DNA of 64,000 bases from Thioalkalivibrio sp. ALJ7 (GTDB lineage Bacteria; Pseudomonadota; Gammaproteobacteria; Ectothiorhodospirales; Ectothiorhodospiraceae), in NCBI RefSeq assembly GCF_000376865.1, contig NZ_AQXQ01000012.1, forward strand, positions 744,001 to 808,000, written 5' to 3'. Every line of letters begins with the position of its first letter. Position 1 is the stretch's first letter. Shown one piece after another: positions 1 to 64,000 of this stretch. Made by a program: the position numbers and the translations under genes. The notes beneath the pieces are model-generated. The model did not search any database, was not told the DNA's origin, and worked only from the letters and a program-made list of their open reading frames with translations.

Positions 1-966
1 CGCCGCGAAGATCGGCTCGAACACGAACGAGTGATCACGGTTGGCGGCTTCGCGCTTCTCCAGCTTGGGATCGAAGGTCTTGCGCATGTAGGAATACTGC
101 TGCGCCAGCCCGAATTCGGAGGCCATGCCGGAGCCGGTGCCACCCCCTGCACTGAAGATGTAAAAGTACAGCCGCGACTGGTTCGCCTTGATCCCGCAGG
201 AATCGATCAGATAGGAATGGATGAACTTCCAGTCCTCGTTGGCGAACTGGTCGGTGTCCTTGTTCAGGATGATGCGCGCCAGGTACTGGCCCAGGATGGG
301 GGCATTACCCGCGCCGCCCGCATGCACCTCGGACAGGTCCATGATCTTCATCTTGTTGTAGTTGTCGATGAAGTTGTTCTGCCCCGCCCGGTTGGAGAAG
401 CGAATGCGACCCTCGATGTCCTTGTCCAGATCGCCCAGCATCACCATCGGCTCGATCAGGAAGACCGGCTTCACCGCATTGGCCGGCGGCAGGTTCAGGC
501 TCTTGCGGATCCAGCGCAGGGGGCGTCCTTCCTTTTCGCGCCCGCCCGCCTCTTCGTTATCCAACTCGCGCAGGTAATTGGAGCGTGCACTGTGCACGAG
601 CGCAGCCACATCCAACGCGATGTTCGACCCGCAGCGGCCCACGCCAATCAGACACACCGACGGGAAGAATTGCTGCTTGTGCTCCTCCGACTGGCTGCCC
701 TTGGTCAGGCGCGGGAATACCGAATTGCGCAGGTGATCAAGGTTCTCCAGGATGCGGTCGAGATCGCGCTCGGTGAAGTAGTGCGGTTCGCCACCCCGCT
801 CGAGCTTGCCCTCCAGGACATTCGACCGGGCCGCGTTGCGCGGCTGCGTCGCGCGCGCGGCCCTTGATGGAGTGGGGCTCAGCGTCTCGATCTCCCCGCC
901 CTCGGGCACCTCCGGCTCAGCCCGCACCTCGTGGTCCATGTTTTCGTTAGAATTGTTTGTCGGCAT
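1..966 (-). CDS. Tubulin/FtsZ-superfamily GTPase-like protein, N-terminal part (runs off left edge)
   Basis: The reading frame is open from an ATG at 966 to the window edge, giving 322 residues of an unfinished protein. A GGAG ribosome site lies 8-9 bases before the ATG. Three nucleotide-binding signatures of the tubulin/FtsZ superfamily appear in order: GVGRCGSN at residues 108-115 (T1-like), GGAGNAPILG at 217-226 (T3-like), and AGGGTGSG at 273-280 (the T4 tubulin signature). Residues 1-100 are a polar, probably disordered leader followed by a helical stretch. T1 to T4 span about 165 residues against roughly 85 in canonical FtsZ, so the domain is enlarged and this is not the division FtsZ. 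The large tubulin-like families of bacteria (Pfam Tubulin_2 type) are the best guess. No other cytoskeletal gene is visible. GTPase superfamily membership is well supported; the cellular role is unknown. Confidence 0.8.
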   Translation of the reverse strand, partial: MPTNNSNENMDHEVRAEPEVPEGGEIETLSPTPSRAARATQPRNAARSNVLEGKLERGGEPHYFTERDLDRILENLDHLRNSVFPRLTKGSQSEEHKQQFFPSVCLIGVGRCGSNIALDVAALVHSARSNYLRELDNEEAGGREKEGRPLRWIRKSLNLPPANAVKPVFLIEPMVMLGDLDKDIEGRIRFSNRAGQNNFIDNYNKMKIMDLSEVHAGGAGNAPILGQYLARIILNKDTDQFANEDWKFIHSYLIDSCGIKANQSRLYFYIFSAGGGTGSGMASEFGLAQQYSYMRKTFDPKLEKREAANRDHSFVFEPIFAA

Positions 967-1039
967 GGTCAACGACTCCTGCAGTCCGAGCGGGCGGATA
1001 AGGACCAAAAAATGTGATGTAATTCCGTTCGTGCCCCGC

Positions 1040-1068
1040 ACTTAAGCACGCGGGGGGGCACGTTTCAA
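1040..1068 (-). promoter_or_regulatory. Possible sigma70 promoter of the tubulin-like gene
   Basis: On the minus strand a TTGAAA (-35-like, 1063-1068) is followed after 17 bases by TTAAGT (-10-like, 1040-1045), about 75 bases before the start codon. The -10 match is only three of six, so this is a weak prediction. Confidence 0.25.
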
Positions 1069-1168
1069 CCACGGGAAACACATCTAATGGTGCGAGGGGC
1101 GCCCATTCCGCCGGGAAGGGGCGGTCACACAAGGGCCAGCCGGGCGGCCAGCCGGGCAGAAGGGGGCG

Positions 1169-1378
1169 TCAGCCGTCGCGTTCGACGCGTTCCAACACCT
1201 GGGCAATATGGTCGCCCTTGCGGTAGTTCGGGAGGTCGCGTTGCATGTCGGCCAGGGCTTCTTCGCGCGCGGCCTCGGTGTCGTACCAGCGATAGGATTC
1301 CCAGTCGGGACCCAGCAGGTGCGGCATGGCCATGGTGCTGCCTTCTGGCAGACGGATGCGGATTCCGTATCGTTTCAT
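1169..1378 (-). CDS. Small conserved-looking protein of unknown function (69 aa)
   Basis: I place the start at the ATG at 1378 (MKRYGIRIRLPEGSTMAMP). The frame continues upstream, but that extension looks like intergenic sequence. The protein is compact, charged and without a signal peptide or membrane segment; tryptophan/tyrosine-rich residues 23-30 and a helical, acidic second half suggest a small folded cytosolic domain. It ends about 200 bases before the tubulin-like gene on the same strand, so the two could be cotranscribed, but the gap also contains a possible promoter. I do not recognise a family and assign no function. Confidence 0.55.
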   Translation of the reverse strand: MKRYGIRIRLPEGSTMAMPHLLGPDWESYRWYDTEAAREEALADMQRDLPNYRKGDHIAQVLERVERDG

Positions 1379-1497
1379 GGGACTCGTCCGAGATTGTTCG
1401 GGGGTGGCCCGCGTTGCGACACACAACGCTGGCCGGCGCGCAGTCTAGCCGAGGGTCTCGCAGGCGGCAATATGACACGCTCGGGTGCAATGTGTGA

Positions 1498-1530
1498 CTA
1501 GAAAGACATGGATCAATCTACGCGCTCGCG
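1498..1530. repeat. Decayed end of the CTAG-flanked repeat family
   Basis: This 33-base stretch begins with CTAG and matches the outer ends of the element at 11045-11347 at 26 of 33 positions (left end) and 27 of 33 (right end, reverse complement). The shared core is GGATCAAT followed by CGCTCGCG. No second end is visible nearby, so it would be a solo relic. It overlaps the 3' end and stop codon of the VanX-like gene. Confidence 0.45.
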
Positions 1531-2208
1531 GTCGACCAAAAAATCGAAGTAGGTTTCAGGGAACGGCTCAGCAGCCAGGGTGAAATGCCACCACTCCTGA
1601 TCGTAAGGTTCGAAGCCGGCCTCCACCATCAGGCGCTGCAGCAGCATGCGATTGGCGCGTGGCTGGGGCGCAACATCGGCGCGAGGCCACGAGGTCGGAC
1701 TGAATCGATCGAAGCCCGTCCCCATATCCAGCTCTTCACCGGATTCGGCGTCGATCAGCGTCAGATCCACCGTCGACCCCCGGGAATGACTGGAGCGTTC
1801 AGCAATATAGCCCTGCTCGAACAAATCCTCCTTGGCGACATCCGGGTAGTACCGATCCTGCATCCGAGTGTCTTCGAGGTCCTCGGCCCAGCGCACGAAG
1901 TGCGCGACCGCCCGCTGCGGCCGGTAGCAGTCGAAGACCTTGAGACCCAGCCCAAACCCGGCCAGGCGCTCCTGCACCTGAGCCAGCGCCTTCGCCGCCG
2001 AGTGGGTCAGAATACAGGCGGGCGCCTGATAACCATCAATCGGCTCCCCCACGAAGTTCTCTTCGCCAAAATAACGGATCTCCTCGACCAGCCCAGGCAC
2101 AACATCCGCGGCGTCCACAAAACCCGCCGGCCGGGACTGCCCATCCGCCGCAACCGGCACCGCCAACAGCCACGCCAGGCTCAGCATCGATACAACGATC
2201 ATGCGCAT
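1513..2208 (-). CDS. ddpX: Periplasmic D-alanyl-D-alanine dipeptidase, VanX/DdpX family
   Basis: The product is 231 aa with a clear signal peptide (residues 1-21, hydrophobic core followed by AVPVAADG). The family zinc and catalytic residues are all present: R97 in the YRP motif, H141 and D148 in SSHSRGSTVDL, and E205 with H208 in EWWHF. Family members hydrolyse D-Ala-D-Ala; exported, chromosomal versions outside van clusters are usually tied to peptidoglycan turnover or D-Ala recycling rather than vancomycin resistance. No van genes, regulator or peptide transporter lie beside it. The last residues (RERVD) and the stop lie within a sequence resembling a mobile repeat end, so the C-terminus may have been remodelled. 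Function is inferred from motifs. Confidence 0.85.
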   Translation of the reverse strand: MRMIVVSMLSLAWLLAVPVAADGQSRPAGFVDAADVVPGLVEEIRYFGEENFVGEPIDGYQAPACILTHSAAKALAQVQERLAGFGLGLKVFDCYRPQRAVAHFVRWAEDLEDTRMQDRYYPDVAKEDLFEQGYIAERSSHSRGSTVDLTLIDAESGEELDMGTGFDRFSPTSWPRADVAPQPRANRMLLQRLMVEAGFEPYDQEWWHFTLAAEPFPETYFDFLVDRERVD

Positions 2209-2280
2209 CTCGCCACTCCCCGCTCGTCAGAGGGATCAGCATACGCATCGCCAACCACGAAACCGAGAGCGGGGGAAACG

Positions 2281-2309
2281 AAAAAGGGCTGCCGGAAGGC
2301 AGCCCTTTT
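2281..2309 (-). terminator. Rho-independent terminator after tRNA-Met
   Basis: An 8-bp GC stem (GGGCTGCC / GGCAGCCC) with a four-base loop is flanked by AAAAA on the plus-strand left side, which gives a run of five T on the minus strand. It lies 12 bases beyond the 3' end of the tRNA and should end its transcript. With TTTT on the other side it could work in both directions. Confidence 0.8.
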
Positions 2310-2320
2310 AAAGGAATCGG

Positions 2321-2397
2321 TGGTGGCTACGCCCTGATTCGAACAGGGGACCCCATCATTATGAGTGATGTGCTCTAACCAGCTGAGCTACGTAGCC
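2321..2397 (-). tRNA. tRNA-Met (anticodon CAU, elongator type)
   Basis: The 77-base sequence folds as a standard cloverleaf with acceptor stem GGCTACG/CGTAGCC, D arm AGCTCAGCTGGTTAGAGC, anticodon loop CTCATAA and T loop TTCGAAT. The CCA end is encoded (2321-2323). It closely resembles the E. coli elongator metT sequence, and its acceptor stem starts with a G-C pair, unlike initiator tRNA. Confidence 0.95.
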
Positions 2398-2455
2398 ACG
2401 CGGGCTGCGAATTCTCTGGAACCCGCCGCTCAAAGTCAAGTGAACGCGGCATGCG

Positions 2456-2761
2456 TCAGATCTGCAAGCGCTCGACGATACGCCCGTTTTTCAGGTGTTC
2501 TTCCAGGATCTCGTCGATATCGCGCTCGTCATGGTAGGTGTACCAGACGCCTTCGGGGTAAACGACCGCCACCGGGCCCTCATTGCAGCGGTCGAGACAG
2601 CCGGCGGTGTTCACCCGCACCTGACCCTTGCCGTGGATACCCATGGCCTTCGCCTGATTCTTGGCGTAGGCGCGCATCTCGGTCGCCCCGTGATCCTCGC
2701 AGCAATTGCCGTCCTCCCGGCAATTGGTGCAGAAAAAGATATGGCGCTGGTAGTACCCCAT
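2456..2761 (-). CDS. Thioredoxin-like [2Fe-2S] ferredoxin
   Basis: The product is 101 aa from the ATG at 2761, which has a GGAG site 7 bases upstream; longer frames upstream lack one. Cysteines at 11, 14, 20 and 21 near the N-terminus and at 55 and 59 (GCLDRCNEGP) give the pattern of the thioredoxin-fold 2Fe-2S ferredoxins. In that family two N-terminal and two later cysteines hold the cluster. The rest (VAVVYPEGVWYTYHDERD) matches the family's C-terminal half. Such proteins carry electrons in the cytosol, but the partner is unknown. It is followed by the tRNA-Met gene and preceded by the DUF481 gene on the same strand. Confidence 0.85.
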   Translation of the reverse strand: MGYYQRHIFFCTNCREDGNCCEDHGATEMRAYAKNQAKAMGIHGKGQVRVNTAGCLDRCNEGPVAVVYPEGVWYTYHDERDIDEILEEHLKNGRIVERLQI

Positions 2762-2843
2762 CGGATTCTCCGGTGATCGATCCGGCTCATGATAACGCTG
2801 CCGCCCACGAAACGGTGGGCGACCACGCCCGCTGTCCACGCGA

Positions 2844-3581
2844 TCAGCGGAAGCGGTAGACGAGGCTGACGTCCGTGATGGTGTCCGTGTTTTCCACACC
2901 AGGCTCGACGTCGGTGTTGTGCTTCACGGTGAAGCTGGTGCGCAGGCCCAACCGACTCGAGATGTCCGCGGTCAGGGCAAGGATGTTCTCGATCTCGGTA
3001 TTGTCGCTACCGGTCAGGATCAGCAGCTCATCGGTCAGCCGAGCGTTGTCGCTGATATCCCAGCGAAAGTTTCCGGCCAGTCGACCAACCGGCTCGCTCT
3101 CGGTCTCCCCGGTCGTGCGGATGCGCACCTGGCGCATACCGGCACCGATCTCGCCGTCCAGCCGCACCCGCTCGCCGTCGATGAGCCGGCGACCGTAACC
3201 CGTCGTAGCCGAGGCCTGGTAGTCGTAGTTGCTGAAGCGATCTCTCTCGTAGCGCAGGGCCCCGAACAGATAATCGTGTTCGCCCAGCTTGCGGTCCGCC
3301 TGATAGCCGGCGATGTAACGTTGCCCGGTAGTCTCATCGTCTTCTTCGTGAAAGTACCCATCCAGACGAATGCGATTGCGCCAGTCGATCGTGGTGTGCT
3401 CGGCGCGGAAGCGCGCAGTGGCATTGGTCGACTCGGTATTGCCGGTCGTCTTCGAGGCCCCTAGTTCAATGGTCGATTGCCAGCCTTCAGCCTCCCAGGC
3501 CAGCCCTTGCGAGGCTGGTATGCTCAACAGGATGAGCGAGACAAACGCGGGGCCAACAGGTCGGAACGAACGCACGAGCAT
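2844..3581 (-). CDS. DUF481 (YdiY-like) outer-membrane beta-barrel protein
   Basis: The product is 245 aa from the ATG at 3581, which has GAGG 6 bases upstream. A signal peptide covers about residues 1-28 (SLILLSIPASQGLAWEAEG). The mature part alternates polar and aromatic residues in short strands (GYQADRKLGEHDYLFGALRYERD) and ends YRFR, the expected C-terminal aromatic barrel signal. These are traits of the DUF481 salt-inducible outer-membrane family. Its function is unknown even in E. coli (YdiY). The start codon overlaps that of the divergent glcF by two bases (CATG), so each gene's promoter must lie inside the other or the glcF start is elsewhere. Confidence 0.8.
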   Translation of the reverse strand: MLVRSFRPVGPAFVSLILLSIPASQGLAWEAEGWQSTIELGASKTTGNTESTNATARFRAEHTTIDWRNRIRLDGYFHEEDDETTGQRYIAGYQADRKLGEHDYLFGALRYERDRFSNYDYQASATTGYGRRLIDGERVRLDGEIGAGMRQVRIRTTGETESEPVGRLAGNFRWDISDNARLTDELLILTGSDNTEIENILALTADISSRLGLRTSFTVKHNTDVEPGVENTDTITDVSLVYRFR

Positions 3582-4863
3582 GGGAAACCTCACAGAAGAG
3601 AATAGAGGCGAAACCCTAGCAAAGCCGTTGGGAGCATCGGACCAGCCCTTGAGATTCAGGGGACTTTCTGCGGCGGACCAGTGTGTGCACTGTGGACTGT
3701 GCCTGCCGCATTGCCCCACGTACGGCTGGCATCAGGTGGAGGGCGACTCGCCGCGCGGGCGACTAACCCTGATGCAAGGCCTGGCCCAGGGTCGACTGGA
3801 ACCCGAATCCGAAAGCCTGCGCAGCCACCTGGAAGGCTGTCTGGGTTGTCGATCCTGCGAGGCCGTGTGTCCGGCACGCGTGCCTTTCGGAGCCCTGATG
3901 GACCGCGCCCGCGAGATCCTGGACGAACACCCGGCCAGGCCTTCACGCGCCCGCCGCTGGCGCCAGACACTCCAGCACCAGGCCCTGCAACACCCAACCC
4001 TGCGCCGTCTCGGGGGGCTGGCGGCCCGCAGCGGCGCGTACCTGCATATGGACCGGCTGCTCCCCGCAGGCGACTGGCGACGCAGTCTTGCCCACACCCG
4101 GGACTCGCTGACCAAAACGCCCCGGCTTCGCGCGACCGCGGACATCGAAACCGCCGACGCCCTGCTATTCACCGGCTGCATGGATCGCTTCTTCACCGGA
4201 CCCGATTTGGAGGCCGCGCTGGAGCTGTTGGCCGCTCTGGGCGTTCGTGTCGCCATCCCGAAGGCCCAGGTCTGCTGCGGCGCGCTCGACCAGCACGTCG
4301 GCCACGGTGTTGCTGCACAAACCCTGCGCGCGAAAAACATCGAAGCCTTCCCCGGCAACCTGCCTGTCATTGCGCTGGACAGCGGCTGCGAGGCCACGCT
4401 ACGCGAATACCCGGACGGAACCCTGGCGGCCCGCAGCATGAGCCTCACCCGGTTTCTAGCCCAGCAGCTGAAAGCACACAACGGCGCGTCGCCATGGGAC
4501 GACGCACCCACGCGAGTGGCCCTTCATCTACCCTGCACCCAGCGCAACGTGACCCGGGAGGCCCAGGCGTTGACCGCGCTACTGAGCGCGCTTCCCGGGA
4601 TTACGCTGACCTCAGTGAATGACGCCCCGAACTGTTGCGGGGCGGGCGGCACCGCAATGCTGACCCAGCCAAGCATGGCCGATGGCCTCGGGCACCAAAC
4701 CCTGGAAGCGCTAACCGGGGATCACCCGGATGTGATCGTCAGCCCCAATGTCGGCTGCAGCGTACACCTGCGCGCACTGGCGGCCGACAGGAGCACCGCA
4801 CCGCCGATCCGGTCGCCCGCTCGGTTCCTGGCCGGGCGTCTGAAAACCCGCGCGGAGCACTGA
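3580..4863 (+). CDS. glcF: Glycolate oxidase iron-sulfur subunit GlcF
   Basis: The product is 427 aa. Two 4Fe-4S ligand sets lie at C35-C38-C41-C45 (CVHCGLCLPHCP) and C87-C90-C93-C97 (CLGCRSCEAVCP). Two CCG domains follow, with CCGALDQ near residue 231 and NCCGAGG near 351. This order is the GlcF layout; GlcF passes electrons from the flavin subunits GlcD/GlcE to the respiratory chain while glycolate is oxidised to glyoxylate. In an autotroph the substrate would come from phosphoglycolate made by Rubisco and cleaved by Gph (14.5 kb). GlcD and GlcE are not in the window. The start is uncertain: the ATG at 3580 has only a weak ribosome site and overlaps the DUF481 start, and a TTG at 3628 is an alternative. 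Confidence 0.85.
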   Translation: MGNLTEENRGETLAKPLGASDQPLRFRGLSAADQCVHCGLCLPHCPTYGWHQVEGDSPRGRLTLMQGLAQGRLEPESESLRSHLEGCLGCRSCEAVCPARVPFGALMDRAREILDEHPARPSRARRWRQTLQHQALQHPTLRRLGGLAARSGAYLHMDRLLPAGDWRRSLAHTRDSLTKTPRLRATADIETADALLFTGCMDRFFTGPDLEAALELLAALGVRVAIPKAQVCCGALDQHVGHGVAAQTLRAKNIEAFPGNLPVIALDSGCEATLREYPDGTLAARSMSLTRFLAQQLKAHNGASPWDDAPTRVALHLPCTQRNVTREAQALTALLSALPGITLTSVNDAPNCCGAGGTAMLTQPSMADGLGHQTLEALTGDHPDVIVSPNVGCSVHLRALAADRSTAPPIRSPARFLAGRLKTRAEH

Positions 4864-4927
4864 TCCCAGCACCCGCTTGCGGTACCCTTATGGAATCCGC
4901 CAAGACGCTTCCAACCGGTACGAAACC

Positions 4928-5569
4928 ATGCGCCACCTCTCCCCGCTGGATCATCTGATCAACCAGGCCGATGCGTTCGTGAAGGTCGTCTCCGGGCAAG
5001 CCCGCTCGACTGGCCGGCCATCACCTGGCGGGGACAATATAGGTCCGCATCTGGACGATCACGAGCGCGACCTGTCGACCCGGCTAATGCGCGTGAACCA
5101 TGCCGGCGAGATCGCGGCCCAGGGCCTTTATCAGGGTCAGATGCTGACCGCGCGCAACCCCGAGATCCGCGAGCACCTGGACCAGGCCTCGCGTGAGGAA
5201 GGCGACCACCTGCACTGGTGTGCGCGGCGGGTGCACGACCTGGGAGGCCGCACCAGCCTGCTGGGGCCGTTCTGGTATATGGGTTCGTTCGGGATGGGCG
5301 CGCTGGCCGGCCTGACCGGCGACGCCTACAGCCTGGGCTTTATCGACGAGACCGAACGTCAGGTGGAACGCCATCTGGATCGCCACCTGGAACGCCTGCC
5401 GGCCCAGGACGAGGTCTCCACACGCATCCTGGCGCAGATGAAGCAGGACGAAGTGGAGCACGGTGCGCACGCCATGGCGCTGGGTGGCAAGGCGCCGCCC
5501 TGGCCGGTGCGCAATATCCTGATGCCACTGACCTCCAGCGTGATGACACGCACAGCCTACTGGATCTGA
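4928..5569 (+). CDS. coq7: Ubiquinone biosynthesis hydroxylase Coq7 (diiron)
   Basis: The product is 213 aa. The carboxylate-bridged diiron ligands of the COQ7 family are visible: E61 in NHAGEIAAQ, E91 and H94 in EEGDHLHW, E143 in DETERQVERHL, and E175 with H178 in DEVEHG. Coq7 hydroxylates the demethoxyquinone intermediate at ring carbon 6, the last hydroxylation of ubiquinone synthesis, at the inner membrane. A short helical hairpin (FWYMGSFGMGALAGLTGDAYSLGF) probably contacts the membrane. The start at 4928 fits the family's usual length; an in-frame ATG at 4877 would add an unlikely leader. It lies 64 bases after glcF on the same strand. Confidence 0.93.
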   Translation: MRHLSPLDHLINQADAFVKVVSGQARSTGRPSPGGDNIGPHLDDHERDLSTRLMRVNHAGEIAAQGLYQGQMLTARNPEIREHLDQASREEGDHLHWCARRVHDLGGRTSLLGPFWYMGSFGMGALAGLTGDAYSLGFIDETERQVERHLDRHLERLPAQDEVSTRILAQMKQDEVEHGAHAMALGGKAPPWPVRNILMPLTSSVMTRTAYWI

Positions 5570-5631
5570 CCCGAGCGCGGAGGCGCCCCGTGGACAACCT
5601 ATTGAGAGATCACGCCTAAGGCGGCAGGTAT

Positions 5632-6441
5632 CTAGCCCGGTCGATTCATGTTCTTGCCGTAAAAGATCTCCATCATCTCGTGCTTGAGCAGTTTGGAGAT
5701 GCGCTTGGCCTCCTTGGCCGAATAGTCGTCCTTGCCCAGGCCGAACAGATACGTGTCCATGTCGAAGTCCTTTAGCACCATCTTGGTGTGAAACAGGTAC
5801 TCCTGGTACACGTTGACATCCACCATCTGGTACTTCTCCTGGGTGTCGCGCGACAGGAAGTCCTGGATGGAATTAATCTTGTGATCGATGAAATGCTTCT
5901 TGCCGCGCACGTCGCGCGTAAAACCACGCACGCGATAATCCATGATCACGATGTCCGACTCGAAGCTGTGGATCAGGTAGTTCAAGGCCCGTAGCGGCGA
6001 AATCCGCCCGCAGGTGGACACATCAATGTCCGCACGGAAGGTTGCGATGCCACCCTCAGGGTGCGCCTCGGGATAGGTGTGCACCGTGATGTGGCTCTTG
6101 TCCAGGTGGCCGACCACGGTCTCCGGCAGAGGGCCCGGGCCCTCGGTGTAGCCGATCTTCTCGGTGGCCACCGGCTCCTCCGAGATCAGCATGGTCACCG
6201 ACGCACCCTGCGGATCGTAGTCCTGGCGCGAGATGTCGAGGATATTCGCCCCGATCAGGTGCGCCACATCGGACAGGATCTGAGTCAGACGCTGGGCGTT
6301 GTACGCCTCGTCGATGTAGGCGATGTATTCGTCGCGATGCCGGTCACCCGAGGCATAGCAGATATCGTAAATATTGAAGCTCAGGCTCTTGGTCAGGTTG
6401 TTGAAACCGTGGAGCTTGATTTGCTTCTTGTGACGAGGCAT
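5632..6441 (-). CDS. speD: S-adenosylmethionine decarboxylase proenzyme (E. coli class)
   Basis: The product is 269 aa, close to the 264 aa of E. coli SpeD. The self-cleavage site is KSHIT, where S116 becomes the pyruvoyl group after cutting behind K115. The following sequence ([26 protein letters not shown]) is characteristic. The enzyme makes decarboxylated AdoMet, the aminopropyl donor for spermidine. No spermidine synthase (speE) is adjacent. A GAGG site stands 7 bases before the ATG at 6441. The order speD-osmC-crp is shared with Pseudomonas-type genomes around vfr. Confidence 0.95.
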
Positions 6442-6516
6442 GGCGTGTCCTCTTGCCCGGGCCGCAGCGAGCGGCGAATTGTAGACGCCTCGGCCTCCGA
6501 GTCCAAGAAAAGAACC

Positions 6517-6945
6517 TCAGCGCGGCGCCGGGCCCTCAATAATCTCGAAGTCGTGGGTCACCTTCGCCGAGGCGCCCAACATCAGCGAGGCCGAGCAATA
6601 CTTCTCCGCGGACAGGCCCACCGCACGCCCGACCTGCTTTTCCGACAACTCGTGGCCGTACACCCGAAAGTGCACATGAATATCCGTGAACACCTTCGGC
6701 ACGGTCTCCGCCCGCGTCCCCTCCACACTCACCTCGCAGTCCAGCACCTGCTGACGCGCCTTCTTCAGCATCGCAATCACATCGAAGCTGGTACAACCGC
6801 CCATCCCCAGCAACAACATCTCCATCGGGCGCGCGCCCAGGTTACGCCCACCAGCGTCCGGCGCACCGTCCATTACCACCGCATGGCCGCTGTCGGTCTC
6901 ACCGACAAACGCCACCTGGTCTAGCCATTTCACTTTCACCTGCAT
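6517..6945 (-). CDS. yhfA: OsmC-family protein (YhfA-like)
   Basis: The product is 142 aa with the OsmC/Ohr fold pattern. One conserved cysteine lies in GMGGCTSFDVI (about residue 51) and a second in EKYCSASLML (about residue 117), the two positions that act together in thiol-dependent peroxidases of the family. YhfA-type members neighbour crp in E. coli as here, which supports this subgroup over Ohr or true OsmC. Substrate and physiological role are not established. A strong AGGAA site precedes the ATG at 6945. It is divergent from crp across a 192-base intergenic region. Confidence 0.88.
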   Translation of the reverse strand: MQVKVKWLDQVAFVGETDSGHAVVMDGAPDAGGRNLGARPMEMLLLGMGGCTSFDVIAMLKKARQQVLDCEVSVEGTRAETVPKVFTDIHVHFRVYGHELSEKQVGRAVGLSAEKYCSASLMLGASAKVTHDFEIIEGPAPR

Positions 6946-6978
6946 CGGTTTTTTCCTGTTGGATGGAAGGATCCGTGC

Positions 6979-7051
6979 CTATACTTCAAAGTGGACTCTA
7001 CTCAGGGCGGACCTGCTGCACAAAATCAGAGGCCTGTTGCCGGATTTTGTG
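6979..7051 (+). promoter_or_regulatory. crp upstream region: -10-like TATACT and a 9-bp inverted repeat
   Basis: A TATACT at 6980-6985 is a good -10 hexamer but has no convincing -35, which would fit an activator-dependent promoter. Downstream, CACAAAATC (7019-7027) and GATTTTGTG (7043-7051) form a perfect 9-bp inverted repeat with a 15-base loop, inside the presumed crp leader. It could be a hairpin or an operator. It does not have the TGTGA-N6-TCACA Crp layout. Confidence 0.35.
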
Positions 7052-7137
7052 AACCGCTGCAGGCACCCCCGGGTACTGGGTTCAAACGCTGCTTTACACT
7101 GATGCACATTCTCAGGAAGCTCATATCGGACGTGACC

Positions 7138-7785
7138 ATGGAAGCCTTGAACAACCCGTTCGTCTACCGCCCCGCCCAGCCCTCACCCGCGCTGGAGCGT
7201 TTCCTTGGCTACTGCCATCGGCGTCAGTACCGCAAGCGCACCACGATTATTCACTCAGGCACCGTGCCCGACACGCTGTACTACGTGGTGAGCGGTTCGG
7301 TGTCGGTGCTGGGCGAAAATAACGGCCACGAGCTGGTCCTCGCCTACCTGAACAAGGGCGAGTTCTTCGGCGAGCTGGGCATGTTCGAGGACGACCCGCG
7401 CAGCGCGACCGTCACCACCCGCGAAGACACCGAAACTGCGGAGATCCCGTACACCCAGTTCCGCGAGATCGCTCAGCGCGACCCCGAGATCCTGATGCTG
7501 CTGACCAGCCAGATCGCCACCCGTCTGCGCCAGACCTCGCGCAAGGTGATGGACCTCGCGTTCGTGGATGTCACCGGGCGGATCGCCCATACCCTGCTGG
7601 ACCTGGCGCGCCAGCCCGACGCCATGACCCACCCGGATGGCATGCAACTGCGCATCACCCGCCAGGAGATCGCGCGCATCGTCGGCTGCTCGCGGGAAAT
7701 GGCCGGGCGGGTACTGAAAGACCTGGAAGAACGCGGTCTGATCACCGCTCACGGCAAGACCATCGTGGTATTCGGCACCCGCTGA
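7138..7785 (+). CDS. vfr: Cyclic-AMP receptor protein family regulator (Vfr/Crp)
   Basis: The product is 215 aa from the ATG at 7138; an in-frame ATG at 7102 would add 12 residues. An N-terminal cyclic-nucleotide-binding beta-roll contains GEFFGELGMFEDDPRSATVTT, with the phosphate-binding cassette (FGELG, RSA). The C-terminal winged helix-turn-helix has ITRQEIARIVGCSREMAGRV at about residues 172-191, nearly the same as in Pseudomonas Vfr, including DLAFVDVTGR and the final VVFGTR. It should bind TGTGA-N6-TCACA sites when bound to cAMP. A near-perfect site lies in the pilG promoter of this window. In Pseudomonas Vfr influences pili, quorum sensing and virulence; targets here are inferred only. 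Confidence 0.92.
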   Translation: MEALNNPFVYRPAQPSPALERFLGYCHRRQYRKRTTIIHSGTVPDTLYYVVSGSVSVLGENNGHELVLAYLNKGEFFGELGMFEDDPRSATVTTREDTETAEIPYTQFREIAQRDPEILMLLTSQIATRLRQTSRKVMDLAFVDVTGRIAHTLLDLARQPDAMTHPDGMQLRITRQEIARIVGCSREMAGRVLKDLEERGLITAHGKTIVVFGTR

Positions 7786-7871
7786 CGCGGCATCGACCCC
7801 AGACCCCGAAGGTCCCGCACCCCGGGCCTTTCCTTTCGGCCCAGCATGTCAGCGTCCTTGGGTACTAGACG

Positions 7872-8687
7872 CTACGATTCGCCGCGGAACAGCTGACCGA
7901 GGGCCACGCCCGGGTCCTCGGTGCGCATAAAGGCCTCACCGACCAGAAAGGCATTCACCCCGGCGGACTGCATGCGCGCGACATCGTCACGGGTGTGGAT
8001 GCCGCTCTCGGTCACCAGCAAGGCCTCCTCCGGCACCTGACCCTTCAACTCCAACGTCGTCTCAAGCCGTGTCTCGAAACTGTGCAGGTCGCGGTTGTTG
8101 ATGCCGATCAGGTCGGCATTGATCCGCTTCGCCCGCTCCAGCTCCTCGGCATCGTGGACCTCCACCAGCGCATCCATACCGAGCTCATGGGCCAGGAAAT
8201 ACAGCTCGTGCAGCGCGGTGTCATCCAGGGCGGCCGCGATCAAAAGCACGCAATCCGCCCCCAGCACTCGCGCCTCGTAGACCTGGTACAGGTCGATCAC
8301 GAAGTCCTTGCGCAGGATCGGCAACTGGCAGGCCACACGCGCATCCCGCAGATCGCCGTCACGCCCCTTGAAAAAATCCACATCGGTCAGCACCGAGAGG
8401 CAGGTCGCCCCGTGCTGCTCGTAGCTTCGAGCGAAGGCCTCGGGGTTGAAATTCGGGCTGATCTGCCCCTGACTCGGACTGGCCTTCTTGATCTCCGCGA
8501 TCACCGCCGCGCGACCCGCGTCAACGTCGTTCTTCAGGGCCGCACGGAACCCGCGAGGCTCCGGGGCCGACCCCATCCAGCCACGCAGCTCGCGCAACGG
8601 CCAGTACGCCTCACGCTCTTTCAGTTCTTCACGCTTGCGTTCCAGAATCCGCTTCAGGATGTCGGGGACTGCGGTGCCTTCATTCAT
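7872..8687 (-). CDS. trpC: Indole-3-glycerol phosphate synthase
   Basis: The product is 271 aa, a single-domain TIM barrel without the TrpF fusion of E. coli. Recognised motifs are IAEIKKASPSQG near residue 63 (catalytic and phosphate-binding), CLSVLTDVDFFKG, ILRKDFVID, GINNRDLHSFE and LVTESGI. It closes the ring of CdRP to give indole-3-glycerol phosphate in tryptophan synthesis. Its ATG overlaps the trpD stop as ATGA (8684-8687), so the two are translationally coupled. It is the last gene of the minus-strand trp cluster; trpF, trpB and trpA are absent. Confidence 0.96.
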   Translation of the reverse strand: MNEGTAVPDILKRILERKREELKEREAYWPLRELRGWMGSAPEPRGFRAALKNDVDAGRAAVIAEIKKASPSQGQISPNFNPEAFARSYEQHGATCLSVLTDVDFFKGRDGDLRDARVACQLPILRKDFVIDLYQVYEARVLGADCVLLIAAALDDTALHELYFLAHELGMDALVEVHDAEELERAKRINADLIGINNRDLHSFETRLETTLELKGQVPEEALLVTESGIHTRDDVARMQSAGVNAFLVGEAFMRTEDPGVALGQLFRGES

Positions 8688-9718
8688 ACGGCTTCCTTGT
8701 TTGCCAATCGTGTGCTGGTTGCCTGCAGGCGCTCCAGCCGTTCGCGCGCCGCGCCGGAATCGATCGCTCTGGCGGCAGCCTCGACGCCTGCCGCCAGCGT
8801 ATCCGCCCCGCCACCGGCATAGATCGCCGCCCCGGCATTCAGCAGAACGATGTCGCGGGCGGCTCCCGTCTGCCCATCCAGTACGCCGCGCAGCATGCTG
8901 GCCGAGGCCTCCACGCTGTCGACCCGAACCGTATCCAGCGCCCGAGTCACCAGCCCGAAGTCTTCCGGGCGGATGGTGTACTCGTGGATTTCGCCATTCT
9001 TCAGCTCCGCCACCCGGGTCGGCGACGCAATGCTGATCTCGTCAAGGCCATCCTCGGCATGCACCACCAGCACATGCTCGCTACCGAGCCCCTTCAGGGC
9101 CTCGGCCAGTGGCCGCACCCAGGCATCGGAGAATACGCCCAGCACCTGGTTCGGGGCCCCGGCCGGATTGGTCAAAGGACCCAACACATTGAACAGGGTG
9201 CGCACTCCGAGTTCCTTGCGCGGCCCAATCGCATGCTTCATCGCGCCATGGTGAGCAGGAGCGAACAAGAAGCCCACACCGACCTCGTCGATGCAGGTCC
9301 CCACGGCAGCGGGCGACAGGGCCAGGGAGATCCCGAGAGACTCCAGCACATCGGCGCTGCCGGACTTCGACGACACCGAGCGATTCCCATGTTTGGCAAC
9401 ACGCACCCCCCCCGCAGCCGCGACCAGCGCCGAGGCCGTGGAGATATTGAACGTACCGGAGGCATCACCGCCGGTCCCGCAGGTATCCACCAGTCCGTCA
9501 CGCGAAACTTCGACCCGAGTCGCCAGCGAGCGCATCACGCCGGCGGCGGCGCGGATCTCGTCGATGGTCTCGCCCTTCATGCGTAGCGCGACCAGGAGTG
9601 CGCCGATCTGGGCGTCAGTGGCTTCGCCGGTCATCACCGCCTGCATCACGGCGGTCATGGCCGCCTCGTCCAGGTCGTGGCGCTCAATCAGGGCCGCTAT
9701 CGCTTGCTGCACGGTCAC
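8684..9718 (-). CDS. trpD: Anthranilate phosphoribosyltransferase
   Basis: I choose the GTG at 9718 because AGGAG lies 7 bases before it; a further upstream frame reads through what looks like non-coding sequence. The 344-aa product has the PRPP-binding motif CGTGGDASGTFNIS, KHGNRSVSSKSGSADVLE, and FLFAPAHHGAMKHAIGPRKE, all hallmarks of TrpD. It transfers phosphoribose to anthranilate, the second step of the branch. It is separate from TrpG, unlike the fused enterobacterial form. It lies just downstream of the MFS transporter gene and overlaps trpC by four bases. Confidence 0.96.
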   Translation of the reverse strand: MTVQQAIAALIERHDLDEAAMTAVMQAVMTGEATDAQIGALLVALRMKGETIDEIRAAAGVMRSLATRVEVSRDGLVDTCGTGGDASGTFNISTASALVAAAGGVRVAKHGNRSVSSKSGSADVLESLGISLALSPAAVGTCIDEVGVGFLFAPAHHGAMKHAIGPRKELGVRTLFNVLGPLTNPAGAPNQVLGVFSDAWVRPLAEALKGLGSEHVLVVHAEDGLDEISIASPTRVAELKNGEIHEYTIRPEDFGLVTRALDTVRVDSVEASASMLRGVLDGQTGAARDIVLLNAGAAIYAGGGADTLAAGVEAAARAIDSGAARERLERLQATSTRLANKEAV

Positions 9719-9747
9719 AGGGCTACTCCTGCCGGGGGTCGGGAGCG

Positions 9748-10968
9748 CTAGTGTAACGCCCGTTTCGGGCCGACACGACCGCTGGCGGCGGCAACCCACC
9801 ACCCGACCAGCGCCAGGACCCAAATGCACAGGGCCGCGAGCACCAGATGCCCCATGGCATCATCCAGCCAGTCCACCAGAAACAGCGCGAGCAAGGCGCT
9901 GAAGCCGAGCTGGATAAAAGACTGCATCGCGGCCGCCATCCCGCGGGCGGCGGGGTAGCAATCCAGCGCCATCAAGGTCAACGAAGGCATCGCCAGGGCC
10001 AGGGCAAAGCTATACAGCGCAAAAGGCAACGTGATCGCCACGATCGGGCCCTCGGCCAGCACGGCCAGCCCCACCAGCACGAGCGACAGTCCGGACAGGC
10101 CAAGTCCGATGACCACCGCCCGTGGCGGGCTGACCACCCCGACGACACGACCAGCCACAAAGCCCCCCACGACCAGACCGACGACGAGAGGCCCGAACAG
10201 CCACCAAAAATCACGTTCACCACCGCCCAGGTGCACGTAGATGATGCTTGGAGACGCCGCAACGAACAGGAACATGGCCCCGAACAGGGCCGCGTGCACC
10301 CCCACCGGGATCAAAAACGCGGCGTTATCCAGCGTGCCGAGGTAACGCTGGATCACCAGACGCGGGTGACTGGAGACACGCCCGACCGGTGGCAGGGTTT
10401 CCGGCAGCCAGGCACGCACGGCCAGCAAAAGAAAGACACCGTAGAGCATCAGGAAGGCAAACACCGAGCGCCAGCCATAGGCCGCCTGCAGCCAGCCACC
10501 CAGGATCGGGGCCACCGCCGGACCGATCGCGAACATCATGGTGACGAGGGAAAACACCCGCCGGGCATCGGAAGGGTCGAAGCGATCACGGATGAGTGCC
10601 CGCCCGACGACGACACCGGCCGCCGCCGCCAGCCCCTGCCCCACGCGCAACGTCAGAACCTGCCAGTACTCCACGGCCACCACCAGCAGTGCCGAGGTCA
10701 GCACATAGGCGAGCAACGCCCACAGCACCACCGGGCGCCGGCCATAGGCATCCGACAGCGGACCCGCGACCAGTGTGGCGATCGCGAACGCCACCAGATA
10801 GGCCGACAACGTTGCCTGCATGGCCACACCATCCACGGCCAGGGCCTCGGCCATCGCCGGAAACGAGGGCAGATAGGTATCCAGGGAAAACGGCGCCAGC
10901 ATGGACAGCGGCGCGACTAGCAGAGCGAAATGCAATCGCGTGCGGCGTTCGACGGCGGAACCCTTCAC
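9748..10968 (-). CDS. MFS drug-efflux transporter, Bcr/CflA family
   Basis: The chosen start is GTG 10968, preceded by a GGAGGGGAGG stretch; the frame extends upstream into a mobile repeat, which is not credible coding sequence. The 406-aa protein has twelve hydrophobic segments. DTYLPSFPAMAEAL sits in the first loop and GPLSDAYGRRPVVLW is the MFS signature between helices 2 and 3, both typical of the Bcr/CflA proton-driven drug exporters. The substrate is unknown; the family includes bicyclomycin and chloramphenicol exporters. Its place between trpG and trpD is unusual. A CTAG-flanked element lies immediately upstream, so it may now depend on its own promoter. Confidence 0.88.
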   Translation of the reverse strand: MKGSAVERRTRLHFALLVAPLSMLAPFSLDTYLPSFPAMAEALAVDGVAMQATLSAYLVAFAIATLVAGPLSDAYGRRPVVLWALLAYVLTSALLVVAVEYWQVLTLRVGQGLAAAAGVVVGRALIRDRFDPSDARRVFSLVTMMFAIGPAVAPILGGWLQAAYGWRSVFAFLMLYGVFLLLAVRAWLPETLPPVGRVSSHPRLVIQRYLGTLDNAAFLIPVGVHAALFGAMFLFVAASPSIIYVHLGGGERDFWWLFGPLVVGLVVGGFVAGRVVGVVSPPRAVVIGLGLSGLSLVLVGLAVLAEGPIVAITLPFALYSFALALAMPSLTLMALDCYPAARGMAAAMQSFIQLGFSALLALFLVDWLDDAMGHLVLAALCIWVLALVGWWVAAASGRVGPKRALH

Positions 10969-11044
10969 GCCTCCCCTCCGCGCCTCAGAGCAGCACGCGG
11001 ACCGCGTGGACGAAGTGCGTTGCGTAGCTGGGTCTGGAGCGCCC

Positions 11045-11347
11045 CTAGGGAAACACGGATCAATGTGCACGCTCGCGCTCGAGTCGCTTTTGCGAGCGAA
11101 CAAGGCGCGGTGACTGCCGTGCAGTCACTCTGCACAAGGGAGCCGCAACGCTGTGCGCGCGCCCGTTTCTGATAACAACGGGCGGCCGAGCCCCTTCGTT
11201 TACTAGATTGCGGGGTTGGTACCTCAGGTTCCCCGATCCGGCGTTGCGTCGCTTGCGGGTAGAACCACTACCCGCCGCACGACGCGCCTTGTCTCGGGAA
11301 ACCTGGGGTACCAACGCGAGCGTGTACATTGATCCGTGTTTCCCTAG
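11045..11347. mobile_element. MITE-like non-coding element with ~30-bp terminal inverted repeats and CTAG flanks
   Basis: The two outer ends read CTAGGGAAACACGGATCAAT and, continuing inward, GT(G/A)CACGCTCGCG, in opposite orientation, with one mismatch in about 33 bases. CTAG at 11045-11048 and 11344-11347 would be a 4-bp target duplication, leaving 295 bp of element without a transposase. CTAG-type targets and GG-starting ends recall IS5-group transposons. Internal structure includes TGACTGC/GCAGTCA (11111-11127) and GCGGGTAG/CTACCCGC (11255-11275) hairpins and a further inverted pair. It sits two bases beyond the trpG stop codon and before the MFS gene. Confidence 0.75.
11215..11315. repeat. 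Inner 101-bp inverted-repeat unit nested in the MITE-like element
   Basis: GTTGGTACCTCAGGTTCCC (11215-11233) is repeated in inverse orientation at 11296-11315, with one substitution and one extra base. Between them lies an 8-bp-stem hairpin (11255-11275). It may be a second small element inserted in the first or part of its fold. No clear target duplication is visible. Confidence 0.5.
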
Positions 11348-11349
11348 GT

Positions 11350-11943
11350 TCACACCGGCTGGGACAGGCGCCGCAGGAAGTTATCGAGGAGTTCGTGACC
11401 CTGGCGGGTCAGGATGGACTCTGGATGGAACTGCACGCCCTCTACCTCCAGCTCGCGATGGCGCAGACCCATGATCTCGTCCCGAGAACCATCCTCGCGT
11501 TGAGTCCAGGCAGTCACCTCCAGGCAGTCGGGCAGCGAGGAGGACTCGACCACCAGCGAGTGGTAGCGCGTGGCCTCCAGCGGGTTCTCGAGCCCGGCAA
11601 ACACCCCCACCCCGGTGTGATGCACCGGCGAGGTCTTGCCATGCATGATCTCGCGGGCACGCACCACACGGCCACCAAACACCTGGCCGATCGCCTGATG
11701 CCCCAGGCAGACGCCCAGGATCGGGATCGCGCCGGCAAAGCGCCGGATCACCTCCAGTGACACCCCCGCCTCGTTCGGTGTGCAAGGGCCGGGAGAGATC
11801 ACGATGCCCGCGGGGTCGAGCTCCGCGATCTGGTCCGGGGTGATCTGGTCATTGCGGTGCACCACCACGTCCGCGCCCAGCTCGCCCAGATACTGGACCA
11901 GGTTGAAGGTGAACGAATCGTAGTTGTCGAGCATCAGGATCAT
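11350..11943 (-). CDS. trpG: Anthranilate synthase component II, glutamine amidotransferase
   Basis: The product is 197 aa from the ATG at 11943 ([20 protein letters not shown]). The class I glutaminase residues are visible: C79 in GVCLGHQ, and the H and E of QFHPES near residue 170. It supplies ammonia to TrpE for anthranilate synthesis; the same family also serves PabA in folate synthesis. It is separated from trpE by a hydrolase gene. Its stop codon is two bases from the CTAG end of the repeat element, so the insertion went in almost exactly at the end of the gene. Confidence 0.95.
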
Positions 11944-12070
11944 GGCTGGCGCCCCTGGGGACAGAAACAAACGGAAAAACCATCGCGGACTCCGCGCCTG
12001 GACACCAGCATAACCCGGGCCCGGGCCGGTCGCGGCGTAACCGCGTTCACGCAGCCGAAACCGCGTGTCT

Positions 12071-12895
12071 TCATCGCGGCAGCAACAGCGCCGCCAGCAA
12101 GGTACCGTCAGCCGCCTCTAGCCGGTGCCCACCTGGGCTCGGCAAGGTGTGCGCTCGTCCGCGCAGGGCCGGCAGGCGATTCATGTCCTGACTGGCGGCG
12201 TCTACCCACGGGTCCGCGAGCCGTACCACCGACACATAGCGGATCGGAGGGTGCTCTCGAGTGTTCAGCCACTCGAGATAGGCGGCATCCGGGGAGGCAC
12301 GATCCGGGCCCCACAGCCCATCGCGGCGATGCAAGCCTTGCAGGCCGGCAAATGGGGCGTAAAGCCCGAGCGCCGAATCGGCCAGGGCATCCGCCACCGA
12401 GCGTGCCAGCGCCGACCAGCCGGCACCCGCATGCGGCGCGGAAAAGGTCACCAGTGTGGAGACCGCCGGGTGCGGGCGCCGCACCAGCCAGTCGCGGGCC
12501 ACCACGCCACCGGTGGAATGCCCGACCAGGATCAGCTCCCGGTCCGGATGTCGGCGCACCAGGCGTTCGACCATCTGTCCCAACGCGCGACTCTGCTCCG
12601 GAAGAGCGGCACTACTGGGCAAGTCAACGGTGTAGAACTGGCGCGGCGCCGGGTCCACAGCACGGTCGAACCAGGGCGCCTCGGGCACCACCCGAATCCG
12701 ACCGCCATCGGCGTAGCCGGCGGCATTCAGGGCCGCGGTGAAGCCGGCATGCCGGAAACTATCGCCACGATCCCAGCCGCCCGGCACCAGCACCACAACC
12801 TGGGCCGCCACCAGCCCTGGCAATAGCCATAGCCCGAGCACCAGCAGCAAGAGACGCCAAAGGCCCGCACAGCGGACGGGAAACCACGGAGTCAT
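12071..12895 (-). CDS. Exported alpha/beta-hydrolase, lipase-like
   Basis: The product is 274 aa from the ATG at 12895, with GGGAG 9 bases upstream; an ATG at 12919 is an alternative. Residues 7-29 form a hydrophobic signal peptide or anchor ([20 protein letters not shown]). The nucleophile elbow GHSTGG gives the catalytic serine (about residue 127), and the HAG-rich loop after FSAP matches PGAP1/lipase-type hydrolases. A late HR or earlier D would complete the triad, but I cannot assign them. The gene lies between trpE and trpG on the same strand, with no evident link to tryptophan synthesis. Confidence 0.72.
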
Positions 12896-12934
12896 GCCTA
12901 CGTTCTCCCGGGTACCCATAGGCTTGCCCGCGCC

Positions 12935-14422
12935 CTATTCGCGGTGGCGGCGAGGCCCGAGCCCGCCCAACGCGGTCTCGGCCGCCCGCACGACCGCACG
13001 GCCCTTGTTCAGGGTCTCCTGCCACTCGTTCTCCGGCACCGAGTCGTGGACCACGCCGGCCCCGGCCTGGATGTGCAGCTCGCCGTCGTGCAGCACGGCC
13101 GTGCGGATCGCGATCGCGGTATCCATGTTGCCGGACCAGGAGAGATACCCCACCGCACCGGAATACGGGCCGCGCTTGACCGGTTCCAGCTCGTCGATGA
13201 TCTCCAGGGCCCGGATTTTCGGGGCGCCGGAGACCGTCCCGGCCGGGAAGGTCGCGCGCAGTACGTCCATCGGCGAATGACCCGGGGCTAGCCGGCCCTC
13301 CACGTTGGAGACGATGTGCATCACATGCGAGTAGCGCTCGATACTCATGGTGTCGGTCACCTCCACCGAGCCGATCTCGCAGACCCGGCCCACGTCGTTG
13401 CGACCGAGATCGATCAGCATCAGGTGTTCCGCACGTTCTTTCGGGTCGGCCAGCAATTCGACCTCCAGCGCACGATCCTCCTCCTCGGTGCGGCCACGCG
13501 GGCGAGTCCCGGCAATGGGCCGCACGGTCACGCGGTCATCCTCCAGGCGCACCAGGATCTCCGGTGAGGCCCCGACCACGTGATGGTCATCCAGATCCAG
13601 GAAGTACATGTACGGCGATGGATTCAATGCCCGCAGGGCACGGTAGAGGTTCAGCGGCGGAGCGGAGAACGGCACACTCATGCGCTGGGCCAGCACCACC
13701 TGCATCACGTCCCCGTCCATGATGTATTCCTGCGCCCGCGCGACCGCCGCCCGGAAGCCCTCGGCCGACCAGCCGGCCACGTACTCTGGCACCGCGTGCG
13801 GATGCGGCGGGTCCTCCGGCGGCACGAGCGGCTCGCCCAGGCGGGTCTCCAGATCATCCAGACGAGCAGCGGCCACGGCCTGGCCATCGGCCTGCGTAGT
13901 ATCCGCATGCACCACCAGATACAGCCGCCCGGAGAGGTTGTCGTACACCACCACCTCCTCCGAGACCATCAACAGGATATCGGGCAGACCCAGCGCGTCC
14001 GGCTTCTCCGGGCCCTCCAGGCGCGGTTCGATCAGACGTACGGTCTCGAAACCGAAGTAGCCGACCAGACCACCGGTAAACCGCGGCAACCCAGGCAATT
14101 CGGCGGCCTTGAAGCGCGCCTGATAGGCCTCGATCCAGGCCAGCGGATCGGTCTCGGTGGTCTGCTCCATCACCGTGCCGTCGGTCTCCACCGTGATCTC
14201 GTGGCCATGCACGCGCACCCGCGTGCGCGCCGGCAGACCAATGAAGGAGTACCGGCCCCAACGCTCCCCGCCCTGCACGGATTCGAACAGGTAGGAGTAC
14301 GGCCGGTTGGCCAGCTTGAGGAAAATGGACAGCGGGGTCTCGAGATCCGCCAGGACCTCACGCACCAGTGGGATGCGGTTATAGCCCTCGCGGGCCAATT
14401 GATCGAACTGTTCGGGAGTCAT
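12935..14422 (-). CDS. trpE: Anthranilate synthase component I
   Basis: The product is 495 aa from the ATG at 14422, with AGGAA 8 bases upstream; a TTG six codons earlier is less likely. The N-terminal half holds the regulatory tryptophan site region ([21 protein letters not shown] split over residues 43-63). The catalytic half has [52 protein letters not shown] and [14 protein letters not shown], which mark the chorismate-binding enzymes. It makes anthranilate from chorismate with TrpG-derived ammonia. No leader peptide with tandem Trp codons is evident in the 88 bases upstream, so attenuation of the E. coli type is not supported. Confidence 0.96.
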
Positions 14423-14510
14423 CACAACGGTTCCTGACAATGGGGATGGATGGCACGGCGGTTCATTCGCCGTCTCGCCATCGCCCCATTGTCCGGCCCG
14501 TTGCCATCAT

Positions 14511-15194
14511 TCAGGCCGCCCGCGCAGGCAGCAGACTGGGCAGTTCATCCAGCCGGTCGAGGACCGCATCCGGGTTCTCGTCGCGAATGTCATTGCCGTG
14601 GTTATAACCGTAGGTCATGCAGACGATCTGAAAGCCGGCCGCCCGGGCCGCCTTCACGTCGCTCTTGGAATCCCCGACCATCAGCGCCTCGGAAGGGTCC
14701 ACCCCGAGCTTTTCGGCGGCATGCAGCAGCGGCGCCGGGTCCGGCTTTTTCTGCGGCAGGGCATCGCCGGCGACCACAATCTCGAAGTCGTCGAGGATGC
14801 CCTTCTCGCGCAGCAGCGGCACGGTGAAACGCTCGGCCTTATTGGTCACGCAACCCAGGCGGTAGCCTGCGGCCTTGAGCTGATCCAGCCCCTCGCGCAC
14901 GCCTGGATAAAGCGGCGAACGCCCGGCCGTATTCTCCTGATAGATGCGCATGAACACCGGTAGTGCGCGCTCGAACCACTCCGCGTCCGGTTCACCGTCG
15001 AGTTCGTTGATCAGGGCCCGCTTGACCAGCCGTTCCACGCCATTGCCCACCCAATTGCGCACGGCCGGCTCGCCGCGCTCGGGCAGGCCCAGCTCGCGCA
15101 TCATCGCATCCACGCTGTAGGCCAGGTCCGGCACGCTGTCGATCAGCGTGCCGTCCAAATCGATCAGAATCATGCGGGGGCGATTCAGGGACAT
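14511..15194 (-). CDS. gph: Phosphoglycolate phosphatase
   Basis: The product is 227 aa of the HAD superfamily. Motif I is IDLDGTLIDS (nucleophile D12), motif II is VTNK, the motif III lysine is in PQKKPDP, and motif IV is GDSKSDV. The cap domain lies between motifs I and II, as in Gph/CbbZ. It removes phosphate from 2-phosphoglycolate, made in DNA repair and, in autotrophs, in quantity by Rubisco oxygenation. The glycolate formed would feed the GlcF-containing oxidase at 3.6 kb. It follows rpe by about 23 bases in the classical rpe-gph-trpE order. Confidence 0.93.
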   Translation of the reverse strand: MSLNRPRMILIDLDGTLIDSVPDLAYSVDAMMRELGLPERGEPAVRNWVGNGVERLVKRALINELDGEPDAEWFERALPVFMRIYQENTAGRSPLYPGVREGLDQLKAAGYRLGCVTNKAERFTVPLLREKGILDDFEIVVAGDALPQKKPDPAPLLHAAEKLGVDPSEALMVGDSKSDVKAARAAGFQIVCMTYGYNHGNDIRDENPDAVLDRLDELPSLLPARAA

Positions 15195-15217
15195 CCCGGT
15201 CTCCGGAGGCGGTCGAA

Positions 15218-15907
15218 TCAGGCCTTGGCCAGCTCGTCGCGCATCTGCTGGATGATGCTGTCGTAGCGGTTCGGATCGGTGTCACTACCAGCACCAAAGA
15301 TGGCGGACCCGGCGACGAAGGTATCGGCCCCGGCGGCCTTGATCTCGCGGATGTTGTCGGCCTTCACGCCGCCGTCGATCTCGAGGCGGATGTCACGCCC
15401 GGAGGCGTCGATCATCTTGCGCGCCGCGCGCAGCTTGTCGAGGGTGTTCGGGATGAACTTCTGGCCACCGAAGCCCGGGTTCACCGACATCAGCAGGATC
15501 ATGTCGACCTTGTCCATCACGTACTCGAGATAGGACAGCGGGGTCGCCGGATTGAATACCAGCCCGGCCTTGCAGCCCTCGGCGTGGATCAGCTGCAGGG
15601 TACGGTCGATGTGGTCCGACGCCTCCGGGTGGAAGGTGATGTAGCTGGCACCGGCCTGGGCAAAGTCCGGGATGATGCGATCTACCGGCTTGACCATCAG
15701 ATGCACGTCGATCGGCGCGGTCACGCCGTGCTTGCGCAGGGCATCGCAGACCAGCGGGCCGATGGTCAGATTGGGCACGTAGTGGTTGTCCATCACGTCG
15801 AAGTGCACGGTGTCGGCACCGGCGGCCAGAACGTTGTCGACTTCTTCGCCCAGACGGGCAAAGTCGGCGGACAGGATGGACGGGGCGATGAAATCGGGTT
15901 GTGCCAT
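15218..15907 (-). CDS. rpe: Ribulose-phosphate 3-epimerase
   Basis: The product is 229 aa from the ATG at 15907 with GAGG upstream. It is a TIM barrel with [54 protein letters not shown] and LEIDGGV, which supply the metal-binding His/Asp residues. It interconverts ribulose-5-phosphate and xylulose-5-phosphate in the pentose phosphate and Calvin cycles. It heads the cluster leading to gph and trpE and starts 177 bases beyond the terminator hairpin that lies downstream of the cytochrome gene. Confidence 0.96.
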
Positions 15908-16062
15908 GGAAAGCCTCGCAGAGATCACGGGTGAAGCAGGACCGACCACCGGTCATGCGCCAGGGAGACAGGATTCAATGTCTCACTATGAACCGCGGAA
16001 CTTTACCGGATGCCGCCATGCCAGGCAAAAGCCCAGGGTTCGGAAAGCACCCCCAACGCAAA

Positions 16063-16085
16063 CGGGCCGGGGAAACCCCGGCCCG
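16063..16085 (-). terminator. Hairpin terminator after the cytochrome c gene
   Basis: A perfect 10-bp stem (CGGGCCGGGG / CCCCGGCCCG) with a three-base loop lies 37 bases beyond the cytochrome stop on the minus strand. It is followed by TTTGCGTT, so the T tract is weak. Confidence 0.6.
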
Positions 16086-16122
16086 CTGGCTGCCTCCACT
16101 GGTCGTTCGCAGAGCGAACCGA

Positions 16123-16446
16123 TCAGTTGAACTCGGACGCGATGTAATGAGACAGGTTAGCGATGTCCTCGTCGCTCAGACCCTGGGCCTGCGGACGCAT
16201 CAGGGCCGTGTGATCACCCACTTCCTCGCCGGCGCGATAACGCTCCATCTTATCGGTCAGGTAATCCGCATCTTTGCCGGCCAGCGCCGGGAAGATCGCC
16301 TGCCCCTTGCCCTGGGCGCCGTGGCAGCTGGCACAGGTGTTCTGGTACTTCGTCTGACCGGCCTGAATATCGGCAGCCTGGGCCGCAGTGGACAGCATCA
16401 GGACACTCCCGGCAATGCCGGCCAGTACAAACAGCTTGGTTTTCAT
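16123..16446 (-). CDS. Periplasmic class I cytochrome c (single haem)
   Basis: The product is 107 aa from the ATG at 16446, preceded by AGGAG. A signal peptide covers residues 1-25 (ending AAQAAD). The haem is bound at C38-A-S-C41-H42, and M83 in ALMRPQ is the likely sixth ligand. This is a small monohaem cytochrome of the c-553/c5 type, carrying electrons in the periplasm, for example between the bc1 complex or sulfur-oxidising enzymes and a terminal oxidase. The partner is not shown by the neighbours. A 7-bp hairpin (GACAGGG/CCCTGTC, 16475-16494) lies in its leader. Confidence 0.9.
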   Translation of the reverse strand: MKTKLFVLAGIAGSVLMLSTAAQAADIQAGQTKYQNTCASCHGAQGKGQAIFPALAGKDADYLTDKMERYRAGEEVGDHTALMRPQAQGLSDEDIANLSHYIASEFN

Positions 16447-16591
16447 TGTTGTGGTCTCCTCGTTCACGATCCTGGACAGGGTCATCGCCCTGTCTTGAAG
16501 CGAACGATAGCAGGGCTTTCCTGAATGCCGTATTAACGCAGAATCAAGCAGGGGCATCCCTGCAGAGCGCGGCACCACGCCATTCGCGGCA

Positions 16592-17257
16592 TCAGCGCCC
16601 ATGGATGTAGCGCTCGTCCGACCAGGTCGCCAGCCACTCGGGGCGGACCATCACCAACCCGGTGATCACGATGCCATTGATCACCGCCTCCGGCAGCACC
16701 AGCAGGGCCAGGTAGCGCAGGTAGTCGCGAACGATATCGACCCAGACCAGATCGGTGAACAGCCCGTAAATCGCGGCCGAGGCAAGTACCGTCGCAACAA
16801 CGGACAGCGCCCCACCGAGGAAGCCAACGGCATAGAGATAAATGAACATGTGCGCCGGCAGGCGCGCCTCGGACAGGCGCAACAACCCCCAGGTGACCGC
16901 GACCGGCAGGATGCCCGCCAGCAGAACAGTCAGCGGGAAGGCAGCCAATGGAATCACCCCGAACAGCCCCAGGATCGCGACCACCAGGAAGACCATCAGG
17001 ATCGCCAACTGCCAGCCGAACATCAGGGTTACAGTGGTCATGCCGAGAAAGTGCAGCGCCAGCCCATCCAGGGTCTGTGCGCGCATACTCCAGATCAGCA
17101 GCAGGCACAGCGTGGCAATCACGAAGAGCTGTATGCGGCCGGGCACGAAAAAGCTCTCCCAGGGCATGCGCCGTAGCATCACGATCAGCCCCAAACCGAG
17201 CAGCAGGGCGGACAGCACCCGGAGCGCGACCGGCAGTTCGCCCGCCCCGTCGATCAT
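16592..17257 (-). CDS. CbiM-like integral membrane protein (COG3235 type)
   Basis: The product is 221 aa and almost wholly hydrophobic, with six or seven predicted membrane segments. The stretch ALHFLGMTTVTLMFGWQLAIL resembles the CbiM-type permease core of energy-coupling-factor transporters, and PEAVINGIVITGLVM near the C-terminus also fits. No ATPase or CbiQ partner is nearby, so this belongs with the stand-alone COG3235-type proteins whose substrate is unknown. It starts two bases after the stop of the methyltransferase gene, so it is probably translated from the same mRNA. Confidence 0.65.
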   Translation of the reverse strand: MIDGAGELPVALRVLSALLLGLGLIVMLRRMPWESFFVPGRIQLFVIATLCLLLIWSMRAQTLDGLALHFLGMTTVTLMFGWQLAILMVFLVVAILGLFGVIPLAAFPLTVLLAGILPVAVTWGLLRLSEARLPAHMFIYLYAVGFLGGALSVVATVLASAAIYGLFTDLVWVDIVRDYLRYLALLVLPEAVINGIVITGLVMVRPEWLATWSDERYIHGR

Positions 17258-17259
17258 GT

Positions 17260-17877
17260 TCAGTCGGGCTCGCGCACCGCGGCCGCAACGGTGTATTCGC
17301 GGCCCTGCTTGACCTTGTCGTAATTGCCGAACACGTCCTTGAACCCCTTCTCGATAAAACGCCGCAATCCGGTAATGGTTACGACATAGATGCGGCCACC
17401 CGGGTTCATCTGCTCGTGGGCGTCCAACAGATAGGTCTGCAGCATCTCCCGCCCGACTTTGGCCGGCAGATTGGAGGTCACCAGGTCAACGCGCCGGTCA
17501 CGAATCTGCGAGAAACCGTTGCTGGTCACGCAATCGACATTGTGGATGCTGTTCAGCTCGGCATTGCGACGGCTGTATTCCACCGCCAGGAAATTCGTAT
17601 CCACCAGGGTGCAGTGGCCCTGAGGAGCCTTGCGCGCCAACGTCAGGCCGATCGGCCCGTAGCCACAGCCAAGGTCGAGACAGGCATCCGCCGGGTTCAC
17701 CTGGATGCGCTCCAACAACATCCGTGTGCCATCGTCGATCCGCCGGGGCGAGAAGAGTCCCCAGGTGGTGCGAAAACGCAGGCGTTCCCCGGCCAGGGTG
17801 TCCTCGAACTCCAGATCGCGCTTCAGCTCCGTCTGCCGGGCGCGCCGCGCCTGGGCGTTGGGGAAGGCCTCGGTCAT
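17260..17877 (-). CDS. RsmC-like class I SAM-dependent methyltransferase
   Basis: The product is 205 aa. Motif I DLGCGYGPIGL lies at about residues 68-78, and motif IV reads TSNLPAKVG where ribosomal-RNA guanine methyltransferases have NPPF. Residues 33-47 (LRFRTTWGLFSPRRI) match the small-methyltransferase (MTS) domain start seen in RsmC and in single-domain relatives. The target could be rRNA or another nucleobase, but the altered motif IV makes this uncertain. The ATG overlaps the purK stop by four bases, and the gene is followed directly by the CbiM-like gene. Confidence 0.78.
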   Translation of the reverse strand: MTEAFPNAQARRARQTELKRDLEFEDTLAGERLRFRTTWGLFSPRRIDDGTRMLLERIQVNPADACLDLGCGYGPIGLTLARKAPQGHCTLVDTNFLAVEYSRRNAELNSIHNVDCVTSNGFSQIRDRRVDLVTSNLPAKVGREMLQTYLLDAHEQMNPGGRIYVVTITGLRRFIEKGFKDVFGNYDKVKQGREYTVAAAVREPD

Positions 17878-19055
17878 GCATCACCCCGCGCCGCCGGGCC
17901 GCCCGCGGCATCGGACAGTCCCTGCCACAGGCTCTCGGCGGTGGAGGCCGCGGCGATGGCATCGTCCTCGCCTGGCAGGCCCAGCACATTCACATGTCCC
18001 ATCTTGCGGCCGGGCCGCGCCTTGGTCTTGCCATACAGATGCAGCCGGGCACGTCCGGCCTCCAGCACCCCCTGCCAGTCGGGCGCGGTCGACGCCGGCC
18101 ACAGATCGCCCAGGAGGTTCACCATCGCCACCGGGGTGGTCAGCATCGCCGGGGCCAGCCCCAGCCCGCAGATTGCGCGGACTTGCTGGTGAAACTGGCT
18201 GACGGTGCAGGCATCCAGGCTGTAGTGTCCGGAATTATGCGGCCGCGGGGCGATCTCGTTGACCAGCAGCTCGCCGTTGACCGTCAGGAAGAACTCCACC
18301 GCCAGCACCCCTTGGTACTCCAGGCATTCCGCAATCCGCTGGGCAATGGCCGTAGCACGCTCGCGCGTGGGCTCGTCCAGACGGGCGGGCACTCGGGTCA
18401 GATGGAGGATGCCGTCACGATGGCTGTTCTCCGCGACCGGAAAGGCCTCGACATGGCCGTCCGGGGTACGAGCCACCAAGACCGAGACCTCGCGCTCCAG
18501 GTCGACCTGCTGCTCCAGTACACAATCCACTCCGCCCAACTCGGCATGGGCCTGCACCAGCTCATCGGCATGCGCGAGGCGCACCTGGCCCTTCCCGTCA
18601 TAACCGAGCCGCGCGGTCTTCAAGATCGCGGGGAACGCCGGACCCTCGTCGATCAGGGGGGGGCGGAGGGCTGCGCCCGCCCACAGGGCCTGCCACGGGG
18701 CCACGGCCACGCCGATCTCGCCAAGAAAGGCCTTTTCTTCCAGGCGATCCTGGGCAATGGTCAGCGCACGCGGGCCCGGACGCAGGCAGGCATGGGCATC
18801 CAGCCACTCGATGGCGGCGCGTGGGATATTCTCGAATTCGGTGGTAATCACCGCGCATTGCCCGGCCAGGGCCTCTAGCGCCGCGGGGTCGTCGAAGGGC
18901 TGACACAGATGCCGCGTCGCCAGACGACCGGCCGGGCTGGCCGGATCGGGGTCCAGGACCCATACGGCATACCCCATCTCCAGCGCCGCCTGCACGAAAT
19001 AGCGGCCGAGCTGCCCGCCACCGAGCAGCCCGAGGGTCGCGGGGGGCTGGATCAT
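17874..19055 (-). CDS. purK: N5-carboxyaminoimidazole ribonucleotide synthase
   Basis: The product is 393 aa of the ATP-grasp fold. It begins [13 protein letters not shown], carries [21 protein letters not shown] and [17 protein letters not shown], all PurK signatures. It carboxylates AIR with ATP and bicarbonate to N5-CAIR, which PurE then rearranges. The ATG overlaps the purE stop by four bases (19052-19055), the usual purEK coupling, and the gene overlaps the downstream methyltransferase in the same way. Confidence 0.96.
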
Positions 19056-19570
19056 GACGGGTCCGGCGGCAGGGTCTGCCCCAGCACGGCCTGGCTCTGG
19101 GACTGGCGAAAGGCATCCAGACGCGCGCGCAGGCCGGTATCGTGGTTGGCCAGCATCGCCGCCGCGAACAGCGCAGCATTGGCCGCTCCGGCCTCGCCGA
19201 TCGCAAAGGTCGCCACCGGAATGCCGCGCGGCATCTGCACGATGGAAAGCAAAGAGTCCTGCCCTTTAAGGTGACGCGAAGCGACGGGCACGCCGAGCAC
19301 CGGAACCGGGGTCTTGGAGGCCAGCATTCCTGGCAGGTGCGCGGCCCCGCCAGCCCCGGCGATGATCGCCTGCAGGCCACGCCCGCGCGCCTGCTCGGCA
19401 TACTCGAACAGGAGATCTGGCGTGCGATGGGCCGAAACCACCCGGGCCTCGAACGGGACCCCGAGTTCCTCCAGCACATCCACCGCGCGCTCCATGGTCG
19501 CCCAGTCAGAAGTGCTCCCCATCACCACGCCCACCCAGGGCGCCGCCGAATTGCCTGCCATCTCAGTCAT
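19052..19570 (-). CDS. purE: N5-carboxyaminoimidazole ribonucleotide mutase (class I PurE)
   Basis: The product is 172 aa. [38 protein letters not shown] and [17 protein letters not shown] are the active-site segments of class I PurE, including the catalytic histidine of SAHRTP. It converts N5-CAIR to CAIR in purine synthesis. It is the first gene of the purE-purK-methyltransferase-CbiM-like run. The promoter must lie within or next to the CACGAAG repeat upstream (19614-19796), shared in opposite direction with purC. Confidence 0.95.
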
Positions 19571-19613
19571 GGCCCGAACGATAGCGACCCCGGCCCCACC
19601 CTACAAGCCGTGT

Positions 19614-19796
19614 TCAACACGAAGCACACGAAGGCACGAAGAAAATGCCGGTCGGAGCTACAGAGACATGATGCGATTCGCTTTGCTCTGCACATCCTGC
19701 CGCCTCCGATACCATTACGACCTTCTCCGTGCTCTCTGTGTCCTCCGTGGTGCAACCGCCGTTGACCTTCTTCGTGTCTTCGTGCGCCTCGTGGTG
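19614..19796. repeat. Palindromic repeat element with CACGAAG-rich arms, copy A
   Basis: The left arm has ACACGAAGCACACGAAGGCACGAAGAA and the right arm its inverse, TTCTTCGTGTCTTCGTGCGC followed by CTCGTGG. Next to the right arm are CCGCCGTTGACC and a CTCCGTG/CTCTGTG run of the same style. The middle differs from the other two copies at 57810 and 59480. It fills most of the purE-purC intergenic region and carries no gene. Confidence 0.7.
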
Positions 19797-19826
19797 AAAA
19801 AAGCCCTCGCCCGGTAGAATCGCGGC

Positions 19827-20723
19827 ATGACTGACACCCTGCTCGAAAGCCAGATTCCCGACCTCGAACTCGTCCATCGCGGGAAGGTGCGCGATTTGTA
19901 CGCGGTGGATGCCGATCACTGGCTGATGGTCACCACCGACCGCCTGTCGGCCTTCGACGTGATCCTGCCCACACCGGTGCCGGACAAGGGCCGGGTGCTG
20001 ACCGAGATTACCCAGTTCTGGATGCACAAGGTGGAACGCGAGCTGGACATCCCCAATCAGCTCACCGACATCCCGCTGGAACAGGTCATACCCGACCCGG
20101 CCATTCGTGCCCCTCTGGAAGGCCGCAGCCTCGTCATCCGCCGCCTGGAGGCCCTGCCGGTGGAGGCCGTGGTGCGCGGCTACCTGATCGGCTCCGGCTG
20201 GAAGGACTACCAGTCCAGCGGCGCGGTCTGCGGCATCCCGCTGCCGCTGGGGCTGGGGCTCGCCTCGAAGCTGCCGGAGGCGATCTTCACTCCCAGCACC
20301 AAGGCCGAGGTCGGCGACCACGACGCCAACATCGACTTCGACGCGGTGATCGCAACCATCGGCGAGATACGCGCCCGGCAGGTCCGCGATGCCGCCCTGG
20401 CGATCTACGCGATGGCTCGCGACTACGCGGCCGAACGCGGCATCATCATCGCCGACACCAAGTTCGAGTTTGGCGTCGACGCCGCAGGGGCCTTGCACCT
20501 GATCGACGAGGTACTGACCCCGGATTCCTCGCGCTTCTGGCCCGCCGACCGCTATGCGCCCGGTACCAGTCCCGAATCCTTCGACAAACAGTACGTTCGA
20601 GACTATCTGGAGACGCTGGACTGGGACAAGCAGGCGCCCGGCCCCGAGCTGCCCGCGGAGGTGGTGGAACAGACCGCGGCGCGCTACCGCGAGGCCCTGG
20701 AGCGCCTGACCGGCGACGCATGA
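19827..20723 (+). CDS. purC: SAICAR synthase, long form
   Basis: The product is 298 aa, the longer form resembling yeast Ade1 rather than the ~237-aa E. coli type. Motifs include [41 protein letters not shown] and [15 protein letters not shown]. It joins aspartate to CAIR with ATP in purine synthesis, the step directly after PurE. It is divergent from purEK across a repeat element. Its stop overlaps the bioD ATG (20720-20723). The ribosome site before 19827 is weak. Confidence 0.95.
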
Positions 20724-21445
20724 CTCGGGAAGACATGGCCGCCCCACCGCAGGGCCTGTTCGTCACCGGCACGGACACTGGGGTCGGCAAGACCTTCGTC
20801 AGCTGTGCCCTGCTACAGCTTTGGCACGAGCGAGGCCTGAAACCGCAGCCAAGAAAGCCCGTGGAGTCCGGCTGCCCAGCGGGCGCCAACGGCCTGACCC
20901 CCGAAGACGGGCTGAATCTGACCCGCGCCGCAGGGCTTCCGGATGCCGACATCGAACAGGTCACGCCCTGGCGCTTCCCCGACGCCATCGCGCCAGACCA
21001 GGCCGCAGCGAACCAGGGGGTGCGTCTGACCGTCGCACAGCTCGTCACCGCCTGCGGGACTGACGCGGAAGGCCCCCGGCTGGTCGAGGGCGCGGGAGGC
21101 TTCTACTCGCCACTGTGCGCGGACGGGTTGAACGCGGATCTCGCCAGCGCGCTGGGGTTGCCCGTGTTGCTGGTCGCGGAGGACCGGTTGGGGGCACTCA
21201 ACACCTGCCTGCTCACCCTGGAGGCCCTGGAGCGGCGCGGGCTGGTGCTAGCCGGCATCGTGCTCAACCGCCGCCGGGCGGATGCCGATCCGCGCCTCGA
21301 CAACCGAGCCGCCCTGCGCGCGCGCACGCACGCCGCGATCGTCGAGTCACCGGAAGGCATCACGCGGGCGGCGCTAGTTCAGAAGCTCTCCACCTCGAAG
21401 TTGTCCGGTCGAATCGGCTCCACCGGGGCCTGCTCGCGGCCCTGA
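20720..21445 (+). CDS. bioD: Dethiobiotin synthetase
   Basis: The product is 241 aa. The P-loop is GTDTGVGKT near residue 17, followed by KPVESGC and [11 protein letters not shown], the substrate and Mg sites of BioD. It closes the ureido ring of dethiobiotin from DAPA, CO2 and ATP. An ATG at 20735 ([10 protein letters not shown]) is a possible alternative start. The last ~22 residues (from about 21379) are encoded antisense to the end of the SYLF gene and are unlike normal BioD tails, so the original stop may have been lost. Other bio genes are not in the window. Confidence 0.92.
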
Positions 21446-22158
21446 TCGCGGGCCTCTTCGGATTCCGCCCCGGAATCGGTACGGAAGGCGGCCAGGGTCT
21501 CGCGCAGCGCACGGGTACCCTCGCGGTCGACACGGCGCGACTCGATGATATGCACCGGACGCTGGGATTCGCCGTAATAGGCCTCGTTGAAGTCGTCGCG
21601 CACGGTCATCCGCGAACCGGAGAAGCTCATTCCCAGATAAGCACCACGGGAACGCGAGTAGGACAGGAAATCGGCGGTCGGGGTGGCGCTACGGCCCGCG
21701 CCTACCGGACCCGCAGCCACCGAGGCATCCCCACCCAGACGAATGGCGGACCCGAACATGGAGTCCACCGCATCCTGGGTGCGCGCCACCATCACCACCT
21801 CGGCCGCATCGCCCCCGAACTGCATGCCGAAGCTGACTGAACCCAGCGAATAGAACGCGACCGGTGAATAATCACCGCGCTCGTCATCCCAGGCGAGAAA
21901 GACCCCGATCCCACCGGAGCCCCCCACGAGGAATGCACCCCGCGCCACCCGCGGGAAGATCACCACGCCCCGGGCATCGCGTAGCTCCTCCTGGAGCGAT
22001 TCGTATTCGGGATGGGTCGCCATGTTCTCCACCGTCGCCTGGGCGCGATCGATGATGTCCTGCGGGTCGATCTCGCGGCTGAACGGGTTGGCATGGGCGG
22101 TACCGGCCACAGCCGCCAGCATCACGGCGGTCAGGCAATAACGGATCAGTCGATGCAT
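21379..22158 (-). CDS. SYLF-domain (DUF500/Ysc84) exported protein
   Basis: The product is 259 aa from the ATG at 22158, with GGAGG 8 bases upstream. Residues 1-24 are a signal peptide (LTAVMLAAVAGTAHAN). The SYLF core is visible as GVVIFPRVARGAFLVGGSGG, SFGMQFGGDAAEVVM and SFSGSRMTVRDDFNEAYYG. Family members bind phosphoinositide-type lipids in eukaryotes; the bacterial periplasmic forms have no settled function. A 30-residue acidic tail ([17 protein letters not shown]) follows the domain. The gene converges on bioD with 67 bases of overlap. Confidence 0.83.
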   Translation of the reverse strand: MHRLIRYCLTAVMLAAVAGTAHANPFSREIDPQDIIDRAQATVENMATHPEYESLQEELRDARGVVIFPRVARGAFLVGGSGGIGVFLAWDDERGDYSPVAFYSLGSVSFGMQFGGDAAEVVMVARTQDAVDSMFGSAIRLGGDASVAAGPVGAGRSATPTADFLSYSRSRGAYLGMSFSGSRMTVRDDFNEAYYGESQRPVHIIESRRVDREGTRALRETLAAFRTDSGAESEEARDQGREQAPVEPIRPDNFEVESF

Positions 22159-22203
22159 CGCGAAGGCCTCCATCAAGGCTTGCTAATGCGCTCATCATGG
22201 CAC

Positions 22204-22229
22204 AAAAAAAGGGGGCCGAAGCCCCCTTT
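22204..22229 (-). terminator. Rho-independent terminator after fba
   Basis: A GGGGGC/GCCCCC stem with a TTCG tetraloop is followed on the minus strand by seven T. It lies 22 bases beyond the fba stop and ends the tkt-gap-pgk-pyk-fba transcript. Confidence 0.92.
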
Positions 22230-22250
22230 CATGTGCTGCATTCCGCAAGA

Positions 22251-23315
22251 TCAGTTGACCTTGGGATCCAGCTCGCCAGACAGGTAACGCTTGACCATGT
22301 CGTCCAGGGAGATCGGCTTGATCTTGGACGCCATGCCGGCGCAACCGAAGGCCTCGTAACGGGCCTGGCAGATGTCCTTCATGGCCGCGGTGGAGGCCTT
22401 CAGGAATTTGCGCGGGTCGAATTCCTTCGGGTTCTCGGCCAGGAACTTGCGCACCGCACCGGTGGAGGCCATACGCAGGTCGGTGTCGATGTTGACCTTG
22501 CGCACGCCGTGCTTGATGCCTTCCTGGATCTCTTCAACCGGCACGCCATAGGTCTCGCCCATGTCGCCGCCGTACTTGTTGATGATTTCCAGCCACTCCT
22601 GCGGCACCGAGGAGGAACCGTGCATGACCAGATGGGTATCCGGGATGCGGTTGTGGATTTCCTTGATGCGCTGGATGGCGAGGATGTCACCGGTCGGCGG
22701 ACGGGTGAACTTGTAGGCGCCGTGAGAGGTACCAATGGCGATCGCCAGAGCGTCGCACTTGGTGTTCTTCACGAAGTCGGCGGCCTCGTCCGGGTCGGTC
22801 AGCAGCTGGTCGTGGGACAGCTTGCCTTCGGCGCCGGAGCCGTCTTCCTCGCCGGCCATGCCGGTTTCCAGCGAACCCAGGCAGCCCAGCTCGCCTTCCA
22901 CGGACACACCGCAGGCGTGGGCGATCTCGGAGACCTTGGCGGTCACGTCACGATTGTAGTCGTAGGTGGCCGGGGTCTTCATGTCGGGCATCAGGGAGCC
23001 GTCCATCATCACCGAGCTGAAGCCGGACTGGATGGAGCGCAGGCAGACCGCCGGCTCGGAGCCGTGGTCCTGGTGCAGCACGACCGGGATGTCCGGGTAC
23101 TGCTCAATGGCGGCGATGATGTTGTGGCGCAGGAAGGGCTCGCCGGCGTACTTGCGGGCACCGGCGGAGGCCTGAATGATCACCGGGGAGTCGACCGCAG
23201 CGGCCGCTTCCATGATCGAGTGGACCTGCTCCATGTTGTTGGCGTTGTAAGCCGGCATGCCATAGCCATGCTCGGCGGCATGGTCCAGAAGCTGGCGAAG
23301 TGAGATCAGTGCCAT
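22251..23315 (-). CDS. fba: Class II fructose-bisphosphate aldolase (Calvin-cycle subtype)
   Basis: The product is 354 aa. Zinc and catalytic motifs are [15 protein letters not shown] with nearby E/D residues, and the HG of [12 protein letters not shown] and [12 protein letters not shown]. The start [24 protein letters not shown] and the length match the CbbA-type aldolases of autotrophic proteobacteria. It cleaves or forms fructose-1,6-bisphosphate and, in the Calvin cycle, sedoheptulose-1,7-bisphosphate. It is last in the minus-strand cluster and is followed by a strong terminator. Confidence 0.96.
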
Positions 23316-23393
23316 GGATTCCTCCTTACAGGATTCGGACTGAGGTAGTAGAAAAGTCGATTCTCGGTTACACGACCGCCGGTGGTGCGCGGG

Positions 23394-24824
23394 TCAGGCC
23401 AGTTCGCCGACGCGCACGATCTTCATGGCGTTGGTCCCGCCATGCTCGCCCTGCAGGTCGCCCTTGGTAATGATAACCAGCCCGCCATCCTGCACGACGC
23501 CCTCGGCCTTGAGCAAGTTCACCGCCTCACGGTTCACGCTTTCATGGCTTTCGGGGATCGGGTCCAGGGTCACCGGGTAGACGCCACGGTAGAGCGTCAT
23601 GCGGCGACTGGTCGACTCGTGCTGGGTGAGCGCGTAGATCGGGATGCCGGAGCTGATGCGGGACATCCACAGCGCCGTGGATCCGGATTCGGTCAGCGCG
23701 GCAATCGCGGCCACGTCCAGGTGGTTGGCGGTATACATGGTGGCCATCGCGATGGCCTCGTCCACGCGACCGAAGGTGGAATCCATGCGGTGGTCGGACT
23801 GCCGCGCGGCACGCTGGCGCTCCGCGGCCTCGCAGATCCGGTCCATGCTGGTCACTACGCGTGCCGGGTAGCGACCGGTCGCGGTCTCACCGGAGAGCAT
23901 CACCGCGTCGGTCCCGTCCAGGACCGCGTTCGCGACATCGAAGACCTCGGCGCGGGTCGGGATCGGGTTCTGGATCATGGTCTCCATCATCTGGGTCGCG
24001 GTAATGACCAGACGATTGAGGGTACGCGCACGGGTAATGAGGGTCTTCTGCACGCCCGGCAACTCGGCGTCGCCAATCTCCACGCCGAGATCGCCGCGCG
24101 CAATCATGATCACCTCGGAGGCAGCAATGATCTCGTCGATCACCTCCAGGGCCTCGGAACGCTCGATCTTGGCGCAGATCCCGGCCTCCCAGCCGGCGTC
24201 CTTCAGCAGGCTGCGCGCAAGGTGCAGATCCTGGGCAGACCGTGGGAAAGACACGGCCAGATAGTCCACCTCCAACTCGGCCGCGAGGCGGATATCGTCG
24301 CGGTCCTTGTCGGTGATCGCGGGGGCCGAGAGGCCGCCGCCCTGGCGGTTGATGCCCTTGTTATTGGACAGCTCGCCGCCGACCTCCACCGTGGTCTCGA
24401 TCCGGCCGCCGTTGACCGCCGTGACCTTGAGCACGATGCGGCCGTCATCCAGCAGCAGGATGTCCTCCGGGTGCACGTCGGCCGGCAGCTCCTTGTAGGT
24501 CAGGCCGACCTGGGTCTCGTCCCCGGCGTTGCGGTCGAGATCGGCGTCCAGCGCAAAAGGCGCGCCTTCTTCCAGGTACACCTTGCCCTGCTCGAAGCGG
24601 TCGATCCGGATCTTCGGCCCCTGCAGGTCGCCGAGCACGCCAACACAGCGGCCGACGCGCTCGGACGCCGCACGCAGTCGCGCCAGGCGCTGGCGATGAT
24701 CATCCGGGTCGCCATGTGAAAAGTTCAGCCGGACCACATCCACGCCCGCGCGGATAATGGCCTCCATGGCCTCGTCGGTATCCGTGGCCGGCCCGAGGGT
24801 GGCCACGATCTTGGTGCGTCTCAT
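23394..24824 (-). CDS. pyk: Pyruvate kinase
   Basis: The product is 476 aa, starting MRRTKIVATLGPATD. Active-site segments are RLNFSHGDP, the metal/substrate motif around IARGDLGVEI, and ITATQMMETMI. The C-terminal regulatory domain is complete. It converts PEP and ADP to pyruvate and ATP. Placing pyk between pgk and fba links carbon-fixation products to pyruvate supply. It lies 38 bases after pgk. Confidence 0.96.
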   Translation of the reverse strand: MRRTKIVATLGPATDTDEAMEAIIRAGVDVVRLNFSHGDPDDHRQRLARLRAASERVGRCVGVLGDLQGPKIRIDRFEQGKVYLEEGAPFALDADLDRNAGDETQVGLTYKELPADVHPEDILLLDDGRIVLKVTAVNGGRIETTVEVGGELSNNKGINRQGGGLSAPAITDKDRDDIRLAAELEVDYLAVSFPRSAQDLHLARSLLKDAGWEAGICAKIERSEALEVIDEIIAASEVIMIARGDLGVEIGDAELPGVQKTLITRARTLNRLVITATQMMETMIQNPIPTRAEVFDVANAVLDGTDAVMLSGETATGRYPARVVTSMDRICEAAERQRAARQSDHRMDSTFGRVDEAIAMATMYTANHLDVAAIAALTESGSTALWMSRISSGIPIYALTQHESTSRRMTLYRGVYPVTLDPIPESHESVNREAVNLLKAEGVVQDGGLVIITKGDLQGEHGGTNAMKIVRVGELA

Positions 24825-24862
24825 CCGCGTCGATCTCCGTCAGCGGTGGACGCGCCCGGGCC

Positions 24863-26041
24863 TCAGCCCTTGGCGCGCTCTTCCAGGATGGCGACGGCCG
24901 GCAGGGTCTTGCCTTCCAGGAATTCCAGGAAGGCACCGCCGCCGGTGGAGATGTAGCTGATGCGATCGGCCAGGTTGTACTTGTCGATGGCGGCCAGGGT
25001 GTCACCACCACCAGCAATGGAGAAGGCGTTGCTCTCGGCAATCGCCTCACCAAGCGCCTTGGTGCCGCCGGCGAACTGGTCGAACTCGAACACGCCCACC
25101 GGGCCATTCCAGACGATGGTGCCGGCGTTGCGCAGGGCCTCGGCGTAGGTCGCCGCGGTCTCGGGGCCGACATCGAAGATCATGTCGTCGTCGGCCACGG
25201 CGTTCACGGCCTTGGTCTCGGCCGGGGTGGACTCGGAGAATTCCTTGCCTACGGTCACGTCGGTCGGGACCGGGATCTCGCCGCCCTTGGAACGGGCGGC
25301 CTCCATCAGGCGCTTGGATTCGTCGACCAGGTCCGCCTCATACAGGGACTTGCCCACTCCGTGGCCCTGGGCCGCGATGAAGGTATTGGCGATGCCACCA
25401 CCCACGATCAGCTGATCGACGACGTTGGACAGCGACTCCAGCACGGTCAGCTTGGTCGAGACCTTGGAACCACCGACGATCGCCACCAGCGGGCGCTTCG
25501 GGGTCTCCAGGGCCTGACCAAGGGCCTCCAGCTCCTTGGCCAGCAGCGGGCCGGCGCAGGCCTGCGGGGCGAACTTCGCCACGCCGTGGGTGGAGGCCTG
25601 GGCGCGGTGGGCGGTACCAAAGGCGTCCATCACGAACACGTCGCACAGCGCGGCGTACTTCTTCGCCAGCGCCTCGTCGTCCTTTTTCTCGCCCGCGTTG
25701 AAGCGGACGTTCTCGAGCAGGATGACTTCACCCGGCTTCGCGTCCACTCCGTCGAGGTAATCCCGCACCAGGCGCACTTCGCGCCCGAGCAGACCGGCCA
25801 TGTGCTCGGCGACCGGGGCCAGGGAGTCTTCTTCGGAGAACTCGCCCTCGGTCGGCCGGCCCAGGTGCGACATCAGCATCACGCTGGCGCCGCCTTCCAG
25901 GGCCTTCTGCACGGTCTCGAGGCTCGCGCGGATACGCGCGTCGGAGGTGACCTTGCCGCCCTTCACCGGGACGTTGAGATCCTGGCGCACCAACACACGG
26001 CGGCCCTGCAGGTCGAGATCGGTCATCTTGATGACAGACAT
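24863..26041 (-). CDS. pgk: Phosphoglycerate kinase
   Basis: The product is 392 aa from the ATG at 26041 ([20 protein letters not shown]). Motifs are [45 protein letters not shown] and [14 protein letters not shown]. It phosphorylates 3-phosphoglycerate in the Calvin direction or makes ATP in glycolysis. A GC hairpin in the 133-base gap after gap may stabilise or partly terminate the upstream message. Confidence 0.97.
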
Positions 26042-26140
26042 GGGAGTACCTCTCGGAAATACGATTGGAAAGAAAAAGGCTTCGGGCAAACCCCAACGGG
26101 GTTGGCCCCAGGCCTCTCAAGAGACGCTGGAATACGGAAA

Positions 26141-26167
26141 TGGCCGGATCCCCAGGGGACCCGGCCA
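26141..26167 (-). terminator. Intercistronic hairpin between gap and pgk
   Basis: TGGCCGG pairs with CCGGCCA and TCCCC with GGGGA around a one-base mismatch, giving a 12-bp stem just after the gap stop. On the minus strand it is followed only by TTTCC, so read-through or mRNA protection is more likely than full termination. Confidence 0.45.
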
Positions 26168-26174
26168 TCCGGTC

Positions 26175-27203
<1,029 letters not shown>

Positions 27204-27214
27204 TCAATTCGGGC

Positions 27215-29215
27215 TCAGCCCTTCATCACGTCACGCGCAACCTGGGCGACATTCCCCGGCTTGAAGCCGAAGTAGTCGAACAGGGCGCCACCCGGGGCGG
27301 ACTCGCCGAAGCGATCCAGGCCAAACACCGCGCCGTCGAGGCCGGTGAACTTGTGCCAGGTGGCGGTTGCGCCGGCCTCGATGGCGACACGGGCGCGCAC
27401 GGCGTTCGGCAGTACGGCCTCGCGGTAGGCCGGGTCTTGCTGCTCGAACAGCTCGACACAGGGCATGGACACCACGCGCACCTTCTTGCCTTCGCCGGCC
27501 AGCTCGTCGGCGGCCTGCACGGCCAGTTCGATCTCGGAACCGGTCGCGATGAAGATCAGGTCCGGGGTGCCGTCGCAGTCCTTCAGCACATAGCCACCAC
27601 GGGCGATGTTGGCAAGCTGCTCGCCATCGCGCTCCATATGCGGCAGACCCTGACGCGACAGGATGAAGGCCGACGGGCCGTCGGTCCGCTCGATACCGGC
27701 CTTCCAAGCAACCGCGGTCTCCACCGCATCGCAGGGACGCCAGACGTTCAGGTTCGGGATCAGACGCAGGCTCGGGGTCTGCTCGATCGGCTGGTGGGTC
27801 GGACCGTCTTCGCCCAGACCGATGGAGTCATGGGTCAACACGTACATGATCCGCTGCTTCATCAGCGCGGACATGCGGATGCCGTTACGGGCGTAGTCGG
27901 AGAAGATCAGGAAGGTGCCGCCGTAGGGGATGAACCCGCCGTGCAGGGCAATGCCGTTCATGATCGCGGCCATGCCGAATTCACGCACGCCGTAGTACAC
28001 GTAGTTGCCCGCGGCGTCGTCCTTGCTGACGCCCTTGGAGCCGGAATACATGGTCAGGTTGGAACCGGCCAGGTCGGCGGAGCCGCCCAGCAGTTCCGGG
28101 ACGGCCGGGGCCATGCCAGCAATCGCGTTCTGCGAGGCCTTGCGCGAAGCGACCTTCTCGGCCTTCTCGACGGTCTGCTTGATGTAGGCGTTGGCCTTCT
28201 CGCTCCAGTCGGCAGGCAGATCGCCCGCAATGCGGCGCTCGAACTCGGCGGCCAGTTCCGGATGCGCAGCCTTGTACGCGGCAAAACGCTCCTTCCACTC
28301 GGCCTCGGCCTTGGCGCCCTTGTCCTTGGCGCTCCAGCCGTCGTAGATGTCGTTCGGGATCTCGAACGGGGCGTGCTCCCAGCCCAGTTCCTTGCGGGTC
28401 AGCGCGATCTCGTCATCGCCCAGGGCGGCACCGTGGCACTCTTCCTTGCCAGACTTGTTCGGCGAACCAAAGCCGATCACGGTGCGGCAGCAGATCAGGC
28501 TCGGCTTGTCACTGTGCTTGCGCGCCTCTTCGATGGCGGCCTTGACCGCATCCGCGTCGTGTCCGTCCACGCCGCGCACGACGTGCCAGCCATACGCCTC
28601 GAAACGGCCCGGGGTGTCGTCGGTAAACCAGCCTTCAACCTCGCCATCGATGGAGATGCCGTTGTCATCCCAGAAGGCGACCAGCTTGCCCAGGCCCAGG
28701 GTGCCGGCCAGGGCGCAGGTCTCGTGGGAGATCCCTTCCATCATGCAGCCGTCGCCGAGGAAGGCGTAGGTATTGTGGTCAACGATGTCGTGACCCGGCT
28801 GATTGAAGTGGGCCGACATCATCTTCTCGGCCAGCGCCATGCCGATCGCGTTGGAGATGCCCTGGCCCAGCGGACCCGTGGTGGTCTCGACGCCGGCGGT
28901 GTAGCCATACTCGGGGTGACCCGGGGTCTGCGAGTGCAGCTGGCGGAACTGCTTGATCTCGTCCATCGGCAGGTCGTAGCCGGTCAGGTGCAGCAGCGAG
29001 TAGACCAGCATGGAACCGTGGCCGTTGGACATCACGAAGCGGTCGCGATCCGGCCAGCTCGGATTCGCCGGGTTGTGCTGCATATAGTCGTTCCACAGCA
29101 CCTCGGCGATGTCCGCCATCCCCATCGGCGCACCCGGGTGACCGGAATTGGCCTTCTGGACCGCGTCCATCGACAAGGCGCGGACGGCGTTTGCAAGCTC
29201 TCTACGGGTCGGCAT
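27215..29215 (-). CDS. tkt: Transketolase
   Basis: The product is 666 aa, a full-length transketolase. The thiamine-diphosphate site is [10 protein letters not shown] with the partner asparagine in WDDNG about 25 residues later; [19 protein letters not shown] lies in the pyrimidine domain. GGAG stands 6 bases before the ATG at 29215. It moves two-carbon units in Rubisco-substrate regeneration and the pentose phosphate pathway. It is first in the cluster, transcribed away from metK across a 406-base non-coding region that must hold its promoter. Confidence 0.97.
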
Positions 29216-29621
29216 GCTGATCTCCTGCTCTAAAGTAGTGTTGGATTCGGCTGATGGCGGGCAGCGGCGCAGGGCGCCAGCGCGGCAGACCCGGACGAGT
29301 CGGCCGAACGAGGTAGTACCAGTACCTGCCGGCGCTCCAGGGGCGCGGCGTGCCCCGAGCAGCCTGCGGAAGCGCTCTCGTCTCCTGCCACATGAGCGCA
29401 GAGCGGGCAGCGCTTCCCATCAAAGGCGATGCATTTTGGCCACTTTCGAGCAGCGGGGCAAGTCGGCCCCAGACCGCGCCACGCTGCGGCCTTGCCGCTG
29501 GCGCAGGTCGCGATGCCCCCACCATTGCCGGGGAGGGGCTTAGAAAATTCCGGCGAGTCGCGTTACACTAGAGGTCGTTTTGCGCAAAACTAAATAGAAC
29601 CGACCCAAAAGGAAACGCTTA
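29216..29621. promoter_or_regulatory. tkt-metK divergent intergenic region
   Basis: These 406 bases have no convincing gene. Near metK, a -10-like TACACT (29564-29569) is followed by a perfect 14-bp palindrome GTTTTGCGCAAAAC (29577-29590) and then by a good ribosome site (AAAAGGAAA). The palindrome is placed where an operator or a small leader hairpin would act on metK. I looked for a SAM riboswitch and found none. The middle part is GC-rich without clear structure. Confidence 0.4.
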
Positions 29622-30794
29622 ATGTCCAACGACTACATCTTTACTTCGGAATCTGTCTCTGCCGGTCACCCCGACAAGATGGCCGACCTGGTGTCCGACA
29701 CCATCGTCGACGCCATCATCGAGCAGGACCCGCACGCCCGTATCGCCTGTGAAACCGCCACCAAGACCGGCATGGTCATGCTGCTGGGCGAGATCACCAC
29801 CGGCGCGCAGATCGACTACGAAAGCCTGGTGCGCGAGACCGTCTGCGAGATCGGCTACAACGACTCCGACGTCGGCTTCGACGGCAAGACCTGCGCCGTG
29901 CTGAACGTGCTTGGCGAACAGTCCAAGGACATCGCTCAGGGTGTGGACCGCGACGTCTCCGACCGCGCCACCCAGGGTGCCGGCGACCAGGGCCTGATGT
30001 TCGGTTACGCCGCGCGCGAGACCGACACCCTGATGCCTGCCCCGATCTTCTACGCCCACAAGATGGTGCGCATCCAGTCCGAACTGATGAAGAGCGGCAA
30101 GCTGCCGTGGCTGCGCCCGGACGCCAAGAGCCAGGTCTCCCTGCGCTACGAAGACGGCAAGCCGGCCGGCCTGGACGCGGTGGTCCTGTCCACCCAGCAC
30201 AGCCCCGAGATCTCGCAGAAAGATCTGCAGGAAGCGATCTATGAAGAGATCTTCAAGAAGGTCCTGCCGACCGAGTGGCTGGGCAAAGTCTCCAAGGATC
30301 AGATCCACATCAACCCGACCGGCAAGTTCGAGATCGGCGGCCCGGTGGGCGACGCTGGCCTGACCGGCCGCAAGATCATCGTCGACACCTACGGCGGCAT
30401 GGCCCGTCACGGTGGTGGCGCGTTCTCCGGCAAGGACCCGTCCAAGGTGGACCGCTCCGCCGCCTACGCCGGCCGTTATGTGGCCAAGAACATCGTCGCC
30501 GCCGGCCTGGCCGACAAGTGCGAGATCCAGGTCTCCTACGCCATCGGCGTGGCCGAGCCGACCTCGATCACCATCGACACCTTCGGCACCGGCAAGGTCG
30601 ACGATCGCAAGATCGAAGGCTTCGTGCGCGACGTGTTTGATCTGCGTCCGTGGGGTCTGATCCAGATGATGGACCTGCTGCGCCCGATCTATAAGGCGAC
30701 TGCCGCCTACGGTCACTTCGGTCGTGAAGACGTCGACCTCCCCTGGGAGCGTACCGACAAGGCCGAGGAACTTAAGAAGATGGCGGGCCTCTAA
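29622..30794 (+). CDS. metK: S-adenosylmethionine synthetase
   Basis: The product is 390 aa. Signature [12 protein letters not shown] lies near residue 120, the P-loop-like [19 protein letters not shown] near 264, and [12 protein letters not shown] near the start. It makes AdoMet from methionine and ATP. It begins the plus-strand metK-ahcY-metF run of the activated-methyl cycle; AdoMet also feeds SpeD, RsmE and the RsmC-like enzyme in this window. A SAH riboswitch lies just downstream, in front of ahcY. Confidence 0.97.
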
Positions 30795-30822
30795 GCACAC
30801 CCGACATTTTGTAAGCAAAATA

Positions 30823-30905
30823 CCCATCCGGCTGAGGAGCGCTGCAGCGGTCCAACCGTCAGGCTCAGCTGGATGTCCCCTGAAAAATGCACACGGCGCT
30901 CATCC
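30823..30905 (+). ncRNA. SAH riboswitch controlling ahcY
   Basis: The sequence has the conserved GAGGAGCGCTGCAGCGG and CAGGCTCAG cores. P1 is formed by CATCCGGCTGAG with CTCAGCTGGATG, and a pseudoknot by GAGCGC with the GCGCTC of ACGGCGCTC (about 30893-30902). This is the layout of the S-adenosylhomocysteine riboswitch. The 3' strand ends about 22 bases before the ahcY ATG. Known examples turn on SAH recycling when SAH builds up. Confidence 0.9.
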
Positions 30906-30927
30906 AGATAGACGGAGAAGTTAATCC

Positions 30928-32340
30928 ATGAATGCTGTGATGAACGACAAGAAAACGACCGACTACGTCGTCAAGGACATTAACCTTGCCGAATTCGGCC
31001 GCAAGGAAATTGCGATCGCCGAGACCGAAATGCCTGGCCTGGTCCAGACTCGCGAAGAGTTCGCGGCCTCCAAGCCGCTCAAGGGCGCCAAGATTGCCGG
31101 CTCCCTGCATATGACCATCCAGACTGCGGTCCTGATCCAGACCCTGGAAGCCCTGGGCGCCGACGTGCGCTGGGCCTCCTGCAACATCTACTCCACCCAG
31201 GACCACGCCGCGGCCGCTATCGCCGACAACGGCACCCCGGTCTTCGCCGTGAAGGGCGAAACCCTGGAAGAGTACTGGGACTACTGCCACCGTATCTTTG
31301 AATTCGACGGCGGCGCCAACATGATCCTGGACGACGGTGGCGATGCCACGCTGCTCCTGCACATCGGCGCCAAGGCCGAGAAGGACCCGTCCGTCATCTC
31401 CAACCCGGAGAACGAAGAAGAAGTCGCCCTGTTTGCCTCGATCAAGGATCGTCTGGCCAAGCAGCCGACCTGGTACTCCGAGCAGCTCGCCAAGATCCAG
31501 GGCGTGACCGAAGAGACCACCACCGGTGTCCATCGCCTGTACCAGATGGCGAAAGACGGCGAACTGGCCTTCCCGGCGATCAACGTCAATGACTCGGTCA
31601 CCAAGTCCAAGTTCGACAACCTGTACGGCTGCCGCGAGTCCACCGTGGACTCCATCAAGCGCGCCACCGACGTGATGATCGCGGGCAAGATCGCCGTGGT
31701 CTGCGGCTACGGTGACGTCGGCAAGGGTGCCGCCCAGTCGCTGGCCGGTCTTGGTGCCACCGTGTGGATCACCGAGATCGACCCGATCTGCGCCCTGCAG
31801 GCCGCCATGGAAGGCTTCCGTGTGGTCACGATGGAAGAAGCGGCCGACAAGGCCGAGATCTTCGTTACCGCCACCGGTAACAAGGATGTGATCACCGAAG
31901 ATCACATGACCCGCATGAAGAACCAGGCCATCGTCTGCAACATCGGTCACTTCGACTCCGAGATCGCCGTGGCCGCGATGCGCAAGTACGAGTGGGAGAA
32001 CATCAAGCCGCAGGTTGACCACATCATCCTGCCGAACGGCAACCGGATCATCATGCTGGCCGAAGGCCGTCTGGTGAACCTGGGCTGCGGTACCGGTCAT
32101 CCGAGCTTCGTGATGTCCAACTCCTTCACCAACCAGACCCTGGCTCAGATCGAGCTGTGGACCAAGGGTGACGAGTACGACAAGAACGTGTTCGTGCTGC
32201 CGAAGCACCTGGACGAGAAGGTTGCGCAGCTGCACCTGAAGAAGCTGGGTGCCAACCTGACCCGTCTGACCGACGATCAGGCCAAGTACCTGGGTATGTC
32301 GGCGGATGGCCCGTTCAAGCCGGAACACTACCGCTACTGA
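30928..32340 (+). CDS. ahcY: S-adenosylhomocysteine hydrolase
   Basis: The product is 470 aa, with the extra segment of about 40 residues typical of many bacterial forms. NAD-binding GYGDVGKG lies near residue 260, [10 protein letters not shown] follows, and [17 protein letters not shown] with a final HYRY is diagnostic. It splits SAH to adenosine and homocysteine, removing the inhibitor of methyltransferases. It is preceded by a SAH riboswitch and followed by a terminator hairpin before metF. Confidence 0.97.
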
Positions 32341-32384
32341 TCGGCCAGCCTCACATTTCAATTCGTTGCTAATGTGAACGCCGA

Positions 32385-32420
32385 GGCGGGCCGCATGTTC
32401 GTGCGGCCCGCCTTCTTTTT
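32385..32420 (+). terminator. Rho-independent terminator between ahcY and metF
   Basis: A perfect 11-bp stem (GGCGGGCCGCA / TGCGGCCCGCC) with a six-base loop is followed by TTCTTTTT. A smaller TCACATT/AATGTGA inverted repeat precedes it (32351-32377). The metF ribosome site starts a few bases later, so metF would need read-through or a promoter not visible here. Confidence 0.88.
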
Positions 32421-32435
32421 GCCTGGAGGACAAAC

Positions 32436-33290
32436 ATGTCTACACAAGAACGCGTCTACAGCGTTGAATTCTTCCCGCCCAAGGACGAGGCCGGGGCCGA
32501 ACGGCTGGCCAAGGCCCGCAAGCGCCTGGGCGCCCTGAATCCCGAGTTCTACTCCGTCACCTTCGGCGCCGGGGGGTCCACCCGCGACCGCACCCTGGAG
32601 ACGGTCAAGGACATCATCGACCACGACGGCATTCCGGCCGCCCCGCACGTCTCCTGCATCTCCTCATCCAAGGACGAGCTGCGCGACCTGCTGTCGACCT
32701 ATCGCGACATCGGCGTGAAACGCATCGTCGCCCTGCGCGGTGACCTGCCGTCCGGCACCAGCCGCGCGAGCGGTGACTTCCGCTACGCCTCGGAACTCGT
32801 CGAGTTCGTGCGCGCCGAGTTCGGCAACCAGTTCAAGATCGAGGTAGCGGCCTATCCGGAGTTCCATCCGCAGGCGCCCAATGCCGAGAAGGACCTCGAG
32901 AATTTCAAGACCAAGGTGGACGCCGGCGCCGACGCTGCAATCACCCAGTACTTCTATAACGTGGATGCCTACGTGGCCTTCATGGAACGGGTGCAGAAGA
33001 TGGGCATCGATATCCCGATCATCGCCGGGATCATGCCGATCACCAACTACACCCAGATCGTGCGCTTCTCCGAGATGTGCGGTGCCGAGATCCCGCGCTA
33101 CATCCGCAAGCGGATGGAGGCCTACGGTGATGACAAGGAGTCGATCCGCAAGCTCGGCATCGAGCTCGCCACGCGGCTGACCGACGACCTTCTGGCGAAG
33201 GGCGCCCCGGGTATCCACTTCTATTCGATGAACCAGGCCGGACCGACCGAACAGATCTGGAAGGCCCTGGACCTCAACAATCGGAAGTAG
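32436..33290 (+). CDS. metF: 5,10-methylenetetrahydrofolate reductase
   Basis: The product is 284 aa, near the E. coli length. YSVEFFPPKDEAGAERL, VTFGAGGSTRDRT, ALRGDLPSG and ITQYFYN are the family's folate- and FAD-binding segments. It makes 5-methyl-THF for methionine synthesis, completing the link from AhcY-derived homocysteine to MetK. A TGGAGGA ribosome site is ideal. Methionine synthase is not in the window. Confidence 0.96.
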   Translation: MSTQERVYSVEFFPPKDEAGAERLAKARKRLGALNPEFYSVTFGAGGSTRDRTLETVKDIIDHDGIPAAPHVSCISSSKDELRDLLSTYRDIGVKRIVALRGDLPSGTSRASGDFRYASELVEFVRAEFGNQFKIEVAAYPEFHPQAPNAEKDLENFKTKVDAGADAAITQYFYNVDAYVAFMERVQKMGIDIPIIAGIMPITNYTQIVRFSEMCGAEIPRYIRKRMEAYGDDKESIRKLGIELATRLTDDLLAKGAPGIHFYSMNQAGPTEQIWKALDLNNRK

Positions 33291-33296
33291 AGTGAT

Positions 33297-34043
33297 ATGC
33301 GCTGCCCCCGGCTACTGCTTGAAAACGAGGCACTGGCCGCGGGGCAGTCCTTCCCCGCTTCGCAAGATCGACTGCACTACGCCACTACAGTCCTGCGCCT
33401 GAAAAGCGGCGCCCCTTGCCGCGTTTTCGACGGCCACGGCAACGAGTTCGAGGCCACACTCGAACTAACCGATCGCCGCCACGGCACCTTCCATCTCGGC
33501 CCGCGTGCCGCCGACCCAAGTCACCCCACCTTTCCTGTGCATCTGCTTCAGGGCGTCGCCCGTGGGGATCACATGGACCTCGCCATTCAGAAGGCCGTGG
33601 AGCTGGGCGTACAATCCATTCGCCCGGTACTCTGTGAACGTTCGCGGTCGGCCGCCGCCCACAAAGGTCTGGAGAAACGCCAGCGCCACTGGCGCGGCAT
33701 CCTGCAAGCTGCGGCAGAACAGTGTGGCCGGAACGAATTGCCGCAGTTGCATGAGGCAGCGGACCCAGGGGTCGCCCTCGCGGGCCTTCCCGACGGGGTG
33801 CGCATTCTCGCGGAAGAAGGTGGACCGGGTCTGGAAAGCCGCCTCGCAGCGCTCGAATCGGCGCCTCAATCCATCGCGCTGTATATCGGACCGGAGGGAG
33901 GACTCACGCCCGAGGAACACGAGCAGGCCCAGGCGAGCGGCTTTCTTGGGGTGGGGATGGGGCCGCGAACCTTGCGCACCGAGACAGCGACGATCGCCCT
34001 CATCACGCTGGTTCAGGCGCGCCTTGGCGACCTCCAGGGATAG
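33297..34043 (+). CDS. rsmE: 16S rRNA m3U1498 methyltransferase
   Basis: The product is 248 aa with an N-terminal PUA-like barrel and a C-terminal SPOUT knot. GPEGGLTPEE lies near residues 196-205 and LRTETA near 222, the AdoMet-binding knot motifs of RsmE. It methylates U1498 of 16S rRNA in the 30S subunit. It follows metF by six bases and is probably cotranscribed; gshB, its partner in many genomes, lies further on at 43.9 kb beyond the Pil-Chp cluster. Confidence 0.94.
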   Translation: MRCPRLLLENEALAAGQSFPASQDRLHYATTVLRLKSGAPCRVFDGHGNEFEATLELTDRRHGTFHLGPRAADPSHPTFPVHLLQGVARGDHMDLAIQKAVELGVQSIRPVLCERSRSAAAHKGLEKRQRHWRGILQAAAEQCGRNELPQLHEAADPGVALAGLPDGVRILAEEGGPGLESRLAALESAPQSIALYIGPEGGLTPEEHEQAQASGFLGVGMGPRTLRTETATIALITLVQARLGDLQG

Positions 34044-34085
34044 TGGAACACCCGCACGAGCTGACGTCGTTACGTACCCCTAAGA

Positions 34086-34577
34086 TCAGGCCGGCTGCGC
34101 CTCGCCGAGCTCCAGCAGACGCTGCTCCAGGGTATCCAGCCGCATCAGGTGGGTCGTCACGCCGGAGGCCTTGACCCGCCAGGACCAGGGCGTCGCTTCG
34201 GCATCTTCAAGGGCATAGATGTTCTGTGGGGTGATCTGCACCGGATGCGGGGTCCCCCGCACCTCCAACGCGTAGAAGGGCAGGTGATCCGGCTGCATCA
34301 CCGCCTGCATGACCAGCAAGCGGCTAAACCGGCGCCGATCCGCGCCACTGTCACGCTCCGGGTCCAGCAACTGGTTCACGTTGACCACCGGCACCCGCAC
34401 ATCCTGCCAGACCAGGCTTGGCTCCAGCCACGGGATATCCGGGTGCTCGGAATCTTGCTCCACCACACCGGCACGCGTCGTCACCTCAAGGAAGGCACTA
34501 CGCGGCAACAGGATGGACCCGGTGTCCAGCTGAACGATCACGGCCTCGACCGCTTCGGTCTGCCCTTCCTCGCTCAT
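34086..34577 (-). CDS. chpC: CheW-like chemosensory adaptor ChpC
   Basis: The product is 163 aa. It has the CheW-type barrel pattern (LPRSAFLEVTTRAG, VRVPVVNVNQLLDPE, RLLVMQAVM) but is distant from PilI in this operon. Place at the 3' end of the Pil-Chp cluster and size match ChpC of Pseudomonas, an extra linker between receptor and kinase. Its ATG overlaps the chpA stop (34574-34577). The function is inferred from position and fold. Confidence 0.78.
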   Translation of the reverse strand: MSEEGQTEAVEAVIVQLDTGSILLPRSAFLEVTTRAGVVEQDSEHPDIPWLEPSLVWQDVRVPVVNVNQLLDPERDSGADRRRFSRLLVMQAVMQPDHLPFYALEVRGTPHPVQITPQNIYALEDAEATPWSWRVKASGVTTHLMRLDTLEQRLLELGEAQPA

Positions 34578-37500
34578 GCCGGCACCTCATGCAGTTGCTC
34601 ACGGATCGCGTTCAGCAGGTCATTTTCCAGATAGGGCTTGCCGAGGTAACCATTGACCCCAAGACGGTTTGCCCGCTCGCGGTGCTTGGTCCCGCTACGC
34701 GAGGTGATCATGATGATCGGGACCTGCCCGAAATCCGGATGGTCGCGCACATGGGAGGCAAACTCGAAGCCGTCCATGCGCGGCATCTCGACGTCCAGCA
34801 GGATCAGCTGCGGCCGCCGCTCGTCGAGCAGGCTGATCGCGTCAAGACCGTCGCGGGCAGTGACCACATCGTAGCCATGACGACTTAGCAGGCGGGCCGT
34901 GACCTTGCGGATGGTGATCGAATCGTCCACCACCATGATGCGCTTGACGCTATGGGCCTCGATCACCGGCTGCGCCGCCTCCGGCAGCGACGCCGCTGCA
35001 GCCGCGAAGCGCACCAGCATACTGAGATCCAGGATCAACATCACCGAACCATCGCCCTGCAGTGTGGCACCGGCCACGCCCGGGATACGGCTCAATACCG
35101 GCCCCACAGACTTCACCACGACTTCCTGGCTACCCAGCAGGCCATCAATGCGCAGGGCAACGCGCTGATCATCCGCTCGCACGAGCAGCAGCGGGAACGG
35201 GTGCTCCGGGAAATGCTCGACGCCGGCCTGGCTCTCGACGCCCATCAGGTCGCCGAGGCCACGGACCTGATAGTCCTGTCCAATATAGTTGTACGTCGCC
35301 TCGCCGTCGCGCCGATCGATCTCTTCGGCTCGGGCCCGGACCACACCCTCCACCGAGGCCATCGGGACGGCAAAGGTCTCCTCGCCCACCTGCACCAAAA
35401 GGGCCTGAGAAATGGCCAGGGTAAACGGCAACCGCATGGTAAAGCGGGAGCCCTTGCCAGGTGTCGACTGGATGTCGAGCGTCCCACCCAGCTGCTTTAC
35501 ATCACTGTTCACCACATCCAGACCCACACCACGGCCCGCGACATGCGAGACCTCGGCGGCCGTGGAAAATCCGGATTGCAGGATGAGCTGCAACGCCTGG
35601 GGATCGCTCACCTCGGCATCGGCCGCAATGAGTCCACGCTCCACGGCACGGGCACGAATGGCCTCGGCGTCGATGCCCTTGCCATCGTCGGTGACCTGCA
35701 ACCGGATCTCGCTGCCGGACTGTTCCAGGCTGACGTCGATTTGTCCCTGCGCGGGCTTTCCGGCCTGTTCGCGTTCAGCCGGCGTCTCGAGGCCGTGCGC
35801 AATCGCGTTGCGCAACAGGTGTTCCAGCGGCGACACCAGCCGTTCCAGCAAGGCGCGGTCGAGCTCGGCGCCCTGCCCGGTAAATTCCACACGCACGGGC
35901 TTGTCCAGGTCTTCCCCCGCCTGCCGCACGACTCGACGTAGACGCGGCGCCATGCGGGCGAAACGCACCATGCGCTGACGCATCAGCTGATCCTGGAGAT
36001 CCGTACCCACCCGCCGCTGCTGCAGCAAGATGCCACCGGCATTCTGCAGCTCGTCGCCCACTTCCTGCTTAAGGGCCTCGAGGTCACTGACACTCTCCGC
36101 CAGCGCGCGCGAGAGTTGCTGAATGCCGGAATAGCGGTCCATCTCCAGCGGGTCGAAGTCCAGGGCCTCTTCGCCACTCTCTTCTTCCACCCGGAACAGG
36201 ATTTGCGCCTCGGTCTCGATCTCGAGCTTGCGCAGCTGGTCACGCAAGCGGGCGATGGTGCGCTCCAGCTCGTCGACCTGACCTTCGACCCGCCCGACGG
36301 TCTGTTCGAAGCGCCGATGGAAGGTCGCCAGCTCACCGGCATTGTTCACCAGGCTGTCCAGCACCTCGGCATCCATGCGGACCTGGTCCTGGATGCGGCG
36401 CCCTTCTGCCTCGGGCGCCTCGTGGGTACGCTGATCCCCGGCGGCACTCGGCACCTGCGTCGGCGGCGCATCCTCATCCCCGGTATCGCTCGCCACCGAG
36501 TCTTCAGATTCGGCCGCTGTCTCCGACGGCACATCCGACTCAGCGTCGGCCCCTTCGGCAGACTCTCCGGCCGCCCAGGCCCGGAGGGCCGGCAGTGATT
36601 CACTGGCAGACTCGTCCATCTGCCATGCCCCCACGCCCCGTTCAACCAGATGCTGGACGTCGGTCAGGGCACGTTCGGCGAGCTGGAAGAAACCGTCGCG
36701 GGGTTCCAGGCCGGTCTCGGTCTCGACGCTCAGCGCGCTCTCCAGCGCATGCGCAACGGACCCGACCACGGTGAAGCCTGCCATGCGGGCACTGCCCTTC
36801 AAGGTATGCAGTTCGCGCTGGAAGGTGTTCTGGTCGGGTCCGGGGCGGCCACCGGCTTCGCGCCAGCCACCCAGGGCGGCAAAGGCCGCCTCGAGGATAT
36901 CGCGGGCCTCCTCGATGAAGACCTCGGCAAACTCCCAGTCAATCTCGAACTCGGCCTCGGCCGCTGGCGTAGCCGGCTCGTCGCCGGCGAAACCGGGGCC
37001 CGCGAATTCCGGCGCATCCTCTTCGCCCGCATCCTCCTCGGCCCGCAACAACTGTTCGGCCGTCGCATGATCCAGCAAGGAATAGACCTCGGGCGCCCAA
37101 GTGGGTGGATCCATCACCTTGCGTGGATCGGGCTCCTCGTCCCCCACCGCATCCGCCACGTAGCCTTCCAGCTGCCGCAACAGCTCGATGGCCTGGGTGG
37201 GCAATGCCCACTCCATGTCACGATGGATGCGGATCAGGCGCTCAAACGGCCCACAAACCGAGTAGATCCCCCGAATGTCGGCCGTCCGCGCGCTCCCGTT
37301 CAGGGTATGCAGCGCGCGCTCCAGATCGTGATTCGGAATCCGGTCCGGCCGCCACTGGGACTCGTCCAGCCAGCCCCGTAGCGTGAGCAGATGAACCTGC
37401 GCCTCGGCGGAGAAGACCTGCCACAGCTGCGGGTCCGTTTCCATGCGGGCGATTTCGGACTCGGGCTCCCCCGTGTCGACGGCCCCGACGGCTGCGAGTG

Positions 37501-40150
37501 ACTCCTCGTCGAGGTCAGCCGGTTCGTCGCCGACCTCGATCCCGGCGGTCGCGGGCTCTTCCAGCTCTTCGCTCAGCACCTCTTCATTGGTGTCGAGCGC
37601 ATCAGCCGGGAGCTCAAGGTCTTCGAGGTCCAAAGGGGAGGCTGCTACCTCTTCGGACTCGGACGCCTCTTCCGGTGGCAAGTCCGGCACGAAGGCGCCC
37701 GGTTCCTGCAGGAAAGAGTCGGCAACCGCCTCCTCCGCAATCTCCGTCGCTTCGGTGGGCTCGGCAGGCTCTGGTGCATCGAGCCCATCAAGGGTGCGCG
37801 CCAAGGCCAGGAAATCTTCTTCCGCCCCTGGTGGTGCGACACGCTCGGCGGCGGCGTCATCCTCGGGCTCGGCGTCGGTGGCCACGTCACCACTGGCCAG
37901 GGCCCGGAGTCGCAACGCGATATCCAGCACCGGGGTATCCGGACCGGTATCGTCACGGACCTCGGTCACCAAGCCAGGCAGCACGCCAATGGCATCCTCG
38001 ATCACCTGCAGGGTTGCATGATCCGCTTCGTGGCCCGAGTCCAACAACCGGTTCAGGAAGGACTCGAGCGCCCAGGCAAACTCCCCCAGGCGCAGGGCGC
38101 CGGCGAGACGGCCGGATCCCTTTAGCGTATGGAACGACCGCCGAATGACCGAAAGGGTCTCCAGGTCGGCCGGATTGGTCTGCCAGCGCGGGAAGTGCTC
38201 GCCCAGGCTCGCCACCTCCTCGTCCGATTCCTCAAGGAAGATCTCCAGGATCTCCGGGTCCACATCCGGGCCACGAACCTGCTCCGCCAGCACGGTGTCA
38301 TCGAATGGGAGCGAATCGCGCCCACCCGCCGGAACCGGGCTGGAGGTGGCACCCACGTCGTCCAAATCCAGCTCATGCGCCGCGTCGTCCGGCGCCCCGG
38401 CATCAAGCCCGGCATCCAGTGCCGACGCGGAGCCAACATCGTGGTCGTCGGCTGCCGCAAGGTCCTGCAGCGGTTTCCCTTCAGCCTCGGAGTCACCACC
38501 GGAGATGGCGCCGATCCGCTGCAGCGCTGCAATCCCACGCTCGTGGACGCTGTCCAGTTCGCGCCACGGCTGACCGGAGGACTCCAGCGCCACTTCGATA
38601 CTGCTGAGCACCTCGGCCAGGGCTTCAATCTCGCCCGCATCCAGCTGGGTCGCAGCCATGCCGGCACGGGAATCGAGATGTCGAATCAGCGGGCCAAGAA
38701 GGGCGTGCAGGGCCTCGAAGCCCGACATCGACATCGCCCCCTCGATACGGCGCAGACCCTCCCGGGCCTCGTCAAGGCCATCACCCGAGGTCTCCGGACC
38801 TGCGTCGAGGAATCCGAGAAACAGGTCACGAACCCGGCGGACGTCAACCAAGGCCTCCTTGTACACCGCCACCGCCAGGGCACGATCAAACTCGGCTTGA
38901 GGCGTGGGGCTTGTGCTCTTGCGACGCAGACCGGATTCCAACAGGGCTTCTAGGGCCAGGAGGTGCTCCGCCAGCACCATGTCGACCTGTTCGTCCGCCT
39001 CTCCGGCACGCTCAGGAGTCAGTGAGGCCGCCAGGGCATCCGTGTGGTCCTGTCCGGAATCCAGGCCCAGCAGACTGAGGGTCGAGCCGATCCTTTCGAC
39101 CTGTTCACGCAGGTTATCGAGGTCCTCGGCCCCCCGGACGGGTGAGCGCATCAGGACATCAAGGCGCTCGCGCACCTCGGCAAGATCGTCTTCCAAGGCC
39201 TGACGCAGGTTGTCGTAAACCGATCGCCCGACACCGCTCTCCTCGTCGAGATTCAGGCTATCCAGCCCGAACACCTCACGTACGGCCAGGGTCTGCTCAC
39301 CTTCCGAGGTCGCACAGGCCACGTGGAACAAAAGCGTCTTGACCAGCGCGGCCGGGGCCTCGTATTCGGGCTCGGACCCGTCACCGGACGACTCAACGTG
39401 AGCAATCAGAACGCTGAGGTAACGACCCAGCTCGCGATCAATCCGGCCGATCAGTCGGCGCACATCGGTATCGGCTTCGACCCCGCCCTGGGCGATGGCT
39501 TCGAGCACGGCACCCGCCACCCAGAACAGGCGGCGGGCCTCACCCGCCGGAACCGCTTCCTCGACCACACGAGCGGTCTCCTGCAAGCGCCCAGCCGGCG
39601 TGGTCGCATCGTCACCTCGCACAAGCTCCAGCAGGTCACGCTGGAAACGGCGCCGCGCCTGTTGCAGTACCGGCACTCGGGCGACCGGCTCCAGCACCTC
39701 GTCGCCGGAGCCCACGCGGGCATCATCCACCGATTGTGGGTCCGGCATTAACGCCGCCACATCCAGCAGTAACGAGGCGCCACGGCTGCTGCGAAGCTCG
39801 TTCAGCAGCGGTACGAGGATCATCGGCGAGGGCAGTTCGCCATCGCCCTCGTTCTCGAGATAATCCGGGAGTTGCAGCGCGGCCCGCAGTAGCGGCTCGG
39901 TCGCCGCCACGTTCGGCTCGTCCGCCTGTTCGAGCTGTTCCAGGACCTGCAGCATCTCGTCGCAGATCAGGACCACGCTCTCGACCTGGACCATGACCAG
40001 GGTATTGCGGATCTGGTCGACCCGGCTGCGGGCCTCGGCCAGACAATCGCCGCAGGACGGGTCGTCCGAGTACCGCCGCAATGCGTCCTGGACCTCGACA
40101 AACAGCTTGTCGAGTTCGTCACGGACCCAGTTCAGTGCGCTGGATGCCAT
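34574..40150 (-). CDS. chpA: Hybrid chemosensory histidine kinase ChpA/PilL
   Basis: The product is 1858 aa. The first ~640 residues are helical Hpt-like/FimL-like segments without a HxxKG site. Three Hpt domains with intact histidines follow at about 674 (SFHTLKGSGR), 946 (LHTLNGSAR) and 1114 (LHTLKGSAR). A dimerisation/HATPase core follows, with an N box HLLRNAIAHGLETP near 1443, DDGKGID near 1490 and GRGVGLDVV near 1541. A CheW-like domain is at about 1577-1700 and a receiver domain at 1740-1857, with the phospho-site in LILLDVEMPRMDG. Long acidic linkers join the Hpt domains. It drives PilG and PilH phosphorylation to set pilus extension and retraction. It is smaller than the Pseudomonas protein (about 2470 aa), which has more Hpt-type domains. 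Confidence 0.93.
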   Translation of the reverse strand: MASSALNWVRDELDKLFVEVQDALRRYSDDPSCGDCLAEARSRVDQIRNTLVMVQVESVVLICDEMLQVLEQLEQADEPNVAATEPLLRAALQLPDYLENEGDGELPSPMILVPLLNELRSSRGASLLLDVAALMPDPQSVDDARVGSGDEVLEPVARVPVLQQARRRFQRDLLELVRGDDATTPAGRLQETARVVEEAVPAGEARRLFWVAGAVLEAIAQGGVEADTDVRRLIGRIDRELGRYLSVLIAHVESSGDGSEPEYEAPAALVKTLLFHVACATSEGEQTLAVREVFGLDSLNLDEESGVGRSVYDNLRQALEDDLAEVRERLDVLMRSPVRGAEDLDNLREQVERIGSTLSLLGLDSGQDHTDALAASLTPERAGEADEQVDMVLAEHLLALEALLESGLRRKSTSPTPQAEFDRALAVAVYKEALVDVRRVRDLFLGFLDAGPETSGDGLDEAREGLRRIEGAMSMSGFEALHALLGPLIRHLDSRAGMAATQLDAGEIEALAEVLSSIEVALESSGQPWRELDSVHERGIAALQRIGAISGGDSEAEGKPLQDLAAADDHDVGSASALDAGLDAGAPDDAAHELDLDDVGATSSPVPAGGRDSLPFDDTVLAEQVRGPDVDPEILEIFLEESDEEVASLGEHFPRWQTNPADLETLSVIRRSFHTLKGSGRLAGALRLGEFAWALESFLNRLLDSGHEADHATLQVIEDAIGVLPGLVTEVRDDTGPDTPVLDIALRLRALASGDVATDAEPEDDAAAERVAPPGAEEDFLALARTLDGLDAPEPAEPTEATEIAEEAVADSFLQEPGAFVPDLPPEEASESEEVAASPLDLEDLELPADALDTNEEVLSEELEEPATAGIEVGDEPADLDEESLAAVGAVDTGEPESEIARMETDPQLWQVFSAEAQVHLLTLRGWLDESQWRPDRIPNHDLERALHTLNGSARTADIRGIYSVCGPFERLIRIHRDMEWALPTQAIELLRQLEGYVADAVGDEEPDPRKVMDPPTWAPEVYSLLDHATAEQLLRAEEDAGEEDAPEFAGPGFAGDEPATPAAEAEFEIDWEFAEVFIEEARDILEAAFAALGGWREAGGRPGPDQNTFQRELHTLKGSARMAGFTVVGSVAHALESALSVETETGLEPRDGFFQLAERALTDVQHLVERGVGAWQMDESASESLPALRAWAAGESAEGADAESDVPSETAAESEDSVASDTGDEDAPPTQVPSAAGDQRTHEAPEAEGRRIQDQVRMDAEVLDSLVNNAGELATFHRRFEQTVGRVEGQVDELERTIARLRDQLRKLEIETEAQILFRVEEESGEEALDFDPLEMDRYSGIQQLSRALAESVSDLEALKQEVGDELQNAGGILLQQRRVGTDLQDQLMRQRMVRFARMAPRLRRVVRQAGEDLDKPVRVEFTGQGAELDRALLERLVSPLEHLLRNAIAHGLETPAEREQAGKPAQGQIDVSLEQSGSEIRLQVTDDGKGIDAEAIRARAVERGLIAADAEVSDPQALQLILQSGFSTAAEVSHVAGRGVGLDVVNSDVKQLGGTLDIQSTPGKGSRFTMRLPFTLAISQALLVQVGEETFAVPMASVEGVVRARAEEIDRRDGEATYNYIGQDYQVRGLGDLMGVESQAGVEHFPEHPFPLLLVRADDQRVALRIDGLLGSQEVVVKSVGPVLSRIPGVAGATLQGDGSVMLILDLSMLVRFAAAAASLPEAAQPVIEAHSVKRIMVVDDSITIRKVTARLLSRHGYDVVTARDGLDAISLLDERRPQLILLDVEMPRMDGFEFASHVRDHPDFGQVPIIMITSRSGTKHRERANRLGVNGYLGKPYLENDLLNAIREQLHEVPA

Positions 40151-40165
40151 CGGGTCGGCCCGCCG

Positions 40166-42256
40166 TCAGGCCCGCTGTTCGTCGGAAGGATCCGCGCCGG
40201 CGTCGGGATCGGGGTCCACCGCTTCGGAAACGTCGTCCGCGGCATCGACAAGGCCACCGGGAGCCGGCAGCTTGAAGTCCGATACCGAGGACTGCAGCTG
40301 GGCCGAGAGCTGCGCCAGATCGCCGATCGCGGCCGCCGTGGACTGGGTACCCTGTGTGGTCTCGGAGGTGATCTCGCGGATCTGGGCCATGATGGAGGCC
40401 ACGTCTTGCGCCATCTCGGACTGCTTGCGCGCCGAGGAGGATATGCCGTCGATCAGGTCGGCAAGGTCGGCGGAAACCTGTTCGATCTCGGACAGCGCCT
40501 CGCCCGCGGCCTGGGCCAGCTCGGCCCCCTGGACCACGTTCGCGGTACTTTGCTCCATGGAGCTGACGGCCTCGCTAGTATCCGCCTGGATGGCCTTGAC
40601 CAGACCCTCGACCTGACGGGTCGCGCCGGAGGAACGTTCCGCGAGGCGCTGGACCTCGTCCGCCACCACTGCGAAACCGCGGCCGGCCTCGCCCGCGGCG
40701 GACGCCTGGATCGCCGCATTCAGCGCGAGCACGTTGGTCTGTTCGGCAATGTCATTGATCAGGCCGATGATGTCGCCGATCTCCTGCGAGGATTCGCCCA
40801 GGCGCTTGATCCGCTTCGCAGTCTCCTGGATCTGCTCGCGGATGCTGTCCATACCCTCGATGGAACGGCGCACGGTGCCCGCCCCGCGGGACGCGATCTC
40901 CACCGAGTTACGTGCCACAGAGGCCGACTGCTCGGCGTCCTGTGCCACCTTGTCGACCGAGCGCGACACCTCGTCGATCGCATCGTCCGCGCGCTGGATC
41001 TCGCGCGCCTGCTCTTCGGACTTCTCGGCCAGACCGAGCACCTGGGAACGAGTCGTTGCCGAGGACTCGCTGATGTCGGCCGACACCGTGTTGATCGTCG
41101 CAACCAAGGTACGCAGGTTCTCGATCGCGTAGTTCATCGAGTCCGCGATGGCCCCGGTGAAGTCCTCGGTCACCGTTGCGTTCACGGTGAGGTCACCGTC
41201 GGCGAGATTCATCATCTCGTCGAGCAGTCGCAGGATCGCCTGCTGGTTGCGTTCGTTCTGCGCCTCGGTCTCGGCCAGCTCGCGCTTGGTATCGCGGTAC
41301 AGGAACAGCCCCATCGCGATCAGCAGCAACAGCGCCAGGCCACCCAGCGCGAAACCGATCCCGGCAATAACCCCGGCCTGCTCGGCCTCGCGGGCGATCG
41401 CGTTCTCGAACTCGCCGGTCGTCTCGAGCATGCCCCCGCTGCGGGCCTCGACATTGGAGGCTGCTGCGTTGACTTCAAACACCTGAGTGGAGGTGTCCAG
41501 CACCCCTTCGACGGCCTCACTGAAGGCCACGAACAGCGTGGCGATCTCCTGCAACGTCGCACGCGCCTGGGCATCATCTATGGCCTCGATGCCCAGCGGG
41601 ACGAACCCCTCAATAAGGCCGTCCAACACACGTCCGTACAGCGTCGCGTCACGCTCGAAGCGCTCGATCGCAGTAGCCGCCTCGGCACCGCCCTGAAGCA
41701 CTTGCCCCAGACTGTTGGCGATACGCTGGATCAGCATCGTCTGGCGCGCCGCCACGTAGACCTGGTCCGCCGGCTCGCCGATCTGGGTCATGCGCCGCAC
41801 CACGTCGTCGGACAAACGGGACAGTTCTGGGGAGAAGGCCGCCACTGCGTCGGAGAACTCGGTGATCAACTGGATATCCGAGCGCCCCAGAATGACCGTG
41901 TTGATCTCGTCACGGTAAGCCGACCACTCACGGTCGACTTCCGCGATATCGTCTTGCAGGGCCTCGGGCAGCGGCTGCAGCCCCTCGCCACCCTCTCGGA
42001 TGCGCCCCAGGCGGGTCTCGAAGTCGTCGCGCAGGGTCCGCAGGTCGGTGAAGGCCTGCTCGGAGCCTGCGGCCGCCTCCAGGGAGCTGGTCGCCAACCG
42101 CTGCGACAGCAGGCGCAGATCGTTAGCCAGGGCGATGCGGTCACGGTACTGACTCTGCTCGTACTCGTGATAGGTAAATGCTGCGCCCGTCGCGATCAGA
42201 GCCAGCACCAGCAGCCCCCCAAGGAAAAGATTGCGTGCGCGACGATTCGATCCCAT
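40166..42256 (-). CDS. pilJ: Type IV pilus methyl-accepting chemotaxis protein PilJ
   Basis: The product is 696 aa. The first membrane helix is at about residues 8-26 and the second at about 294-320 ([20 protein letters not shown]). Between them lies a long helical periplasmic domain of the PilJ type. The cytoplasmic part has a HAMP-like stretch and the signalling hairpin [20 protein letters not shown], continuing into [18 protein letters not shown]. It senses a pilus- or surface-linked signal and controls ChpA through PilI. The ATG at 42256 fits the start of the membrane helix. It lies 15 bases before chpA. Confidence 0.92.
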
Positions 42257-42292
42257 CAGTTCATACCCCCTGTCGCAGCCCCGCAACCACCG

Positions 42293-42874
42293 TCATCCGA
42301 CGGCAACTGAGGACTGTTCGCTATTGGATGTCCCGGCCAAGCCCAGGCCAGAAAAGCGATTGTTATCATTAAGTAACAGATCCAAATCCAGCACCGGATG
42401 CAACCGGTGACCCAGATCGAACCCGCCGGTAATAAACGGCCGCGCCGCCTCCGGGACCGAGACCTCGAGACGGCGCTGCGATGGAATGCAGCGGCGCATC
42501 CCCTCGACCTGGCTGACCAGCAACCCGGCCATACCCTGGCCCTGCGGCGCAACTATCACGCGCTGTCCGGTCGCGTCATCCGGCAGCGGGCGGTCCAGCA
42601 GCAGTTTGCCCATATCGAAAACCGGCAAAACGAGCCCACGCAGATTGCCAACACCCAGCACTGCCGAATCCGCCAGTGGGACCCGGGTCAGCGCCATCGG
42701 GTCGGTGACCTCGGCGATGGAATCCATATCCACCAGAAAACGGAATTCCCCAACGCGCAGAAGCACCCCACGCCAACCCGTACCAATATCCCGCCGCAGT
42801 TCGCGATTCACGCGGCGCCCTTCGCGATCCAGGTTCGCGAGCAGCGCAAACGGCGAGGACAGGTCGGTCTTCAT
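42293..42874 (-). CDS. pilI: CheW-like adaptor PilI
   Basis: The product is 193 aa. The CheW fold is seen in WRGVLLRVGEFRFLVDMDSI, NLRGLVLPVFDMGKLL and LLVSQVEGMRRC. It couples PilJ to ChpA. The ATG at 42874 overlaps the pilH stop by four bases. It keeps the normal pilG-pilH-pilI-pilJ order. Confidence 0.9.
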   Translation of the reverse strand: MKTDLSSPFALLANLDREGRRVNRELRRDIGTGWRGVLLRVGEFRFLVDMDSIAEVTDPMALTRVPLADSAVLGVGNLRGLVLPVFDMGKLLLDRPLPDDATGQRVIVAPQGQGMAGLLVSQVEGMRRCIPSQRRLEVSVPEAARPFITGGFDLGHRLHPVLDLDLLLNDNNRFSGLGLAGTSNSEQSSVAVG

Positions 42875-43236
42875 GCCGACAGATACTTCCCGATGGTTTC
42901 GAGCAGGTTCTTTTCGACAACTGGTTTGGTGATGTAGTCGCGGGCGCCCTGACGCATCGCCCACACGCGGTCAGTCGCCTGATCCTTAGTGCTGACCACG
43001 ACCACAGGGACATGCGCGGTCTCATCGGCCTGCGACAACTGACGCGTGGCCTGAAAACCATTCAGACCCGGCATGACCACATCCATGAGGATCAGGTCCG
43101 GGACCTGTGACTTGGCCGCGGCGACTCCGTCTTCACCGCTCTCGGCGGTCGTCACCGAATGGCCATGCTTCTCGAGCATTGTGCGCAGGACATGGATTTC
43201 GGTCGGCGAGTCGTCAACGATCAGAATGCGGGCCAT
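42871..43236 (-). CDS. pilH: CheY-like response regulator PilH
   Basis: The product is 121 aa, a single receiver domain. D8-D9 bind Mg, D52 in LILMDVVMPG is phosphorylated, and K104 in ITKPV is the conserved lysine. In the Pil-Chp system PilH affects retraction through PilU/T and may act as a phosphate sink. The ATG at 43236 gives the normal receiver length. It follows pilG by 37 bases. Confidence 0.93.
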   Translation of the reverse strand: MARILIVDDSPTEIHVLRTMLEKHGHSVTTAESGEDGVAAAKSQVPDLILMDVVMPGLNGFQATRQLSQADETAHVPVVVVSTKDQATDRVWAMRQGARDYITKPVVEKNLLETIGKYLSA

Positions 43237-43273
43237 GGAGTTCGTCTTTCCTTGTTGATAGTGACGGGGTGCG

Positions 43274-43690
43274 TCATGCCGCCGGACTGGCGTATTGACG
43301 CATGGCGCCCAGGAGGTCTTCCCTGGTGAAAGGCTTGGTGAGGTAATCCTCCGATCCCACAACGCGGCCTTTCGCCTTGTCGAACACGCTGTCCTTGCTC
43401 GACAGCATGATGATCGGCGTAGCGCGGAACTGCTTGTTGTTCTTGATCAGGGCGCAGGTCTGGTAGCCATCCAGACGCGGCATCATGACGTCGATGAAGA
43501 TAATGTTCGGGCGCGACTGGGCCACCTTGGACAGCGCCTCGAAGCCGTCCACGGCAGTGATGACTTCGGCCCCGTGCTTCTGCAGCAAGGATTCGGCCGT
43601 GCGCCGAATGGTCTTGCTGTCATCGATCACCATGACCTTGAGCCCCTGAAACTCGGTGGCCGAGTCCGCTTCGGCAAGCGCGTTAGACAC
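43274..43690 (-). CDS. pilG: CheY-like response regulator PilG
   Basis: The product is 138 aa with a short N-terminal extension. D23-D24, D67 in IIFIDVMMPRLDG and K119 in LTKPF are the receiver residues. The start is a GTG at 43690 close behind GGGGGAG. PilG promotes pilus extension through PilB and supports twitching in Pseudomonas. As first gene of the cluster it follows the promoter and Crp-like site at 43719-43755. Confidence 0.93.
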   Translation of the reverse strand: MSNALAEADSATEFQGLKVMVIDDSKTIRRTAESLLQKHGAEVITAVDGFEALSKVAQSRPNIIFIDVMMPRLDGYQTCALIKNNKQFRATPIIMLSSKDSVFDKAKGRVVGSEDYLTKPFTREDLLGAMRQYASPAA

Positions 43691-43718
43691 CTTCTCCCCC
43701 TGAGGTCATTTCGCCCCG

Positions 43719-43755
43719 AATCTAGCGGAACCGGGGCCCTGTGACAAACAGCACA
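43719..43755 (-). promoter_or_regulatory. pilG promoter overlapped by a Crp/Vfr-like site
   Basis: On the minus strand a -35 TTGTCA (43742-43747) and a -10 TAGATT (43719-43724) stand 17 bases apart, matching sigma70 at five and four of six positions. The plus strand at 43740-43755 reads TGTGA-CAAACA-GCACA, nine of ten matches to the Crp consensus TGTGA-N6-TCACA. The site covers the -35, so binding would either repress or act from a class II-like position. The window's own Vfr is the likely ligand. Confidence 0.5.
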
Positions 43756-43874
43756 CTGTGATATTGCCCAGCGCGGGCCGCAAGTGCCATAGCCGCCGCG
43801 TCGCCGCGAGAGGCCGCGCCACCCCCAACCTGCATGGCATACTCCCCCGAGACTTTGCGCACAAACGAGGCAAC

Positions 43875-44825
43875 GTGGCCAAGAACATTGCCATACTGAT
43901 GGACCCGATCGGCTCCATCAAACCGTGGAAGGACACCAGCTTCGCGATGATGCTTGCGGCCCAGGCCCGCGGCCACCATCTGCATTATCTGGAACCCGCT
44001 GACCTGTGGATCGAGGAGGGTCGGGCCGCTGCCCGCAGCCGGCCGATCACGGTGCGCGACACGCGCTCCGATTTCTTTACGCTGGGCGACGTCGAGAGCG
44101 GCCCGGCGAGCCGCTTCGATCTGCTGCTCATGCGCAAGGACCCGCCGTTCGACCTCGAGTTTGTCTACGCGACCTACGCCCTCGATCTCGCCGCGCGCGA
44201 CGGCGTGCGGGTGTCGAACCGCCCCCAGGCCCTGCGGGACGTGAACGAGAAGGCCTTTACCGCCCACTTTCCGCAGTGCTGTCCGCCCACGCTAATCACC
44301 CGCGACCGCAGCCGGATCCGCGCCTTCCTTGAGGTCCAGGGCGATATCGTGGTCAAGCCCCTGGACGGCATGGGCGGGGCCTCGGTGTTTCGCGTGCGCC
44401 AGGGCGACCCGAACACCTCGGTGATCCTCGAGACCATCACCGAGTTCGACCAGCGCAGTGTGGTCGCACAACGCTTCCTTCCGGAATTTACCGCTGGCGA
44501 CAAGCGCATCATCCTGATCGGCGGGGAGCCCTACGACCACGCGTTGGCGCGCATCCCGGCGGAGGGCGAGAGCCGCGCCAACCTTGCCGCCGGCGGCCGG
44601 GGCGAGGCCCGACCGCTAACCGAGCGTGACCGCTGGATCTGCCACGAGATCGCCCCGGAGCTAAAGGCCCGGGGCCTGGACTTCGTCGGCATCGACGTGA
44701 TCGGGGACTACCTCACCGAGATCAACGTCACCAGTCCCACCGGTGTGCGCGAACTGGACGCCGCGGGCGGCCACGACCTGGCCGGACAGTACATCGACTA
44801 CCTCTGCCGCCCGAGCGAAGGATGA
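43875..44825 (+). CDS. gshB: Glutathione synthetase
   Basis: The product is 316 aa from a GTG at 43875 with GAGG five bases before it. DPIGSIKPWKDTSFAMM at the N-terminus is the GshB signature; the ATP-grasp core has VVKPLDGMGGASVFR and ends FVGIDVIGDYLTEINVTSPTG. It joins glycine to gamma-glutamylcysteine. It is divergent from pilG with about 180 bases between the starts, an arrangement common in gammaproteobacteria. Its stop overlaps the apbE start (ATGA). Confidence 0.95.
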   Translation: MAKNIAILMDPIGSIKPWKDTSFAMMLAAQARGHHLHYLEPADLWIEEGRAAARSRPITVRDTRSDFFTLGDVESGPASRFDLLLMRKDPPFDLEFVYATYALDLAARDGVRVSNRPQALRDVNEKAFTAHFPQCCPPTLITRDRSRIRAFLEVQGDIVVKPLDGMGGASVFRVRQGDPNTSVILETITEFDQRSVVAQRFLPEFTAGDKRIILIGGEPYDHALARIPAEGESRANLAAGGRGEARPLTERDRWICHEIAPELKARGLDFVGIDVIGDYLTEINVTSPTGVRELDAAGGHDLAGQYIDYLCRPSEG

Positions 44826-45868
44826 CCGGCATGCACCCCCTGATGACCCGCACCCTGACGCTGTTTTTCGCAGCCCTCCTGCTGACCGCCTGCGGACGCG
44901 AAGAACCCGATACCGAAGCGCTCGGCTTCTACGCCTTCGGGACCCTGGTGGACCTGACCCTGTACCCGGCCGGCCAGTACGACATCGAGGCCATCGAGGC
45001 GGCCGTCCAGGAGGAACTGGAGGTGCTGCATCAATCCTGGCACGCCTGGGAGCCTGGATCGCTCGGACGCACCAACGAACTGCTGGCCCTGCAGGGCGAA
45101 TTCAGCGCCCCACCCTCGGTGCTGCCACTGATCGAGCGCGGCCGCGAGATGGAGGCCTTGAGCGACGGGCTGTTCAACCCCGCGCTGGGCAAACTCATCG
45201 CCGCCTGGGGTTTCCACCAGGACGAGCCCGAAGGTCCGCCCCCGGACCAGGAAACCCTGGACGGCCTACTGGACGATCCGCCCAGCATGAAGGACATCGA
45301 GCGCAACGGGGTGCGCCTGCGCGGCACCCACCCGGACCTGCAGCTCGACTTTGGCGGATTGGCCAAGGGCCTCGCGGTGGAGCGCGTCCTGGAGCTGCTT
45401 GAAGAGCTCGGCGTCGAGGCGGCGATCTTCAATGCCGGCGGTGACCTGATGACGCTCGGACGCCCACAGGGCCGGCCGTGGCGGGTCGGCATCCGCCACC
45501 CGCATGGCGGCACTCTGGGCAGTATCGAGCTGGAGGCCGGAGAAGCCCTGTTCACCTCCGGTGACTACGAGCGCGGCTACGAATGGGAGGGCGAGCGCAT
45601 CCACCACGTGATCGATCCGCGCACCGGTCGTCCCAGCCAGGGTATCGAAAGCGCCACCGTACTCCACCACGACCCGGCACTGGCGGACGCGGCCGCCACC
45701 ACGTTGATGATCGCCGGACCCGATGCCTGGCTGGAGTACGCCCAGAAAATGGGGATCGAACACGCCCTTGTGGTGCTGGACGATCGCATCGAGGCAACGC
45801 CAGGGCTGGCCGAACGCGTCCAACCCAGCCGAGACCACGAACCGTTCGTGGTGCGCGAACTCCCGTGA
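44822..45868 (+). CDS. apbE: FAD:protein FMN transferase, lipoprotein
   Basis: The product is 348 aa. Residues 8-24 form a lipoprotein signal with lipobox LLTAC (C24). ApbE motifs are FGTLVDLTLY, HAWEPGSLGRTNE, LDFGGLAKGLAVE, FNAGGDLMTLG and HHVIDPRTGRPS. The enzyme attaches FMN covalently to Thr/Ser of exported flavoproteins such as RnfG/NqrC. No such target is in the window. It is coupled to gshB and to the NusG-II gene by four-base overlaps, so the group is probably one operon. Confidence 0.94.
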   Translation: MTGMHPLMTRTLTLFFAALLLTACGREEPDTEALGFYAFGTLVDLTLYPAGQYDIEAIEAAVQEELEVLHQSWHAWEPGSLGRTNELLALQGEFSAPPSVLPLIERGREMEALSDGLFNPALGKLIAAWGFHQDEPEGPPPDQETLDGLLDDPPSMKDIERNGVRLRGTHPDLQLDFGGLAKGLAVERVLELLEELGVEAAIFNAGGDLMTLGRPQGRPWRVGIRHPHGGTLGSIELEAGEALFTSGDYERGYEWEGERIHHVIDPRTGRPSQGIESATVLHHDPALADAAATTLMIAGPDAWLEYAQKMGIEHALVVLDDRIEATPGLAERVQPSRDHEPFVVRELP

Positions 45869-46239
45869 AACAAGGCCTGCTGCGCTGGGGCGACGTCTTG
45901 ATAGGGGCCGCGGCCACCACGGTCGTGGTCGCGGCCTTCACGCTGACCTACAGCCCCTCCGGGGATGCTCGCCTACTCGTCATCAGCCAGGCCGGAGCGG
46001 CCACCCAGCACGAGCCGTTGGATCGCACCCGGGTTCTGGAGATCCAGGGTCCCGCCGGGATCACCCGCGTCGAGATCGAACCTGGCCGGGCGCGCTGTGC
46101 CGACTCTCCGGGACGCCAGAACATCTGCGAGTCCAGTGGCTGGCTGCAGGCCCATGGCGATGTCGCCGTCAGCCTGCCCAACCGCCTGACCTTGCAGGTG
46201 CTGGGTGCGGAGCCGGGCTTCGACAGCATGCATTACTAG
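45865..46239 (+). CDS. Membrane-anchored NusG-domain-II protein
   Basis: The product is 124 aa from a GTG at 45865 that overlaps the apbE stop. Residues 7-26 are a membrane anchor (WGDVLIGAAATTVVVAAFTL), followed by an exported small beta domain with CADSPGRQNICESSGW, where two cysteines flank a loop. This matches the stand-alone NusG domain II proteins found beside ApbE and Gx-transporter genes. Its biochemical role is not known; the family is annotated by fold and not by transcription function. Confidence 0.72.
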   Translation: MKQGLLRWGDVLIGAAATTVVVAAFTLTYSPSGDARLLVISQAGAATQHEPLDRTRVLEIQGPAGITRVEIEPGRARCADSPGRQNICESSGWLQAHGDVAVSLPNRLTLQVLGAEPGFDSMHY

Positions 46240-46249
46240 CTAGGCGCGG

Positions 46250-46798
46250 ATGAACACGCCAGCCATGAGCGCGGACCCGCACACCGGCATCACCCGGCAC
46301 GACCGCGCCATCGCGGCGTTGGCCGCCATCGCCATCGGGATTCAAATCCTTGAGGCCGCCATCCCCAGCCCGGTTCCCGGTCTCAAACCGGGGCTGGCCA
46401 ACATCATCACGCTGATCGCGCTGCTCACCCTGGGCTGGCGCGCGGCCGTCGCGGTCACGCTGATCCGGGTGGTGGGCAGCAGCCTTTTGCTGGGGACGTT
46501 GCTAAGTCCGACCTTCTGGCTTTCCATCGCCGGGGCCGTGGCCACCCTGGCCATCCTGGCGTTATTGCGTCCGCTTGCGCCACGCCACGTGGGCCCGGTC
46601 GGTCTGGCGATCGCCGCCGCGATGGCCCATATCACTGGTCAGTTCCTACTGGCCTGGATGGTCATCATCCCCCACCCCAACCTCCCGTTCGTCTTGCCAC
46701 CATTGTTGCTTGCCGCCCTGATCACCGGCAGCCTGACCGGTATACTGACCGCCCATGTCCTCGCCGACCCGCGAATCCAGCGCCATGTCCGCCACTAG
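46250..46798 (+). CDS. Gx-transporter family membrane protein (heptaprenyl diphosphate synthase component I-like)
   Basis: The product is 182 aa with five or six membrane helices. IPSPVPGLKPGLANIITLIAL and GTLLSPTFWLSIAGA are characteristic of the family often labelled heptaprenyl diphosphate synthase component I, or Gx transporter, which structurally resembles ECF-type S components. It starts ten bases after the NusG-II gene, the usual neighbourhood of this pair. The substrate is unknown; a link to flavin or quinone precursors is only suggested by ApbE upstream. Confidence 0.75.
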   Translation: MNTPAMSADPHTGITRHDRAIAALAAIAIGIQILEAAIPSPVPGLKPGLANIITLIALLTLGWRAAVAVTLIRVVGSSLLLGTLLSPTFWLSIAGAVATLAILALLRPLAPRHVGPVGLAIAAAMAHITGQFLLAWMVIIPHPNLPFVLPPLLLAALITGSLTGILTAHVLADPRIQRHVRH

Positions 46799-46852
46799 CG
46801 CCAGCAACAACCGCACCTGCCCGACCCGCCTTGCGAGTCGGCTGGAGCGGGC

Positions 46853-47809
46853 ATGACCGCGAAAACCACCCCCGACCCGTCACCGGGAGGCGCATTCCCG
46901 CCGGAGAGCCCCCGCGTACAGGATCACCTGGGGACCATGATCTTCCTCGCGATCGTCGCACATGCCCTGATCATCCTGGGCATCGGATTTGCCGTCGATC
47001 CGATCGAGAGCCCAACCCGAGAACCCCTGGATATTACTTGGGTTACCGATCCCGACGCCCCGCCCCCGGAACCCGAAGAGGCGGTGGAACACATCGCCAC
47101 CCAGGATCAGGCCGCCAGCGGCGAGGGCGAGGAAGTCCGCGAGGCACAGGCCCCCGAGGCCGAGGATGCTGGCGTCGGCGAGCCCGAGCCAGAAGGCCTG
47201 GATGCCCCGCTCCCGGAAGCGGGTCCACTGGTGATGGACCCAGCGCTGCCGGAACCCGAGCCAGAACCGGAGCAGGTGACGGCCGAGGCCGAGGACGACC
47301 GGGCCCCACCGCCCGAGGTGGCCGACCCCGAACCTCTGGAAGCGCCCGATGCCGAGGACCAGCCCTCCGCCGCGACCCTGATGAATCGCGGCCTGGAGAG
47401 TGCCCGCGCCGCGCCGGCCGAGGAACGCCAGACCTTCTCCACTCGCGCGAACCGCACGCGTTATCTGGACAGCCTGGCGGCACGCAGCGCACCGGAGGCC
47501 GCCTACCTGCAGGCCTGGATCAACAAGGTCGAACGCCTCGGCAACCTGAACTACCCGGACGAGGCCCGCCGCCGCGGCCTGTCGGGCACCCTGGTGCTCT
47601 CGGTGCGCCTGAACCCGGAGGGCGAGCTGATCAATATCGAGATCGCCCGCAGCTCCGGCGAGCCGGTGCTGGATCAGGCTGCCATCCGTATCGTGGAACT
47701 GGCCGCACCGTACGCCCCGTTCACTGAGGCAATGCGCGAGGAATACGATGAGCTGGTCATTACTCGAACCTGGGCCTTCCGCCGCGATCAGATGGAACAG
47801 GTCCGTTAA
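46853..47809 (+). CDS. tonB: TonB-family energy transducer
   Basis: The product is 318 aa. One membrane helix lies at about residues 29-46 (IFLAIVAHALIILGIGFA) with the SxxxH-like histidine H37. Residues 50-170 are a long linker rich in Glu, Pro, Asp and Ala with almost no Lys. The C-terminal TonB domain has YPDEARRRGLSGTLVLSVRL and the amphipathic end. It transmits proton-motive force to outer-membrane receptors. No exbB, exbD or receptor gene is adjacent. The acidic linker differs from the Lys-Pro-rich classical TonB. GGAGCGGGC precedes the ATG. Confidence 0.88.
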   Translation: MTAKTTPDPSPGGAFPPESPRVQDHLGTMIFLAIVAHALIILGIGFAVDPIESPTREPLDITWVTDPDAPPPEPEEAVEHIATQDQAASGEGEEVREAQAPEAEDAGVGEPEPEGLDAPLPEAGPLVMDPALPEPEPEPEQVTAEAEDDRAPPPEVADPEPLEAPDAEDQPSAATLMNRGLESARAAPAEERQTFSTRANRTRYLDSLAARSAPEAAYLQAWINKVERLGNLNYPDEARRRGLSGTLVLSVRLNPEGELINIEIARSSGEPVLDQAAIRIVELAAPYAPFTEAMREEYDELVITRTWAFRRDQMEQVR

Positions 47810-47895
47810 TCCAGCTCGGCCCTGGGGTCTCAACGCAAGGCAGACCCGCTCCAAGCGTCCTTGCGGCACGCCAGGTCAGCATCGATACTGACAAT

Positions 47896-48474
47896 ATGAC
47901 GCAAACGACCCCTCGCCACGAGCCCGACAACCTGCGCGATCACTTCCTGATCGCCATGCCGAGCCTGAACGATGGCTACTTCAGCCATGCGGTCACCTAT
48001 ATCTGCGATCACGACGAAGAGGGCGCGCTGGGGCTGGTGATCAACCAGCCCACCGAGTTCTCGCTACGCGAGCTACTGGAACACGTGGAGCTGGAACCCG
48101 GCGAGGACCTGCCCGAGATTCCCGTCTACCGCGGTGGCCCCGTGCAACCCGAACACGGCTTCGTGTTGCACTCCGCGGAACAGACCTGGCGCGGCAGCCA
48201 GCCCATCACGGATTCCATCGTACTGACCACCTCCCGCGACATCCTGGAGGCGATCAACGCCGGCAAGGGGCCCCGGCGCGTCCTGATCGCTCTCGGCCAT
48301 GCCGGCTGGGGCCCGGGTCAGCTGGAGAGCGAACTGGCCGACAATGCCTGGTTAACCACCCGAGCCGATGCCGATATCCTGTTCGACCGGCCCAGTGCCG
48401 AACGCTGGCAGGCCGCCGCGGAGCTGATCGGCATCGACGTCAATCTGATCAGCTCGGCGTCCGGCCACGCCTGA
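47896..48474 (+). CDS. yqgE: YqgE/AlgH family protein
   Basis: The product is 192 aa. LRDHFLIAMPSLNDGYFSHA, ALGLVINQPTEFSLREL and YRGGPVQPEHGFVLHS are diagnostic. AlgH was named as an alginate regulator in Pseudomonas, but the molecular role of the family remains unclear. The yqgE-ruvX pair is highly conserved in gammaproteobacteria, and the gap to ruvX is two bases. Confidence 0.93.
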   Translation: MTQTTPRHEPDNLRDHFLIAMPSLNDGYFSHAVTYICDHDEEGALGLVINQPTEFSLRELLEHVELEPGEDLPEIPVYRGGPVQPEHGFVLHSAEQTWRGSQPITDSIVLTTSRDILEAINAGKGPRRVLIALGHAGWGPGQLESELADNAWLTTRADADILFDRPSAERWQAAAELIGIDVNLISSASGHA

Positions 48475-48476
48475 CG

Positions 48477-48872
48477 ATGGGCCTGCTGGCGTTCGACTAC
48501 GGCCGGCGGCGCATCGGGGTTGCGGTGGGCGAGGAACTCACCGGTTCCGCGCGCGGCCTGCGAACCATGCCCACCGATGCCCCCAATCTTTGGTCAACCC
48601 TGGACGCCCTGGTGGCGGATTGGGACCCGGAAGGGTTCGTGGTCGGCTGGCCCACGCAGGCGGACGGCAAACCAACCCCGCTGGCCAAGCGCATACGCGC
48701 CTTCGCCCGCACGCTCGAAGAGCGCTACCAGCAACCGGTATACTGGTGCGACGAGCACCTGACATCCCACCTGGCCCGCGAACGCCGCCGGCCGGGACGC
48801 AACGACCCGGGGCTGGACGCCCATGCAGCCGCGGTCATTCTCGAAGGCTGGTTTCAGGAGAACGAATCATGA
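48477..48872 (+). CDS. ruvX: RuvX/YqgF RNase H-fold nuclease
   Basis: The product is 131 aa. The acidic active site of the RNase H fold is seen in AFDYGRRRIGVAVG, VVGWPTQADG, WCDEHLTSHLARE and DAHAAAVILEGW. Family members process the 5' end of pre-16S rRNA and resolve branched DNA in some species. It ends in an ATGA overlap with pyrR. Confidence 0.93.
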   Translation: MGLLAFDYGRRRIGVAVGEELTGSARGLRTMPTDAPNLWSTLDALVADWDPEGFVVGWPTQADGKPTPLAKRIRAFARTLEERYQQPVYWCDEHLTSHLARERRRPGRNDPGLDAHAAAVILEGWFQENES

Positions 48873-49387
48873 CCCCGGACGTCCCCACCCTGCTCGACGA
48901 CATGGCCGAACAGGCCCGCCACTACCTGAAGGCCCGCGGAATCGACAACCCCATCGTGGTCGGCATCCACTCCGGTGGCGTATGGATCGCGGAACACCTG
49001 CGCGAACGTCTGGGGATCGAACGGCCACTGGGTCGGCTGGATATCAGCTTCTACCGCGACGACTTCTCGCGCATCGGCATGCACCCGCAGGTGCGCCCCT
49101 CGGAGCTGCCGGAGGACCTGGACGGGGAGCATGTCCTGCTGGTGGACGATGTGCTGTATACCGGCCGCACCATTCGGGCCGCCCTGAACGAGCTGTTCGA
49201 CTATGGCCGCCCGGCCTCGGTCGCGCTCGCCGTACTGGTCGAGCGCGACGGCCGCGAACTGCCCATCGAGGCGGCGATTGCGGGTGCCCACATGGAGCTG
49301 GGAGAGGCCGAACAGATCAAACTGCGGGGTCCCGAGCCCCTGCGCCTGGAACGGGTCGCCATCGACCCCGAGGACCTGGACGCCTGA
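48869..49387 (+). CDS. pyrR: Bifunctional PyrR: pyr regulator and uracil phosphoribosyltransferase
   Basis: The product is 172 aa. The PRPP-binding loop is VLLVDDVLYTGRTIRAAL and the N-terminal part has IVVGIHSGGVWIAEHL. In Gram-positive bacteria PyrR attenuates pyr transcription; in Pseudomonas relatives it lies beside pyrB and is thought to act on pyr expression. I see no RNA attenuator hairpin before pyrB in the 18-base gap, so a regulatory target here would lie upstream of pyrR or elsewhere. Confidence 0.92.
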   Translation: MTPDVPTLLDDMAEQARHYLKARGIDNPIVVGIHSGGVWIAEHLRERLGIERPLGRLDISFYRDDFSRIGMHPQVRPSELPEDLDGEHVLLVDDVLYTGRTIRAALNELFDYGRPASVALAVLVERDGRELPIEAAIAGAHMELGEAEQIKLRGPEPLRLERVAIDPEDLDA

Positions 49388-49405
49388 CCGGCCGGACACT
49401 CAAGG

Positions 49406-50419
49406 ATGACCGATACCCTGATCGCCCGCCCGCACGCGCGGCTCCCGCTGCCGGGGCCCCTGCCGAACCGACTGCAGCTGACCGAGGACGGCCAGTTGCG
49501 CCACATGCTAACCATCGAGGGCCTGAACCGGGAACTGATGACCGAGATCCTGGATACCGCCGAATCGTTCGCCAACATGAACGAAAAGGCGGTGAAGAAG
49601 GTCCCGCTCCTGCGCGGCAAGACCATCGTCAACCTGTTCTTCGAGGCCAGCACGCGCACGCGCACCACCTTCGAACTGGCCGCCAAACGCCTGTCCGCGG
49701 ACGTCCTCAACGTCAATATCAGCACCTCGTCGGCGGTTAAGGGTGAGAGCCTGTTGGACACCCTGCGCAACATCGAGGCAATGAACGTCGACATGTTCGT
49801 GGTGCGCCACGAGGAGAGCGGGGCCGCACATTTCATCGCCCGCCATGTCATGCCGGGTATCAGCGTGCTGAACGCCGGTGACGGCCGCCATGCGCACCCG
49901 ACCCAGGCGCTCCTGGACATGTTCACCATCCGCCGCCACAAGGGCGACTTCACCAAGCTGAAGGTCGCGATCGTCGGCGACATCCTGCACTCGCGCGTGG
50001 CGCGCTCGCAGATCCATGCCCTGAACATCCTGCAGACGGGCGAAGTGCGCGTGGTCGCGCCGTGTTCGCTACTGCCGGCGGATGTCGACCAGCTCGGCGT
50101 GCAGGTCTACAACGACCTCGACGAAGGGCTGAAGGACGTCGACGTGATCATCATGCTGCGCCTGCAGCGCGAGCGCATGGAGCACGCCCACCTGCCATCC
50201 GAGCACGAGTACTACCAGTTGTTCGGCCTGACCGCCCGGCGCCTTCAGTTGGCACACCCCACTTGCCTGGTCATGCACCCCGGCCCTGCCAACCGCGGGG
50301 TGGAGATCGAATCGGCGGTCGCGGACGGCCCGCACTCGGTGATCCTCGAACAGGTCACCTACGGCATCTCGGTGCGCATGGCGGTCATGTCCATGGTGAT
50401 GGGGGCACATCAGGCATGA
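49406..50419 (+). CDS. pyrB: Aspartate carbamoyltransferase catalytic chain
   Basis: The product is 337 aa, about 25 longer than E. coli PyrB at the N-terminus, as in Pseudomonas-type enzymes. The carbamoyl-phosphate site is [13 protein letters not shown], and HPTQALLDM and [11 protein letters not shown] are also conserved. It makes carbamoyl-aspartate, the committed pyrimidine step. No regulatory chain pyrI is present; the next gene is an inactive dihydroorotase homologue (pyrC'), which in Pseudomonas is needed for assembly of the enzyme. It overlaps that gene by four bases. Confidence 0.95.
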
Positions 50420-51708
50420 GCGTGCTCATCGAGAACGTGCGTATCCTCGACCCGGTCGACGGTTTTGATGCAATCGGTGAGCTAGTCGTGCAGGGCAGCG
50501 AGATCCTTGCCCGCGGCCAGGCGCCGGAGGGTTTCGAACCTCGCCGCCGCATCGATGGCAGCGGGTTGTGGGCCTTCCCCGGTCTGATCGACCTCGCGGC
50601 ACGCCTGCGCGAACCGGGCCAGGAACACAAGGCCACCATTGCCAGCGAGACCCTGGCGGCGGCCCGCGGCGGCATTACCAGCCTGGTCGTCCCACCGGAT
50701 ACCGAGCCGCCGGTCGACTCCCCGGCCGAGATCGAACTGATCAACCGCCGCGCCCACCAGGCCTGCGGTGTGCGGGTCTACGTGCTGGGCGCCCTGACCC
50801 ATCAGCTGGAGGGCCAGCAACTCGCCGAGATGGCTGCCCTGATGCAGGCCGGCGCACGCGGCGTGAGCAATGCGAGCAAGCCGCTGGCCAGTCTGCTGGT
50901 GCTCCGCCGAGCGCTGGAATACGCCACCACCTTCGGCCTGACCATCGTGCTCTCGGCCCAGGACCCGGCGCTCACCGGGTCCGGCTGCATGCACGAGGGA
51001 GCGGTTTCCACCCGTCTGGGCCTTGCAGGTATCCCCGAAGCGGCCGAGACCGCGGCACTGGGCGCCATCCTGGCCCTGGTCGAACAAACCGGCGCCCGCG
51101 TCCACGTGGCCCGGCTGTCGACCCGCCGCGGGGCGGAGATGATCGCCAAGGCACGTGCCGAAGGCCTGCCAATAAGCGCGGACGTGGCCGCCCACCAGCT
51201 GTTCCTGACCGAGGTCGACGTAGCGGAGTTCGACCCGAATTGCCACGTGATCCCGCCGCTGCGCGGACAGCGGGACCGCGATGGCCTGCGCGCGGCCGTC
51301 GCACGCGGCGAGATCAGTGCCATCTGTTCCGACCACCAACCGCACGAACCGGACAGCAAGCTGGGGCCGTTCGCCAGCACCGAGCCCGGCATCTCGTCCC
51401 TGGAAACCCTGCTGCCGTTGACGCTACGCCTGGTCGAAGACGGCCTCCTGAGTCTGCACGAGGCCCTGGCCCGGGTGACCACCGGCCCGGCCGAAATCCT
51501 CGACTTTGCCCAGGGCCGACTGACGCCCGGTGCACGTGCCGATTTCGTGCTCTGGGACCCGGCCGCGATGCACGAAGTCCGCAGCGAAGACTGGCTCAGC
51601 GCCGGCCGCAATACGCCCTTCTTCAACTGGACCTTCGCCGGTCAGACCCGCGAGACCTGGGTAGCCGGGCGACCGGTCTGGACCCGCCCCGCCGAGGACA
51701 CCGTATGA
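50416..51708 (+). CDS. pyrX: Dihydroorotase-like protein PyrC' (probably inactive)
   Basis: The product is 430 aa of the amidohydrolase family. Where active dihydroorotases read D-x-H-x-H in PGLIDVHVHLREPG, this protein has [14 protein letters not shown], so both metal-binding histidines are replaced (A61, R63). HVARLS replaces the usual HVST-type motif, while [11 protein letters not shown] is retained. Loss of the HxH pair argues against catalysis. In Pseudomonas the equivalent PyrC' is a structural partner that keeps PyrB active in a dodecamer, which is the likely role here. A true pyrC must be elsewhere in the genome. Confidence 0.9.
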
Positions 51709-52613
51709 GCCCGACCCCCGCCAGTGACCGGCCGCACCGCGGCACCATCTTCCAGGAGGAAGGCCGCATCCTGGATCACCATGATGCCGGGGCCGACCAG
51801 TGGATCCTGCGGATTGCCGCACCCGAATGCGCACGGGCCGCGCAACCCGGGCAATTCGCTCACCTCCAGTGTGCCCCGCGCCTGCTGATGCGCCGCCCGC
51901 TGTCCATCCAGCGCGTGGACCGCGAAGCCGGCTGGGTGGAGTTCCTGTACAAGGTGGTCGGCGACGGCACCCGCGCCCTGTCGCAGCAGACCAAGGGCGA
52001 CACCCTCAGCGTGCTGGGGCCGATCGGCCAGCCCTTTAGCCTCAATCCGGAGCGGCCGAAGCGCCTGCTGCTGGGTGGCGGGGTGGGCATACCGCCGATG
52101 ATCTTTCTCGCGCACCAGCTGCATCTGCAGGGCAAGGCCGGACAGACCCACGCCGTGCTGGGCTCCGAGGTCCCGTTTCCCTTCCATGCACGCCCGTCGG
52201 AGATCCTCTGGCCGGGCCTGCCAGACGGGGCGATCGCGACCCTGCCGCTGCTGGAAGACTGGGGTGTGGCCTGCCGCCTGACCTCGAAGGCCGGGCTTCC
52301 AGGCGCCTTTGACGGCTTCGTCACCGACCTGGGACGCGCCTGGCTCGCCGGGCTCAGCCCAGGCGAACGGGATCAGGTGGAGATCTTCGCCTGCGGCCCC
52401 CACCCAATGCTTGAGGCCTGTGCCGAACTGGCGGCCGAGTTCGATCTGCCCTGCCAGGTCTCGCTGGAGGAATTTATGGCCTGTGCGGTGGGCGGCTGCG
52501 CCGGCTGCACGGTGCCGGTTCGCACCCCGGACGGGGTCGCGATGAAACGGGTTTGCGTGGACGGGCCCGTGTTCGCGGCCAAGGATGTCTTCCCGGAGCC
52601 CACGCGGGCCTGA
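51705..52613 (+). CDS. pyrK: PyrK-like iron-sulfur/flavin electron-transfer subunit
   Basis: The product is 302 aa. The N-terminal FAD domain has MRRPLSIQRVDREAGWVEFLYK (split at about residues 62-83), and GGGVGIPPMIFLAHQL is the nucleotide-binding loop. The C-terminal 2Fe-2S ligands are CAVGGCAGCTVPV plus a further Cys in MKRVC. This is the PyrK family, which carries electrons from NADH-type donors to class 1B PyrD in Gram-positive bacteria. Here the neighbours are pyrB and pyrC', and no pyrD is visible, so the partner is unknown. It overlaps the previous stop (ATGA). Confidence 0.85.
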   Translation: MSPTPASDRPHRGTIFQEEGRILDHHDAGADQWILRIAAPECARAAQPGQFAHLQCAPRLLMRRPLSIQRVDREAGWVEFLYKVVGDGTRALSQQTKGDTLSVLGPIGQPFSLNPERPKRLLLGGGVGIPPMIFLAHQLHLQGKAGQTHAVLGSEVPFPFHARPSEILWPGLPDGAIATLPLLEDWGVACRLTSKAGLPGAFDGFVTDLGRAWLAGLSPGERDQVEIFACGPHPMLEACAELAAEFDLPCQVSLEEFMACAVGGCAGCTVPVRTPDGVAMKRVCVDGPVFAAKDVFPEPTRA

Positions 52614-52642
52614 GGGAGAGGCCTCGACCCGGAAGGCCCAGT

Positions 52643-52676
52643 CCCGGAAACCCTGGCCCGGAAAACCCTGGCCCGG
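52643..52676. repeat. Short tandem repeat after pyrK
   Basis: CCCGGAAACCCTGG (52643-52656) is followed directly by CCCGGAAAACCCTGG (52657-52671) and a partial third CCCGG. It lies in the non-coding gap between pyrK and the last PilU-like gene; no function is apparent. Confidence 0.6.
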
Positions 52677-52708
52677 CGTTGGCAGGGACTTCGCCTGTGC
52701 GCAGGCTC

Positions 52709-52740
52709 CTAGGGAGACGCTGAAATCAGCGTCTCCCTAG
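52709..52740. repeat. Minimal CTAG-flanked palindrome at the PilU-like stop codon
   Basis: A perfect 15-bp inverted repeat (CTAGGGAGACGCTGA / TCAGCGTCTCCCTAG) with two bases between is flanked by, and includes, CTAG at each end. Its ends resemble those of the element at 11045. The stop TAG of the PilU-like gene lies in the right CTAG. It can fold as a strong hairpin and could serve as a two-way terminator for the convergent pyrK and PilU-like genes. Confidence 0.75.
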
Positions 52741-53855
52741 CGGTCGGGCATCTTCAGCTCTTCCTCGGTCTCGTCGGCCGAGGCCACACCGCCGCCGAAG
52801 TTCAGCCGCCATTCGAGATCGGCCCGCGAATCGGCCTTGTTCAGGGCCTCGTCCAGCATCACGTCACCCGCCTTGAACAGCTTGACGATGGACTGATCGA
52901 AGGTCTGCATCCCCACCGAGCCACCTTTGGCGATGACTTCCTTGATCTCGTTGATCTTTTCGTCGCGGATCAGCTCCGCGATGTAGGACGTGTTGACCAG
53001 GATTTCCAGTGCCGCCACGCGGCGGCCATCCTTGGTCTGGAGCAGGCGTTGGGCCACAATCGCGCGCAGATTCAGCGACAGATCGGACAGGATCTGCGGG
53101 CGGTTATCCTCGGGGAACAGGTTGATCACGCGGTCCAGGGCCTGGGTCGCGTTGGTCGCATGCAGCGTCGTCAGCACCAGGTGACCGGTATCGGCATAGG
53201 TCAGTGCCGCACGCATCGTCTCGCGCGACCGCACCTCGCCGACCATGATCACATCCGGGGCCTCGCGCATACCTTCTTGCAACGCATGATCGTAGCTGGG
53301 CGTATCGATGCCCACCTCCCGCTGCCCCACGATCGAACGCTTGTGGCTGAACAGAAACTCGATCGGATCCTCGACCGTGAGGATATGCCCACTGCTGTTC
53401 GTGTTGCGGTAGTCGATCATCGACGCCAGCGTGGTCGATTTACCGGTACCCGTCGCCCCCACGATCAGCACCAGTCCGTCGTTATGCGACACGAAGTCCT
53501 TGAGCACCGGCGGCAACCCGAGCTGCTCGATGGTCGGGATCGCCACGCGGATAAAACGGATTACCATCGCCACCTCACCGCGCTGGCGATAGACGTTCAC
53601 ACGAAAACGCCCCAGCCCCTCGCGCGACAAACCGAAGTTTACGGCGGTCTCGCGCTCGAAGATCTCCGCTTGATGGTCGCTCATCATCTCGCGCGCGATC
53701 GCCTCGGTCTGCCGGGGTGCGAGCGCCTTGCGCGAGATCGGCTGCAGCTGACCGTCGACCTTGATGCTGGCCGGTGCGCCCGTCAGAAAGAACAGGTCCG
53801 ACGCGGCCTTTTGGGCCATCAATTTCAGGTAGGGCTCAATCTGCAGCTGACTCAT
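52737..53855 (-). CDS. PilT/PilU-family retraction ATPase, third paralogue
   Basis: The product is 372 aa. Walker A is GATGTGKST, the Asp box is near TVEDPIEF, Walker B is VIMVGEVRSRET, and the His box is TGHLVLTTLHATNATQ. It is closer to PilU than to PilT (ATAs around REVGIDTPSYDHAL) but distinct from the PilU next door. The C-terminal tail is acidic (ADETEEELKMPDR). It probably powers or tunes type IV pilus retraction in the cytoplasm at the pilus base. Its stop is formed by a CTAG palindrome. It lies 17 bases after the second ATPase. Confidence 0.88.
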   Translation of the reverse strand: MSQLQIEPYLKLMAQKAASDLFFLTGAPASIKVDGQLQPISRKALAPRQTEAIAREMMSDHQAEIFERETAVNFGLSREGLGRFRVNVYRQRGEVAMVIRFIRVAIPTIEQLGLPPVLKDFVSHNDGLVLIVGATGTGKSTTLASMIDYRNTNSSGHILTVEDPIEFLFSHKRSIVGQREVGIDTPSYDHALQEGMREAPDVIMVGEVRSRETMRAALTYADTGHLVLTTLHATNATQALDRVINLFPEDNRPQILSDLSLNLRAIVAQRLLQTKDGRRVAALEILVNTSYIAELIRDEKINEIKEVIAKGGSVGMQTFDQSIVKLFKAGDVMLDEALNKADSRADLEWRLNFGGGVASADETEEELKMPDR

Positions 53856-53872
53856 GATGTCCGCTTCCCCGG

Positions 53873-55045
53873 CTAGCGCAGGTTAAAGTCTTCGGCGCGC
53901 TCGTCCACGGACAGGTCTCCGCCCTCGTCCGCCACAGCCGGGGCCCCATCGTCCTGGGCACGCTGGCTATCAAGCTTGATGCGCAGACGCAGATCATTGA
54001 CCGAGTCGGCGTTGCGCAGGGCTTCCTCGTAGCTGATCTTGCGGGCTTCGTAGAGATCGAACAGGGCCTGGTCGAAGGTCTGCATGCCCTGTTCGCGCGA
54101 GCGCGACATCAGCTCCTTCATGTTGTGCACCTCACCCTTCAGGATCAGGTCGGCCATCAACGGCGTATTGATCAGGATCTCCACGGCCGGCACCCGTCCC
54201 TGGCCATTCTCGTGGCGCACCAGCCGCTGGGAGATCACCGCCTTGAGATTCAGCGACAGGTCCATCAGCAACTGTTCGCGCCGATCCTCGGGGAAGAAGT
54301 TGATGATGCGGTCCAGAGCCTGGTTGGTGCTGTTCGCGTGCAAGGTCGACAGGCACAGGTGCCCGGTCTCGGCAAACGCGATCGCGTAATCCATGGTCTC
54401 CCGATCACGAATCTCGCCGATCAGGATGACGTCCGGCGCCTGGCGCAGGGTGTTCTTCAGCGCGATCTCGTAGCCCTCGGTATCCACCCCGACTTCGCGC
54501 TGGGTGATGATGCTCTTGTCGTGTTCGTGAACGAACTCGATCGGGTCCTCAATGGTGACGATGTGATCGGCGGTCGTGCGGTTGCGATAGCCGATCATCG
54601 CCGCCAGCGAGGTCGACTTGCCGGACCCTGTGCCGCCAACGAAGATCACCAGCCCGCGACGCTCCTGGGTGATCTTCTCCAGCTGCTGCGGCATCTGGAT
54701 GTCCTCGAACTTCGGGATCACCGAGTTGATGGTACGCAGCACCATGCCGGGGCTACCCCGCTGGGTGAAGACGTTCACGCGGAAGCGCGACACCCCGGAC
54801 AGCCCGATCGCGAAGTTGCACTCCTGATGACGCTCGAACTCGGCCGATTGCTTGTCATTCATCAGTGAGCGCACGAGCGCCTGGGTATGCGAGGGCGACA
54901 GCTTCTGCTCCGTCATCGGCACCACGCGCCCGTCGATCTTCGCGGCCGGCGGCATGCCAACGGTAATGAACAGATCCGAGCCGCCACGATCCACCAGGGC
55001 CCGCAACAGGTCGTGCATGTACTTGATCGCCTTGTCACGATCCAT
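53873..55045 (-). CDS. pilU: Type IV pilus retraction ATPase PilU
   Basis: The product is 390 aa. Walker A is GGTGSGKST, Walker B VILIGEIRDRET, and the His box TGHLCLSTLHANSTNQ. The start GGSDLFITVGMPPAAKIDGR and QREVGVDTEGYEIALKNTLRQAPD align with Pseudomonas PilU. PilU supports PilT-dependent retraction. It carries a long acidic C-terminal extension. It lies 53 bases after pilT in the same direction. Confidence 0.92.
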   Translation of the reverse strand: MDRDKAIKYMHDLLRALVDRGGSDLFITVGMPPAAKIDGRVVPMTEQKLSPSHTQALVRSLMNDKQSAEFERHQECNFAIGLSGVSRFRVNVFTQRGSPGMVLRTINSVIPKFEDIQMPQQLEKITQERRGLVIFVGGTGSGKSTSLAAMIGYRNRTTADHIVTIEDPIEFVHEHDKSIITQREVGVDTEGYEIALKNTLRQAPDVILIGEIRDRETMDYAIAFAETGHLCLSTLHANSTNQALDRIINFFPEDRREQLLMDLSLNLKAVISQRLVRHENGQGRVPAVEILINTPLMADLILKGEVHNMKELMSRSREQGMQTFDQALFDLYEARKISYEEALRNADSVNDLRLRIKLDSQRAQDDGAPAVADEGGDLSVDERAEDFNLR

Positions 55046-55098
55046 GGCGTTCTCCCCTGATACCCGGTGCGGCGTTCACGCCAAGCGGGCCGTATCGA

Positions 55099-56133
55099 TC
55101 AAATGGAATCCGGGTTGGCCGCCTTGCGGCGGGCATCCTCGCGACTGATCACGCCCTGCGCCAGCATGTCTTTCAGGCACTGGTCGAGCGTCTGCATGCC
55201 GGTTCCGGCACTGGTCTGAATAGTCGAGTACATCTGCGCGATCTTGTTCTCGCGGATCAGGTTCCGGATCGCGGGCGTGCCGAGCATGATCTCGTGCGCC
55301 GCGATACGACCGCCCCCAATCTTCTTCATCAGGGTCTGGGCGATGACCGCGCGCAAGGACTCGGACAGCATCGCCCGCACCATGTCCTTCTCCGCCGCCG
55401 GGAATACATCGACGATCCGGTCGATGGTCTTGGCCGCAGAGCTGGTATGCAGGGTGCCGAACACCAAGTGCCCGGTTTCGGCCGCGGTCAGCGCCAGCCG
55501 GATGGTCTCGAGGTCGCGCAGCTCGCCGACCAGAATGGTGTCCGGGTCCTCGCGCAGAGCCGAGCGCAGGGCCTCGCTGAAGCCATGCGTATCGCGGTGC
55601 ACCTCGCGCTGGTTGACCAGCGACTTCTTCGACTCGTGAACAAACTCGATCGGATCCTCGATGGTGAGGATATGCCCGTAGTCGTTCTCGTTGCGGTGGT
55701 TAACCATGCCCGCCAGCGTGGTCGACTTGCCCGAACCGGTCGGGCCGGTCACCAGCACGATGCCGCGCGGGTAGTTGGAGATTTCCTCGAAGATGCGCGG
55801 GGCCGCCAGCTCTTCCAGCGTCAGGACCTTGGAGGGGATGGTGCGGAACACCGCCGCCGCGCCGCGGTCCTGGTTGAAGGCGTTGACACGGAAGCGCGCC
55901 AGGCCCGAGACCTCGAACGAGAAGTCCGTCTCCAGGAACTCCTCGTAATCCTTGCGCTGGCGGTCGTTCATGATGTCGTAGATCAGGCCCTGAACCTCCT
56001 TGTGGTCCATGACCGGCACGTTCACCCGGCGCATGTCGCCATCAATGCGCACCATCGGCGGCATGCCCGCGGAGATATGCAGGTCCGAGGCCCCGTTCTT
56101 GACCGAAAAGGCCAGCAACTGCGTGATATCCAT
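55099..56133 (-). CDS. pilT: Type IV pilus retraction ATPase PilT
   Basis: The product is 344 aa, equal to canonical PilT. It begins MDITQLLAFSVKNGASDLH. Walker A is GPTGSGKST, the Asp box is TIEDPIEFVH, the AIRNLIRE retraction motif is present near residue 290 (TPAIRNLIRENK), and the His box is TGHLVFGTLHTSSA. It hexamerises at the inner membrane and depolymerises pilin. It heads the pilT-pilU-pilU-like array and is divergent from yggS. Confidence 0.96.
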   Translation of the reverse strand: MDITQLLAFSVKNGASDLHISAGMPPMVRIDGDMRRVNVPVMDHKEVQGLIYDIMNDRQRKDYEEFLETDFSFEVSGLARFRVNAFNQDRGAAAVFRTIPSKVLTLEELAAPRIFEEISNYPRGIVLVTGPTGSGKSTTLAGMVNHRNENDYGHILTIEDPIEFVHESKKSLVNQREVHRDTHGFSEALRSALREDPDTILVGELRDLETIRLALTAAETGHLVFGTLHTSSAAKTIDRIVDVFPAAEKDMVRAMLSESLRAVIAQTLMKKIGGGRIAAHEIMLGTPAIRNLIRENKIAQMYSTIQTSAGTGMQTLDQCLKDMLAQGVISREDARRKAANPDSI

Positions 56134-56270
56134 GCATCCCCCTGTGTTCGGGCGTGACGCCGAGGTGCGTCAGCCGCCCAGTGGCAGCCGTCGCCGCCAC
56201 TCCCTGTCGCTTGCAAGCCCGCGGAAAATCCACGGTGCCCATGTGTTCTTCGGGACTATATCATAGGGAA

Positions 56271-56984
56271 ATGACCGCACCAGACCACGCCCTGAACACC
56301 GTTCGAGCCCGCATCGAGGCCGCCTGCCGCGAGGCGGGACGCAACCCGGATTCGGTCCGGCTCCTGGCCGTCAGCAAGACCCGTGACGTGAGGGAAATCC
56401 GAGCCCTGCATGCCTGCGGGCAGATCGCGTTTGGGGAGAATTACGTGCCCGAGCTGGTGGAGAAGCACGACACACTGGAGGCTCCGCCCGCACCCCTGGG
56501 ACTCGAGTGGCATTTCATCGGCGCCCTGCAGAGCAACAAGACCCGCGCCGTGGCCGAACGCGCCGCCTGGGTGCATACGGTGGATCGCGAGCGAATCGCC
56601 CGGCGCCTGTCCGACCAGCGCCCGGAAGGGACGCCGCCGCTACAAGTCTGCCTGCAGATCAACATCAGCGAGGAGCCGCAGAAGGCCGGTATCGCGCCCC
56701 GGGAGGCCGAGGCGCTGGCCGCCATCGTGGCCGAACTCCCCGGCCTCGAACTGCGCGGACTGATGGCCATCCCGGCCACCGAGGTCGATCCGCAACGCCA
56801 GCGGGAACCCTTCGCACGCCTGCGCGAGCTGCGCGATACCCTGAACGCCCGTGGTCATTCGCTGGATACCCTCTCCATGGGCATGTCCGGCGATCTGGAA
56901 GCCGCCATCCTCGAGGGGGCCACCCTGGTGCGCATCGGCACCGCCCTGTTTGGCCCACGCCCCACCCAGAAGGAGTCCGCATGA
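56271..56984 (+). CDS. yggS: PLP homeostasis protein YggS family
   Basis: The product is 237 aa from the ATG at 56271; a longer upstream frame is not credible. LLAVSKTRD has the PLP lysine K36, and WHFIGALQSNK and GLMAIPA and LSMGMSGDLEAAI are diagnostic. The protein binds pyridoxal phosphate and affects amino-acid metabolism without a known enzymatic reaction. The pilT-yggS-proC order is highly conserved in gammaproteobacteria. It overlaps proC by four bases. Confidence 0.95.
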   Translation: MTAPDHALNTVRARIEAACREAGRNPDSVRLLAVSKTRDVREIRALHACGQIAFGENYVPELVEKHDTLEAPPAPLGLEWHFIGALQSNKTRAVAERAAWVHTVDRERIARRLSDQRPEGTPPLQVCLQINISEEPQKAGIAPREAEALAAIVAELPGLELRGLMAIPATEVDPQRQREPFARLRELRDTLNARGHSLDTLSMGMSGDLEAAILEGATLVRIGTALFGPRPTQKESA

Positions 56985-57799
56985 CGGAACACCGCTACGA
57001 AGTCGGCTTCATCGGCGCCGGCAACATGGGCGAGGCCCTGATCCAGGGCCTGATCCAGTCCGGCCATGCCGCCGAGCGTATTGCCATCGCCGACAAGAGC
57101 CCCGAGCGCATACGCGATCTGCAGGCCCGCTACCCGGGACTCGCCACTGGCGACCCGGAGGAACTGACCGCCCACAGCGCAACCCTGCTCCTCGCCGTCA
57201 AACCCCAGACCCTGCCCGAGCTGGCCCCAACCCTGAGCACTGCGGTCGGCGAAGGGGGGCCGCTGGTGCTCTCGGTGGCCGCCGGGATCACCACCGCACA
57301 ACTGGCGGGATGGCTGGGCGATGCCACGCGCCTGATCCGCGCCATGCCGAACACCCCGGCTCTGGTGGGCGCCGGCGTCACCGGGTTGTACGCCGCTCCA
57401 ACCGCCGGCCCCGAGGATCGCGCCACGGCCACCCACCTGCTGGAGGCAGTCGGCCGCGCGATCTGGGTGGACGACGAGGAGCTGATGCACGCGGTCACCG
57501 CCACCTCCGGCAGCGGCCCGGCCTATGTCTTCCTGATGATCGAGGCCATGCAGGAGGCGGCACAGTCGCTGGGCCTGCCCGCGGATACCGCGCTGGAACT
57601 AACCCTCGGCACCCTGGCCGGCGCCACCCGCCTGGCCGCGGAAAGCGACGAGAGCCCCGCCGAGCTGCGCCACCGCGTCACTTCACCGGGTGGCACCACG
57701 GAGCGCGCCCTGCAAGTCCTGGAGGACGGCGACCTGCGCGAGCTGATGCTGCGCGCCATGACCGCGGCCGCCGACCGCTCCCGCGAACTCGGCCGCTGA
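56981..57799 (+). CDS. proC: Pyrroline-5-carboxylate reductase
   Basis: The product is 272 aa. VGFIGAGNMGEALIQGL is the NAD(P) loop; IRAMPNTPALVGAG and TATSGSGPAYVFLMIEA and TSPGGTTERAL are active-site segments. It makes proline from pyrroline-5-carboxylate, useful as a building block and as an osmolyte in saline habitats. It ends just before repeat copy B. Confidence 0.96.
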   Translation: MTEHRYEVGFIGAGNMGEALIQGLIQSGHAAERIAIADKSPERIRDLQARYPGLATGDPEELTAHSATLLLAVKPQTLPELAPTLSTAVGEGGPLVLSVAAGITTAQLAGWLGDATRLIRAMPNTPALVGAGVTGLYAAPTAGPEDRATATHLLEAVGRAIWVDDEELMHAVTATSGSGPAYVFLMIEAMQEAAQSLGLPADTALELTLGTLAGATRLAAESDESPAELRHRVTSPGGTTERALQVLEDGDLRELMLRAMTAAADRSRELGR

Positions 57800-57809
57800 A
57801 ACCCTGATT

Positions 57810-58064
57810 CACCACGAAGCGCACGAAGACACGAAGAAGGGCCAGATCAAGGGCGATTCACAGGAAGAAGGGAAGTCAGGAAGGAGCGTGCGGGGCAGCT
57901 GCGGGACACGCCCCCGCTGTTACCTTTGCGGTCGCGGCTGGCGCCGGCGACGCGCGGCGCCCCCAATCCTCCAACCCATTTTCCCCTTCCGATCTTCAAA
58001 CCTTCCTGTGAATCGTCCTTGATCTGGCCCTGGACCTTCTTCGTGCCTTCGTGAGCTTCGTGGT
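57810..58064. repeat. Palindromic repeat element with CACGAAG-rich arms, copy B
   Basis: The left arm begins CACCACGAAGCGCACGAAG and continues to GCCAGATCAAGGGCG and ATTCACAGGAAG. The right arm is its inverse: CTTCCTGTGAATCG, CCTTGATCTGGCC, then TTCTTCGTGCCTTCGTGAGC. The arms are about 55-60 bp with few differences, and the unique middle is about 130 bp. This fills the proC-fructosamine-kinase gap, which holds no gene. Confidence 0.75.
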
Positions 58065-58102
58065 AAAACCGCCCTTGCCTTTCGAAGACTCGACGTGGGC
58101 CG

Positions 58103-59011
58103 TCAACGGAGTTCGGCTAGGAGTTGGCGGATCATGCGCTCGGCCTGCGCGCCATAGCCGCCGCCGAACAGGTGGTCGTGATTGAGGATGTGGTAGAGGT
58201 TGTACAGCGTGCGGCGCACGCCATAGCCAGGGTCGATGGGCAGGATCTCCTCGTAGGCGGCGACAAAGTCCTGCCCCGGATGCCCGAACAGCTCCATCAT
58301 CGCCAGGTCCGCCTCGCGGTCGCCGTAGTACACCGCCGGGTCATAAATCGTCGCGCGTCCATCGGCCAGGAAGCCCCAGTTGCCGCTCCACAGGTCCCCG
58401 TGCAGCAGGGAGGGAGTCGGGCGATAGTCGGTGAAGAAGCCGCCCAATGACGCCTCCAGCTCCTCCAACGCCCGCAGCAGGGACGCCGCGGCGCCACGTT
58501 GCCGGGCCAGCTGGCGCTGGAAGCCCAGGCGTTCGGCGCGATAGAACGAGACCCAGTCGTCGTGTTCAGTATTCGGCTGCGGCGTACTCCCAATGAAGTT
58601 GTCGTGATCCAGCCCGAAACGCATTCGGGTCTTCTGATGCATATCGGCGATGCCGCGCGCCAACACCACGCCATCGCGCCGCCCACCCAGGTCCAGGTTC
58701 TCCATCACCAGAAAATGGGTGCCACCAACCGATCCCGTGCCGCACACGGCGGGTATCTTCAGCCGTCCACAGCGTTGCAGTTCTTCCAGGCCCCGTGCCT
58801 CGGCCGCGAACATCGCGGCACCATCGCCTCCGCTCAGCTTGACGAAGAACTCGCGGCCGTCGGTTCCGGTTAGACGCTGCGCCTGATTAATGGAGCCCCC
58901 GGAACAGGCCTGGCTTCCTGACGGCTGGAAGGCGGTTCCGGTATGGTCGCTAATGCACTGGGCCACCGCCGCCGTCACGGCATCGGGGCCCGCTGAATCA
59001 AATCGGTTCAT
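58103..59011 (-). CDS. Fructosamine-kinase/ketosamine-kinase family protein
   Basis: The product is 302 aa with an aminoglycoside-phosphotransferase-like fold. The catalytic loop is LLHGDLWSGNWGF and the metal site IYDPAVYYGDREADLAM; FFVKL and E near residues 56-90 form the ATP site. Family members phosphorylate fructosamine/ribulosamine adducts on proteins, a deglycation step. It is divergent from the globin gene, and the pair is enclosed by repeat copies B and C. Substrate not known here. Confidence 0.88.
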   Translation of the reverse strand: MNRFDSAGPDAVTAAVAQCISDHTGTAFQPSGSQACSGGSINQAQRLTGTDGREFFVKLSGGDGAAMFAAEARGLEELQRCGRLKIPAVCGTGSVGGTHFLVMENLDLGGRRDGVVLARGIADMHQKTRMRFGLDHDNFIGSTPQPNTEHDDWVSFYRAERLGFQRQLARQRGAAASLLRALEELEASLGGFFTDYRPTPSLLHGDLWSGNWGFLADGRATIYDPAVYYGDREADLAMMELFGHPGQDFVAAYEEILPIDPGYGVRRTLYNLYHILNHDHLFGGGYGAQAERMIRQLLAELR

Positions 59012-59079
59012 CCTCGGCTTCCGGATTGCATTTCAAGTTGCAGGGTACCGGCTGTCGCAGGATCCGTCAGGAGATCCCC

Positions 59080-59463
59080 ATGGCCTTTCGCAAGCTCGAA
59101 CCCCTCTGCGACAAGATCGGTGCCGAACGCATCCGCGCGGTGATCGACGACTTCTACCGCCGGCTTTCGGCCGACCCCGAGATCGGCCATCACTTCGAGC
59201 GTATCCAGGACTTCCCGGATCATGTCAGCCGGATCGCGGACTTCTGGTACATGAACCTGGGCGGGCGTCTGGAACAGCCGCCGACCATCGACATGGTCGG
59301 CAAGCACGCCCCGCTGAACCTGACCGAGGCCGACCTGGCTGTGTGGATGCGCCACTTCAAGGCCACCACCGAAGAACACCTGGAACCCCCGCTGGCGGCC
59401 GAATGGCAGCAACTGGCCGACGGCATCGCCAGCCGCATGCGCGAAGACATCATCCGCGGCTAA
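59080..59463 (+). CDS. Truncated haemoglobin, group III-like
   Basis: The product is 127 aa from the ATG at 59080 with AGGAG eight bases before it. IDDFYRRLSADPEIGHHFERI, RIADFWYMNLGG and MVGKHAPLNLTEADLAVWMRHF follow the order of group III truncated globins; the histidine in GKHAPL is a candidate proximal haem ligand. Roles proposed for the family include oxygen or NO handling in microaerobic conditions. It is divergent from the kinase gene across 68 bases. Confidence 0.83.
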   Translation: MAFRKLEPLCDKIGAERIRAVIDDFYRRLSADPEIGHHFERIQDFPDHVSRIADFWYMNLGGRLEQPPTIDMVGKHAPLNLTEADLAVWMRHFKATTEEHLEPPLAAEWQQLADGIASRMREDIIRG

Positions 59464-59479
59464 TCCGCCTTTTTGTTTG

Positions 59480-59737
59480 CACCACGAAGCGCACGAAGAC
59501 ACGAAGAAGGTCAAGGGCGGTTTACAGGAAGGTTCGAAGGTCAGAAGGAAAATGGATGGATGGCCCGAGGCCGGGCCGTGATGGTCAGGGCCAGGCGGGC
59601 CCCGGGTGCGACACAATGGCCTTCACCGTGAGCGCCCTCCCCGGGCGTCTCCCACCAAGAACCCTTCTTCCCTTCCCGTCTTCCTGTAAACCGCTGTTGA
59701 CCTGGCCCTTCTTCGTGTCTTCGTGCGCTTCGTGGTC
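59480..59737. repeat. Palindromic repeat element with CACGAAG-rich arms, copy C
   Basis: The left arm begins CACCACGAAGCGCACGAAG, then GGTCAAGGGCGGTTTACAGGAAG. The right arm is its inverse, CTTCCTGTAAACCGC and TTGACC, then TTCTTCGTGTCTTCGTGCGC. The outer arms are almost equal to those of copy B; the middle is unrelated. It fills the globin-slt gap. Confidence 0.75.
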
Positions 59738-59762
59738 AACAAGTCCCTTCGCAAGCGCGATC

Positions 59763-61820
59763 CTAGCAAGCGTTTTCGGTGTAGCCGGGGGCGTCGCAGA
59801 AGGCGCGGCTGAGGGCGACGCCGTCGGCGGCGTGGAGGGTCGCCAGGTGCTGTTCGCGGCTCGCGGCCAGACGCGATTCCGGGGTGACCGGATACAGCAG
59901 CGTGGCCAGCGACGGCGGCTCTTGCCCCAAACGCACCGCGTACAGGATGCGATAGGCGAACACGCGGCGGATATAGTCGCGGGTTTCGGAGAACGGGATC
60001 AGCTCGGCCCAGATGTCGGGGTCCATCGCCCGGTCCTCCGGCAACCAGGAGCGCACACGGTGTGCACCGGCATTATAGGCGGCACTGGACAGCATGCTGT
60101 GCCCGCCGAAGCGATCCAGATTCCGGCGCAGGTAGTAGGTCCCCAGACGGGCGTTGGTCGCCGGGTCGAGGATGTCCCAGTCAGAGTTCACCCGCACCCC
60201 GGCCGCCGAGGCGATCGAACGCCCGGTCGCCGGCATGACCTGCATGACCCCTAGCGCCCCGGCCCCGGAACGCACGTCATAGAGAAAGGCGCTCTCCTGC
60301 CGCGCGATCGCCATGGCCCAGGCCGGGTCGATCGCCTGCTCGCGGGCCCCCGCCACAATCAGGTCGTCGAAGGCCAGCGGGAAGCGCAGCTCGATATCAT
60401 CCCAGGCGCGCGCCCGGGCGGCGGTGAAAATCGCACGGTCATGCCAACCCCAGTCGGCAAAGGCGAGGGCCGCGGCCTCCAGCTCGGAGATCTCCATATT
60501 CGCCACCGCATGGGTCCACTCGCGGCGGGCCTCGGCATTGCGGTCCAGGCGCACGAGCTCGCGCATGCGCTGCATGCCGGCATGTTCACGGATCGAGGCC
60601 TGCCGGTCGTCCGCGACAATCAACGGCTGATGGCCGATGCGGTAGGGCTGGCCCAAACGGTCGGCGGCCAGAAAACCATGGAAGTTGCGCTCCTGGGCCG
60701 CGCGCTCGTAGAAGCGCCGCGCGGCCTCCAGCGATTCGGTCTGCTCCAGGGCGCGGCCATACCAGTACTGCCAGTTAGCCTCGTCGCGAACATCACGATC
60801 CATCACCCGGATCGCGTCCATCACCGTTTCCCAGTCGCGCTCGTAGAGTGCCGCCCGCACCTGCCACTGGCGCAACTGGGTATCAAAGACCTCGGGGTCC
60901 AGGGCAGCCATGAAATCCAGGGCCTCGGGGCGGTAACGCAAGGCCAGGCGAAGGGCCAGCGCATGCTGCACTCGCCCGGCCGACTCGGATGCCAGCTCGA
61001 GCCGATCGCCGGATTGCTCCCACCCTTCCAGTGCAGCATCCAGATCCTGGCGCACCCAGCGGATAAAGGCGTGCTCCAGCATCGTCTCCGCCGCGCGGTG
61101 GTCCCCAGCACGGAAGTCGACGTCAGCCACCCGCGCCGGGCGCTCGGCCAGGTTCAGCCAGCGTTCGCCCCAATCGCGATCGCGGCTATCCAGGTAGCGT
61201 CGCAGATAGCGGGCGAGACCGGTCTGGCCTGCTTCCATCGCCAGTGCAAAACGGTCCCAAGCGAGCTCGTCCGTCAGCCCACCCGCGTCACGCCAGGCGC
61301 TCAACGCGGCATCGCAGGCCGAGGGTCGGGACTGGCCGTGCAGCCAGATCGATTCCATGTCGTCCAGGGCCGCTTCACGCTCACCCGTTTCCAACAGCGC
61401 CTTGCGCCGCTGGCAGTCCTGGGTCACGGACAGGGGGCGGTCATCATCGACAAAATCCAGATATGCCGACCAGCGCTCCTCGTCCGCCAGATGCGACAGG
61501 TAGCTGCTGTACAACCGGGGGGACAGAGGGGTGTCGGCATGCTCGCGCACAAAATCCTGCACGGCATCGGGGTCGGCGCGACTCAGGTTGCGCGCCAGTT
61601 CACGGTAATCGAGATAGGGCGTTAGCGGATAGCCGGTCAGGGTGCTGCGCGCGGCGCGATAAGCCGTCATGTCACCGCGGTTCAGCGCGCGCTCCGCCAG
61701 CAGGAACAGGCTGCGCTCGAAGACATAGAGATCGTCTTCGGCCGCTACCGCCGGAAATGCCGCGGCCAGGGCCAGCAACAAGGCGGCCAGCCCGGCCAAT
61801 ACGCTCCTGGAAAGGCGCAT
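59763..61820 (-). CDS. slt: Soluble lytic murein transglycosylase
   Basis: The product is 685 aa from the ATG at 61820. Residues 1-27 form a signal peptide (LALAAAFPAVAAEDD). Residues 30-480 are helical repeats (superhelical U and L domains). The C-terminal lysozyme-like domain has IARQESAF with the catalytic Glu near residue 510, followed by GALGVMQVMPATG and NARLGTYYLRRNLDRFGG. It cleaves glycan strands with formation of 1,6-anhydromuramic ends in the periplasm. It follows the convergent globin gene across repeat copy C. Confidence 0.94.
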   Translation of the reverse strand: MRLSRSVLAGLAALLLALAAAFPAVAAEDDLYVFERSLFLLAERALNRGDMTAYRAARSTLTGYPLTPYLDYRELARNLSRADPDAVQDFVREHADTPLSPRLYSSYLSHLADEERWSAYLDFVDDDRPLSVTQDCQRRKALLETGEREAALDDMESIWLHGQSRPSACDAALSAWRDAGGLTDELAWDRFALAMEAGQTGLARYLRRYLDSRDRDWGERWLNLAERPARVADVDFRAGDHRAAETMLEHAFIRWVRQDLDAALEGWEQSGDRLELASESAGRVQHALALRLALRYRPEALDFMAALDPEVFDTQLRQWQVRAALYERDWETVMDAIRVMDRDVRDEANWQYWYGRALEQTESLEAARRFYERAAQERNFHGFLAADRLGQPYRIGHQPLIVADDRQASIREHAGMQRMRELVRLDRNAEARREWTHAVANMEISELEAAALAFADWGWHDRAIFTAARARAWDDIELRFPLAFDDLIVAGAREQAIDPAWAMAIARQESAFLYDVRSGAGALGVMQVMPATGRSIASAAGVRVNSDWDILDPATNARLGTYYLRRNLDRFGGHSMLSSAAYNAGAHRVRSWLPEDRAMDPDIWAELIPFSETRDYIRRVFAYRILYAVRLGQEPPSLATLLYPVTPESRLAASREQHLATLHAADGVALSRAFCDAPGYTENAC

Positions 61821-61939
61821 GCCCAACCCTCGAATCAATGGATCTCCATCATTGACCAGCCCTGGGGCACTTGCAACGAACTTTGTCCCGTTTCGCACTG
61901 CGGCGCCGGCAGTTCGTGCTTTCCGAGTCAACGTGAGAA

Positions 61940-62479
61940 TCAGGTCTCCAGGACAAGCGCTTCACCGCGCGCCAACCCGTCAAGGGTCCAGGAGCCAACC
62001 CGGTACCGCACCAGACGCAAGGTCGGATGCCCTACCGCCGCGGTCATGCGGCGGACCTGGCGATTACGGCCCTCACGCAGGGTGATCGCCAGCCAGCGGG
62101 TGGGTATATGGCGACGAAAGCGCACCGGCGGGTCACGTTCCGGTAGGTCGGGTGGCGCCATGCGCTCCACCTTCGCCGGGCGCGTCAGGCCGTCCTTCAA
62201 TTCGACGCCGTGGCGCAGGGCCTCCAATGCCGCGTCATCGGGTTCGCCTTCGACCTGGACCCAATAGGTCTTGCTGGTCTTGTGCTTGGGCTGGGTCAGG
62301 CGCGCGTTCAGACGACCGTCGTCGGTCAGGACGAGCAGGCCCTCGCTATCCCGATCCAGGCGCCCAGCCGGGTAGACGCCGGAGACATCGATGAAGTCGG
62401 CCAGCGTCGGGCGCCCTTCAGGGTCGGTGAACTGGGGCAACACGCCCCAGGGCTTGTGAAAGAGGACAACCCGAGCCAT
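61940..62479 (-). CDS. rluE: 23S rRNA pseudouridine synthase RluE
   Basis: The product is 179 aa from the ATG at 62479, with no S4 domain, as in Rlu[16 protein letters not shown] lies at the start; the catalytic Asp is D42 in [14 protein letters not shown]; later motifs are TKTYW-like [11 protein letters not shown] and [16 protein letters not shown]. It modifies a uridine of 23S rRNA (U2457 in E. coli). It starts 11 bases after the DUF1007 stop. Confidence 0.92.
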
Positions 62480-62490
62480 GGCCTGTTGGG

Positions 62491-63150
62491 TCAGTCGCAG
62501 TGCAGCGTGACGCGTTCGGCGAAATGCCGACCGAGGTCGTAATCGACGCTGGCGCCGTAATCCAACGCCATGGCGCGCGCGACCATTGCCGGATCCGGCC
62601 GCGGCCGCTCGAGCCGGGTCTCGCAAGCCGCATCCACCAGTCCGGCCGCATCGACTACGCGTATGCCATGCGGCTCGCGGTGCAGAACCTCGATGAAAAA
62701 GGTCGGGTCGTAGACCTTGTACTCCAGGTCGCGGGCTTTCGGATCCACGGGCTGGCTCAGCTCCAGCCGGAAGCGAAAATGCAGCAACCCCTCCTCCATC
62801 GCCATGCGCGGCTCCTCGGCCGCCGCAATGCCAATGGTTTCATCGCCCGCCTTGATGTGGCTGTACCAGCGATACTCGTCCAGGTTGCCGAGGATCTCGG
62901 CTGCCAGCGCCTGCAGGCGCTCCTCGGAAGTCGTGCCCTCCTGGTGTTCCTGGGCATCGTCGTACAGGTACTGCCCATAGGTGGGATCAAAGCGCCAGTT
63001 GTGATGCATGTGGGTCAGCTGCCCGTCGCGATCGCGTTCGAACGTGATCTCCAGGTCGATCCAGGCGTGGGGATGCGCCTGCAGCGTGCCCGGAAGAAGC
63101 ACCAGCAGGGCCAGCACCGCGACCATCAGGGGAGCCCAACGGCGAATCAT
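62491..63150 (-). CDS. DUF1007 exported protein
   Basis: The product is 219 aa from the ATG at 63150, which overlaps the exonuclease stop by four bases. Residues 1-25 form a signal peptide ending [10 protein letters not shown]; the HPHAW start of the mature protein is the DUF1007 hallmark. Family members are often found with nickel/cobalt-type exporters of the RcnA/NicO group and may bind metal through the His-rich start. No such transporter gene lies beside it here, so the role is open. Confidence 0.85.
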
Positions 63151-64000
63151 GCGGTCTGCCTCGCATCTGCAGGGGTCCAGGCGCGCGCCGCCGCCAGAAG
63201 GGGGGCCTGGTAGGCCGGCGCTACGCCGAGGTCCTGCAACCACGCCCGTGCGTTCGGCTCGGGGCCCGCAGGCCCCAGCAGCTCCGGAGACGGCAAGTCC
63301 GGGATACGGTCGACGAGCCCGGTCAGTTGCCGCCAGCGGCGGAGCGCATCGGTCTGCTGGGCAATGGTCGTGGCCACCACGGGGGCGCGCCGGATATTGC
63401 AGCGGGCGACCGCCGCCGGGTCCGCCAGCACGGTGTCGAGGTCGTGCAGACGCCGCAGGATCCGGGCCGCGCTCTTCGGCCCGATGCCCTCGATCCCGGG
63501 GATGTTGTCACTGGCATCACCGGCCAGGGCCAGCATGTCCGCGACCTGCTCCGGACGCAGGCGAAAGCGCTTCTCGATGGCCCGGCGATCCAGATCAAGC
63601 CCGCGCTCGGGGTCGTGCAGACGATCCTGCTGGCCATGGATAACCTGGGTCAGGTCCTTATCCGCGCTCTTCACGTCGATCCGATACCCCGCCGCGCGCC
63701 CACTGCGGGCCAGGGTCGCGATCAGGTCGTCGGCCTCGTACTCGGGATTGGCGAACGTGGCGAAGCCGAGCCGTTCCAGCAGCTCGCGGATCCGCTCGAA
63801 CTGCTCGCGCAGCTCCGGCGGCGCCGGCGGGCGATGGGCCTTGTAGGTCGGGTCGATGCGGTGGCGAAAGCCTCGGCGCAAGCCGGTGTCGAAACAGAAG
63901 GCGACCGGCCCCGGCGCGCAGGTAGGCAGCCACTGGCAGAGCGAGTGCACCAGGCCGTGCAACGCACCACCGGGACGCCCCTGCGAATCCGCATCCAGCC
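63147..64000 (-). CDS. 5'-3' exonuclease (PolA N-terminal-like/Xni), 3' part of gene
   Basis: The frame is open to the right edge, giving about 283 residues without the start. Motifs are FDTGLRRGFRHRIDPTYKAH, NPEYEADDLIATLA, KSADKDLTQVI and the helix-hairpin-helix GDASDNIPGIEGIGPKSAARIL, all of the FEN/PolA 5' nuclease family. The acidic metal residues (EADD, SADKD, GDASD) are intact. The length fits a stand-alone exonuclease rather than full PolA, because the stop follows directly. It degrades or trims 5' flaps in DNA repair. Overlap with DUF1007 suggests cotranscription. Confidence 0.9.
   Translation of the reverse strand, partial: LDADSQGRPGGALHGLVHSLCQWLPTCAPGPVAFCFDTGLRRGFRHRIDPTYKAHRPPAPPELREQFERIRELLERLGFATFANPEYEADDLIATLARSGRAAGYRIDVKSADKDLTQVIHGQQDRLHDPERGLDLDRRAIEKRFRLRPEQVADMLALAGDASDNIPGIEGIGPKSAARILRRLHDLDTVLADPAAVARCNIRRAPVVATTIAQQTDALRRWRQLTGLVDRIPDLPSPELLGPAGPEPNARAWLQDLGVAPAYQAPLLAAARAWTPADARQTA

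Follow-up and report, generated by a model that had tools for sequence, protein, structure and literature searches.

An apparent FtsZl2-type tubulin relative in Thioalkalivibrio: motifs, fold, history and gene context

At the left edge of the window, the whole stretch of 64,000 nucleotides from the sulfur-oxidising bacterium Thioalkalivibrio sp. ALJ7 that we analysed (G000:C12:744001-808000), lies part of a gene with the nucleotide-loop signatures of tubulin-type GTPases. What kind of protein does this gene encode, and what might it do beside the ordinary FtsZ? The first-pass annotation had suggested a second tubulin-like polymer. A second protein is present that seems to belong to the superfamily, and it is distinct from FtsZ: the organism's own ftsZ was found elsewhere in the genome (G000:C6:101896-103050), after an ftsA-like gene; its polymerisation, on the other hand, is something we infer. 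By its described features, with PFL_1302 compared by description only, the window protein appears to be a member of FtsZl2 (FtsZ-like 2), whose type is PFL_1302 of Pseudomonas fluorescens Pf-5 (Makarova & Koonin 2010, PMC2875224). The kind, though little studied, is therefore already known, and the window protein would be a further member. Our additions are the assignment of its C-terminal domain, a history of transfer and loss, the selection acting on the gene, and a neighbour in Pseudomonas. The excerpts returned by our literature searches held no account of FtsZl2 beyond the 2010 description; the string also occurs in PMC7327170.

The gene and its tubulin-type motifs

The frame at the left edge, confirmed here and assigned to the minus strand, which had previously gone unnamed, opens with an ATG at 966 and is cut off by the window edge at base 1. 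The stretch to the left of the window supplied the rest of the gene, so that we could retrieve all 749 codons (749 aa; L002:16717-18966, minus strand, same contig; Table 1). The poorly conserved polar leader that had been described does exist, but it covers about 60 residues rather than 100, the conserved block beginning at residue 60-63. Nor does it serve as a distinguishing mark: relatives in genus g289 have leaders of only about 11-14 residues (with a heuristic choice of start), and leader length is therefore not a family hallmark.

Table 1. Positions of the features discussed in the text (window coordinates unless a locus or residue range is given)
Feature	Position	Strand	Remark
FtsZl2-type gene, N-terminal 322 codons	1..966	-	Remainder left of the window, L002:16717-18000
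Variable polar leader, residues 1-59	790..966	-	Varies even among congeners
T1 loop GVGRCGSN, residues 108-115	622..645	-	G[LVF]GRCGSN in 102/102 aligned rows
T3 loop HAGGAGNAP, residues 215-223	298..324	-	Identical in 101/102 rows
T4 signature AGGGTGSG, residues 273-280	127..150	-	Identical in 102/102 rows
T6 LISNDIM	residues 385-391		ISNDIM part invariant, 102/102 rows
T7 RLDANDL	residues 452-458		Identical, 102/102 rows
Ribosome-binding site AGGAGT	975..980	-	8 bases ahead of the ATG at 966, by eye
Candidate promoter TTGAAA-17-TTAAGT	1040..1068	-	Promoter-like boxes in 6/6 genus carriers
Small conserved gene, 69 codons	1169..1378	-	Right-hand border of the FtsZl2-type gene site
MHYT-GGDEF-EAL gene, reference locus	L062:12147-14330	same as FtsZl2-type gene	Domains assigned for L062

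The three loop signatures GVGRCGSN, GGAGNAP (residues 217-223) and AGGGTGSG stand on this frame in the order first reported, and the T7 catalytic loop, which the first-pass annotation had proposed looking for, is present in the retrieved part. After removal of 2 of the 103 loci, our alignment sets the window protein beside 101 relatives (102 rows in all), some of which are nearly identical. Across these rows, T1 varies solely at its second residue, and the H7 motif NQYISQQ is present in 100. The names T3, T6, H7 and T7 come from a reading against FtsZ, the equivalents in the organism's own FtsZ being IPNEKL and NVDFADV. The spacing from T1 to T4 is 165 residues as against 87 in the own FtsZ, in line with the roughly twofold difference noted at first.

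To judge how specific these motifs are, we compared the family with other frames from the same loci. All 82 family members contain GGGTG[ST]G, which is absent from each of 7,747 other ORFs in the 82 loci (at least 60 aa, spurious frames included), and [AGS]GGGTG[ST]G did not arise in 200,000 shuffles of residues 60-749. A pattern of the ordered motifs likewise separated the family (82/82) from the other ORFs (0/7,747). It matched only 4 of 30 FtsZ proteins, an earlier form matching 0 of 30, and is therefore a family signature and not a test of superfamily membership.

Upstream of the gene, the candidate promoter reads TTGAAA-17-TTTAGT in the other five Thioalkalivibrio carriers; a generic promoter scan made no call at 1040..1068. 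By eye, an inverted repeat, GTGCCCC...GGGGCAC, spans window positions 1031-1061 and overlaps the candidate -10 box, and in two of the four carriers from the other clade CCTCGC...GCGAGG takes its place. The repeat is possibly an operator. Among 103 loci with heuristic starts, no clear enrichment was seen upstream for boxes of LexA, FNR, Fur-like regulators, sigma-54 and others: LexA-like boxes preceded 8 of the 103 loci, compared with 4.0 in shuffles, and the remaining boxes were near expectation. The surroundings also hold a tRNA-Met (CAT; window 2321-2397, minus), a frame that by eye resembles a VanX-type D-Ala-D-Ala dipeptidase (window 1513-2208, minus) and, at L002:12214-13687 (minus), a pair that by eye resembles an extracytoplasmic sigma factor and an anti-sigma-like protein.

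Profile matches and predicted fold

The profile search proposed at the outset returned matches to Pfam Tubulin (E 0.0081, 16.9 bits) and Tubulin_2 (E 0.14, 11.8 bits), but these fall below the respective cut-offs of 33 and 27. The two are the Pfam families matched by all 47 members scanned (E up to 1; best values 0.0013 and 0.0012). DUF6562, Imm42 and other Pfam matches among the same 47 members were taken as chance. NCBIfam and PADLOC gave no match and PHROGs a single weak one (E 0.063); sequence searches of the PDB found no relative, one being empty and another returning two chance ribosomal-protein rows. We further aligned the GTPase region, the core and the C-terminal regions with 30 FtsZ proteins by hhalign. 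None rose above the reversed controls (score 28.9, reversed control 29.5), and hhalign thus gives no support for kinship with FtsZ.

The comparison with Tubulin_2 (PF13809) came out differently. Against five Tubulin_2 proteins the family profile scored 35.7, with reversed controls at 22.0 and 21.8; as a yardstick, an FtsZ profile scored 32.8 against the same five (control 20.5). It is the T4 surroundings that align above the reversed controls. This likeness and the weak match in 47 of 47 members are what one would expect of an FtsZl1/Tubulin_2 protein, part of a membrane-remodelling operon with vWA and GTPase genes. We nevertheless consider that assignment highly improbable: the score of 11.8 bits falls short of 27, T6 and T7 are present here whereas FtsZl1 is described as having no identifiable T6-H7 (in the FtsZl1 passages of PMC2875224), and the neighbours of the gene are not general across genera. 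The window organism's own genome contains no PF13809 match at E 0.001.

Structure prediction was informative for the C-terminal half. An AlphaFold model of the whole protein (47 sequences) was unusable (pLDDT 37.7); that of residues 405-735 reached a pLDDT of 62.2 and a pTM of 0.51, 119 of its 331 residues scoring under 50. This mixed alpha/beta model opens with a long helix (H7 by analogy), continues with strands and helices whose order in our reading resembles that in the C-terminal domain of FtsZ and tubulin, and ends in more helices. When it was searched against the PDB with Foldseek, 934 entries matched with an E of 10 or less; the lowest E was 0.0095, and no match reached 0.001. FtsZ, BtubA, TubZ and CetZ fill ranks 1-9, and among the best 50 of the 934 rows, 39 belong to the tubulin superfamily (two judged from entry titles) and 11 lie outside it (ThiL, AIRS, HypE, SiiA). 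In a viral structure library, weak RusA-like rows came first and a phage FtsZ tenth.

Since the C-terminal half is free of glycine loops, the fold match is evidence separate from the motifs, weak as it is in E-value. The half thus seems to be a tubulin-like domain, with the GTPase core outside the usable model. Of the structure proposed at first, then, best matches to FtsZ, TubZ, CetZ and tubulin were obtained for the C-terminal half, which supports a putative two-domain fold; the presumed Rossmann-like GTPase core falls in the part where the whole-protein model was unusable. These results also bear on whether the motifs might have come together by chance in an unrelated glycine-rich protein. 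Such an assembly would agree with hhalign scores against FtsZ no better than reversed controls and with Pfam scores below cut-off; it would have to account for five ordered motifs that are invariant or nearly so over the family, and for a fold match precisely where glycine loops are absent, and we rate its probability as very low.

Distribution, history and selection

The gene is patchily distributed. It is carried by 5 of the 29 other genomes of the genus and lacking in 24 (some of them incomplete), by 2 of 369 genomes across the class (our own included), by 9 of 398 across the phylum (including our own and one broken gene) and by 20 of 332 in the order around G527. Of 530 stretches on genome contigs that match the pattern, 387 code for relatives. 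The 80 best among these 387 are all Pseudomonadota, from Pseudomonas, Marinobacter, Thioalkalivibrio, Halomonadaceae, Alkalimonas, Rheinheimera, Alishewanella, Marinifaba, Laribacter and other gammaproteobacteria, the nearest named kin among them being Thioalkalivibrio strains. Locus L088 comes from P. chlororaphis, which we take to be a member of the fluorescens group. Core identity to the window protein among aligned relatives runs from 58% upwards, and FtsZ was found in 30 of 30 genomes with an FtsZl2-type gene (one of the 30 with a broken copy). A broken relative at G767:C1 (about 2486900-2489630; L142-L144), seen as separate pieces, is interrupted by in-frame stops, and two of the pieces stand about 1 kb apart with other sequence between them.

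Patchiness, the shared loops and the high rank of TubZ in the fold search with the C-terminal half could all be read as signs of a TubZ- or PhuZ-like protein that moves DNA. However, at the limits used tblastn found no match in 72,556 plasmid records or in 50,697 phage records, and none of the 165 pattern-matching stretches on viral contigs is a relative. In a context sample of 82 loci under 15 genus labels, with flanks of up to 10 kb, none of the 45 neighbour families listed extends beyond 5 of the 15 labels. A segregation or phage tubulin is accordingly a reading to which we give little credence.

The history of the gene in Thioalkalivibrio could be followed in more detail. In a tree of 41 rows, rooted by midpoint only, the five Thioalkalivibrio rows join Marinobacter-type and Halomonadaceae rows in a group of 12 (100/100), the forks inside this group being weaker (87/57, 90/87). 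This grouping makes a transfer of the gene into the genus probable. A succinylglutamate-desuccinylase-like gene (named by eye) directly adjoins it in 6 of 6 genus carriers, and the small 69-codon gene stands on its other side in all five carriers where this was inspected. In the nine non-carriers examined (of 24), the small gene adjoins the desuccinylase-like gene across a short spacer (lengths rough). One of them, G029, retains at this site (L130, about 1081-1098) the sequence GCCAGCAGCAAGAAGTAG, in which the gene's five final codons and its stop survive, and from this we conclude that it lost the gene by deletion. The other eight would presumably also have lost it. For each of the 11 pairs that were computed, out of 15 possible, the synonymous distance of the gene was 0.53-0.70 of that of the neighbour, consistent with descent of the gene within the genus.

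The FtsZl2-type gene is under extreme purifying selection, with a dN/dS of about 0.006-0.07 compared with about 0.05-0.17 for the neighbour gene (11 carrier pairs). Within the genus it is about as conserved as FtsZ (98.5% versus 98% in G004, 94% versus 95% in four others). In other genera, FtsZ is 63-71% identical and the FtsZl2-type protein 58% to about 84%, a comparison blurred by transfer.

Gene context, proposed role and known relatives

Outside Pseudomonas, the families listed include an ETF-ubiquinone-oxidoreductase gene (Pfam) that is adjacent in 12 loci, in Rheinheimera, Alkalimonas and two MAGs. Pseudomonas accounts for 53 of the 82 loci examined. Its flanks are partly common, in up to 31 of the 53 loci, much of this being plain synteny at a branched-chain-type transporter cluster (by eye). 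More telling is an MHYT-GGDEF-EAL gene that adjoins the FtsZl2-type gene in 27 of the 53 and shares its strand. It follows directly downstream in 11 loci (gap 62-75) and stands upstream in 16 others (gap 103-990); it was found in none of the 29 non-Pseudomonas loci. Where it stands upstream, its MHYT part shares 36-50% identity with that of L062, so that the two genes either came together on two occasions or had one of their arrangements rebuilt. The window organism has no c-di-GMP-type gene directly beside its FtsZl2-type gene (adjoining frames, by eye). We take the Pseudomonas neighbour as a lead that points to c-di-GMP signalling for the task of the protein; with a linked signalling gene there, the protein may not always act alone.

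What, then, might the protein do? In FtsZ, tubulin and TubZ, loops T1-T4 and T6 bind GTP and T7 acts across the subunit interface. Since the T1-T7 set is intact, we expect GTP binding and assembly here as well: T1-T4 and T6 would bind GTP, the acidic residues D454 and D457 in T7 of the next subunit would complete the active site, and stacking of the subunits would give a homopolymer whose turnover goes with hydrolysis of GTP. The product would be an accessory cytoskeletal filament beside the ordinary FtsZ, nearest in role to CetZ, the accessory, non-division tubulin of haloarchaea. Coexistence with FtsZ, the gene context and the absence from relatives all suggest such an accessory role for a gene that would have been gained by transfer, lost in some lineages, and left standing alone in the window organism. 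By analogy with these proteins, a GTP-driven homopolymer that forms an accessory filament, not for division, is the reading we favour, with moderate confidence.

Alternatively, the protein could be a nucleotide-binding regulator of tubulin fold that keeps the GTP pocket but no longer forms filaments, acting as a switch in the form of a monomer or dimer. The large T1-T4 insert (165 versus 87 residues) and the long C-terminal extension could hinder stacking, and filament formation is, after all, what we infer. Against a mere switch speak the interface-acting RLDANDL of T7, the same in 102 of 102 rows, and the tubulin-like C-terminal domain that seems to be kept in the model of residues 405-735; we regard this alternative as unlikely.

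Returning to the filament reading, the FtsZl2-type gene is constrained to nearly the same degree as FtsZ and yet seems easily deleted, which would suggest a need that is strong but conditional. We tentatively extend the proposal to the family, in a form we find possible but somewhat doubtful: FtsZl2 would be a complete, distinct class of bacterial tubulins whose GTP-driven filaments serve a strong conditional need apart from division and DNA segregation, tied in Pseudomonas to membrane-bound c-di-GMP signalling. If true, this would be a tubulin filament under second-messenger control, and the c-di-GMP neighbour provides a first hypothesis on FtsZl2 function. The presence of the gene in many Pseudomonas loci, in organisms easily grown and edited, opens this tubulin-family protein to study, and extreme constraint together with loss in relatives makes the need for it an answerable question.

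Compared with known systems, the window protein shares with the organism's own FtsZ the loop order and the acidic pair of T7. It differs in its length (749 versus 385 residues), in the wider T1-T4 spacing and in hhalign scores no better than reversed controls; its Tubulin score is below the cut-off and its gene lies outside the division cluster, so that it does not qualify as a division FtsZ. CetZ of haloarchaea, TubZ of Bacillus plasmids and BtubA are structures matched by its C-terminal half; unlike TubZ, it has no relative in the plasmid records searched, nor one by sequence in the PDB. With FtsZl1/Tubulin_2, whose PF13809 proteins are called FtsZ-like in the pertinent text of PMC9871819, it has in common the T4 context, the superfamily and the standing of an extra prokaryotic tubulin. 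For FtsZl1, PMC2875224 describes a coiled coil, a place in one operon with genes for vWA and GTPase proteins, and no clear T6-H7, in contrast to the T6 and T7 and the sub-threshold PF13809 score found here. The likeness is closest with FtsZl2 itself as described in that paper: occurrence in Proteobacteria, Pseudomonas included, presence of T1, T4, T6, H7 and T7 (motifs assigned by reading against FtsZ), the long T1-T4 spacing and coexistence with FtsZ. FtsZl2 is further described with some 300 C-terminal residues of mixed alpha/beta make-up and no coiled coil, and the model of residues 405-735 is likewise mixed alpha/beta. We found no sequence difference, PFL_1302 being compared through its description. 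The FtsZl2 passages of PMC2875224 note no similarity for the C-terminal region and no association with other genes; here, the C-terminal region looks FtsZ/tubulin-like with additional helices, and a linked gene accompanies FtsZl2 in many Pseudomonas loci.
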